From a virus: a DNA stretch of 39,434 bases. Positions 1-39,434 of this stretch are shown here, one piece after another. Position 1 is the first letter of the stretch, and every line of letters begins with the position of its first letter. The stretch spans positions 1 to 39,434 of the IMG/VR virus record IMGVR_UViG_3300032322_002757. The stretch is one strand, 5' to 3'. Both the position numbers and the translations under genes were made by a program. The notes under the pieces were generated by a model. That model made no database searches. It was not told the DNA's origin and worked only from the letters and a program-made list of their open reading frames with translations.

Positions 1-2658
1 AGTAAGGTCGATATTTTTTATAAAAAAAATAGTTCTATAGTAGATGTTATAGAAAATGCTAAAAGAATTTCATCAACTGAAAATATTATTTTTTCTAATC
101 CTCTCTGTAAATTTAATTCTGATATATTTAGAGTTTTTTCTGAACTGCCAAATAATATAATTACCGACGGTAGAGATTATTTTATATTTCACAAATCAAC
201 ATTTTTATCAGATGTTACTAATTTATCGGGAATATTCCCATTAAATAGAAAAAATATAAGTTTGAATGTTAATAAATCAACTATAAATCAAATTAGAAGA
301 GTTATTACCCCCACAAAACAAGAAAATGTAAAGCAAAGAATAATTAACAGACCAGATAACAAAAATACATCATTACAGGCAACTGAAAAAAGAGAAGTTC
401 TAAATAGTAGAAATGTTGAAAAAAAGAAGTTCGTAAAAGACTTAGGACAACCTACAATAATCAAAAGAAAAGGTATCATCCCGGAATCAAATAGTCATTC
501 TAACAATAGGATTAAAAAACTAGATGTAGTAATTGTGTCTGTGAATTATAATGATTTACTGCTTGTCTCATTACAACACAATTCTAAAATATTTGATAAT
601 ATAACCGTTGTTACTTCGAGTGATGATATTCTGTGTCAGAAAATATGTCAGAAATTTGGTGTAAATTGTGTAATTACCGATGTTATGTATGAGGACAATG
701 CCATATTTAATAAAGGAAAAGCTATAAATGAAGGCATCAAAAGTTTGAAAAATCCTGATTTTGTTTTATTGATAGATGCTGATATTGTAATAAAAGATAA
801 AATTGATGTAAATGAGTTAAATGAAAACATTCTGTATTCTTCTGATAGATGGATTTGTAAATCATATAATCTTTATAATCAGTGGCAAGAAGGAACTTTA
901 ACTATTGAGAAAATTGGTAGAAATGAAGGTGATAAAGGTATTGGATTCTTTCAATTGTTTAATATATCAAATTCCAACATCGATAAAGAAAAACCATATC
1001 CAGAGATGTCTAATAACGCAGCCTGGAGTGATTTAGTATTTAGAGATAAATTTGTTATCAGGAACAAAATAGAAAACACTATTATACATTTAGGAGATCC
1101 TTATAAGAACTGGGATGGTAGAATTACAAGAAGATTTTTGACCGATGAACAATTTGATGAAATATTAAACAAAAAATCCACTTTTACCATATGTTCATTT
1201 TACTTCAACTATAATAATGATTGGAGACAAAAGAGAAACTTTATTAAATTTTTAGAACAATGGAAAGGATATTATGATAATATGATTGTTGGAATAGTTG
1301 ATTATGGTGATATTGACTTTGAAATACCTTGTGATAAAATTGTAATTGAAGGTGATGTTAATAAAAGAATATGGTCTAAAGAAATTCTAATTAATAAGAT
1401 AGTAGAAAAAATTGATACAGATTATATCCTTTGGATTGATGGAGATATTATCTATGAAAATTTAGACTGGTTGAATGATTTAGATAATGTGATTGGTGAC
1501 AAAGATTTTGTTCAATTATTTGAAACAATAAATTATTTAGGAGAGAATGGTGAAGTATTAGAATCACATAAATCTTTAGCATCAGATAAGTCATATAATG
1601 TTGACCATTTATTAGGAAAGGGATATAAACCGGGTGGATCTTGGATGACAAGAACTAAATTACTCAAATCAAAACCTTTATTTGAAAAGATGTTAGTAGG
1701 TGGTGGAGACACCATATTATCATATGCTTTATATGGAGTAGAAAATGGTTGGACTTTACAGAAAGTCAAAGAAGGGTCAAACGAGATATATGAAGAAGCA
1801 AAGAAGTGGATTTCAGACTTTGGTAAGAAAAAAGTTGGTCATTTATCTGTGAGCATTAATCATCTTTATCACGGAGATTTAAAGGATAGAAATTATAATG
1901 ATAGGTATAAAAATCTAGAAAATAAATTGGTTAAAAATAAAATAGTAGTTTACACTTGTATATCTGGTAACTATGATAATATTAAAGATATTTTAAATAA
2001 AGAAGAAAATATAGATTATATATGTTTTAGTGATCAAGATATAGTTGATAGTAATTGGAAGGTTAAAAAAATACCTGAATTTTTAAACTATTTAGATGAG
2101 ACAAAAAGAGCTAGATGCTTAAAGATACTACCTCATTTATTTTTACCAGAATATGAGATATCAATATGGATAGATGGAAGTATTGAGGTTTTAGGAAGCA
2201 TAAACAAATTGATATCAGAAAATCTTAATAATTATTTTTCAATATGTAAACACCCAGATAGAACTTGTACTTTTGAAGAAGCGAATTCAGTAATAAGTTT
2301 AAAGAAAGACACTAAAGAAGTTGTAATGGAACAAATGAGCCGATATGAGTCATTAGGATATCCTAAAAACAATGGAATGGTCCAAAGCGGAATCATAATA
2401 AGAAAACATAATGAGGAAGAATGTAAAAAAATTTCTAATAATTGGTGGCCGGAAGTATTAAAAGGATCTAAGAGAGACCAATTGTCTTTCAATTTTTCAA
2501 TATGGAATAAAGAATATAAAATTGACATAATGAGACCATCATTGCTTGTATCTGAGTATTTCCAAATATATACACATACGTCAAAAGGAGAAGAGAAGGT
2601 TAAGTTGAGAAAAAACTATGACAAATTAAAAAACTATATAAATAATATCGAAGTATGA
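1..2658 (+). CDS. Multi-domain glycosyltransferase, 5' end cut by window edge
   Basis: The reading frame is open from base 1, so the gene begins outside the window; the TTG at 262 is only an internal codon. The 885 visible residues hold a tail of an earlier domain (about 1-90), a Lys/Arg/Asn-rich linker (about 90-170), a GT-A domain with a DAD metal-binding motif at 259-261, a second GT-A-like domain starting near 393 with a DGD motif at 480-482, and a third from about 646 with YTCISGNYD and WIDGS (723-727). The third domain resembles the DUF616/TOD1-MUCI70 glycosyltransferase-like family. Such enzymes move sugars from nucleotide-sugar donors to acceptors in the cytoplasm. Acceptor and sugars cannot be read from sequence. 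The stop overlaps the next gene (ATGA), so this is the first visible gene of a glycan operon. The GT-A assignment is firm; DUF616 is from recalled family motifs. Confidence 0.8.
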   Translation, partial: SKVDIFYKKNSSIVDVIENAKRISSTENIIFSNPLCKFNSDIFRVFSELPNNIITDGRDYFIFHKSTFLSDVTNLSGIFPLNRKNISLNVNKSTINQIRRVITPTKQENVKQRIINRPDNKNTSLQATEKREVLNSRNVEKKKFVKDLGQPTIIKRKGIIPESNSHSNNRIKKLDVVIVSVNYNDLLLVSLQHNSKIFDNITVVTSSDDILCQKICQKFGVNCVITDVMYEDNAIFNKGKAINEGIKSLKNPDFVLLIDADIVIKDKIDVNELNENILYSSDRWICKSYNLYNQWQEGTLTIEKIGRNEGDKGIGFFQLFNISNSNIDKEKPYPEMSNNAAWSDLVFRDKFVIRNKIENTIIHLGDPYKNWDGRITRRFLTDEQFDEILNKKSTFTICSFYFNYNNDWRQKRNFIKFLEQWKGYYDNMIVGIVDYGDIDFEIPCDKIVIEGDVNKRIWSKEILINKIVEKIDTDYILWIDGDIIYENLDWLNDLDNVIGDKDFVQLFETINYLGENGEVLESHKSLASDKSYNVDHLLGKGYKPGGSWMTRTKLLKSKPLFEKMLVGGGDTILSYALYGVENGWTLQKVKEGSNEIYEEAKKWISDFGKKKVGHLSVSINHLYHGDLKDRNYNDRYKNLENKLVKNKIVVYTCISGNYDNIKDILNKEENIDYICFSDQDIVDSNWKVKKIPEFLNYLDETKRARCLKILPHLFLPEYEISIWIDGSIEVLGSINKLISENLNNYFSICKHPDRTCTFEEANSVISLKKDTKEVVMEQMSRYESLGYPKNNGMVQSGIIIRKHNEEECKKISNNWWPEVLKGSKRDQLSFNFSIWNKEYKIDIMRPSLLVSEYFQIYTHTSKGEEKVKLRKNYDKLKNYINNIEV

Positions 2659-3203
2659 TTTACTATTCTATACCATATAATTCCGATAAAAATATCGGAA
2701 AATATTACAATGATTTTATGAAAATATTACCAAATGATGATGATTTTGCGTGTTTCGTTGATGGGGATACTATTTTCACAACTCCAGATTTTGGAACAAT
2801 AATTGAAAAAGTAATTGCCGATTACCCGGATATAGATTGTTTCACTTGTTTAACCAACCGAATTGGATGTAAGTGGCAAATTGCGCCGGGTGTTGAACAT
2901 GATAATAATGACATGAAATATCATAGAGATTTCGGAAACTCATTAAAAATAATATTTGGAAGTAGTTGTGAAGATGTAACAAATGTGGGCAAAAATGAAG
3001 CAATGAGTGGTGTTCTAATATTAATAAGAAAAAGATTGTGGAATAAAATAGGTGGATTCGTAGAGAATGGAATGTTAGGAGTTGATAATGATTTACACTG
3101 GAAAATTCAAAAATTTGGTGAAAAAATTTATTTAATGAAAGGATTGTACCTTTTTCACTGGTATAGGTGGCCAAATCCAAAAGATAAAAGTCATCTAATA
3201 TAA
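2655..3203 (+). CDS. Short GT-A type glycosyltransferase
   Basis: A 182-residue protein with a compact GT-A nucleotide-sugar transferase pattern: CFVDGDTIF with the DGD metal-binding motif at about 36-38, and a later GVDNDLHWKI segment (about 141-150) at the place where family 2-like enzymes carry their catalytic acidic residues. It is shorter than ordinary GT2 enzymes (usually 230 or more), so the N-terminal strand region is minimal. The ATG overlaps the TGA of the preceding multi-domain transferase by four bases, suggesting translational coupling and a shared pathway. No signal peptide or membrane segment is visible, so it should act in the host cytoplasm. The donor and acceptor are unknown. 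Confidence 0.7.
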   Translation: MIYYSIPYNSDKNIGKYYNDFMKILPNDDDFACFVDGDTIFTTPDFGTIIEKVIADYPDIDCFTCLTNRIGCKWQIAPGVEHDNNDMKYHRDFGNSLKIIFGSSCEDVTNVGKNEAMSGVLILIRKRLWNKIGGFVENGMLGVDNDLHWKIQKFGEKIYLMKGLYLFHWYRWPNPKDKSHLI

Positions 3204-3216
3204 AAAAAATTCAATT

Positions 3217-3891
3217 ATGTATAAAATTTCAGAGACCTGTCAAATAAAAGATTTGAATATCATATACGAGAAATATTTTAGTACAAATAATGGTACATTT
3301 ATAGAAGTAGGTGCATTTGATGGAGAAACATTTTCTAACACATCAGCTTTGGCAGACAATGGGTGGAAGGGAATTTATGTAGAACCAATAAAAGAACAGT
3401 ATGAGTCATGTAAAGAAAGACACAAAAAAAATAATGTTGTGGTTTTACAAAACTCAATCGGAACTTATGAAGGTGAAATAGAAATATTCATTGCTGGTTC
3501 TTTAACAACAACGAGTTTTGAACAAAGTAAAAGGTACAAAGAGATTGATTGGTCAAAGCATAAATCATTTAACATAAGTAAGTGCAACCAACTAAAGCTT
3601 GAAACTGTTCTACTTAATTATAACATTGAACCTAAATTTGATTTACTATGTGTGGATGTTGAAGGACAGGAATATGACGTTTTCAATTCATTTGATTTAG
3701 AATATTGGAAGCCAAAAATGATAATTGTAGAACTTGAAGACGAACACTCTTCATTTCAAGAATATGAAGAATATGTTAGTGAAGTCAAGAATCTAAGAAC
3801 CAAAATAACTACTTCTGGATATACAGAAATTTATAGAGATAAAATAAATACAATTTTTGTAGAAAAAAATATACCTATCTATGATAACTAA
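3217..3891 (+). CDS. FkbM-family SAM-dependent methyltransferase
   Basis: 224 residues with the FkbM-type class I methyltransferase pattern: the SAM-binding loop EVGAFDGETFSN at about 30-41, the acidic VEP strand end at 55-57, and CVDVEGQEYDVF near 145-156 followed by a hydrophobic strand ending in VELED. FkbM enzymes usually O-methylate sugars or small hydroxyl groups. Inside a run of glycosyltransferase genes the likely job is methyl capping or decoration of the glycan. The gene begins 13 bases after the preceding stop behind an A-rich leader with no Shine-Dalgarno, and its end overlaps the next gene by 11 bases. The family call is firm; the substrate is inference. Confidence 0.85.
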   Translation: MYKISETCQIKDLNIIYEKYFSTNNGTFIEVGAFDGETFSNTSALADNGWKGIYVEPIKEQYESCKERHKKNNVVVLQNSIGTYEGEIEIFIAGSLTTTSFEQSKRYKEIDWSKHKSFNISKCNQLKLETVLLNYNIEPKFDLLCVDVEGQEYDVFNSFDLEYWKPKMIIVELEDEHSSFQEYEEYVSEVKNLRTKITTSGYTEIYRDKINTIFVEKNIPIYDN

Positions 3892-4708
3892 TACAAAAAT
3901 AGGAAATTATGGTCGTTTAGGTAATCAGTTGTTTCAGTATGCAATTTTGATAGTTCTAAGAGAGAAATTTGGTTATGAAATAAAGTTACCAAATTTAGAA
4001 GATAAGAAATGGCACGGTCAAAAGTGTCTCCTAAATAATTTCAATATCAACTATAAAATTATCACACAGAGTGATAAAATCGAACACACATTTGAAGAAA
4101 AAAAAAAGTATGATTTAGATGTATTTAATATCAAAGACAACACTAATATTACGGGGTATTATGGAGACAACAGGTATTTAATTGGTTATGAAAATATAAT
4201 AATTGAAGAGCTAACACCAAAAGATAGTTTTATGATGGAAGCTAAAAATATTGTAAACGAAATTAAAAATAAAAATAAAGATTACAAAATAATATCATTA
4301 CATGTTAGAAGAGGTGATACTGACCTCAGTATATACGAAGGAAAATTAGAAGAGTCGACATGGGGTAAATATTTACATGAATGTAAAAAAATATTTGGTG
4401 TGAATTGTAAGTTTTTAGTATTTACTGGTGGAAACAGAAATGACAACACATCAGAAGACTACAACTGGTGTAGAGAAAACCTCTTAGGCGAAGACTATTT
4501 ATTTTTAGAAGAAAACTCAACTATGATTGATTTTTGTTGTATGTTAAATTGTGATGGTCATGTCCTCGCGCCAACCTCAACTTTGAGTTGGTGGGTCGGT
4601 TTTCTAAATCAGAATAGAAACAAAAAAATAGTAGCTCCAAGATTATATAAATTTATGTCTAAAGAGCCGGAAAAAGGATTTTATCCTGAAAAATTTATAT
4701 TAGTATGA
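3881..4708 (+). CDS. Glycosyltransferase family 11 (alpha-1,2-fucosyltransferase-like)
   Basis: 275 residues with all three hallmark segments of GT11: GRLGNQLFQYA at 11-21, HVRRGD near 141-146 (the donor-binding HxRRGD motif), and the C-terminal APTSTLSWWVGFLN. Known members transfer L-fucose from GDP-fucose to galactose in an alpha-1,2 linkage; length is close to the family's usual 280-300. The start lies inside the end of the FkbM gene and the end overlaps the GT-D gene by four bases (ATGA), so the three are surely co-translated. No GDP-fucose synthesis gene is in view, so the donor probably comes from the host or from genes left of the window. The family is clear; the sugar specificity is assumed from the family. 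Confidence 0.87.
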   Translation: MITNTKIGNYGRLGNQLFQYAILIVLREKFGYEIKLPNLEDKKWHGQKCLLNNFNINYKIITQSDKIEHTFEEKKKYDLDVFNIKDNTNITGYYGDNRYLIGYENIIIEELTPKDSFMMEAKNIVNEIKNKNKDYKIISLHVRRGDTDLSIYEGKLEESTWGKYLHECKKIFGVNCKFLVFTGGNRNDNTSEDYNWCRENLLGEDYLFLEENSTMIDFCCMLNCDGHVLAPTSTLSWWVGFLNQNRNKKIVAPRLYKFMSKEPEKGFYPEKFILV

Positions 4709-5409
4709 TGGAACATAAAGAAGTATACAATGAGATTTTAGATAAATTAAAAAATAAAAATAATTTTAGTTTTGTGAGATGGGGTGATGGAGAATGGTCG
4801 ATTATATTTAAGAACGAAATATACAACCACATCGTAAAAAAATGGGGTGACGTTTTTGAAAATTCAAGAATTGAACTTGTAAAAATATTAGAATCGAAAC
4901 CAGAATACTATTTTGGCATACAAAATTTTGCTTACAGTAAATGGAAGGAAGATATTGATATAGCTACTCTCAATTTTACTAATCTTGTGAATGCGGACAC
5001 ATTACACAATAAATCAAAAAAGGGTGTTATATATGATTTTTTTGAATCACTAAAAGACCGAACTGTAGTAATAGTCGGGCCAGAGTATTTAAACAACATA
5101 AAAGAATTTAAATTTTCACACCACATCATAACACAAGAATATTATGTTTGGGATAAAATAGATGAAATTGAGAATAATATAAAAGATTATTTAAAAGAAA
5201 ACATTAACAAAAATCCAGTATTTTTATATAGCTGTAGCATTGCCGCTAAAATTTTAATACACAAATTTAGAGAACAACAAATAACTCAAATAGATACAGG
5301 GTCATTACTAGATCCATATGTTGGAATGAATTCAAGAAGTTATCATATTGACGTATTAAAAAGGTTAAACATAGATGAGTCAACTTTTAAATATCCAAAA
5401 ATAAAATAA
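4705..5409 (+). CDS. GT-D fold glycosyltransferase (DUF1792-like)
   Basis: 234 residues. Near the N-terminus (23-32) it carries FVRWGDGEWS, matching the R-x-G-D-G-E signature of the GT-D fold (DUF1792), a glucosyltransferase class first seen in bacterial serine-rich adhesin glycosylation. Later segments VVIVGPEYL, VFLYSCSIAAKILIH and IDTGSLLDPYVG fit the second Rossmann-like half, with the typical ending in which the product site is built from an IDxG motif. Two ATG codons (4705 and 4708) are possible starts; the first overlaps the GT11 stop. The GT-D call rests on the RxGDGE motif and overall layout. The acceptor is unknown, presumably the glycan extended by its neighbours. Confidence 0.68.
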   Translation: MMEHKEVYNEILDKLKNKNNFSFVRWGDGEWSIIFKNEIYNHIVKKWGDVFENSRIELVKILESKPEYYFGIQNFAYSKWKEDIDIATLNFTNLVNADTLHNKSKKGVIYDFFESLKDRTVVIVGPEYLNNIKEFKFSHHIITQEYYVWDKIDEIENNIKDYLKENINKNPVFLYSCSIAAKILIHKFREQQITQIDTGSLLDPYVGMNSRSYHIDVLKRLNIDESTFKYPKIK

Positions 5410-5412
5410 AAT

Positions 5413-6042
5413 ATGGCAAACGGAGTATATAAAATAACAGAAGATTTTGAGAAAGCACTATCAGACTACACAGGGGCTCCCTACGTAGTAACAGTTGATA
5501 ACCAAAGTAATGCACTTTTTCTCGCACTTATGTATGAAAAAGTAAATGGAATAGAAATCACTATACCATCAAGAACATATCCATCAGTACCCTGTGAAAT
5601 AATACACGCAGGTGCGAAAGTCAAATTCAAACCGGTAGAAGGTAGAACAATTAAAGGTTCATATCAACTATCACCAACAAATGTTTGGGATTCTGCTTTA
5701 AGTTTTACAGCGAATATGTATAAAGCGGGAACACACATGTGCATTTCATTTACCGGTCCTTATAAACACTTCAAACTTTCAAAAGGTGGAGCTATTTTAA
5801 CAGATAACTATGATGCTTATCTTTGGTTTAAAAGAGCAAGATATTCTGGAAGAAGAGAATGTTCTTACCATGATGACCACTTTGATATGTTAGGCTGGAA
5901 TTTTTATATGATGCCAGAATTAGCTGCAAGAGGACTTCTCTTAATGAATCAGTTTTACAATACAGATGGTACAAAAAAACACAACGAAGATTTAGAGTTA
6001 CCTTATCCTGATTTATCAAAATTTGAAATTTATAAGCAGTGA
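5413..6042 (+). CDS. Truncated DegT/DnrJ/EryC1/StrS-like aminotransferase
   Basis: 209 residues resembling the large PLP-binding domain of sugar aminotransferases of the DegT family. Visible landmarks are DNQSNALFLAL (29-39), the IPSRTYPSVPCEIIHAGA strand-helix, WDSALSF (92-98, where the PLP-binding Asp lies), SFTGPYKHFKLSKGG (112-126, Lys118 the likely Schiff-base residue) and PELAARGLLL (168-177). Ordinary members have about 360-390 residues; the C-terminal small domain is missing here. The stop is clean and overlaps the next start (GTGA), so this looks like a stable short form rather than a recent break. It may make an amino sugar, or be a minimal or non-catalytic relative. An acyltransferase next door fits amino-sugar acylation. 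Confidence 0.65.
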   Translation: MANGVYKITEDFEKALSDYTGAPYVVTVDNQSNALFLALMYEKVNGIEITIPSRTYPSVPCEIIHAGAKVKFKPVEGRTIKGSYQLSPTNVWDSALSFTANMYKAGTHMCISFTGPYKHFKLSKGGAILTDNYDAYLWFKRARYSGRRECSYHDDHFDMLGWNFYMMPELAARGLLLMNQFYNTDGTKKHNEDLELPYPDLSKFEIYKQ

Positions 6043-6638
6043 AAAAGGCCATAATAGGTTCCGGTGGATTCGGAAGAGAGGTAAAGTGTATAATATTAGA
6101 CAATAATCCTAATGAAATTATAGACTTTTTTGTTGATGATGAATACATTGATGAAATATCAAAACCTCTGTCTTCTTTAGACATTAAAGAATATGAGGTG
6201 GTTATTGCTATTGGAAATCCAACTTTGAGAGAAAAGATTTATAACAAGTTACCAAAAGAAACAAAGTATTTTACGGCAATACACAAAAGTGTTCAAATAT
6301 TGGATTCTAATATAGAAATAGGTGAGGGTTCAATAATTTGTTCAAACTCAATCTTAACCACAAATATTAAAATTGGAAAACATACACACTTAAATTTATC
6401 AACAACAATCGGACATGATACATCAATAGGTGATTTTTTTACAACCTCCCCAGGAGCAAAAATTTCAGGAAACTGCGAAATTGGAAACCGTGTCTACTTT
6501 GGTACTAATTCCTCAGTAAGAGAAAAGATAAAGATATGTGATGATGTAACTATCGGTCTTAATTCAGGAGTAGTAAAAGATATCACAAAACCTGGTATTT
6601 ATGGTGGAGTCCCTTGTAAGTTATTAAAACAAATCTAA
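6039..6638 (+). CDS. NeuD/PglD-like sugar O/N-acyltransferase
   Basis: 199 residues with the two-part build of NeuD/PglD acyltransferases: an N-terminal Rossmann-like sugar-nucleotide domain (GSGGFGREV at 7-15; AIGNP near 57-61) and a left-handed beta-helix of hexapeptide repeats from about 85 to 190 (IEIGEGSII, IKIGKHTHL, CEIGNRVYF, VTIGLNSGV). His126 in TTIGHDTSIG is at the place of the catalytic His. The ending YGGVPCKLLK is typical. It should move an acetyl or other acyl group from a CoA donor onto an amino sugar or sialic-acid-like sugar; following an aminotransferase, N-acylation is a sensible guess. The start is GTG at 6039, overlapping the upstream TGA, since no ATG fits the Rossmann motif. 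Confidence 0.83.
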   Translation: MKKAIIGSGGFGREVKCIILDNNPNEIIDFFVDDEYIDEISKPLSSLDIKEYEVVIAIGNPTLREKIYNKLPKETKYFTAIHKSVQILDSNIEIGEGSIICSNSILTTNIKIGKHTHLNLSTTIGHDTSIGDFFTTSPGAKISGNCEIGNRVYFGTNSSVREKIKICDDVTIGLNSGVVKDITKPGIYGGVPCKLLKQI

Positions 6639-6648
6639 CTAATAAAAC

Positions 6649-6656
6649 TATAAATA
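6649..6656 (+). promoter_or_regulatory. Possible late-type promoter box TATAAATA
   Basis: The octamer TATAAATA, identical to the T4 late promoter core, lies 17 bases before the ATG of the GT7-C-like gene and just after the acyltransferase stop. The spacing matches that of the TTTAATATATAA boxes elsewhere in the window. In such AT-rich DNA a single octamer can occur by chance, so this is tentative. Confidence 0.35.
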
Positions 6657-6673
6657 AAAAATAATCATTTTAA

Positions 6674-7435
6674 ATGAATAATCCATATTCCTTTACCTAT
6701 GTTATAGGATACAGACATTTCCCAGATAGACTTAATAACTTAAGAAGAGTTCTTGATTGGGTAAATTGTTTCGCAAACGTCGATGTCATACTAATAGAAC
6801 AAGACAAACACTCTAAAATATCACATCTTAATTTAAGAGCAAGACATATATTTTTGAAAAGTGACAAACCATATAATAAATCCTGGGCTTTTAATGTAGC
6901 TACTACATTAGCAAAGTCAAACATAATCGTTTTTGCTGACTCAGATTTAATTATGAGACCAGAACATTTCATCGAAGGTCTTAAATCTTTAGAACAATTT
7001 GAAATGGTAAATCCATATAAATCTGTAATAGATTTAGATCCACAAGAGTCTATGGTAAGACTTGAAGAGTTAATCTTAATAGATAGACCAGGAAGAGGAG
7101 AAACTGACCATCAAAAAGTACCAATCTGTGGAGGTATTTGTATGTTCAGAAAAGAAGCGATTGTTAGAATTGGTGGTTGGAATGAAGACTTCATTGGTTG
7201 GGGAGCTGAAGATGATTTCGTATCTCACAAAGTACAACAGTTCTTAAACTGGAGGCAAATGGAACACAAATGTTATCATCTTTTCCATAATAGGACTCAA
7301 CCGAATATGGAAGCTTATCAAAGAAATCTACAACTTCTTCAACATCTTGTTGCTTTACCAAAAGCTGAGTTGATTAAAACTATTCAAAAAAATCAACCAA
7401 AAAATGCTATGAAGAATAAGTATGACACTTTCTAA
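6674..7435 (+). CDS. Glycosyltransferase with GT7-C (galactosyltransferase-type) domain
   Basis: 253 residues. The N-terminal half is a GT-A fold with YVIGYRHFPDRL (9-20) and a DSD metal motif at 89-91 (FADSDLIM). The C-terminal half has ICGGICMFRKEAI followed by GGWNEDFIGWGAEDDF (about 167-182), the signature of the Glyco_transf_7C domain found in galactosyltransferase-like and polypeptide-GalNAc-transferase-like enzymes. It should transfer a hexose or N-acetylhexosamine from a UDP donor. The gene is separated from the acyltransferase by 35 bases that hold a TATAAATA box, so it may start its own transcript. The downstream methyltransferase-like gene follows after 15 bases. The family call is strong; the acceptor is unknown. 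Confidence 0.82.
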   Translation: MNNPYSFTYVIGYRHFPDRLNNLRRVLDWVNCFANVDVILIEQDKHSKISHLNLRARHIFLKSDKPYNKSWAFNVATTLAKSNIIVFADSDLIMRPEHFIEGLKSLEQFEMVNPYKSVIDLDPQESMVRLEELILIDRPGRGETDHQKVPICGGICMFRKEAIVRIGGWNEDFIGWGAEDDFVSHKVQQFLNWRQMEHKCYHLFHNRTQPNMEAYQRNLQLLQHLVALPKAELIKTIQKNQPKNAMKNKYDTF

Positions 7436-7450
7436 AAATAAATTCATCTA

Positions 7451-8056
7451 ATGGTAGAAGTTATAGAGCCAAATTCAAAATTAATTGAATATTTCAAAAA
7501 GTCAAAATCTCTTTGGACCGACTTTGATGGAAACAAAAAAGAGTTCCAAACATCTGAAGAATGGCACTACATTCTATCAAATATAGAACAGAATATTTTC
7601 TTACTAAAAAGATTGGAAGAAAGAGGTTTACTTAAATCAGAAAACCATGTTGTTGATTGTGGTATTGGTTTAGGAACAGCTCTATATGATATTTATCTTC
7701 AATCTAAAGATTTTTCAGACAAATCTTTTACATTTACAGGTATTGAAAAACAAAAGAACTATTTGGATTTTTTGAATCAACATCTTATAGAATATTGGAA
7801 TAATGACTTAGAATTGATAGAAGATGATATTATGAACAGAGATTACTCTAAATTTAATATCATTTATACGTTCACACCTTTTCAAAAATTAGATAAGCTG
7901 AAAATTTTCTATAATAAAGTTATCTCTGAAATTGTAGTTGGTTCTGTTTTAATTGAGAATAAAAACGCTGGTTTAGGTCTTCATGGAATTTTGACTGAAC
8001 TACTAGGAATTCAAAAGATAGAATTAGACGATATAGTAGTTTTCAAGAAGATTTAG
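7451..8056 (+). CDS. Class I SAM-dependent methyltransferase-like protein
   Basis: 201 residues. After an N-terminal helical part comes VVDCGIGLGTALYD (about 67-80), a SAM-binding motif I with the expected acidic-Gly-x-Gly arrangement, then TFTGIEKQ (motif II with Glu), LELIEDDIMNRDY and NIIYTFTPFQ, the order of strands in a Rossmann methyltransferase. It lacks the C-terminal segments that would name a family. It is the last gene of the plus-strand glycan block and ends exactly against the stop of the opposing gene (8056/8057), with no terminator space between. Its target could be a sugar, but that rests only on position. Confidence 0.6.
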   Translation: MVEVIEPNSKLIEYFKKSKSLWTDFDGNKKEFQTSEEWHYILSNIEQNIFLLKRLEERGLLKSENHVVDCGIGLGTALYDIYLQSKDFSDKSFTFTGIEKQKNYLDFLNQHLIEYWNNDLELIEDDIMNRDYSKFNIIYTFTPFQKLDKLKIFYNKVISEIVVGSVLIENKNAGLGLHGILTELLGIQKIELDDIVVFKKI

Positions 8057-8596
8057 TTATTTCAATACCACTCTCAATTTATCATACTTTGATAAGAGTT
8101 TGAACATATTTTCCCATTCTTCGTTCGGGTTTTCAACTCTTTTTTGATACCATTTGTCTTTATTTAAATACTCAACAATCATTCCTATTTTGATATCATC
8201 TAATTTTGTTGGCTTCCAGTATCTTACTTGCTCAACAAAAGAAAAACTTAAACCATTATATAAGTATGAAATGTTTTCAGAATCAGTATTGTATAATACT
8301 ATACCTAATGGTTTTTCTGAACCATCATTAAAGAGTTTTTTAGCACCTGTCTCTCCTTCGTATTTAATTATACCACATTCCTGTCCAAAGTGATTTAGGA
8401 AAAAAATTAAATCTTTTCTTAACTCATCATTTGACAAATTACAAGAAGCGAGAACAGATTTCTCATATTGACCTTTGTAATAACCATCTATTGGAATAAC
8501 ATTATACTCTTTAGCCCAAAGCACGGAAATCACATCATCTATCTTAGGAGATGAAACTAAAATGTATTGAATGTTCTTATTGGCAAAATCTATCAC
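8057..8596 (-). CDS. Conserved-looking phage hypothetical protein (179 aa)
   Basis: Function not recognised. The protein starts at a GTG and has two parts: an N-terminal alpha/beta region (IQYILVSSPKIDDVISVLWA, about 9-28, and a GIIKYEGETG / LGIVLYNTD stretch near 75-105) and a C-terminal helical module in which IGMIVEYLNKDKW is followed by EEWENMFKLLSKYDKLRV. The N-terminal layout is loosely like DUF3293-type proteins, but the match is too weak to assert. Three bases before the GTG lies ATTAATATATAT, a near copy of the putative phage promoter box, so the message may be leaderless. It ends tail to tail with the methyltransferase-like gene. Confidence 0.6.
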   Translation of the reverse strand: MIDFANKNIQYILVSSPKIDDVISVLWAKEYNVIPIDGYYKGQYEKSVLASCNLSNDELRKDLIFFLNHFGQECGIIKYEGETGAKKLFNDGSEKPLGIVLYNTDSENISYLYNGLSFSFVEQVRYWKPTKLDDIKIGMIVEYLNKDKWYQKRVENPNEEWENMFKLLSKYDKLRVVLK

Positions 8597-8599
8597 AGA

Positions 8600-8611
8600 A
8601 TATATATTAAT
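8600..8611 (-). promoter_or_regulatory. Putative phage promoter box, ATTAATATATAT
   Basis: Read on the minus strand, the box differs from TTTAATATATAA at the first and last positions and lies three bases before the GTG of the 179-residue gene. This close spacing recurs at 23996 and 30858. Confidence 0.4.
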
Positions 8612-8688
8612 TATCTGTTATTACAAATATCCTTAATAGTATCTTTTTACTCAGTTTTTTACTTCGGCAAAATAATTGATAATCTCTC

Positions 8689-9927
8689 TTAAATTAAACT
8701 TAATTCTAAATTCCTTTCTTGTTCAAAAATTTCATTGATTTGACTTTTCCATTTTACAGGAAAAACTATGCTATCATGAACCGTAATCATTTTAATTTCT
8801 GGATATTCTTTCATAATTCTATTGATAACTACATTAAAAATAAATTTTGATTCTGCTCTTTGTAAATCATAAGAAAGTGCTTTATAATCACCTAAATCTT
8901 TTTTATATAGTTTTATAAAGTTATAAATTGTTGGAAACAATTCTGAGAATATTTTATCTGATTTACTTCTTAATGAGTTTCTACCAAAAAGTACTTTATA
9001 AGTCATCTCTTTTACAAACTTTCGGTCATTAGTTTTAATTGAGTTCATTAAAAACTCATAAAAAGTTCCATTGATGGTAAGTTGTCTAAAAAAATTAAAC
9101 TCTTCTTCATTAACCCACTTACTATTAATATCAGAAATTAACTTACAAAGAAAAAATGGTTGTGAATTTTTGATATCAATTTCAGCGGTTGGTTCTCCAT
9201 CAATTAATAAACAATTCTTTCTAATAAAGGATCTAAGTATTGTAAAATTTGTGTGCATTCTACCATACGTATCAAAGTGGAAAAATATATGTTTATTTGA
9301 AATTGATTCAACAGAATAAGCATTTCTATTATAGATGTCTAAGTCTTTACTTCTAAGACTATTTAAGAAAAACATAGACCTTTCGGTATCGATTGTAACT
9401 GAGAATAAGTCATCTACTAATTTCTTTCTAACATCAAAATCTATAGGACTTATGATTTCTTTATCTAAGTCAATTGAATCAATTATCTTTTTCTTAAATT
9501 TTTTCAAAAGAACTTCATCTGAATTTTGATATCTTTCAATTTTTTGCTTAAATACTATCGGATTTAATGAATATGATTTTGATCTCACACCTGCTTTATA
9601 GTTTCTCTCTGTTCTTAAAACATCAATTGATATCAAATATTTTATATATGAACCATAAAGGTAACCATACTTATCTTTAAGAACAAGAGAATGTAAATAG
9701 AAAAGATTTTCCTTCTTCATATAGTATTTTAGAAGAAGATTATGAACTAAGTCAATTACATATGATGATTTTAATTTTTCACCATTAAAGTAGAAGTTTT
9801 TATCATTTTTAAGGTGTTGGATACAGGTGGGTAAAAATTGTAAAGAATTCTTTTTTTTGTTTATTTTATTGTTTATTAATATTGTATAATCCACTGCCTT
9901 AGAACTTATATATTTTTGAGATAACAT
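8689..9927 (-). CDS. Minimal family-A polymerase-like protein (TV-Pol-like)
   Basis: 412 residues. An N-terminal half of about 200 contains a winged-helix-like stretch (about 95-122, KYLISIDVLRTE ... SKSYSLNP). The C-terminal half carries the family-A polymerase palm/fingers motifs in order: EIDIKNSQPFFL (249-260, motif A with metal-binding Asp251), R302-x3-K306-x3-Y310-x4-G315 (motif B-like fingers helix), LQRAESKFIFNVVINRI (355-371, resembling the LQGTAAD helix), and MITVHDSIVFPV (380-391, motif C with His-Asp-Ser). No 5' nuclease or 3'-5' exonuclease domain is present and the size is less than half of Pol I. The GRMHTNFT segment before motif A and the HDS form match the transposon/virus polymerase (TV-Pol) group, predicted to prime and extend. 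The role in replication is inference; the polymerase fold is well supported by four motifs in order. Confidence 0.72.
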   Translation of the reverse strand: MLSQKYISSKAVDYTILINNKINKKKNSLQFLPTCIQHLKNDKNFYFNGEKLKSSYVIDLVHNLLLKYYMKKENLFYLHSLVLKDKYGYLYGSYIKYLISIDVLRTERNYKAGVRSKSYSLNPIVFKQKIERYQNSDEVLLKKFKKKIIDSIDLDKEIISPIDFDVRKKLVDDLFSVTIDTERSMFFLNSLRSKDLDIYNRNAYSVESISNKHIFFHFDTYGRMHTNFTILRSFIRKNCLLIDGEPTAEIDIKNSQPFFLCKLISDINSKWVNEEEFNFFRQLTINGTFYEFLMNSIKTNDRKFVKEMTYKVLFGRNSLRSKSDKIFSELFPTIYNFIKLYKKDLGDYKALSYDLQRAESKFIFNVVINRIMKEYPEIKMITVHDSIVFPVKWKSQINEIFEQERNLELSLI

Positions 9928-9931
9928 ATAA

Positions 9932-9940
9932 ATTATATCA
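9932..9940 (-). promoter_or_regulatory. Extended -10 promoter, TGATATAAT
   Basis: On the minus strand TGATATAAT matches the extended -10 consensus TGnTATAAT and stands four bases before the ATG of the polymerase-like gene. The same nine bases stand five bases before the gp47-like gene (30492-30500). A transcript from here would start at or next to the ATG. Confidence 0.4.
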
Positions 9941-9968
9941 AAATTTAAGTCTATGGTTTGTAATTGGA

Positions 9969-10160
9969 CTAACTTAAAAATAATTTTTTAATTATTGATT
10001 TTCTTTGTTCTTTCCTGATTTCTCTATTAAGCAATTTTTCAAGTGCAGAGTCATAATGAATATTCAGATCTGAGGCAAGTTCGCGAGTCCAATCAACTCT
10101 TAAGGCTCTTGTCTCAGCCTTAACTTCAACAGAAGTCATATTAAGACTTAAGGATTTCAT
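9969..10160 (-). CDS. Stand-alone fragment resembling mid-section of T4 gp23 major capsid protein
   Basis: 63 residues. From residue 8 the protein reads MTSVEVKAETRALRVDWTRE and continues LASDLNIHYDSALEKLL. This parallels a gp23 segment as I recall it: EAKSRQLK..YSIELAQDL followed by D-x-E-L...E-I...R. The shared pattern is A-x-[ST]-R-x-L-[KR]-x4-E-L-A-x-D-L, then an acidic helix. In gp23 this segment is internal to a protein of about 520 residues; here it is alone, with its own ATG overlapping the upstream stop (TAATG) and a proper stop. No more capsid sequence lies on either side. It could be a decayed duplicate, a recombination leftover, or a small protein interacting with capsid or scaffold. 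The gene is probably real from its coupling; the gp23 link is from memory and moderate. Confidence 0.5.
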   Translation of the reverse strand: MKSLSLNMTSVEVKAETRALRVDWTRELASDLNIHYDSALEKLLNREIRKEQRKSIIKKLFLS

Positions 10161-11503
10161 TATTTAGTAGGAGTTTTTGGTGTGGTTTCTTCTGTTTCAG
10201 TTGGCACTGGTAATTTACCACCTTTGCCTTTTTTCTTTTTATCCGTCTCTGCTTCTTTTTCAAATTCAGAATAAACATCTGGATAAACTTGTTCTTCAGA
10301 GTCCGTGTCGTATTGAATATCAAAGAAATCTCCGAAGTCTAATAACCCTGCTCTACCTAACTCTATTTCATGCATTTTATTTAGATATTTTGAAATGTAA
10401 TTGTCAATACTATCTACAAATTTATTGAAAAGTAAAACCGTGTTTTCGGTAAAAATACCGATTGGTTTTTTTCTCTTTTTATTAAAAGAACCTAATATAA
10501 CTTTGAAAGTATATTCTAACTTGTTATCTTCTTCTATTAATTCTTTAGTTAATTTATTTTTGATTAATTCAGTATTAATTTTGAATTTCTCTTTATCGAA
10601 GAAATCAGGTACCGTAAAGTCAAAATCTAAAATATCTTGCTTAATCTCAGAAACATAAATATTGAATAACTTAGAAATTAGATAGATATAAACTTCATCT
10701 TTCTTTTCACCTTTTAGTTTTATATCCTGAAGATTAATTGATTGACAAAAATTTAAGAAATTTACTAAGATTAATGTGTATATTTCTACAAACTCTGTGT
10801 TATTACTCTCACTCATTCTTTTATAAAGTGGATTTAATAACTGAAAAGAGATATCATTCTCACCAGTTCTAATTATCAACTTTTCAATATTAGTCTGGAA
10901 GTCATCATTCATTAGAAATGAGTTTTCTAATTTAGGATTCAAAATTTTATAGAAGAAATAAGCAAATGACTTTTCACCAAAAACATAATCAAGGTCTTGT
11001 TCAGATGTGTGTATAAAGTATAGTATAGCTTCTTTCATATTTTCAGTAAGTTTTCCACTGAAAATTACAGGAATCATATCGACCTCTAAAAGTCTCGCGT
11101 ATTCGTCCAACTCATCTATATTTAATTCATATTTATTACCCTTAAAAATGCTTGTTAAAACGAGTTGATTCTTTGGAATTCTATTATATTCTATATTTGC
11201 TGGTTGATTGTCTGGAAAATACTCAAAACAGAACCACCACTTTTTATTCAATAGACCCTTAACTCTATCAGACAATTCATTTAAATATTTAAGTGCAGGA
11301 TTGTAATAATTTTGCATCGCTAAATCAACAAGATTTATTGAATCATTAGTTACTGATTTAGGTCTTATCTCAAATTCATTGCCATTCCAATTGACCCATA
11401 TTTTTGAACCTTGTACGTCTTCATAAATAAAAATGTCTTTATTAAATAGACTATTTATGACTTCATCATTATTAATTTGATTTAATGTAATAAGTTTTCC
11501 CAT
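10160..11503 (-). CDS. RNA/DNA ligase-like nucleotidyltransferase with degenerate active site
   Basis: 447 residues. The N-terminal 170 follow the covalent nucleotidyltransferase (RNA ligase) layout: IYEDVQGSKIWVNW near 26-39 where motif I (KxDG) would be, FEIRPKS as motif Ia, WWFCFEYF near 94-101 as motif III, and IEYNRIPKNQLVLTSIF as the following strand pair. At motif I the aligned residues are D-V-Q-G: the catalytic Lys and the Asp are both replaced, so adenylation looks impossible unless another Lys serves. The C-terminal part is helical and unknown, ending in a Lys/Gly/Pro/Thr-rich tail (about 420-447). It has its own AT-rich promoter box 24 bases upstream and couples to the gp23-like fragment downstream. 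A binding or structural role is possible. The fold call is moderate. Confidence 0.45.
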   Translation of the reverse strand: MGKLITLNQINNDEVINSLFNKDIFIYEDVQGSKIWVNWNGNEFEIRPKSVTNDSINLVDLAMQNYYNPALKYLNELSDRVKGLLNKKWWFCFEYFPDNQPANIEYNRIPKNQLVLTSIFKGNKYELNIDELDEYARLLEVDMIPVIFSGKLTENMKEAILYFIHTSEQDLDYVFGEKSFAYFFYKILNPKLENSFLMNDDFQTNIEKLIIRTGENDISFQLLNPLYKRMSESNNTEFVEIYTLILVNFLNFCQSINLQDIKLKGEKKDEVYIYLISKLFNIYVSEIKQDILDFDFTVPDFFDKEKFKINTELIKNKLTKELIEEDNKLEYTFKVILGSFNKKRKKPIGIFTENTVLLFNKFVDSIDNYISKYLNKMHEIELGRAGLLDFGDFFDIQYDTDSEEQVYPDVYSEFEKEAETDKKKKGKGGKLPVPTETEETTPKTPTK

Positions 11504-11527
11504 AATTGATTTCTGTTTTTATCAATT

Positions 11528-11540
11528 TTATATATTAAAA
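11528..11540 (-). promoter_or_regulatory. Putative phage promoter box, TTTTAATATATAA
   Basis: On the minus strand this is an exact copy of TTTAATATATAA with one extra T, 24 bases before the ATG of the ligase-like gene, in the 39-base gap after the preceding small gene. Confidence 0.55.
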
Positions 11541-11542
11541 TG

Positions 11543-11860
11543 TTAGTTTTCTTGTAAAAAATTAAGCATAAAGGCTGTATCTTCTTCCTTATTACCAGTC
11601 AAATCAGACTGACTACCACCGGCTTTCAAAAAATTATTATGTATTTGATTATAATCATCTTCAAAAAATAAGTCATCAGTCAGTTCGTTTTTAGAATCTG
11701 GATTTTTATGACCAGTAGTGCCATAAACAGAAGTATGTGATTTATTGACAGTCTTATTTTGTAGCCTAGTCTCACCATAAGCTGGTCCTACTGGACCCAC
11801 GAGTTCGGTACCAGAAACTTCTTCTGAAATAAAATGTTTGTATTTTTTAATCTTCACCAT
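11543..11860 (-). CDS. Small protein with capsid-targeting-like N-terminus
   Basis: 105 residues from the ATG at 11860; a further upstream in-frame ATG at 11890 would add ten residues but lies deep in the preceding gene, and the shorter start gives MVKIKKYKHFISE, matching the tag shared by several proteins here and like the T4 capsid-targeting sequence MKTYQEFIAE. Cleavage by a prohead protease would fall after FISE. The rest is polar, low in aromatic residues and probably disordered (GPVGPAYGETR; KSHTSVYGTTGHKN; acidic C-terminal third), as in T4 internal proteins. It overlaps the end of the upstream gene by 14 bases. Function not recognised; a virion internal protein is the best guess. Confidence 0.55.
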   Translation of the reverse strand: MVKIKKYKHFISEEVSGTELVGPVGPAYGETRLQNKTVNKSHTSVYGTTGHKNPDSKNELTDDLFFEDDYNQIHNNFLKAGGSQSDLTGNKEEDTAFMLNFLQEN

Positions 11861-12308
11861 TATTAACTTTAAGTTTTTCAAAGTATTCATCGTGTTCTTG
11901 TAATGAATACTGGTTTTTCTTAACGTTATATATTAAATTATAAAGAAATTTATCATGTAATTTGTGTTTTTCTTCACTTTTCATAATAACCATACATTCA
12001 TCTTCTTCGATATGATTTATTATATCTAAAATTTGTAATCCGAACTTACCATTTCTATCATGCAAATCACAGATAACAACTCTTTTTTTATCCAATAAAT
12101 CTTTTACTTTTTTCACAACTACGTTTTTGGAAATCATCATAAAATCTTTATCGTCTGATGTGCTAGTCTGATTGTAAAGATTTAAGAACTCAACTTCTTT
12201 TTTAGTTAATTTAGATTTATTAGATATTTTGTCTAATATTCTATTCATTTCAATTTGTTTGATTGATTCACCGAGTATATAATATCTTATAAGTTTGTTA
12301 AGTTTCAT
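11847..12308 (-). CDS. Hypothetical protein, first gene of minus-strand unit
   Basis: 153 residues, not recognised. The N-terminus MKLNKLIRYYILGES is a loose version of the capsid-targeting-like tag (a cut after ILGE would suit an I/L-x-E rule). It is followed by a Lys-rich helical region (about 20-50) and a possible alpha/beta part (VVVKKVKDLLDKKRVVICDL, near 62-81; ILDIINHIEEDECMVIMKSE). The gene shares an 80-base divergent promoter region with the tape-measure gene and has a TATAATATATAA box 22 bases before its ATG. Codon use and tight coupling to the next gene argue that it is real. Confidence 0.6.
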   Translation of the reverse strand: MKLNKLIRYYILGESIKQIEMNRILDKISNKSKLTKKEVEFLNLYNQTSTSDDKDFMMISKNVVVKKVKDLLDKKRVVICDLHDRNGKFGLQILDIINHIEEDECMVIMKSEEKHKLHDKFLYNLIYNVKKNQYSLQEHDEYFEKLKVNNGED

Positions 12309-12330
12309 ACTGAGTGTGTTTTTTTACATT

Positions 12331-12342
12331 TTATATATTATA
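12331..12342 (-). promoter_or_regulatory. Putative phage promoter box, TATAATATATAA
   Basis: On the minus strand, one base from TTTAATATATAA, ending 22 bases before the ATG at 12308. It lies in the divergent gap facing the tape-measure gene. Confidence 0.55.
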
Positions 12343-12356
12343 GAAGAATTCAGAAC

Positions 12357-12367
12357 TTTTATATATA
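12357..12367 (+). promoter_or_regulatory. Putative phage promoter box, TTTTATATATA
   Basis: A variant of the AT-rich box, 21 bases before the tape-measure ATG, similar to the TTTATATATATA box in front of the tail sheath gene. The two genes encode tail parts, so this variant may be a structural-gene form. Confidence 0.4.
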
Positions 12368-12388
12368 CCTTGTAATTAAAAGTTTTTT

Positions 12389-15300
12389 ATGGATAAACAA
12401 CTACTCAAAGCTTTAGATAATTTATCAAACGCGCTGGAAATGATTGCCGAAGCTCTCGAAAAGAAAGATTCAGGTGGTGGTTCGTCAGCGACAACTACAG
12501 CTTTGCAAGGTGGTGACTTCGGAAAATCTCTCGAACAAATAAATCTCGGTATAAAAAGTATTAAGGTTGATACACAACAAATTCTAAAACAACAACAAAC
12601 GATACTTGGTATGCAGAAAAAGAAAGACGATGATAAAAAAACAGGTCTTTTTGGAGAAGCAGGTGAAAATAAAGAAAGAGAAAACAAGATGAAAAAGGGA
12701 ATAGGAATTATTCTCTTAATAGCAATTGCTGTTTTAGCAATAGGCATGGCATTTAAACTTGTAGGTAAAATCGATTTTCTTTCAGTCATAGGCCTTTCAA
12801 TAGCAATATTGGTTATGGCGGTTGCCTTTGAAAAAGTTGCTAAGCTAAAAATATCACTTAGAGAAGCATTTGAAACTTCAGCAGTACTTGTATTTATAGC
12901 AATTGCAATAACAGTCTCATCCTGGATTATGAAGTTGATAGCTCCAATAGGATTCACACAATTCTTAACTGCCGTGTTTATATCCATAACTTTTGCCGCT
13001 ATGTCTAAGTATTTAGAGAATATCTTTTTGGCAACGATTATATTTAAGAGACTAAGAGTTAAATCGACTGACTTAATAAAAACTTTAGTAGCTATCTCAG
13101 CAGCGATAACAGCATCTTCTTGGATAATGAGACTAATTATGCCAATAAGTTTTGCACAGGGTCTTACAGCTATTTTAATTTCAGTAACGTTTGCAATAAT
13201 TGCGATGAATTTTGAAAAAATAGCAATAGGAGTGTCTCTATTTGAAAACACCGGCGTTAAACCTAAAGACCTATTAATGGTTATGCTTGGAATAGCTGCT
13301 GCAATAACATTTTCATCTTGGATTATGAAACTTATAATGCCACTAAGCATTGGTCAATTAATAACTGGAGTTCTAATAAGTACAATGTTTTTGTTAATTT
13401 CCTTCAATCTTGAAAAAATTGCAATAGGTGTTGTAGCTTTTCAGAAGACAGGAGTGAAGGCCAAAGATTTATTACTAGTTATGGTTGGTATAGCTGCTGC
13501 CATAACAGCTTCATCTTGGGTTATGCAACTCATAATGCCTATAGGTCTTTGGCAGTTTGTAACGGCACTTGGAATAACTATTCTTTTTGCAATAATGTCA
13601 TATATAATGCCTGAGTTAGCTGGTGGTATAGCCTTAGTTGGAAGACTTTTAGGAGTCAATAAAGTATTTTTAATTCCGTTAGTAATGGTAGCTATTTCAT
13701 TGGCAATTATGTTGTCTTCATTACTTTTACAATTTACGGCACCAATTCCATTTATGGAGTTATTGAGAATATTAGTATTCAGTGTGGTCTTAGCAATAGC
13801 AACAGTAGTTGTCGGATTCGCAGCGTTCATATTAGCTGTAGTATTCAAATTAAAAAATATTGAAAAAGGCTCAGTGGCTATTGTTATTCTGGCGGTTGCC
13901 ATCATGGCGGCATCACAAATATTAGCTATAGGTAGATATGATGTTTATATAGACTGGAAATGGACTCTACAAACAATGGCTGCCATCTTAGGATTCGGAC
14001 TTGTTGCTTTTCTACTAAACAAAGTCGGTAGTATAAAAGATTACATAATTGGTAGTCTTCTTATACTTGTAGTGGCTGCTGCTTTAATGGTAGTTTCACA
14101 TATTCTCGCAGTAGGTAATTATAAGAATTATCCGTCACTCAAATGGGCCGCTGGTGTAGGTCTGAGTCTATTAGCTTTTATACCAGCCATTTTAGTATTA
14201 GGTCTTGTATCGATGGCAGATGCTGGAGTCAGTACATTATTAGGTTCTCTTATGGTTGTTGTAGTCTCAATTGCAATTATGGCGGTTTCTCATATATTGG
14301 CACTTGGTAAATACGATAAAATTATTCCTCTAAAATGGGTTGCATCTACAGTATTAACGTTACTACCTTTTGCAATTATGGCAGTGGCTTTAGGAGTGAT
14401 TGCACTTACAGGTATTGGAGCGGTTGCCATTGTGGCGGGTTTAGCTTTGACAGCACTAGTAGCAATAACAATAGTAGAAACTGATAAAATAATACGAAAA
14501 GGTAAATATGATAAATATCCTAAATTGGAATGGGTCTTATCTGTAGGGGCAGCAATGGCCGGATTTGGACTAGCCGTTTTAGCACTAGGGTTAATCGCAC
14601 TTACAGGTATTGGAGCCATTGCAATATTGGCAGGTGTAGAATTAGTTCCAATGATTGCTAAAACAATTGTAGATACTGATAAAATAATTAGGAAAGGAAA
14701 TTACAGTAAATACCCAGGCATTAACTGGGCCATATCAGTCGGTGGTCTTATGACCGTATTTGGATTAGCAGTACTAACATTGGGGAGTTTTGTAGTGGGT
14801 AGTTTTGGTCTCGGTTATGTTGCGTTAAAAGCTGGTCAAAGTGCTGTTAAAATAATCGCACAATCAATCGTTGATGTTGCTAATATTTTTAGTAAAAATA
14901 GAGCAGCATTCAAAAATGGACCACCCAAAGCTTGGGCTGAGGGTGTCGGGATAGCAATTGGAGCTTTCTCTCCAGTTTACGGTATGTTACAGAAAAATGC
15001 TACTTTGAAGTTATTTGGTGGTGGTGGAGTTGGACCAAAAGATTTTGCAAGAGCTATCAGAGTAGTATCTGAAGGAATTATAACAGCTGCTGAGATTTTT
15101 GCTAAAAATAAATCCAAATTCGACAAAGGAAAATATCCAAGTGTTGAGTGGGGTAAGGGTGTAGGTGGAGCTATCAATGCATTCGCCCCGGTATTTAAGG
15201 CACTTAATGAAGATACCGGTTGGTTCACATCAGGCGATGATGTGATTGCAAACATTACAAAGGGTATTATTGCGGTGACAAGAGCAATTGTAAGGGTTGG

Positions 15301-16273
15301 AAGTATATTCGGAGGAGCTAAATCAAAATTTGAATTTTACCCTACCTCTAAGTGGTCAGATGGTGTTAAAGTAGCAGTTGAAAAATTTGTCGCTTTATCT
15401 AAATATTTGACAGAAAACGAAGACGTTGAATTCTGGAGAGTTAAAGATGTAGCATATAGAGTAGTAAAAGTAGCACAAATATTCTCCAATAATAAAAGGC
15501 ACTTTGAAATAAAACCTAATCTACTACAAAAGTGGGGAACAAATATTAAGGAGGGTATGAAAATATTCATCAACATGGCTGAATATTTGACACTTAAAAA
15601 AGCAACTCAATTCTATAGAGTTCAAGACATTGCGTATAGAATGGTAAGGGTAGCAAAGATATTTCAAGGGTCTGAAAAAGCGTTTCAAGTTAAGATCGAC
15701 CCAAATTACATGAAAAACATGAGTCAAAATATGCTAGACTTTAACGAATTAGTCAAAAAGTTAGCAGCGAGTGAGTCAGAGGGTGGAGGATTTTTCGGTA
15801 GATTGAGTGACGCAGCTGAAGGTCTAATGGGCACAGATCCAATTTCACAAATTGCTAAGAGAATGATTACTTTAGCGAAAGGTTATGATGCTATGGCGAA
15901 CGCATTGATAAAGTTATCTTTTGCAATGAGAATGTTAAAAGTCGATTCAATGAAGAAGTTGGCAGGTTACACCAGAGCAATGATGGGTAAAAAGGCGATA
16001 GAAGATGAAGGTGAAAAAGGAACAGACCCTCGAGGACCAGAGTTCTCAAAAAGCTTTAGTATGATTGGTAGTAAAAAAGAAACGTCAGTATCACCAGGCG
16101 CAAACCCAATAATGGCAAAAGGAAACAAAAATTCAATTTTTTATGTTTCAGAAAGATTAGAAGAGCTGATAAAAATAATGGCTAATATAGAAAGACAAAC
16201 TTCAACTATTGACGAAGGAATGGAAAAACTGGCTGGTATAAAACCACCACCAGAAAAATCAGACTTTGGTTAA
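12389..16273 (+). CDS. Probable tail tape-measure protein with two repeat arrays
   Basis: 1294 residues. The N-terminus is helical and polar (about 1-105). From about 105 to 860 it is strongly hydrophobic with many membrane-length segments. Two repeat families are visible. The first, about 65-70 residues long, is marked by AAITxSSWIMKLIMPI and recurs near 175, 239, 308 and 372. The second is marked by a Tyr-x-x-Tyr-Pro-x3-Trp core (GNYKNYPSLKW, GKYDKYPKLEW, GNYSKYPGINW, later KGKYPSVEW, FYPTSKW) at about 75-residue spacing. The C-terminal quarter is amphipathic helical. Length, hydrophobic blocks, repeats and position among tail genes fit a tape measure that sets tail length and may form a membrane channel on DNA entry. 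T4 gp29 is under half this size. A large phage membrane protein is the alternative. Confidence 0.6.
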   Translation: MDKQLLKALDNLSNALEMIAEALEKKDSGGGSSATTTALQGGDFGKSLEQINLGIKSIKVDTQQILKQQQTILGMQKKKDDDKKTGLFGEAGENKERENKMKKGIGIILLIAIAVLAIGMAFKLVGKIDFLSVIGLSIAILVMAVAFEKVAKLKISLREAFETSAVLVFIAIAITVSSWIMKLIAPIGFTQFLTAVFISITFAAMSKYLENIFLATIIFKRLRVKSTDLIKTLVAISAAITASSWIMRLIMPISFAQGLTAILISVTFAIIAMNFEKIAIGVSLFENTGVKPKDLLMVMLGIAAAITFSSWIMKLIMPLSIGQLITGVLISTMFLLISFNLEKIAIGVVAFQKTGVKAKDLLLVMVGIAAAITASSWVMQLIMPIGLWQFVTALGITILFAIMSYIMPELAGGIALVGRLLGVNKVFLIPLVMVAISLAIMLSSLLLQFTAPIPFMELLRILVFSVVLAIATVVVGFAAFILAVVFKLKNIEKGSVAIVILAVAIMAASQILAIGRYDVYIDWKWTLQTMAAILGFGLVAFLLNKVGSIKDYIIGSLLILVVAAALMVVSHILAVGNYKNYPSLKWAAGVGLSLLAFIPAILVLGLVSMADAGVSTLLGSLMVVVVSIAIMAVSHILALGKYDKIIPLKWVASTVLTLLPFAIMAVALGVIALTGIGAVAIVAGLALTALVAITIVETDKIIRKGKYDKYPKLEWVLSVGAAMAGFGLAVLALGLIALTGIGAIAILAGVELVPMIAKTIVDTDKIIRKGNYSKYPGINWAISVGGLMTVFGLAVLTLGSFVVGSFGLGYVALKAGQSAVKIIAQSIVDVANIFSKNRAAFKNGPPKAWAEGVGIAIGAFSPVYGMLQKNATLKLFGGGGVGPKDFARAIRVVSEGIITAAEIFAKNKSKFDKGKYPSVEWGKGVGGAINAFAPVFKALNEDTGWFTSGDDVIANITKGIIAVTRAIVRVGSIFGGAKSKFEFYPTSKWSDGVKVAVEKFVALSKYLTENEDVEFWRVKDVAYRVVKVAQIFSNNKRHFEIKPNLLQKWGTNIKEGMKIFINMAEYLTLKKATQFYRVQDIAYRMVRVAKIFQGSEKAFQVKIDPNYMKNMSQNMLDFNELVKKLAASESEGGGFFGRLSDAAEGLMGTDPISQIAKRMITLAKGYDAMANALIKLSFAMRMLKVDSMKKLAGYTRAMMGKKAIEDEGEKGTDPRGPEFSKSFSMIGSKKETSVSPGANPIMAKGNKNSIFYVSERLEELIKIMANIERQTSTIDEGMEKLAGIKPPPEKSDFG

Positions 16274-16302
16274 ACCAAATTAAAATAAATAATATAATTG
16301 AT

Positions 16303-16719
16303 ATGAATATTTTTAAAAAAATAAGTTTATTTTTGGATTATAGAAGAGCTATAATCGACAGTAAAACTATATTATCAGAAAGATTCAATATTAGAGTTGA
16401 TGGTGCTCAAAGATTATACACTGTTATAAATATACCTGAAGAATTAGTAGGTGAGTCCTACTCACTTATAACAAGTGATATAAACAGAATATCAGAAAAC
16501 TATGTTAGAGGATATAATGAAGAACTTTCAAAATTTTTGAATTCTAAAAATCTAAATGAGTTATATAAAATCTATGAAATTAAAAAGGTAGATAAGTTTT
16601 CTTATTTACTTGTCATAGGATTTAGACTCTTCAAATCACAAAGATTTTATAATACAATTTACTATGTTGTGATTCCAACTATCTCTTTAATCCTAACAAC
16701 TTTATTTTTCTTAATTTAA
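16303..16719 (+). CDS. Hypothetical protein with C-terminal membrane helix
   Basis: 138 residues, not recognised. A polar body is followed by a single strongly hydrophobic segment at the very C-terminus (about 117-138, YYVVIPTISLILTTLFFLI), so it is probably a tail-anchored membrane protein with its body in the cytoplasm. It begins 29 bases after the tape-measure stop with no Shine-Dalgarno and only an A/T-rich leader, and is probably transcribed with it. Confidence 0.6.
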   Translation: MNIFKKISLFLDYRRAIIDSKTILSERFNIRVDGAQRLYTVINIPEELVGESYSLITSDINRISENYVRGYNEELSKFLNSKNLNELYKIYEIKKVDKFSYLLVIGFRLFKSQRFYNTIYYVVIPTISLILTTLFFLI

Positions 16720-16768
16720 CTAAACAAAACCAATTCTCGATATTATAATAAAAAAAATAAATTATAAT

Positions 16769-17197
16769 ATGGATAATTTTTACGAATTGTCAGAAGAAAC
16801 TACATCGAAGTTCTTCGAAATTTTCAACAAAAAATCTTTTCCTCTATCAGTTAAATTTCAGTTTATTGGTGATGAAAAACAAAAAGAGTTAATTAAAATC
16901 TCAATTATTAATCCTAAGTTCTCTTTCCTTCTGAACAAAGAGATTTTAGTTTCAATCAACGAAGCGATATTTGACGCTTTCGATGAAGAATCAGTAACTA
17001 TTTTAATGGAACAAGAAATTGATAAGATTTATATCAATATTGAAACTGGTAAAATGAAATTGATTAAAACTGACTTAAACACATTCTCTTCTCTAGTTAA
17101 TAAATACGGAGTTGAAAAAGTTGCAAGAGCTAACAAAGTAGAAGAACTTTACAAAGAGCAACAAAAGGATGCTGAACAAGACGAATTTATCGCATAA
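16769..17197 (+). CDS. Conserved-looking phage hypothetical protein (142 aa)
   Basis: 142 residues, not recognised with certainty. It has an N-terminal helix, two strands (SVKFQFIGD; LIKISIINPKFSFLL), a helix-turn region FDAFDEESVTILMEQEIDKI and a strand (IYINIETGKMKLIK), then a charged C-terminal helix ending EQQKDAEQDEFIA. The strand-helix order and the helix at about 78-92 recall small phage metallopeptidase-like proteins, but no HExxH is present, so no enzyme is claimed. It sits in the tape-measure unit, where tail assembly chaperones or hub proteins are often found. The leader is A/T-rich and lacks a Shine-Dalgarno. Confidence 0.6.
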   Translation: MDNFYELSEETTSKFFEIFNKKSFPLSVKFQFIGDEKQKELIKISIINPKFSFLLNKEILVSINEAIFDAFDEESVTILMEQEIDKIYINIETGKMKLIKTDLNTFSSLVNKYGVEKVARANKVEELYKEQQKDAEQDEFIA

Positions 17198-17212
17198 AAA
17201 ATAATTAATAAT

Positions 17213-17464
17213 ATGAATATAACAGCAGGACAAAATCACGGACAAAACTACATCAACGCTCTAAGAAAGAAATATGAGTTTCAGATGGAAGAGGCTATGG
17301 CAAATTTAGCACTTTACTTCTCAAACACTAACTTAGCAGCAATAGGTGAACACTCGGACTTACTAGCAGAACACGACAGATGGGTTGAGCAATATGCAAA
17401 CGCTAAAGACAAATTAGAAGCTCTAATGAGTCTTTACGATGGTAATCAAAAAATAAACGGATAA
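17213..17464 (+). CDS. Small helical hypothetical protein (83 aa)
   Basis: 83 residues, predicted almost wholly helical after a short polar N-terminus (MNITAGQNHGQNYINALRKK). A heptad-like pattern runs from about 20 to 75, suggesting a short coiled coil. It starts 15 bases after the upstream stop and ends 4 bases before the next ATG. Not recognised; probably a minor virion or assembly protein from its place in the tail unit. Confidence 0.6.
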   Translation: MNITAGQNHGQNYINALRKKYEFQMEEAMANLALYFSNTNLAAIGEHSDLLAEHDRWVEQYANAKDKLEALMSLYDGNQKING

Positions 17465-17468
17465 AATT

Positions 17469-18122
17469 ATGGAAAATATAGAAACAAATGTTGTTAAACC
17501 AGCAGTAAAGACTACTGAAAACGAGGTAGAATTGAAATTGATTAATTCAGAGGTTGAAGAAATTCTAGATAGTAAAATTATTTCTATCAGAAAATATATT
17601 TCAACAAATAATGGAAAAGGACTTCCTGATTCACAAAAAGATGAGATTTATCTTCAAGCTCAAAAACTATGGAAAGAATTTATTGACTCATTGAAAGAGG
17701 CAAAATATAACTTTCACTTAAACAGACCTCAACACAAATTTTTGACAGATTTGGTTATGAATAAATTAGAATATGATGTTAATTCTGTCTTCTTCGCAAT
17801 TGAATTAAGAGACTTATTTGAGGCACTTAAAGAAAATAAGTATAGTAATGATACTGACTTTATTTCTTATCCAGTTGATGCTACAGAAGTTACTTACATC
17901 TATCACTTAATATCTAAACATAAAGTGAAAGGATTGTCAAAAGATTCTTACTTATTTGCTGAAATCTTAATGAAGATTGGAAATATTAGTAAAATCTTCA
18001 ACTACTATGACACAACAGGTAAAAGTCTTTCAACAGATATTCAAGATTGGGTTCTTACTTTTGAAGATGGTGTTTCAAGAGAAAATAGACAAGAAGAGAC
18101 TGTCGAAGGACAAGTTCTTTAA
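17469..18122 (+). CDS. Hypothetical protein, last gene of tape-measure unit
   Basis: 217 residues, not recognised. A polar, Glu-rich N-terminus (1-35) leads into a mainly helical body with no visible enzyme motif; residues about 75-125 (NFHLNRPQHKFLTDLVMNKL) and 150-195 contain the most regular helices. It ends with a Glu-rich tail (NRQEETVEGQVL). The gene follows the 83-residue gene after four bases and stops 19 bases before a strong hairpin terminator, so it closes the plus-strand unit that starts with the tape measure. Confidence 0.6.
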   Translation: MENIETNVVKPAVKTTENEVELKLINSEVEEILDSKIISIRKYISTNNGKGLPDSQKDEIYLQAQKLWKEFIDSLKEAKYNFHLNRPQHKFLTDLVMNKLEYDVNSVFFAIELRDLFEALKENKYSNDTDFISYPVDATEVTYIYHLISKHKVKGLSKDSYLFAEILMKIGNISKIFNYYDTTGKSLSTDIQDWVLTFEDGVSRENRQEETVEGQVL

Positions 18123-18141
18123 TTTATAACCCTCTAACAAC

Positions 18142-18170
18142 AAAAAAACCGACTTTGAGTCGGTTTTTTT
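18142..18170. terminator. Bidirectional rho-independent terminator
   Basis: A seven-A run, stem ACCGAC, loop TTTGA, stem GTCGGT and a seven-T run. With A and T runs on both flanks it can stop transcripts from both strands, which suits its place between the convergent genes ending at 18122 (plus) and 18174 (minus). Confidence 0.9.
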
Positions 18171-18173
18171 ATT

Positions 18174-21100
18174 TTAATAAACTGGTGTTATTGGTGTAAA
18201 TGGACCAATTGGGTCTATGTAACTATAGGACTCAGTAATGTCTTTAAGACCTTTTAAGTAATAGTTCTTCTTGTCTCTGTAAACAAGTCCATATCCATTA
18301 TCTGAAGTGACCTCAATTACTATAAATGGGTCAATATTTGAATCTACAGTGAAGTTAAATGGTAAAAGAGAAGCAGTACCACCAGACCTATACTCATCGA
18401 TTGTTTGAACCGGTTCTAAATCAATTCTTTTCCATTCAGTAACATTTAACCAGTTCTGAGGATCTAAATTTGGGGCAATTGAAGCGGTACCTCCTAATCC
18501 AGAGAAAACATAGAACTCTCTTTCGTAAGCAACAACACTACTAACAGGATAATCAACTAATCCGCTCCACTCAGAGGCAGACTCGTACTTTCTTGGATTA
18601 TTAACTCTGTTGTTGTTTTTAACACTTTCATAAATTATATTAAAATAAATTACTTTGTCTCCTATATTATAGGTGATAAAAGGAGCCCATTCTTTATATG
18701 TCTTATAAGTTCTAATCTTAATATTAAAATAATCAGGAAGTACTAAATTAGCACCGGAATATGGCGATGGGTTTTCTTGAAAATCATTTAATCTAATAGA
18801 ACTACCCGGAATTATTGTATAGAAATCTAAAACACAATTATAAACCGTTGACCCAGAATTGATAGGATATAGATAAACTTCATTCATCTTACAAAATACT
18901 GGTGTCATTTCTTGTCTTATGTTAAAAATTGAAACATCATAACTTTGGTGTTTAATAGTCGTATCTGAATTTACATAAGTCTGACCTATAATATCTACAA
19001 TTTTATGTGTTAGAGGTACGATATTTCTTTTAAGCCAGTATTTTAACCCTTGTAATTTAATAATTATTTCATCTAAACTATAGTTAAGTATGTAATTGCC
19101 TTCTTTATCAGTGATGAAATAAGTTAAGTTGAATAAATTTGTTTCTTCATAGTTTGGATTTGGCAGGGTATATTTTATAAAATCTTTCTCACTCCAACCT
19201 TTAACACTATTGTCAAAAATGTCTGGAATTTCTACCTTAAACAACTGACCAAATAATCTTGATGAAGTATTTGTATTTCTATAATACTCATTAAGTTGTA
19301 AATCGTTATATCCAAAATAGTTAATTGCGTTTATTAGTGATTTATATGAACCAATGTAAGGATAAATTACATCTTTATTCATTAACATTTCTTTTCTCTT
19401 TTTATTAAGAAAAGTCCAATCAATGCCACCTTCATTAATATCATACTCTTTGAATATGAATACCTCATCTGGACTAATTAACTTACCTTGATTACCTAAT
19501 TCAACTTTAAATCTAATATCTTCTTCTTCTGTTTGACCATATGTAACAAATCTACCTATTTCTTTGTCTTTTACTTTGAACGTAGTTCTTAAGAATGTTG
19601 TGTTACCAGCCTTTGGATAGTTTGAGATGATTGTTGATTCTTCTGTTAAGTTATCTAAATCTATATTAAAAAAGTCTAGTATTAGAGTTTTTGTATAAAC
19701 ATTTCTAATCTTCAAAAACACAGCATTATTATCAGACAGATATTGATTTTTAGAGTTTGTTATATCCTTTACATAAATAACTAAATTTTGACCAGGTTTA
19801 AGACCTTTGCCGGTAAATGTTTCAGCTGAAGTCTCATTTATTGTAATTTGACCTCTTTTATACCCATCTAAAACAACATTAGTAAAAGTTAGTATAGTAT
19901 TTGAATTTGATGTAATTGAAAACTCAATCTCTTCTTTTCTGTATAATTGTAAGACTGTTCTTAAAGCCCCCTCAGTTTCATCTTTGAATCCGATAAATAA
20001 CTCTAATGCTTTTGGAGCAACACTTGTATCATCTTGATCATCAACATAAGATAATGTATATTCTATCTTATCAAAAATAGTTTGTTGGTACTCAGGAAAT
20101 TTAATCTTAGTTATATCTCTATTTGCAGTTCTATTTAATACTGCGGTTTTGAGTGGTTTTTCTCCTATATAAGAAAGAGAACTTGTTGTGCCAAGTTGTT
20201 CTCCAGAAAAATCATAAAGAAAAAATTGTGGAACTTGATCGGTCATCCATCTCCAATAATATTTGACAGAAACATCTCCTTCAAAGTTTGCTCTTGGTCT
20301 TCTGAAGTATTCTCTTGTTTTTAACCAAACACTTTCTCTAGGTACATAATTTGGGTCCAAAGTACCATAACTACTATCTTCTACAACTGAATATGTTGCT
20401 TGATCTAATATGATTGCACTTCCTAAGTCTACATCAACTTCAACAACTGAGTTCAAACTAGGTTGAATTGCCCAGACAGACCTTCTCTCTGGGTTGTAGA
20501 TAATTTTTGTAGTTGGGCCTCCTAATCCTGATGCTGTATATAGAGTACTTCCATCATTTGGGTCTATTACTCTTATTAATCCAGAACCAGTAGCATTGAC
20601 AGACATATAAACATCACCATCAAATTGATTGACAACTAAATATCCATGATCGGGTTGTGGAAGGTTAATATATGAATTATTAATTAAATCTAATTTAACA
20701 AAATCATTTGATGAGTTCGAAACATTCATCTCACCGGTGATATTATTGAATATAATATCATTAAATGGATAAGATAGTATTCCAGAAATTGATTGAGTAA
20801 CACCATTATCGATTCTCCATAGACTTTGAGAACCATAAACATATACAGACTCATAAACAGGTTCATAGAATATAGAATGTGTAAGACCTGAGATTCCATA
20901 ATTAATTTGTATATCTCTTGTTGTATTAACTCTAATCACTTGATCAGCGTCTGTTGTAATATACATATCACCCTCAAAATCATTAAATACCATTCTGCCA
21001 GTTCTCGTTGCTGATGGTGGAAAATTAGTTGTACTAGGACTTAATGTAGCCGTAGGCGTTGAGGTTAAATTGTTGAAGGCAAATATATCGACTCTTGGTA

Positions 21101-23927
21101 AATTATCATATGTCACATAAACGTCTCCATTAATTGGATTTATTTCTAAATCAAAAGCTGAAGCTGATGAATTAGAAGCAGTAAGTGATATTGTTGAAAT
21201 TAGGGTATTAATCACAGGATCGACAACATAAAGATTATATTTAGACAAACAATATAAGTAACTATTTATAGTGTTGAATTCCATTTCTATACTCTGTGTA
21301 TTTCCTGGAAGATTTATTGTAGTTAAATAGTCACCAAAAAAGGCATCAATCGCCATTAAATTATCACCAAATGTAAGTATTGAATTAGATAACTGGATAA
21401 AAATTATATCAACTAACCCAACAGCACCAGGGAAGGAAGAATAGTTATATGAATTTACAGTATATGTATTTGGGTTATAAGTGATACTAAACATTATTGG
21501 ATTGAAATCACCACCAGCAAGTGAATCAAAAGGACCACCAATTGAACCTGTAGGTCCAGTTGGACCAGGACAAGCTGTTTGTCCAAATCCTAAGTCAAAC
21601 GCAAGAGTAATGAACGCTGATGAATTACAAATAGCATTAGTCAATCCCCAGAAAGGACCCTGATAACTCAGGTTCATAACATAAGGATCTAAGAAGTCAA
21701 TTACATACTCTTGATTGTTCCAAGGAAAGAAAGTATTGTTGATTGAAAGTGCCATTCCTGTGGCAAAACCCTCATTCTCAAAAGAAGATGTGGCTGTTGA
21801 AGGCAATACTACCTCATTTGAGGCCAACAGAACACCTAAATTTCCTCTTGTCTTTTTGGTTATAACATAATCATTAATTCCTGGTAAATTAACTTTACCA
21901 GTAGATACCGTATAAGTTAATGGATTCTCTAAACTAATCACATCAAATACTAATAGATTATTTATGTTTGTAATTACGATTCCAAAATCTATCAATTTAA
22001 TTGAATGCTCATCTACCCAATCTTGTAGTGTAGTTGGTATATCTGCTGATGAAGTTCCAAAAGTTGTGAACACTCCATACTCATCACCATTTATAGTTAA
22101 ACTCAAATATCCACCCAAATCGTTGAATAGAATTGTTGAATGTTCTATATAATACGCAGCTGTTGTGCCAACTTCAACTGAGTCTAAGACCATAGGTACA
22201 TTTGGATATTCAGTGGTAAATCTAATAGAGTTATAAAATATTGAAGTAAAGTTACCAGTATATCTTAACTCAGCGTTGATACCTAACGAATATAATCTTA
22301 CAAAGTATCTATTAAACCAATTTCTAAGAGTTCTGTCAATCGTTCTTACCATATCTATAGTCGAACCACTATACACAAATTGTGTTTCTACATCATACAC
22401 CATACCATTTATGGTTATCTTAAATCCAAATTCATCTAAATCAGTAAAAACTAGGTTAAATCTAAAATTCTCTGAGTAATCATAGTTCAATTCATAAGTC
22501 AGTGAATCAGTTACACCTATTAACTTTTCATAAGTTTCAGTATATGAACCAATTGAAAATGTAGGACCTATCGAAGTATGATAAAAATTAACTTCAGCGT
22601 ACTTACTTGGATAAACTAAATCTGCTTTCAATTGATTATTCAGATAAAACAAATCAACATTAAAAATATCTAAATCACTTTGAAATCTTTCCACAGCTGA
22701 TGCCATTGTTACTTGAGCCGAAGCTGTCCAAGATTGCTCAAAATAATATCTATCAGATGTTAAATAAATTTGAGCTTGTGAAAGATTCTCAACTGAAGTA
22801 GATTGATCAACTTTTATATGAGTGGGATTAGACCAATAATTACCATCATCTGGTGTAACTCTGTATGTAGAAAAAGAGCCAGCAAAACTATGTGTATAAG
22901 CAGCAATACACTCATAAACTCTATTATTAAAGAGTACATGAGATTGTGTTGCAAAAAATGTAGGTGCAGTAATGTCATCGAAATTAAGCATTGGAGCTAC
23001 GGTAAAAAAGTTAGTGTTATTTACAGAACCAATTATTTTAAATTCAACCCCTGGTTTTAATATCTGTGGATATTGTAAAGGGTCTATGAATATTTTTTTA
23101 CTACCATCTATGTTTATTACACCATTGTATAATCTAGGAACATCTGTTCTTGTGATGACCTCTATAATTAAATTTGAATTAGTTGGTAATGAGTTTTTGT
23201 TAGCATAATACTCAAAATGTCTGATATCAGTAAGATTAATATTATTAATTGTCAGACTTTCGTTATTATTTTGCGAATTAACAACATTTAATTTCTTTCC
23301 GACATAGATATGGTCATAAAAATCTGGTTCAGACCAAAGTGACAAGTTATTATTATAGGAATTATCGATATAATTATAAACACCAACCGTATTAACTCCA
23401 GATATTGTTAAGTTAGCAAAGGCAATTGCACTTGAATAAATCACATAGTAAAGTGATTCAAATGTGAAGTTATCCATTTGTGAAATAATCATTATTGCGT
23501 TTTTCTTTGTAGAAACAACCACATAAGTCCTATCTAAATTGTTGAACTCCAATATACTAGAGTCGAACTTAATTATTGTACCAATTGGAAATTTGACTTC
23601 AAAATCATCACCATATATCCACTTACTATAAAATTGTGGATCATTATTGACAGGTTCTATTAATGTAACTTTTTGATTTTGATATTTTGCACCATAAAAA
23701 TGAATACCATAATCATTAAACAATTGGAATTTCTTTGTTGATAATTGTCCTACGTTTTCAAATTCAAAAGAAGGAATGTACTCTAAAGTATAAAGACCAA
23801 AAGTCTTAAAAGTATCATTTGAATTTTCATGAAAAAGAATATCACCCTCATATCTCTCCAGTGTTTGGTTATAACTGAAATTTAAGTAATCCCCTTCTTT
23901 ATTAAAGAAATAAAGTTGTTCAGACAT
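18174..23927 (-). CDS. Giant baseplate/tail-fibre protein
   Basis: 1917 residues, rich in beta structure and in Asn, Tyr, Ser and Thr. Regions in order: N-terminal beta domains (1-780); a short collagen-like stretch CPGPTGPTGSIGGP near 790; a probable seven-bladed-type propeller at about 880-1180, with repeated strand pairs ending in G-[DE]-[VM]-Y-[VIM] (NGDVYVTYD, EGDMYITTD, DGDVYMSVN); beta domains to about 1480; a region near 1500-1660 (GGIDWTFLNKKRKEML then YPYIGSYKSLINAINYFGY) resembling the phage tail gpI type, which joins baseplate wedge to fibre; and two Trp/Tyr-rich modules at about 1745-1835 resembling type 5/12 carbohydrate-binding modules. It probably forms a baseplate arm or fibre that binds the host surface. 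It has its own promoter box 19 bases upstream and a shared terminator. The domain names are motif-based. Confidence 0.62.
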   Translation of the reverse strand: MSEQLYFFNKEGDYLNFSYNQTLERYEGDILFHENSNDTFKTFGLYTLEYIPSFEFENVGQLSTKKFQLFNDYGIHFYGAKYQNQKVTLIEPVNNDPQFYSKWIYGDDFEVKFPIGTIIKFDSSILEFNNLDRTYVVVSTKKNAIMIISQMDNFTFESLYYVIYSSAIAFANLTISGVNTVGVYNYIDNSYNNNLSLWSEPDFYDHIYVGKKLNVVNSQNNNESLTINNINLTDIRHFEYYANKNSLPTNSNLIIEVITRTDVPRLYNGVINIDGSKKIFIDPLQYPQILKPGVEFKIIGSVNNTNFFTVAPMLNFDDITAPTFFATQSHVLFNNRVYECIAAYTHSFAGSFSTYRVTPDDGNYWSNPTHIKVDQSTSVENLSQAQIYLTSDRYYFEQSWTASAQVTMASAVERFQSDLDIFNVDLFYLNNQLKADLVYPSKYAEVNFYHTSIGPTFSIGSYTETYEKLIGVTDSLTYELNYDYSENFRFNLVFTDLDEFGFKITINGMVYDVETQFVYSGSTIDMVRTIDRTLRNWFNRYFVRLYSLGINAELRYTGNFTSIFYNSIRFTTEYPNVPMVLDSVEVGTTAAYYIEHSTILFNDLGGYLSLTINGDEYGVFTTFGTSSADIPTTLQDWVDEHSIKLIDFGIVITNINNLLVFDVISLENPLTYTVSTGKVNLPGINDYVITKKTRGNLGVLLASNEVVLPSTATSSFENEGFATGMALSINNTFFPWNNQEYVIDFLDPYVMNLSYQGPFWGLTNAICNSSAFITLAFDLGFGQTACPGPTGPTGSIGGPFDSLAGGDFNPIMFSITYNPNTYTVNSYNYSSFPGAVGLVDIIFIQLSNSILTFGDNLMAIDAFFGDYLTTINLPGNTQSIEMEFNTINSYLYCLSKYNLYVVDPVINTLISTISLTASNSSASAFDLEINPINGDVYVTYDNLPRVDIFAFNNLTSTPTATLSPSTTNFPPSATRTGRMVFNDFEGDMYITTDADQVIRVNTTRDIQINYGISGLTHSIFYEPVYESVYVYGSQSLWRIDNGVTQSISGILSYPFNDIIFNNITGEMNVSNSSNDFVKLDLINNSYINLPQPDHGYLVVNQFDGDVYMSVNATGSGLIRVIDPNDGSTLYTASGLGGPTTKIIYNPERRSVWAIQPSLNSVVEVDVDLGSAIILDQATYSVVEDSSYGTLDPNYVPRESVWLKTREYFRRPRANFEGDVSVKYYWRWMTDQVPQFFLYDFSGEQLGTTSSLSYIGEKPLKTAVLNRTANRDITKIKFPEYQQTIFDKIEYTLSYVDDQDDTSVAPKALELFIGFKDETEGALRTVLQLYRKEEIEFSITSNSNTILTFTNVVLDGYKRGQITINETSAETFTGKGLKPGQNLVIYVKDITNSKNQYLSDNNAVFLKIRNVYTKTLILDFFNIDLDNLTEESTIISNYPKAGNTTFLRTTFKVKDKEIGRFVTYGQTEEEDIRFKVELGNQGKLISPDEVFIFKEYDINEGGIDWTFLNKKRKEMLMNKDVIYPYIGSYKSLINAINYFGYNDLQLNEYYRNTNTSSRLFGQLFKVEIPDIFDNSVKGWSEKDFIKYTLPNPNYEETNLFNLTYFITDKEGNYILNYSLDEIIIKLQGLKYWLKRNIVPLTHKIVDIIGQTYVNSDTTIKHQSYDVSIFNIRQEMTPVFCKMNEVYLYPINSGSTVYNCVLDFYTIIPGSSIRLNDFQENPSPYSGANLVLPDYFNIKIRTYKTYKEWAPFITYNIGDKVIYFNIIYESVKNNNRVNNPRKYESASEWSGLVDYPVSSVVAYEREFYVFSGLGGTASIAPNLDPQNWLNVTEWKRIDLEPVQTIDEYRSGGTASLLPFNFTVDSNIDPFIVIEVTSDNGYGLVYRDKKNYYLKGLKDITESYSYIDPIGPFTPITPVY

Positions 23928-23946
23928 CTACATTAAAAGATTTTAG

Positions 23947-23958
23947 TTATATATTAAT
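23947..23958 (-). promoter_or_regulatory. Putative phage promoter box, ATTAATATATAA
   Basis: On the minus strand, one base from TTTAATATATAA, 19 bases before the ATG of the giant tail protein. Back to back with the plus-strand box at 23981. Confidence 0.55.
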
Positions 23959-23976
23959 TTATACTTTCTCAATACT

Positions 23977-23992
23977 AAGATTTAATATATAA
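23977..23992 (+). promoter_or_regulatory. Putative phage promoter, AAGATTTAATATATAA
   Basis: Sixteen bases identical to those before the homing endonuclease gene (26751-26766). Here the box ends three bases before the ATG at 23996, so a transcript would begin at about the start codon. Confidence 0.6.
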
Positions 23993-23995
23993 GTT

Positions 23996-24361
23996 ATGAA
24001 TGTGAACAGATACGAAGAATTCATAAATGAGGCATTTTTTAGAAAGATAAAAAAGAATAAAAGCTCATTATCTAAGTCAGATAGTATTAAACTATGCTCA
24101 GACGAAATCATTAATTTCTTAAATGATAATAATATATACACCTGGAATAATTTTTTAGGAATGTCACCATTGAAAAGAGAAGCGATTAATAAGATGATTG
24201 ATGTCAAAGTTGATTCACTTAGAGAGGTTAAAGAAGTGATATTTCTTCTGAAATTAGAACTTTGTAATAGAAGTCAACTTGGGGATTTAATTTCTGAATA
24301 CGAATCAGAAGAGGATTATGAAAAATGCTCTCAGATTTTGAAAAAATTAAATGAAAAATGA
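23996..24361 (+). CDS. Small helical protein with capsid-targeting-like N-terminus
   Basis: 121 residues. The N-terminus MNVNRYEEFINEAFF is the closest match in the window to the T4 capsid-targeting sequence; a prohead-protease cut after FINE and before Ala fits the I-x-E/A rule very well. The remaining sequence is helical and charged with no enzyme motif. The start is ATG at 23996 (or GTG two codons on). The promoter box ends three bases upstream. The stop overlaps the AAA+ gene start (ATGA), so both are likely made together. Probably a small protein packed inside the head; function unknown. Confidence 0.6.
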   Translation: MNVNRYEEFINEAFFRKIKKNKSSLSKSDSIKLCSDEIINFLNDNNIYTWNNFLGMSPLKREAINKMIDVKVDSLREVKEVIFLLKLELCNRSQLGDLISEYESEEDYEKCSQILKKLNEK

Positions 24362-25719
24362 AAATAATTAAGAGTTATAAATTATTCAAAGAATCTTTTC
24401 TTGCTAAAGATAAAGAGTTGGCAGTGGATAAAATAATATCCCATCTATCTAAAAACACAGGTGTGGATTTATACAAGTATCACGAGATCTTTAACATACA
24501 AAAAGAAGATGAATTCTTAGAGGGCCAATTATTAATTTCTTATGTGTCTGAGAAGGCGATAAGAATAAACTGGAAATCGTCTGATTTAAGACACACAGTT
24601 CATTCTATAGATCTTTGGAAAAACTTTGAATTTGAGACAAATCCAGAATTCACTTTATTACTTCCAGAAGATACATCTATTGTAAATATTTTACCAGAAG
24701 TAGTAAATTTCTTCAATGATCCTAACCAATTTATAGTTCAAAGTTCAAAACGCAAAGAAGTCTTATCAGAAAATTATGATCCTAAAGAAGAGCTAGAAGA
24801 ATGGAAAAAGAAAAGAGCCAGAGCAAAATCAGAATCATCTATAGAAAAGACAGAAAGAAGAATAGAACAACTAGTAGCCATTATTGCAAAACAAGAAACT
24901 GTTGAAAAAGATTCTGATAAGATTAAATATGATGACCTAAAAATAGATGTATTCAAAGCAATTGAACTATATACAATACAAGTTGCAAGAGGAAAAAGTA
25001 ATTCCTTGATTGTTTCTGGTATGGCAGGTGTTGGAAAAACTTCTGTTGTAGTTGATACACTTAATTCAATTGGAATGGTAAAAGACTTACACTATTATAA
25101 ATCAACTGGCACAATAACAACTGCTGGTCTATATGAGGTTTTGTTCAAAAATAGAAATAGACTGGTGATATTTGATGATTGTGACGCTGTATTGAAAGAT
25201 ACCGACTCAGTAAATCTATTAAAAGGTGCTTTAGATACTTATCCAGTAAGAGAACTTTCAAAGATAACAAAAGGAAATACTTTTGATTCAACTGGTATGT
25301 CAGATGCTGAAATACAAACCACATATGATGAAAAGGATGGTAAATATTTACCAAATCGATTTGAATTTAGTGGTCAAGTAATATTTATATCAAATTTACC
25401 AGAAGATAAGTTTGATGACGCAATTTTATCGAGATCTCTTCATGTAGATGTGCATTTAACTAAACAAGAAGTGATTAATAGAATGAGAAGTATTTTAAGG
25501 AGAATATCGCCTGAAGTTGATATGGCAACAAAAGAAGAGGCTTTAGAGTATTTAGTTTATGTAACTGAGAATTTTCCAGTGAAGTTTGACTTAAACTTAA
25601 GAACACTTATACACTCTGTAAATTTAAGAATTGGTAACGATGAGACCTTAATAATAGATGGTACAGAAGAGTTCATTTGGAAACTATTAATAAAGAAATA
25701 CTTAGTAAAAACAAGATAA
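24358..25719 (+). CDS. AAA+ ATPase with capsid-targeting-like N-terminus
   Basis: 453 residues. The N-terminal tag MKIIKSYKLFKES is followed by an unknown alpha/beta domain (about 15-135), a charged coiled coil (about 140-185) and an AAA+ module (about 190-450). Walker A is GMAGVGKT (221-228), Walker B is RLVIFDDCD (about 268-276), sensor 1 is FISNLPED (about 342-349) and AILSRS near 355 supplies an arginine-finger-like Arg. Motif order and spacing are normal, so ATP hydrolysis is expected. The partner and the substrate are unknown. Coupling to the preceding tagged protein and the shared tag suggest that it is packed in the virion or acts at the prohead, which would be unusual for an AAA+ enzyme. 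The AAA+ call is firm; packaging is inference. Confidence 0.78.
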   Translation: MKIIKSYKLFKESFLAKDKELAVDKIISHLSKNTGVDLYKYHEIFNIQKEDEFLEGQLLISYVSEKAIRINWKSSDLRHTVHSIDLWKNFEFETNPEFTLLLPEDTSIVNILPEVVNFFNDPNQFIVQSSKRKEVLSENYDPKEELEEWKKKRARAKSESSIEKTERRIEQLVAIIAKQETVEKDSDKIKYDDLKIDVFKAIELYTIQVARGKSNSLIVSGMAGVGKTSVVVDTLNSIGMVKDLHYYKSTGTITTAGLYEVLFKNRNRLVIFDDCDAVLKDTDSVNLLKGALDTYPVRELSKITKGNTFDSTGMSDAEIQTTYDEKDGKYLPNRFEFSGQVIFISNLPEDKFDDAILSRSLHVDVHLTKQEVINRMRSILRRISPEVDMATKEEALEYLVYVTENFPVKFDLNLRTLIHSVNLRIGNDETLIIDGTEEFIWKLLIKKYLVKTR

Positions 25720-25733
25720 AAATAACTACAATT

Positions 25734-26735
25734 ATGAAAATCAAAAAAGTAAGTGATAAAAAGACAAATAAAGAAACTGAAGAAGTTAAATTTTCATCAA
25801 AATCTTTAGAAAAATCAAAAGATGACAAACCGAGTATAACTTTATCTATAGAAGATTCGGAACAACTTAATAAGGCTTTCAAAAAAGAGTTAGAAAAAAT
25901 TCATAAGTTCGAAGCATTCATAGATATACATATTGATAATATTGAAAACGTAGATTGTGAAACTGACTTTGAAAATGATGAAGAAGATGAATTTGATGCT
26001 GAATATGAAGAAAGTGAAGGATGTGGATGTTGCCAAGATTGTAAAGGAGTTGCTGGTTGTGATTGTGGATGTGAAGATTGCAAATGTGGAGAATTAGAAG
26101 ACTATTGTGATTCTTGTGATAGAGTTTCTTCTCAGTGTATTTGTGATGACTCTAATGTTAAGTCAGTTGGTGACTTTATGAATGTTCTTTTCTCAGAAAG
26201 TCTCAAATATCATTTAGATAATAATAAACCTATCACTGAAAATATATTTAGACCAGGTTCAAAAGCATTTTATAATGTTATTAAAGAAGCTCGTCAGTTA
26301 TTTGACGATGGTAAAATTGAACTTTGTGATATCGATAAAGAAATCTATGAATCTACAGAAATTGGTAAATTTGCTTACTTTAATGGAGAATTAGTTCCAT
26401 TAGACTTACCGATGGAAAACGTTGTAGAATTAAACGAAGCCGAATACAAAGGTAAAGAAGTTAAGTTAAATTATCCTACAAGAAGTTCTGGTCCGAAGAA
26501 GTATAAAGTCTATGTAAAAAATCCTAAAACTGGAAAAGTTATATGTATTAATTTCGGAGATGTAAAAGGAGGATTGACTGCTAAAGTATCTGATCCCGAA
26601 GCTAGAAAATCATTTGCTGCTCGTCATAAATGCCACTTGAAGAAAGATAAAACTAAAGCAGGGTACTGGTCGTGTCGCCTAAATAAATTTGGGCATCTTT
26701 TCTCCAGTGGAAAAACATATCCCGGTTTCTGGTAA
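25734..26735 (+). CDS. Cys-rich protein with phage-type DUF5872-like C-terminus
   Basis: 333 residues from the ATG at 25734; an in-frame TTG at 25677 lies inside the ATPase gene and was rejected. Parts in order: Lys-rich N-terminus, helix (about 40-60), acidic run (about 75-95), then 13 Cys between 97 and 137 in CxC and CxxC pairs, a likely multi-zinc site. The C-terminal 75 residues contain KVYVKNPKTGK, a Gly-Asp-rich turn, KSFAARHKC (Cys300) and AGYWSCR (Cys314). This RHxC...KKDKTxAGYWSCR pattern is widespread in large phages and some giant viruses (DUF5872-like, as I recall) but has no known activity. The gene follows the AAA+ gene by 14 bases. It is probably a virion or prohead protein; the insertion of a zinc-rich region is notable. 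Confidence 0.6.
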   Translation: MKIKKVSDKKTNKETEEVKFSSKSLEKSKDDKPSITLSIEDSEQLNKAFKKELEKIHKFEAFIDIHIDNIENVDCETDFENDEEDEFDAEYEESEGCGCCQDCKGVAGCDCGCEDCKCGELEDYCDSCDRVSSQCICDDSNVKSVGDFMNVLFSESLKYHLDNNKPITENIFRPGSKAFYNVIKEARQLFDDGKIELCDIDKEIYESTEIGKFAYFNGELVPLDLPMENVVELNEAEYKGKEVKLNYPTRSSGPKKYKVYVKNPKTGKVICINFGDVKGGLTAKVSDPEARKSFAARHKCHLKKDKTKAGYWSCRLNKFGHLFSSGKTYPGFW

Positions 26736-26750
26736 TCTAAGAGAGGGTAG

Positions 26751-26766
26751 AAGATTTAATATATAA
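26751..26766 (+). promoter_or_regulatory. Putative phage promoter, AAGATTTAATATATAA
   Basis: Identical over 16 bases to the box at 23977-23992. It ends 20 bases before the chosen ATG of the homing endonuclease (26787), giving the endonuclease its own transcript. It overlaps an upstream ATG at 26766, which argues against that start. Confidence 0.6.
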
Positions 26767-26786
26767 TGGTAAATAAAGTTATCATT

Positions 26787-28100
26787 ATGCAAATATATAA
26801 AATAACCAATCTCATAAACAATAAAATTTATATAGGTAAAGATACCACATCGGATCCTAATTATTTTGGATCTGGTCTAATTATTAATAGAGCTTTTGAA
26901 AAATATGGAATAGAAAATTTCATTAAAGAAGTGATTGACGAAACTGATGATTATATAGAACTTTCTAATAAAGAGATTTATTGGATAGATCAATATAATT
27001 CTACTGATAGGAAAGTAGGTTATAATATTTCAAAAGGTGGTGATGGTGGCGATACCTTATCAAATCACCCGGATTTGGATTTAATAAGAGAAAAGATATC
27101 CAAAAATAGTCCTAAAAAAGGTAAGACCTACGAGGAGGCTTTTGGTGAAGAAAAAGCTAAAGAATATAAATTAAATTTATCAAAATCAAATAAAAGACAT
27201 GCTCTTGGTAAAACTTATGAAGAATTATACGGAGATGAGAAAACAAATGAACTTAAAAAAATAATCAGTATAAATTCAAAAAAAAGTTGGACTGAAGATA
27301 GAAAAAATCAACACTCAAATCTTGCTAAAAAAAATATTTACAATTCTCTTTTATCAGAAAATGGAATTAAGAAAAACAAAGAATATTTGAATAATAGATG
27401 GCATAAATGGAGAGAAAGTGAAAAAATATTTATTGAATATTTGATTAAGTCATCAAATATTATTGAATTGATAAAATATTTTGACAAAATACCAAATACA
27501 CTATTCAAAAATAGAAAACAGTTTTACGATTTTATAGGAATTGAATTACATAAATTATTAAAAAAACATCTTAACAAAAGAAGAAAATCCAATTCAAACA
27601 ACGAATCTAATAAAATAGAAATAACAATCGATAACATTAAATATGATTCTATAACAGAAGCATCAAATATTCTCAACATAGATAGGTCATTAATTAGGAA
27701 TAGATTGAAATCCTCACATTTCAAAAACTATCTATTCAAAGATAATGATTTAAATATAAAGTATAATAAATTTATTGAAATCGATCCACACTTATCAAAG
27801 AAAGAAAGAATATCAATCGATGGTAATATATATGATTCTATAACAGAAGCATCAAAAGAACTAAATAAAACAAATGATTATATAACTTGGCGATTAAATT
27901 CTAAGTCTTATCCAGAATGGTTTTATTTAAATAAGGAAGTTGAACTCAAAGAAACCGGAGAACCAAAAATGAAAAAGGTTTCTATAAATGGAACTATTTA
28001 TGAATCTATATCAAAAGCAGTTGATGGATCGGGAATAGATAGACAAATTATGAGATACAGACTAAAATCAAATAATTATCCTGACTATTTTTATATATAG
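26787..28100 (+). CDS. GIY-YIG homing endonuclease with NUMOD repeats
   Basis: 437 residues from the ATG at 26787. The start was chosen because MQIYKITNLINNKIYIGK is the standard GIY-YIG opening and because an ATG 21 bases earlier overlaps the promoter box. The catalytic domain (about 1-90) has the YKITN...IYIGK motif, then FGSG, IDQYNS and GYNISKGGDGG. Next come NUMOD3-type repeats marked by GKTYEEAFGEEKAKE and GKTYEELYGDEK. The C-terminal half holds three NUMOD1-like DNA-binding units (KYDSITEASNILNIDRSLI; IYDSITEASKELN; IYESISKAVDGSGIDRQIM). It would cut one DNA strand or both at a specific site and spread into phages lacking it. It splits the Cys-rich gene from the tagged gene at 28104. 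The call is firm. Confidence 0.9.
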   Translation: MQIYKITNLINNKIYIGKDTTSDPNYFGSGLIINRAFEKYGIENFIKEVIDETDDYIELSNKEIYWIDQYNSTDRKVGYNISKGGDGGDTLSNHPDLDLIREKISKNSPKKGKTYEEAFGEEKAKEYKLNLSKSNKRHALGKTYEELYGDEKTNELKKIISINSKKSWTEDRKNQHSNLAKKNIYNSLLSENGIKKNKEYLNNRWHKWRESEKIFIEYLIKSSNIIELIKYFDKIPNTLFKNRKQFYDFIGIELHKLLKKHLNKRRKSNSNNESNKIEITIDNIKYDSITEASNILNIDRSLIRNRLKSSHFKNYLFKDNDLNIKYNKFIEIDPHLSKKERISIDGNIYDSITEASKELNKTNDYITWRLNSKSYPEWFYLNKEVELKETGEPKMKKVSINGTIYESISKAVDGSGIDRQIMRYRLKSNNYPDYFYI

Positions 28101-28103
28101 TAT

Positions 28104-28910
28104 ATGAAACACTTAAAATCATATAAAATATTTGAAAACTCATTCTTTACAATCAGTGACGAGAGAAGAAAAAAACTAATTGATTTTATAAATAGTAGTT
28201 TAGATGGTGCGGATATGGATTTTTCTTCTTGGATATATCAAAATATAATTCGAGGAAAAGAAGAACATACAGAACTTAATGATTTTATTCAAAAAGTATC
28301 TCCTAATTGGAAAAAAATACTCGATGAATACTTAGCTAAGTATAAAAGTGGAGTAATGAAAATTGGACAAGATGACCAAAATGAGTGGTTTGGTGTAAAT
28401 TATAACTCAAGTCTTAAACAAAAAGAAGTAATAGGTGATCAAGAGATAACAAAAAACTTTTATGTAACATTTGAGAAAAGCGAAGACAACCTGAAAAGAT
28501 GGTTCAATGGACTAGGAACTCTTATAAGTGACTTTTACAAAGCTTGCACAGAAGGTGAATTAAAAAACTCGGCAATTTCTTTCAAATGTGGATATGATGC
28601 TAAACATTTTATAGAAGACAATGACCATCTAAAGTTTTATTGGTATAAAGATGATGATAAAAATAAAGTATTAGAAGTATATAATAATTGGTTGAAGAAA
28701 ACTGGTATACAAACTAAGAAAAGAGCTTATGATTTTGGAATAGACACTGCAAAAGGTAGTGACAAAAATAGTTTTGGCCTAATGGTTGCAAATAAAGTAA
28801 ATGACCAGTTTCAAAAATTAAAATCTCAATATGGTAAAAAGTTTACAGCTGAACAATATGTAGATTATATCATAGATATGTTGAATAAAACAAAATTCAA
28901 AATTGAGTAA
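28104..28910 (+). CDS. Capsid-targeted candidate effector, weakly HopA1-like
   Basis: 268 residues. The N-terminus MKHLKSYKIFENSFF is one of the shared capsid-targeting-like tags; a cut after KIFE fits I-x-E. The body has KNFYVTFEKSEDN (about 115-127), AISFKCGYDAKHF followed by HLKFYWYKDDD (about 152-180), and AYDFGIDTAKGSDKNSFGLM near 212-231. This order of a slide-in strand, an FxxK strand, a [VL]xFY strand and a final Gly-x-x-x-A...SFG segment weakly recalls the HopA1 effector family of plant pathogens. Catalytic residues cannot be fixed from sequence alone. If right, the phage may inject it on infection, as T4 injects Alt. The gene begins 3 bases after the homing endonuclease stop. The tag is clear; the HopA1 link is tentative. 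Confidence 0.5.
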   Translation: MKHLKSYKIFENSFFTISDERRKKLIDFINSSLDGADMDFSSWIYQNIIRGKEEHTELNDFIQKVSPNWKKILDEYLAKYKSGVMKIGQDDQNEWFGVNYNSSLKQKEVIGDQEITKNFYVTFEKSEDNLKRWFNGLGTLISDFYKACTEGELKNSAISFKCGYDAKHFIEDNDHLKFYWYKDDDKNKVLEVYNNWLKKTGIQTKKRAYDFGIDTAKGSDKNSFGLMVANKVNDQFQKLKSQYGKKFTAEQYVDYIIDMLNKTKFKIE

Positions 28911-28911
28911 T

Positions 28912-29175
28912 ATGATACTTCCATTTCAAGAAACTAAATTAAGTGATAATGAATTTATCAGAGAATTCAAAGTAAATACTGATTCGGGTGAAATGGTTTG
29001 GCACCGTGATAGAGAAGATCGTATAGTTGAATCTATAGGTGAAACAGATTGGATGATTCAAATTGACAATGAACTACCTAAAGAAATAAAAGGAGAAGTA
29101 TTTATACCAATGGGTACTTATCATCGATTAATAAAAGGAAGTAGTGATCTTAAAATTAGACTACGAAAGTTATAA
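28912..29175 (+). CDS. Small cupin-like phage protein
   Basis: 87 residues from the ATG at 28912; a TTG nine bases earlier lies inside the preceding gene. It reads MVWHRDREDRIVESIGETDW, then MIQIDNELPKEIKGEVFIP and GTYHRLIKGSSDLKIRLRKL. The WHRD...R then IP-x-G-x-x-H-R layout is that of a single small cupin barrel with two His (about 32 and 71), and similar short proteins occur in many marine phages. No substrate is known. It follows the tagged protein directly and overlaps the opposing small gene by six bases tail to tail. Confidence 0.6.
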   Translation: MILPFQETKLSDNEFIREFKVNTDSGEMVWHRDREDRIVESIGETDWMIQIDNELPKEIKGEVFIPMGTYHRLIKGSSDLKIRLRKL

Positions 29176-29361
29176 TGAATAATCTTTGAGATGTGTGAAT
29201 CTCCTATTTATGAATTTATTTAACTCAATACACTTTTCATACTCTTCTAAAAGTTGTAATTCAACTACGACTTTTTGTAAATAACTCTTTGAGTATATTT
29301 TGAAATCTTCGGTATATGGTTTATCAATCATACACCTATTATAAACATTTATTGGATCCAT
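29170..29361 (-). CDS. Small hypothetical protein downstream of gp47-like gene
   Basis: 63 residues, not recognised. It is mainly one long amphipathic helix (about 20-55, YSKSYLQKVVVELQLLEEYE) after a short N-terminus. Its ATG directly follows the stop of the nuclease gene with no gap, so the two are probably translated together. It may be a small partner of the nuclease, but that is only from position. Confidence 0.5.
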   Translation of the reverse strand: MDPINVYNRCMIDKPYTEDFKIYSKSYLQKVVVELQLLEEYEKCIELNKFINRRFTHLKDYSL

Positions 29362-30486
29362 TTATTCACTTTTTGAACTATAATTCTCTCTAAAAATCTT
29401 AATTATCTCATCAAATTCAGAAATTACACCATTTTTGAATTTTTTGTTATCATACTTTTGTTTGAGTATGTACTCTTTAATATAATCCTCATAGTCTAAG
29501 TTAATCGAAATATCTGAACCATCTTCTTCAATCGAAGATTCATTTATTTCATCACCATCAACTAATTCTTTTGTGATATCATCGATATACTCAACAGAAG
29601 CAAAATTACTCTTTTCAAGTATCATTTCCAATTTTCTTCTTAATTTTCTGTTAGAAATAAGTAGATTATTAGATATAGCAATATCAATATAGTCTTTAGA
29701 ATCTTTCAGTGATTCAAGAACTTCAACATCTTCTTCATTAACAACTCTAACTTTTTTGAAGACCGGTGATATTTTATTTTCAAAGAATTCCTCCGTATTT
29801 TCCTCTGTGTTAAGAACAAAAATTCCTTTTTGATCACCATAGTCATTTCTATCCATCTGAAAATTTGAACCGACAAAAGTAAAATTTTTATTTCTCTGAA
29901 CTAAATGTATATGTCCTGAATAGACTTTTGAAAATGATTGAAAGTCTTCAATGTCTATTTTATCTGAATTTTTGTGAGCCACGGATGTTAAGTGCATTTT
30001 ACATCCATTTAGGTCAGAATGACAAAATAGGTAGTCACAATTTTTATTTTCTTTTATTTGTTTTATTTGTTCTAATCTAGAATCAACATATGGCATTAAA
30101 CATATGTTTTTACCCAGATATTCTATTTGAGTGGTCTTGTCATATATAAAGACATTTGGAATATATCTAAATGGTCTAATTGTATTAATCTCTGAGGCAG
30201 ACTTAGACCAGAGATCGTGATTTCCAATAATAATATGTAATGGGGCTATTTTAGAAATTTCTTCAACTACATCCATACCATAGTTTAGTAAATTAATTGG
30301 AATTACATTTCTATTATCAAAAAGGTCACCTAAATGAACAATAATATCACCTGGTTTCACTTTTTCTTTAAGAAGTGGAATCAAGAATTCTTCAAAGTAT
30401 TGTTTATGTACCTTGTACCACTTATCAGCTGAATTTGGATAACCTAAACCGATGTGTGTGTCTCCTATTAAGAAAATTTTACTCAT
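29362..30486 (-). CDS. Mre11/SbcD-type nuclease, T4 gp47-like
   Basis: 374 residues with the five metallophosphoesterase motifs in order: GDTHIG (8-13), GDLFDN (53-58), GNHD (88-91), CHSD near 154 and SGHIH near 190. This is the Mre11/SbcD/T4 gp47 type of DNA repair nuclease, a manganese exo/endonuclease that normally works with an SMC-like ATPase (SbcC/gp46) in recombination and DNA end processing. Length matches gp47 (about 340). The C-terminal third is helical and acidic and lacks motifs. No gp46-like gene lies in the window, so the partner must be elsewhere or supplied by the host. It has a TGATATAAT promoter five bases before the ATG, and a small gene follows directly. Confidence 0.85.
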   Translation of the reverse strand: MSKIFLIGDTHIGLGYPNSADKWYKVHKQYFEEFLIPLLKEKVKPGDIIVHLGDLFDNRNVIPINLLNYGMDVVEEISKIAPLHIIIGNHDLWSKSASEINTIRPFRYIPNVFIYDKTTQIEYLGKNICLMPYVDSRLEQIKQIKENKNCDYLFCHSDLNGCKMHLTSVAHKNSDKIDIEDFQSFSKVYSGHIHLVQRNKNFTFVGSNFQMDRNDYGDQKGIFVLNTEENTEEFFENKISPVFKKVRVVNEEDVEVLESLKDSKDYIDIAISNNLLISNRKLRRKLEMILEKSNFASVEYIDDITKELVDGDEINESSIEEDGSDISINLDYEDYIKEYILKQKYDNKKFKNGVISEFDEIIKIFRENYSSKSE

Positions 30487-30491
30487 ATACT

Positions 30492-30500
30492 ATTATATCA
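30492..30500 (-). promoter_or_regulatory. Extended -10 promoter, TGATATAAT
   Basis: Same nine bases as before the polymerase-like gene. The box ends five bases before the nuclease ATG, in a 30-base gap. It suggests that both DNA-metabolism genes are switched on by the same class of promoter, maybe by host RNA polymerase. Confidence 0.45.
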
Positions 30501-30516
30501 GTAAATTCTCAATTGT

Positions 30517-30858
30517 TTATCCCATTTGATTTCTTCTACTCTCTCTAGCACACTTTTCACAACCACTTCCAGCATAAAGATGTGCATTTGGTGTTTGTTC
30601 AAATTCACCGTGGAAAGGACAAACTATAACCACTTTACTTCTACAATTTTCATAGATAACTAGATCATAATTATATTTGAAGTTGTGTAGTATGTTCGAT
30701 TTATCAACAAAATCTTTACTTTTAATTGTTCTTCGTTTAAGAGATTTCAACTCTTTAACAATAGCCTTTTCTTTTGACTTACAATTTTTGTTGCAGAATT
30801 TTCTATCTGGTCTTCCCCACTTAATCTCTTTTTCACAATACCTATAGTTGCACTTCAT
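30517..30858 (-). CDS. Two-zinc-finger protein, DUF723-like
   Basis: 113 residues with two likely zinc sites: Cys3, Cys8, Cys22 and Cys26 (a CxxxxC...FCNxxC finger like those next to HNH-type endonucleases), and Cys80, His83, Cys100 and Cys103 in VVIVCPFHGEFEQTPNAHL, the sign of DUF723. DUF723 units are found in phage and plasmid proteins, often next to or inside homing endonucleases. No nuclease motif is present here, so this may be a DNA-binding protein or a stripped endonuclease relic. It has a promoter-like TTTAATAAATAA three bases before its ATG. Confidence 0.65.
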   Translation of the reverse strand: MKCNYRYCEKEIKWGRPDRKFCNKNCKSKEKAIVKELKSLKRRTIKSKDFVDKSNILHNFKYNYDLVIYENCRSKVVIVCPFHGEFEQTPNAHLYAGSGCEKCARESRRNQMG

Positions 30859-30861
30859 TTC

Positions 30862-30873
30862 TTATTTATTAAA
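30862..30873 (-). promoter_or_regulatory. Putative phage promoter box, TTTAATAAATAA
   Basis: On the minus strand, one base from TTTAATATATAA, ending three bases before the ATG of the zinc-finger gene. The 115-base gap 30859-30973 carries this box and the tail-tube box and nothing else recognised. Confidence 0.4.
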
Positions 30874-30933
30874 AGTGGAAATGGCATTTTTGACAACATA
30901 ATTTGTTTGATTTGAAATAAAGGGATTACTTAG

Positions 30934-30946
30934 AAAAATATATAAA
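30934..30946 (+). promoter_or_regulatory. Putative phage promoter box, AAAAATATATAAA
   Basis: Variant of the AT-rich box, 27 bases before the tail-tube ATG. Its ATATATAA core is kept. Confidence 0.45.
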
Positions 30947-30973
30947 GTATAACAAAAAATAATTAAAAAATAT

Positions 30974-31597
30974 ATGCCGTTACCACATTTTACACAAGTG
31001 ATTAACTCTGGCTCACCAGGGGGACCTGGAACATTACCAGATGAGGTTGTTTACTTAAACTTGTTTGAGATAACTTTTATTCTTCCTGTTATCTTACAAG
31101 CACAAGGTAGAGATCCTGTATTATTGCTTCAAAACGCAACTAAAATTGACTTAAACCTTACTGAATTTGAAGGTATTGGTACTAAACAACAAAGATTTAA
31201 GTATTCAACAAGAGAATTCGTTACAACCCCAACAAAGACCTCTGGAAACTTGAGTATTCCTATTCAGGTCAATGTTAATCAAGCGGGTTCTATGGAAACT
31301 TGGAATACCATGAAGTCTTGGTATGATTTAGTATTTAACTCACAAAACGGAGCTCTTCACTATAAATCTGATATTATCGGAACTATTATTGTAAATCAAC
31401 ACGATAAAAAAGGTGTTGTTTTAAGAAGAGTTACTTTTCAAAACTGCCAAATTACTAAATTGCAAGGTTATTCGCTCGACTGGTCATCAAATAACATCAT
31501 TGAGTCTTCTCAAGCAGATTTCGTTTATGACTATTTCGTTGATGAGTATATCGATCAGAACTTTGGTATTAACCCACCACTTGTTTCTGGATATTAA
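30974..31597 (+). CDS. Tail tube protein, T4 gp19-like
   Basis: 207 residues, about 40 more than T4 gp19 (163). Typical of phage tube proteins are LFEITFILPVILQ (near 32-44), a run of beta strands ending in YSTREFVTTPTKT, a helix VNQAGSMETWNTMKSWYDL (about 102-120), and a final strand set DIIGTIIVNQH, GVVLRRVTFQNCQITKLQGYSLDW. The short Gly/Pro-rich N-terminal loop (SGSPGGPGTLP) is additional. The protein stacks in rings to form the inner tube around which the sheath contracts. The gene lies alone on the plus strand between its own promoter box and a strong terminator, while the sheath is on the other strand. The tube-family call is good. Confidence 0.78.
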   Translation: MPLPHFTQVINSGSPGGPGTLPDEVVYLNLFEITFILPVILQAQGRDPVLLLQNATKIDLNLTEFEGIGTKQQRFKYSTREFVTTPTKTSGNLSIPIQVNVNQAGSMETWNTMKSWYDLVFNSQNGALHYKSDIIGTIIVNQHDKKGVVLRRVTFQNCQITKLQGYSLDWSSNNIIESSQADFVYDYFVDEYIDQNFGINPPLVSGY

Positions 31598-31613
31598 TAA
31601 TCTATACAAAAAC

Positions 31614-31642
31614 AAAAAACCCACCAAATTGGTGGGTTTTTT
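31614..31642. terminator. Bidirectional rho-independent terminator
   Basis: Six A, stem CCCACC, loop AAATT, stem GGTGGG and six T. It serves the tail-tube gene (plus, ends 31597) and the small minus-strand gene ending at 31650. Confidence 0.9.
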
Positions 31643-31649
31643 GTTTTAG

Positions 31650-31901
31650 TTATAATTTGGGAGCTGAGAAATTTGAACTCATATTTGACATATTTCTCAT
31701 CATAGAGTTGGTATCTGGCATACCTTTCGTTTGTTCTCCTTCTTGTTTTTTTCTGTTAGATTCTTCTTCTTCTGCAATTTCATTTACCAATTTGATATTT
31801 TCTTCAAACATCCAGAATGGCCAACAATCCATTGCCCATTCTTGTAAATGAAAGTGTTTTTGTAAAAGAAGTTTATTCTTTAATATATGCTTCAAAGGCA
31901 T
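31650..31901 (-). CDS. Small protein nested after gp26-like gene
   Basis: 83 residues from the ATG at 31901 (MPLKHILKNKLLLQ). The frame is open 24 codons further up, but that stretch lies inside the gp26-like gene and has different composition. The chosen start overlaps the gp26-like end by 29 bases. It has an aromatic-rich helix EWAMDCWPFWMFEE (about 22-35), then a Glu-rich helix and a Met/Asn/Ser tail. Small overlapping genes behind hub genes are common in contractile phages (as with T4 26 and 51) and often encode assembly helpers. Not recognised as any named protein. It ends eight bases from the shared terminator. Confidence 0.55.
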   Translation of the reverse strand: MPLKHILKNKLLLQKHFHLQEWAMDCWPFWMFEENIKLVNEIAEEEESNRKKQEGEQTKGMPDTNSMMRNMSNMSSNFSAPKL

Positions 31902-32838
31902 TGTGAACAACGAAAATACCTGACGCTCCGGTGGGAAATTGCATGTCGGTGCGGACCTCCTCACCACACTCACAATTTTTCTTCAATTCTTTGATACCAA
32001 AGGTCATTTTAGAGATAGCAGCATTTAAAAATTGAAATGAAATATCATCCATTTGCTCAAATTCTTTTACTTTAACCTTAATACCATCATATGTAATTGA
32101 AGACCTACCTGGCATCATAAAAGGAATAATTTTTAAGAAAGCCAAATTAGGAGTTCTTTTTTCATTATTTTCTTTAACGATATAATCAGTGAAGGCTTTT
32201 TGTAGTCCAATATTAGGAGGAGTAATTTCGAAATATTTACCATTGACGGTCTTGAAATTATAAACACCACCTGATGGTGAGTAATATTTTTCTAACTTTT
32301 CATCTATTTCATGAAAAACAAAGTTCTTTCTAAGAAGTTCCAATGAGATGTCAGTCCCACAAGCACCACATCTTGTATTTACACCCAAAGTGTTTCCTTG
32401 TTGGAAAGTCAATTCTCTAATCATAAAAACTAAAAATAGTCTGTCTTGATCTTTAACTTCTAAATAAGAACCAATTTTACCATCTGGATATTTTACTCTA
32501 ACACATGCTTGTAACATATCATTCATTTTCTCAATGATGTCATAGAAGTTGTTATCATCAACCATTGAATAAGCTTGTATTTCTCTTACTTGAGCTGGTC
32601 TAACCATTAGAAGAGTACCAACTGGATAAAACTGACCACAAGGTAAATCTCTGATGTCAAGATTAAAATATTGCAAATCATCAGTTCTAGTATTTTGAGG
32701 TTGAGGCTGTGGTTGAGCCGTTGAAAATGGAATATCAGAATTGAATGTATTCTGAGGAGTGTTTGTAGTGTCAATTTCACTTAAATGTCTCTTTAAGTAT
32801 TCTTCTTCTGACATTTCCTGTTTCTTATTATCGGACAT
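31873..32838 (-). CDS. Baseplate hub protein, T4 gp26-like, with zinc site
   Basis: 321 residues. After a Gln/Pro-rich N-terminus (about 25-50) comes the pattern DIRDLPCGQFYPVGTLLMVR (61-80), PAQVREIQAYSMVDDNNFYD and CVRVKYPDGKIG then DQDRLFLVFMIRELTF, which matches the T4_baseplate (gp26) family, where LP-x(2)-G-x-x-[YF]-P-x-G starts the domain and a D-R-x(4)-[FL] helix follows. Two Cys pairs, Cys157-x2-Cys160 and Cys289-x-Cys291, could hold one zinc; T4 gp26 itself is 208 residues. It should act in assembly of the baseplate hub. A TCTAATATATAA box lies 17 bases upstream and a sheath terminator beyond that, so it starts a new transcript. A small gene overlaps its end. Confidence 0.7.
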   Translation of the reverse strand: MSDNKKQEMSEEEYLKRHLSEIDTTNTPQNTFNSDIPFSTAQPQPQPQNTRTDDLQYFNLDIRDLPCGQFYPVGTLLMVRPAQVREIQAYSMVDDNNFYDIIEKMNDMLQACVRVKYPDGKIGSYLEVKDQDRLFLVFMIRELTFQQGNTLGVNTRCGACGTDISLELLRKNFVFHEIDEKLEKYYSPSGGVYNFKTVNGKYFEITPPNIGLQKAFTDYIVKENNEKRTPNLAFLKIIPFMMPGRSSITYDGIKVKVKEFEQMDDISFQFLNAAISKMTFGIKELKKNCECGEEVRTDMQFPTGASGIFVVHNAFEAYIKE

Positions 32839-32855
32839 ATGATTAATTATTTTTT

Positions 32856-32867
32856 TTATATATTAGA
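32856..32867 (-). promoter_or_regulatory. Putative phage promoter box, TCTAATATATAA
   Basis: On the minus strand, one base from TTTAATATATAA, 17 bases before the gp26-like ATG. Confidence 0.55.
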
Positions 32868-32923
32868 TGTAATATCTCCTCTATTATAAATCTTAATATC
32901 AAATAAGTTGTATTTAAAATAAA

Positions 32924-32950
32924 AAAACCCTCAATTTTCTTGAGGGTTTT
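32924..32950 (-). terminator. Rho-independent terminator after tail sheath gene
   Basis: On the minus strand: stem CCCTCAA, loop, stem TTGAGGG, then a run of T. The stem arms are 32928-32934 and 32940-32946. It ends the sheath transcript, 20 bases beyond the sheath stop, and isolates it from the gp26-like gene. Confidence 0.88.
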
Positions 32951-32969
32951 AATATATTTTTATTATTTT

Positions 32970-35900
32970 TTAAGAGTTAATAAATCCTCCAGCTGAAATA
33001 GCACCTGTTCTCAAAATTGTAATGTTATTTACAATGATACCCATACCCTTAATAGGTTCTACATATGTATCGAGAACACCGATTTGATTATCAATAATTT
33101 CAGCGGTGTTATTTTCATCATCCATCTTATTAAAGTAATTGAATAAACCATTTTTACTTACATAAGTTTCACAGATAACGTCAGCTCTTAATTTAATTTC
33201 AGCTCTTACGTCTGGTGTATTAAATTTCCACTGGAAGTCTAACAACATTCTAGAAAGTTCTCTTTCAAGTTCGATAAGAACCTCTCTAACGTGAATGTAA
33301 GATAGAGCACTTCTGTAAAGAGTTTGAGCTGTATTTTCAGTTTCAATCACATATCCTCTGTTTCTTTTGAAAACTAATGGGTTCATTTGAGCCTGATTTA
33401 AGTTCTCGATATCTTCTGGTGTGTACATCATTTCTAAGTCAACGATATTTGTGATTCTACCATTTGTTACACCAGCTGCGATTGTCCATGGTGTGATATT
33501 TCCAACATTAGAGATGTGTTTTCTCATATATGTTGTAGCCACAAATGGTGCTGGTGGATGCTCAAGTGGTCTTCCATTATCATTCACAATAACATATGGT
33601 GAGAAGTAACCTACACAAGTAGAACCTGCACCATCACCGAATGAGTAAAGGAATGCTGGGTTACTTTCTGGGTCACCACCACTTGCGATGAATGATGTTT
33701 GAAGTACGCCTTCAGAATTTACGAATGTAGGAGAAGAAGAGTTTTTGAAACTTCTTAAAGATGGCATGTTGATGAAACCAAATGCATCTAATCTCTCACC
33801 ACAAATATCAACTAATTGTTGTTTGCTTCTTTCTGTAAGACCTAATCCAAATGCATCAATTAAGTACCTAAAATCAATTGCCTCTTTGTTTGTAACTGCT
33901 TTGAACAATGGTGTTCCTTTTGCTACTAAATTAAGGATTTGATTTTGTCTTGTTTCTGTTCCGTCAGGTAAAGAAGCTTGTCTGATTCTAAATCCAGTAA
34001 GAGCAATTGCCTTATAAGTTGTAGCGTATTGGTCGATAGTTGAATATCTTGTAGTCTGTAAGTCACCACCAAAATTCGTAACTGCGATTCTTGAATCACA
34101 AGTTATCTCTGCTAAACTAGCATCACCTGAATAAGCTCTCTTACTTAAAATTCTTGTAAGTCTTCTTGGTGATTCACCAACTTGTAAAGCTGATGAATCG
34201 TAGTAAGCTTCTAAGAAATCTCCAACTTTTACTTCTGTATATCTGTCTCCTTTAACTAATACTTTATTAGGTACTTGTACGTATCCAGATGGAACTTCAA
34301 TTTCAAGTGTTTGTCTAAAGTTAGTTTTTTCAGACTGAATATAGAATGTATTATTTGCTTGTGGGTCTGCATCTACATCAGCATCTAAAGCTGAATCTTT
34401 GAATTCAACACTTAATATACCATCATTATCTAAGAACATTCTTAAATAGTGTCTTGTCAAATAATCATATACTAATGTTTGTTGAGTAATTAATTCATAT
34501 TCTACTTCTTCATTAACTTGATAAGCGTAGTATTGAGAACCAGCGAAACCAAGTGAGTTAGCTAATGAGTTTGGTGTTTGTAATGGACTGACAGCATTTT
34601 GAACAATTGTAAATGCTCCTTTGTTTAACTCAGAACCTGGGAATTGAAGTTTTTCAAATACCTGAAGGTCAATCTGAGTTGAGAAGTTAGCCACATTAGA
34701 CTGGAATATAACATAGTCATATCCAGCGTAAGATGATGTTGCTGAAGTTGCGGTTTCACCATCAATAAATATTACACTAACAGATGCTCCAGGACCACCA
34801 GCTGTTGGTACTAAAGAGTTCACAACACCAGATGAATCAACATATAGTCTATTATCGTAAAAATAATCTTTGGTATTGATTAGACCATCAAAGAATCTTG
34901 TGTAGAAAGTAGAGTATTTAGCAACAACTCCGAAGTTACTACCATCAGCTACTTCATTTTTAGTAACTACACCTTCTTTACCTAGTAAGAATTCGTTATC
35001 TTCTGTGTAAAGTACGAAGTAACCATCTAAAATATCAACTAACTCAGCCGAAGTCAAGTCTGTTGTTAATGTGAATGCTTTATTCTGTGTTGTTGATGTA
35101 ACGATATCAGAAATTGTAACATTCTCTAAACTGTATTTATCATCGTTATTTGATGGTCCTAATAACATAGCACTTCTGTTTTTATTTGGACTATCAATAA
35201 TATTAACTAATCTGTTGTATAATTTGAATCTTCTGTATTGTGCATAATTAGTTACTGATTGTACAGTATTTGTACCAGGGAACTCAACTTTCAACACACC
35301 AGGAGTTGTCTCAGAAATATAGTAGTCATCTGTTGATGCTGTACCAAAACTATAATCAACAAAACCACCTGTTCCAACATTAACATCAGTAACAGCAAGG
35401 GCTCCAGTATTCACGAACACACCACTGGTAATGTCGAATTCAACATATCCTAATACGATGTCATTAGCAGAAACAGCTGGATTAGTATTCGCAGTAAGAC
35501 TACTTACTACACTAATTTCACCAGTTGAGTCTAATATAAACGCTGATACATAAGAAGCAGTGGAAGTAGATACCGTATAATCAGTAGAACTTATCGTCAT
35601 AGCTGCTGTAGCAGAAACTGGAACAAAAGTATCTCCAATTATTGCGAATGAACCAGCACTTACATCATAAGTTACTGTCATTGATGTAGTACCAGAAGTA
35701 AATGTTGGGTTTGAGTTATTAAGTGTAACACCATAAACTGAACCTTCAGCAAACCACGCTGTTCTATTATCCTCGTTTAATACGATACCACTTGTTAGAG
35801 CTGGATCAACAGCGCTATCTGGACCAGTACTAAGACCAGCGAATGCGTGGTCTGGTTGGTTAATATAACCATATCCTGACCAAACTCCTCCTAACATTCC

Positions 35901-36944
35901 AGTTACGTTTCCTGGTAAGTCAAGAGGTGTGTTAGTTATAACTACAGACTCAGTGATTGTTTCTTTGTATGATAAGAAGTCTATGTCTGTCTTTTCTTGA
36001 CCAACTAGTGTATTACCAATTAAATCAACTAATCCAGTATAAAAATCTTTTTCAACTAAGTCGTTATTGAATGCACAGAATAGACCAGTTCTATCTGTAT
36101 CTCTGTTAATTGTTGTTTCGATAAAAATATTTCTACCCTCTAAATCTCTAAAATATGGAATTAAAGAAAGACCCTCATAATATGCCAAAAGTGTGATATT
36201 TCTATCATTTGCAAAATTTCTAAGTTGGTCTTTTCTTAGACCCGAAGAATTGAAATATGAAGACCATCTTGTACTAACCGCCAGTTCTTGATAGTTTGAC
36301 CAGTCACCACCAACAACAACTACATCAACTAAGTAGTCAGAAGCGTAATCATTTGGATTAACATAAGGTGGCATTTTTTCAACTGAACCATACCACTCCA
36401 AAAGTGTTCTATCGAAACCAGTTCTTGAAGATTTAACAATAAACGCAGTAATTGTTCTATCAGAAAGGTTAGTAATATTGAATGCTCTTTCTGAATATCC
36501 AGTGTTGTTTTTTGTGAGGTTTATAAATGCCTCTGTATCTCTTTTCCAGAAACCAGTAGTGTCGAAGAATCTTCTATAAGGACCTTCTCTCTCGATATCA
36601 TTTAGATAACCAGCAGATGTTGAAAGTGATTTGTATTCGATAACATCTAATGTGTCATCTGTTACAAGTAAATTCATTGCGAATACTGGTGCTGTTTCTA
36701 ACATCTTAGAAACTGTTCTATGAAAGAAAGAACCCTTTCTTTCTAAACCTCTATCTAGCTGACCGAAAACAGCCTCAAATTCTCCAACAGTTGTAACTCT
36801 GATTGGAGTATTAACTGGTCCTTTTTTAGACACGCCAATTATTAAATTTGTGATGCCCTCAACAACTGGACTAGAGATTACTGATTGGTCAAATTCTTCT
36901 ATGAAGATTCCTGGTCTTTTGTATTTTCCAATTTGAATAGCCAT
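32970..36944 (-). CDS. Tail sheath protein, T4 gp18-like, greatly enlarged
   Basis: 1324 residues, about twice T4 gp18 (659). The N-terminus YKRPGIFIEEFDQS (8-21) and GITNLIIGVSKKGPVNTPI are standard sheath signs. The C-terminal 150 residues (TENTAQTLYRSALSYIHVRE, then LERELSRMLLDFQWKFNTPD and YVEPIKGMGIIVNNITILRTG) form the conserved locking domain of contractile sheaths. Between them lie inserted beta-rich regions, the most evident at about 395-545, where Ser, Thr, Val and Gly dominate (SGTTSMTVTYDVSAGSFAI; STASYVSAFILDSTGEISVV). The sheath packs around the tube and contracts on infection. The inserted domains should be surface-exposed and could carry glycans or bind hosts. Own promoter box upstream; strong terminator downstream. 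The call is firm. Confidence 0.9.
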   Translation of the reverse strand: MAIQIGKYKRPGIFIEEFDQSVISSPVVEGITNLIIGVSKKGPVNTPIRVTTVGEFEAVFGQLDRGLERKGSFFHRTVSKMLETAPVFAMNLLVTDDTLDVIEYKSLSTSAGYLNDIEREGPYRRFFDTTGFWKRDTEAFINLTKNNTGYSERAFNITNLSDRTITAFIVKSSRTGFDRTLLEWYGSVEKMPPYVNPNDYASDYLVDVVVVGGDWSNYQELAVSTRWSSYFNSSGLRKDQLRNFANDRNITLLAYYEGLSLIPYFRDLEGRNIFIETTINRDTDRTGLFCAFNNDLVEKDFYTGLVDLIGNTLVGQEKTDIDFLSYKETITESVVITNTPLDLPGNVTGMLGGVWSGYGYINQPDHAFAGLSTGPDSAVDPALTSGIVLNEDNRTAWFAEGSVYGVTLNNSNPTFTSGTTSMTVTYDVSAGSFAIIGDTFVPVSATAAMTISSTDYTVSTSTASYVSAFILDSTGEISVVSSLTANTNPAVSANDIVLGYVEFDITSGVFVNTGALAVTDVNVGTGGFVDYSFGTASTDDYYISETTPGVLKVEFPGTNTVQSVTNYAQYRRFKLYNRLVNIIDSPNKNRSAMLLGPSNNDDKYSLENVTISDIVTSTTQNKAFTLTTDLTSAELVDILDGYFVLYTEDNEFLLGKEGVVTKNEVADGSNFGVVAKYSTFYTRFFDGLINTKDYFYDNRLYVDSSGVVNSLVPTAGGPGASVSVIFIDGETATSATSSYAGYDYVIFQSNVANFSTQIDLQVFEKLQFPGSELNKGAFTIVQNAVSPLQTPNSLANSLGFAGSQYYAYQVNEEVEYELITQQTLVYDYLTRHYLRMFLDNDGILSVEFKDSALDADVDADPQANNTFYIQSEKTNFRQTLEIEVPSGYVQVPNKVLVKGDRYTEVKVGDFLEAYYDSSALQVGESPRRLTRILSKRAYSGDASLAEITCDSRIAVTNFGGDLQTTRYSTIDQYATTYKAIALTGFRIRQASLPDGTETRQNQILNLVAKGTPLFKAVTNKEAIDFRYLIDAFGLGLTERSKQQLVDICGERLDAFGFINMPSLRSFKNSSSPTFVNSEGVLQTSFIASGGDPESNPAFLYSFGDGAGSTCVGYFSPYVIVNDNGRPLEHPPAPFVATTYMRKHISNVGNITPWTIAAGVTNGRITNIVDLEMMYTPEDIENLNQAQMNPLVFKRNRGYVIETENTAQTLYRSALSYIHVREVLIELERELSRMLLDFQWKFNTPDVRAEIKLRADVICETYVSKNGLFNYFNKMDDENNTAEIIDNQIGVLDTYVEPIKGMGIIVNNITILRTGAISAGGFINS

Positions 36945-36969
36945 ATTATTTCAATTTTTTTTATTTTAG

Positions 36970-36981
36970 TATATATATAAA
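36970..36981 (-). promoter_or_regulatory. Putative phage promoter box, TTTATATATATA
   Basis: On the minus strand, 25 bases before the sheath ATG, in the 47-base gap after the coiled-coil gene. A variant of the AT-rich box that resembles the one before the tape measure. Confidence 0.45.
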
Positions 36982-36991
36982 AAACAAAAAA

Positions 36992-37567
36992 TCACATTTT
37001 TTCTTTTTTTTGTTCTTCATCGTTTATTTTTTTGATAAATTCATCTATCTCTTTCTTTTGTTCAACCATTTTTTGTTCTAAGGCTTTCTTTTTCTCGTCT
37101 ATTTCTTTCTGTAGTTCAGTAATTTCCTTAGATTTATCAGCAAGTCTATTATTTATGTCAGAAATAGTAGAAGAAATATTGACTTTGACATCAGCATCCT
37201 TAGTTAGACTTAGTTGTTGGTTGAAATCATCAAGTTTAATTTTATCTAAAGCTCTTTTGTTCTGAATATCATCAACTTTTCTCATCATCTTAGATACTTC
37301 AGCGTAATCAACTAAGAATGGATTTCTGTCAGCACCTTCCCCGGCATCTTCTTTTCCCAAAAGATTCTGAAGTTCTATTGATATTTGTTTATCATCCTTC
37401 TTCAAATCTTTAAAAATAGCATCTATTTGAGATTTTTTCTGAGTATATTCAGTCATATACCCTTCCAATTTGTTCATTTTTTCTTTAGACATTTTAACAT
37501 CTTCTGTATCTGTGTCGTTGATTTCTACCTTTTCGTTGAACTTTGTATATGTTTTAAGATATCTCAT
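36992..37567 (-). CDS. Coiled-coil protein with capsid-targeting-like N-terminus
   Basis: 191 residues. The N-terminus MRYLKTYTKFNEKVE is a variant of the shared tag, with the possible cut after KFNE. From about 25 to the end the protein is nearly all heptad-like helix, rich in Lys, Glu, Asp and Gln (EKMNKLEGYMTEYTQKKSQI; ITELQKEIDEKKKALEQKMV). This build is like a scaffold or prohead-core protein, or an elongated internal protein. The start overlaps the upstream stop by one base (TAATG). It has no enzyme motif. Prohead core protein or packaged internal protein are the best two guesses. Confidence 0.6.
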   Translation of the reverse strand: MRYLKTYTKFNEKVEINDTDTEDVKMSKEKMNKLEGYMTEYTQKKSQIDAIFKDLKKDDKQISIELQNLLGKEDAGEGADRNPFLVDYAEVSKMMRKVDDIQNKRALDKIKLDDFNQQLSLTKDADVKVNISSTISDINNRLADKSKEITELQKEIDEKKKALEQKMVEQKKEIDEFIKKINDEEQKKEKM

Positions 37568-39434
37568 TATTGTAATTTAGTAACTGGTACGAAGTCTCCA
37601 TCGTATTTTTTATTAGTAAGTGTTCTAATATCTTTGAATCCACCAACTGAATCTATAGATAATTTTAATTTAGACGCATCAGTTGTCTTAAATAGATCTT
37701 CTACTTTACCATCATCAGAAAGCTTACCTAAAAAGAAACTATTTTTTACATCTACACTATTAGCTTTTTCACCTTGACTAATTTGTCCCTTTTCAGACTT
37801 TATACTACTTATTGAAATTTTTCTGTTAAGTAACATATCTGAGAATGATTTAACATCCATCTTTGTGGCAAAAATACCTTTATTTCCTTTAACTTTGTCT
37901 AAAACAGCACCTTGCTTACCTGCTTGTATATCAGGAACTCCTTTAACTTGATCTTTGCAATATTGTAAGAAATAAAAGAAAGTTCTTGAATAAACGATAT
38001 AAATATCATTTCCTGTTTGTTCTTGTACAAAACCATATATAATGGAGTCTTTTCCATCAGCATTTATACCCTTCAATTGAAATAACTTTCCTTCAAATTC
38101 TTTATTTTTGACAAAGTCTGAATCTTTTAAATTATTCATTGAGATAAAACTGAAATTTGGAGTAGGTATCTTTATAGACACCTCAGCATTACTTTCAACA
38201 TCAAGTAGTCCTGTTTTAGGATCTTTTTCTGAAATATCACTACCCTTTACATCCTTAAACTCATCAATGTCACCAAAATACTTAGCAAGAAATTTCTTTT
38301 GAGCCCCAGCGCCGTTACTTCCACCATCACCTTGATAAAGTTCTTCACCATCTAACATATCAGTCATAAATTGTCTTAAAGCCACTCCAACTTTAGGATA
38401 CTCTTTATTACCAACTCTAATCTTAGTTTCTGCATCAAAAATAGGTTGATACTTTCTCTCAGACATCACATCTAATACTGCATTTTCCCAGATATTAAAT
38501 ATCTTTTTATTTCTATAAGGTCCATCTGCTGTGGCGCTCATTGAATCACCACCGAAGGCATCATACTCAGCGTAAGTAACTCTATCAACTCTACCATCAC
38601 TTCTACCACCAGGTATAACTGGTACAGTGTGAAGTTTATAAGCCCTATTAAAAAGTTTAACTATTCTAATAATTGGGTCTATACCATCAATTGTTACACT
38701 TTTCTGTTCTTCTCCGATTTTATCCATATTTTTAGAAATTTTATCAATCTCTGTCTTATTGATAACCCAAGCATCAAAATTAAAAGTCTTCCCAAAAAAG
38801 TCAATAATCTTATCAGAAGTTGTTTCTGTTTTCAAATCTTTTGGTTTTCCTTCATCTTCTTTAGTCTGTGCCTCGTCACCTTCCGCTTCTCTTATTAGTC
38901 TAACATAGTCAGAATAATTTCTTAAGAAACTTTCTTTAGTAGCTTCTGGTTTTTCTTCTTTAGATTTAAGAATAGGTTTTAAGGTATCCACAAATTGTTT
39001 TAATGCTTTTCCAAAATCACCTAATCCACCATATAAATTCTGACCATCAAATTGTAATGCCCTCTTTGAAAATCTTGCCAATTTCTCAGCCACTATGACT
39101 TTCTTATTTTTGTCTTTTAACACATCAATACTTTCTTTGAACAACACATCCTTTTCTTGTATAGTAGCCTTCTTATCACCAACTAAATATCTTCTTACCT
39201 CAGAATATAAACTCCTGATTATTTTTCTATTTTCTTCGTCTTTTGAGTTATTAGTTATTTGATCTAAAAATTCAGCAGAAATACCTAAACCCTTTTCTTT
39301 ATCAGATATTAATACTTCTAAATCCTTTTTAATTTTACCAAAAGCTTGTGTTAGTTGGTCTTCACCTGATTTTACATTGGATCTGTCTTTTCCACCACCT
39401 GTAGCAAATGTTGCTTCAAAAATATAATTCTCAT
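37567..39434 (-). CDS. Large unknown probable virion protein, 5' end cut by window edge
   Basis: The frame stays open to the right edge, so the gene starts outside; a GTG at 39147 is only internal. 621 residues are visible. The first are ENYIFEATFATGGGK, which looks like the last part of a capsid-targeting tag with a cut between YIFE and Ala. A second tag-like stretch (NYSDYVRLIREAEGDE) lies near residue 175-190 and is followed by an acidic, Lys-rich linker. The rest is a long unknown alpha/beta region with no catalytic motif seen; marked segments are VPVIPGGRSDGRVDRVTYAE, AEVSIKIPTPNFSFISM and IYIVYSRTFFYFLQYCKDQV. It is coupled to the coiled-coil gene. Virion internal or prohead protein is inference from the tags. 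Confidence 0.6.
   Translation of the reverse strand, partial: ENYIFEATFATGGGKDRSNVKSGEDQLTQAFGKIKKDLEVLISDKEKGLGISAEFLDQITNNSKDEENRKIIRSLYSEVRRYLVGDKKATIQEKDVLFKESIDVLKDKNKKVIVAEKLARFSKRALQFDGQNLYGGLGDFGKALKQFVDTLKPILKSKEEKPEATKESFLRNYSDYVRLIREAEGDEAQTKEDEGKPKDLKTETTSDKIIDFFGKTFNFDAWVINKTEIDKISKNMDKIGEEQKSVTIDGIDPIIRIVKLFNRAYKLHTVPVIPGGRSDGRVDRVTYAEYDAFGGDSMSATADGPYRNKKIFNIWENAVLDVMSERKYQPIFDAETKIRVGNKEYPKVGVALRQFMTDMLDGEELYQGDGGSNGAGAQKKFLAKYFGDIDEFKDVKGSDISEKDPKTGLLDVESNAEVSIKIPTPNFSFISMNNLKDSDFVKNKEFEGKLFQLKGINADGKDSIIYGFVQEQTGNDIYIVYSRTFFYFLQYCKDQVKGVPDIQAGKQGAVLDKVKGNKGIFATKMDVKSFSDMLLNRKISISSIKSEKGQISQGEKANSVDVKNSFFLGKLSDDGKVEDLFKTTDASKLKLSIDSVGGFKDIRTLTNKKYDGDFVPVTKLQ

Follow-up and report, generated by a model that had tools for sequence, protein, structure and literature searches.

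Gene content of the locus

The window analyzed here (39,434 nt) is a 39 kb piece of a Bacteroidota-type huge phage and constitutes the whole linear fragment of IMG/VR record IMGVR_UViG_3300032322_002757; sequence to the left of its first gene is therefore not directly readable. Positions 1 to 8056 are tiled by nine plus-strand ORFs, as proposed in an earlier sequence-only reading, and a conserved minus-strand gene follows:

Gene 1, 1..2658, +: multi-domain GT-A glycosyltransferase, truncated at the 5' end (PF04765 TOD1/MUCI70, E 7.5e-18; phrog_26101, 2e-26; DxD-type motifs); left border gene in relatives
Gene 2, 2655..3203, +: small GT-A glycosyltransferase (phrog_14179, a phage GT family, E 5e-30; phrog_26101, 4e-19)
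Gene 3, 3217..3891, +: FkbM-family methyltransferase (PF05050, E 8e-20; TIGR01444 above cut-off)
Gene 4, 3881..4708, +: GT11 (alpha-1,2-fucosyltransferase-type) glycosyltransferase (PF01531, E 1.4e-18; phrog_2644, 2e-36)
Gene 5, 4705..5409, +: GT-D-fold glycosyltransferase (PF22882, E 3.9e-9, above cut-off; weak TIGR03728, 2e-6)
Gene 6, 5413..6042, +: predicted minimal (209 aa) DegT/PLP sugar aminotransferase (PF01041, 54 bits vs 19.8 cut-off)
Gene 7, 6039..6638, +: NeuD/PglD/VioB-type sugar acyltransferase (TIGR03570, 164.4 vs 160.8 bits curated cut-off; PglD_N plus hexapeptide, 3e-13)
Gene 8, 6674..7435, +: GT7-C glycosyltransferase, right anchor of the island (PF02709 Glyco_transf_7C, E 3e-9)
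Gene 9, 7451..8056, +: class I methyltransferase-like protein (PF05185, PRMT5, E 9.5e-4, 19.5 bits, below the 22.9 cut-off)
Right flank, 8057..8596, -: conserved 179-aa gene at the edge of the island, found in almost every syntenic locus

Gene 1 lacks its 5' end because the left edge of the window cuts it. The genes had been described as overlapping in many places by 4 to 11 bases; such overlaps exist (4, 11, 4 and 4 nt), but at only four of the eight junctions, the others being gapped (13, 3, 35 and 15 nt). No membrane-spanning segment was found in any cassette protein, and scanning the window for tRNAs and Rfam families returned no matches. Searches against PDB sequences gave no meaningful match for gene 1, gene 5 or a 412-aa flanking gene; a 77% identical fragment of gene 5 is present in the related locus L102.

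Profile matches for genes 1, 4, 5 and 8 bear out the four kinds of glycosyltransferase named previously (multi-domain GT-A, GT11, GT-D and GT7-C), and gene 7 the acyltransferase. Of two proposed methyltransferases, gene 3 is clear and probably acts in sugar O-methylation, while gene 9 matches only weakly, although its family alignment has a conserved DxGIG motif. The proposed aminotransferase does match DegT (2e-14) but is far shorter than the usual chain. Altogether, the gene families support well the idea that the set could build and decorate a glycan.

Genes 1 and 2 jointly match one 407-aa phage family, phrog_26101, with gene 2 corresponding to its second half. Reading them as one frameshifted gene is contradicted by their 4-nt ATGA overlap, by the stand-alone family phrog_14179, and by the same split in relative L093, which has a gene 2 homolog at 70%.

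A minimal aminotransferase and its partner acyltransferase

Gene 6 encodes 209 aa, compared to about 370 aa for a full two-domain DegT chain. Its AF2 model (pLDDT 86.6) covers the PLP domain, and the top Foldseek match is GDP-perosamine synthase (E 3e-8; TM 0.62 by query, 0.37 by target). The PLP-binding Asp93 and Schiff-base Lys118 are invariant in 39 homologs, and Lys118 aligns with the family lysine. Since the small C-terminal domain is absent, aminotransferase activity is a prediction only. Across phages, dN is about 0.06 while dS is saturated (>1.3); judged by these rates, gene 6 is under strong purifying selection. Gene 7 has VioB as its best PDB match (E 2e-29). The pair shares the PLP-domain fold, the Schiff-base lysine and the acyltransferase family with GDP-perosamine synthase and PglD/VioB enzymes, and differs in the reduction of the aminotransferase from about 370 to 209 residues.

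The minimal DegT is present in 506 viral contig stretches, usually with a VioB/PglD-type acyltransferase after it; a gene 7-type acyltransferase lies no more than three genes downstream in 72 of 80 loci. In the unrelated 160 kb Flavobacterium phage immuto, a minimal DegT 79% identical to gene 6 sits among glycosyltransferases and is directly followed by a pilin-glycosylation-type acyltransferase; that phage differs in having an extra full-length transaminase and an NDP-sugar epimerase, and no gene 8/capsid pair was seen there. This identity to an unrelated phage suggests that the minimal DegT has been exchanged between phages. To look for recent transfer, we asked whether the minimal DegT genes of our phage group are a single clade. 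In the best tree they are not, yet a single clade is not rejected by the AU test (p 0.198), so we do not claim transfer into this phage clade. A scan of bacterial genomes with two peptide patterns located the minimal DegT on nine MAG contigs; several have phage-like gene content, and one (L149) looks bacterial.

A 4,6-dehydratase (GDP-mannose dehydratase, GMD) that might supply the sugar is absent from the 39 kb window, where the aminotransferase and acyltransferase are present. A 436 kb relative with the same gene 6/7 pair encodes GMD and GDP-fucose synthase about 190 kb from the island. The GMD sequence cluster was detected in 19 of the 80 minimal-DegT loci, and GMD also occurs in related records.

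A hypervariable island with fixed borders

The kin of the window phage are Mahaphages of 634 and 642 kb. The Mahaphage clade is defined by large terminase phylogeny, and no terminase was recognized within the 39 kb window. The window sheath is 73% identical to that of LR745206, and long synteny joins the two sequences, which at this level of comparison show kinship between the phages.

We compared about 58 related loci. Wherever both ends of an occupied island are visible, gene 1 lies outermost on the left and gene 8 closes the right, with the middle genes swapped. Many relatives, complete Mahaphages included, have empty sites that retain gene 8 alone. Gene 8 is found in most syntenic relatives and is the sole glycosyltransferase retained by nearly all. 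This comparison identifies the cassette as a hypervariable glycan island whose borders are fixed and whose content turns over in modules. Beyond gene 1, these occupied islands give way to unrelated protease and peptidase genes; a search to the left of the window for sugar-nucleotide genes, as the sequence-only reading suggested, would probably find none.

Gene 8 and a capsid-derived partner

Most relatives have, on the same strand as gene 8 and overlapping it by 4-32 nt, a gene for a truncated paralog of their HK97-fold major capsid protein (MCP). Of about 30 distinct cases, 17 have this paralog immediately 3' of gene 8; in a sister clade, the corresponding gene encodes an N-terminal piece of the capsid protein. 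The paralog aligns with the phage's own MCP (hhalign E 3.2e-9; 1e-10 for the sister-clade fragment). Its profile found no match in the PDB by sequence, so fold comparison was needed. The AF2 model (pLDDT 82) returned phage capsid proteins for all of its best 50 Foldseek matches, and structure comparison gave VIA Z 18.2 to T4 gp23 and 15.0 to gp24. The paralog therefore shares the HK97 fold of these T4 proteins, but it is 238-267 aa long, with much of gp23 missing; its gene follows that of a glycosyltransferase, and a full-length MCP is encoded as well.

The gene 8/paralog pair is retained in two complete Mahaphages and one 508 kb record. In the window, a six-frame search found no paralog (best E 1.7), and gene 9 occupies the slot where most relatives have it. 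The paralog is also absent from the records of three gene 8 relatives (597 kb G006, 249 kb G003 and 118 kb G028), which have the full-length MCP only. The coupling is thus common but not obligatory.

Among isolated phages, the closest homologs of gene 8 are only about 24-26% identical. One of these is Courthouse gp17 (26% identity over 57%), three genes past the MCP gp14. In the Omegavirus mycobacteriophages Courthouse and MiaZeal, the gene 8 homolog comes after the MCP, a methyltransferase and another glycosyltransferase; as here, phage glycosyltransferases and a methyltransferase adjoin capsid genes. Linkage of glycosyltransferase and capsid genes is seen in most relatives and in Omegavirus, but the window has no capsid-derived gene. 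Unlike the Omegavirus cluster, ours is a larger, swap-in island with sugar amination and acylation, and in relatives the glycosyltransferase gene is overlapped by that of a truncated capsid paralog. We tentatively propose, as a possibility rather than an expectation, that the glycosyltransferase and truncated paralog make up a two-gene module conserved in huge phages. The paralog would then act within the capsid lattice, as a dedicated acceptor of the glycan or as a targeting subunit, and the adjoining plug-in islands would provide each phage with a distinct sugar coat.

What the island may glycosylate

On balance, we think it somewhat probable that, during assembly in the host cytoplasm, the island of this Bacteroidota-infecting Mahaphage relative glycosylates a virion protein, with the capsid as favored acceptor. 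A 4-keto-6-deoxy nucleotide sugar would come from the host or from a phage GMD encoded elsewhere in the genome; gene 6 would aminate it and gene 7 would then N-acylate it. The soluble glycosyltransferases (genes 1, 2, 4, 5 and 8) would assemble a short glycan including fucose and the acylated amino sugar, and genes 3 and 9 may methylate the glycan or its acceptor. Gene 8 would prime or attach the sugar on a capsid protein; in many relatives its target would be the truncated paralog encoded by the next gene. The swapped middle genes would diversify the surface glycan. Here we infer the substrates, transfer order, glycan, acceptor and benefit to the phage.

The sequence-only reading had left the target open between virion proteins and the host surface. 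The cassette might feed sugars or transferases into host pathways and so alter a host surface glycan (O-antigen, capsule or glycoproteins), blocking superinfecting phages. O-antigen and capsule loci typically contain genes of the DegT, VioB-like, GT11, FkbM and pyruvyltransferase kinds, and the swapping of gene content recalls O-antigen loci. However, the cassette has no membrane proteins, and an initiating phosphoglycosyltransferase, flippase or WecA-type enzyme (PF02397, PF01943, PF00953) was found in none of 26 related phage records; controls for PF02397, PF00953 and PF01943 were positive in 9, 12 and 13 of 14 genomes. Because of these two findings and the pairing of gene 8 with a capsid paralog in relatives, a virion protein is favored as the target on genomic grounds, and we consider the host surface unlikely, though the phage could instead use host lipid-linked machinery. 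Another virion protein could carry the glycan, the capsid link being incidental; candidates are the 1,324-aa sheath, the 1,917-aa fibre/baseplate-like protein and the tail tube. Within 30 kb, the window encodes such tail proteins of exceptional size, and mycobacteriophage tail tube subunits, like capsids, are reported to be glycosylated (Freeman 2023, as cited in PMC12619734). Neither gene order nor sequence links cassette and tail genes, however, and the conserved partner gene derives from a capsid. Nothing specific supports the enlarged sheath or giant fibre suggested earlier as acceptors; the capsid is a stronger candidate, and a tail acceptor seems rather improbable.

The two other explanations we regard as very improbable. 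According to literature cited in PMC12619734, some phage glycosyltransferases can attach diverse sugars to DNA, and the enzymes here might hypermodify phage DNA; but DNA modification does not typically involve sugar amination and acylation or a capsid partner. Moreover, the thymidylate synthase near the locus in relatives passes the thymidylate synthase model with a canonical LPFN motif, and so gives no sign of a hydroxymethylated base. The cassette might also be transient cargo from bacterial surface-polysaccharide loci, of little function for the phage, which would fit its being swapped or missing in close relatives and the split pyruvyltransferase gene in relative L028. Against this stand the low dN of gene 6 across phages and the retention of genes 1 and 8 in every occupied island.

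Implications

Virion glycosylation is documented in few phages, among them mycobacteriophages (Freeman 2023, through PMC12619734 and PMC11256854). Among viruses more broadly, Mimivirus has a nine-gene fibril glycosylation cluster whose glycans lie on the particle surface (PMC10117803). Both clusters feature a sugar aminotransferase, an N-acetyltransferase, several glycosyltransferases, a pyruvyltransferase (here in relatives) and a nearby methyltransferase; the window, in contrast, lacks a 4,6-dehydratase, has a minimal aminotransferase, and belongs to the genome of a tailed bacterial phage.

The adjacency of gene 8 and the capsid paralog in close relatives suggests that these phages coat their own shells with custom sugars. 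If true, gene 6 would offer biochemistry a very small PLP sugar aminotransferase, pending its predicted activity, and an explanation would be at hand for many of the orphan glycosyltransferase clusters of aquatic jumbo phages. Some of the largest phages would own a modular, swap-in sugar-coat locus with a capsid-derived acceptor, a phage counterpart to giant-virus fibril glycans.

Cassette and phage identity

The window is the entire linear IMG/VR record (39,434 bases), and its positions 1–8056 are covered by nine plus-strand ORFs, which overlap by 4 or 11 nt at four of eight junctions and are separated by gaps of 3–35 nt at the remaining four. Family searches bore out the enzymes that a sequence-only reading had listed here: a TOD1/MUCI70-type multi-domain glycosyltransferase (gene 1, truncated by the window edge), a second small glycosyltransferase (gene 2), an FkbM methyltransferase (gene 3), GT11 (gene 4), GT-D (gene 5), a DegT aminotransferase (gene 6), a PglD/NeuD/VioB acyltransferase (gene 7), and GT7-C (gene 8). 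The same reading took gene 9 for a methyltransferase, which is less firm: its Pfam score is below the cut-off, but a DxGIG motif is kept across the gene 9 family. Judged by these family matches, nine same-strand neighbors, eight with clear matches to glycan enzymes, are far from a chance arrangement.

The 1,324-aa tail sheath shares 73% identity over its full length with that of LR745206 (634 kb) and 64% with that of LR756502 (642 kb), and LR745206 also keeps the gene order right of the cassette (w9–w17 and w19, where w0 is the window's first ORF). Start codons have A-rich upstream stretches and no obvious Shine-Dalgarno sequence, in keeping with Bacteroidota. The four largest complete phage genomes of Al-Shayeb et al. 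include ones of 634 and 642 kb; genomes over 634 kb were assigned to the Mahaphage clade, for which Bacteroidetes hosts were predicted (PMC7162821).

Two other window proteins are kept in this phage clade:

8689–9927, minus strand: 412-aa protein with no Pfam, PHROG, or PDB match
12389–16273: 1,294-aa protein, rich in hydrophobic stretches, that matches no family

In the 412-aa protein, AEIDIKNSQP and TVHDSIVFP look like motifs A and C of family A polymerases, which could make it a polymerase-like protein of very small size. The 1,294-aa protein varies in length among relatives (about 890–1,490 aa).

A hypervariable island with fixed ends

We collected 45 related loci via the conserved gene at 10160–11503 and 13 more via gene 8 (some share contigs) and labeled their genes with profiles. 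In these relatives, the left end of the locus comprises a Zn-protease-like gene (PF05618), a 178-aa gene, and an M42-like peptidase, while the right end comprises a 179-aa gene, a gene 9 homolog and a capsid paralog (both variable), and gene 8. In every occupied island whose two borders are both visible, the gene 1 homolog takes the outermost position on the left, and gene 8 delimits the right. The content between them is 3–10 genes (2.9–8.9 kb), and the swapped middle genes include GT2, GT25, LicD, PIG-L, pyruvyltransferase, hexapeptide transferases, and many methyltransferases. The island is empty in ~14 loci, with 42–134 bp from the left border genes to the gene 8 start; this state occurs in the complete genomes LR745206 and LR756502 and the 508 kb record L159. 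With its nearest relative, locus L028, the window has the gene 6/7 pair, gene 8, and a portion of gene 1 in common; the middle differs. The fixed left border suggests that the window's island probably lacks nothing but the 5' end of gene 1; since gene 1 is outermost in relatives, sugar-nucleotide genes are not expected just left of the window.

Truncated capsid paralogs beside gene 8

In most relatives, gene 8 is followed immediately by a same-strand gene for a 238–267-aa protein, and the two genes overlap by 4–32 nt. A Pfam search hinted weakly at Gp23 (7e-4), and a profile of 21 members matched the full-length major capsid proteins (MCPs, 555–571 aa) of the same phages (hhalign E 3.2e-9). 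With its AlphaFold model (pLDDT 82, pTM 0.73), all 50 of the 50 best Foldseek matches were phage capsid proteins, and the model aligned with T4 gp23 (Z 18.2, rmsd 3.1, 202 residues) and the T4 vertex protein gp24 (Z 15.0). A sister clade (L131, L135, and L137) instead has an N-terminal capsid-protein fragment after gene 8 (hhalign E 1e-10). Both fragment types share an NRxxxIDAI...K-form motif, seen in none of the full-length MCPs. Pairwise dN/dS of the paralog is well below 1 in most pairs, so the paralog is more than a decaying copy.

Gene 8 and the paralog adjoin in two complete Mahaphages; neither matched, at the thresholds used, in the other huge phages from the sheath search (LR756500, LR756501, LR756503, and LR756504), and several gene 8-bearing records have a normal MCP only. 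The paralog was not found in the window, where gene 9 takes that position, an arrangement shared with L088, L113, and L115; L089 carries both. Among cultured phages, the best gene 8 matches, one cyanophage aside, come from Omegavirus mycobacteriophages. There the homolog lies three genes downstream of the major capsid gene, preceded by an O-methyltransferase and another glycosyltransferase. By gene order, this is an independent case pointing to the same coupling with a capsid gene.

Three relatives have unusual arrangements. An 88-aa gene 3' of gene 8 (L137:10806–11072) fuses a capsid-like N-terminus to a peptide, KYISPGVYIRDVDSSIY, similar to the one with which the tail sheath of the window begins (KYKRPGIFIEEFDQSVI), making it a capsid/sheath chimera. 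The 436 kb relative has an intact C-terminal-type capsid paralog (L158:9056–9808) ~200 kb from its gene 8/N-terminal capsid fragment, next to the gene for an 816-aa protein whose start resembles a signal peptide. At L108:13997–14914, a gene on the opposite strand, related to the one at 30517–30858 in the window, separates gene 8 from the paralog precisely at their junction (4-nt overlap), a placement reminiscent of homing endonucleases at conserved sites.

A minimal aminotransferase/acyltransferase pair

Gene 6 encodes a DegT enzyme shortened to 209 aa. Its PLP Asp and Schiff-base Lys are invariant across 39 homologs, including paralogs at 46–48% identity, and it evolves with dN ~0.06 and dS above 1.3. 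Its model (pLDDT 86.6) best matches the PLP domain of GDP-perosamine synthase (Foldseek 3e-8; TM 0.62 by query, 0.37 by target). Relatives are encoded in 506 viral contig stretches; among the best 80 of these (84–92% identity), a VioB/PglD-like acyltransferase lies at most three genes downstream in 72 and directly next in 43. Flavobacterium phage immuto also has the pair, with gene 6 at 79% identity. A GDP-mannose 4,6-dehydratase (GMD) that passes its model occurs in locus L007 and in the 436 kb relative L131, there adjoining a GDP-fucose synthase-like gene. We infer that the pair would aminate GDP-4-keto-6-deoxymannose (or a host dTDP/UDP analogue) and then N-acylate it, and that gene 4 would use GDP-fucose.

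In the 436 kb relative, locus L143 is a 16 kb cluster with GMD, GDP-fucose synthase, UDP-galactopyranose mutase, FkbM, glycosyltransferases, and two genes resembling ketoacid dehydrogenase subunits. In a different phage lineage (L003, L006, L013, and L015), the minimal DegT pair shares an island with NeuB-family and CMP-sugar cytidylyltransferase-like genes, next to genes of the DnaJ-like, prohead, and major capsid types; this set may form a phage-borne route to nonulosonic acid.

Function of the cassette

The cassette most likely glycosylates a virion protein, probably capsid, with a phage-specific glycan. A lipid-linked surface glycan, for which host enzymes could serve, is less favored: no cassette protein has a membrane segment, and phosphoglycosyltransferase, WecA-type, and flippase families were found in none of 26 related phage records, while controls were detected. 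Both absences favor cytoplasmic transfer to protein. In relatives, the thymidylate synthase encoded close to the locus is canonical and lends no support to DNA hypermodification by the cassette glycosyltransferases.

Phage glycan clusters and virion glycosylation are already known kinds; precedents for the function proposed here are mycobacteriophage capsid and tail-tube glycans (PMC12619734, PMC11256854) and the Mimivirus cluster (PMC10117803). As far as our searches went, three things are new: a plug-in island whose ends stay fixed across Mahaphage relatives, the link between its constant glycosyltransferase and truncated capsid paralogs, and how widely the minimal aminotransferase/acyltransferase pair is distributed; we found no prior description in the part of the literature covered. 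Candidate roles of such a glycan coat are adsorption, shielding, and acting as a decoy against host factors.
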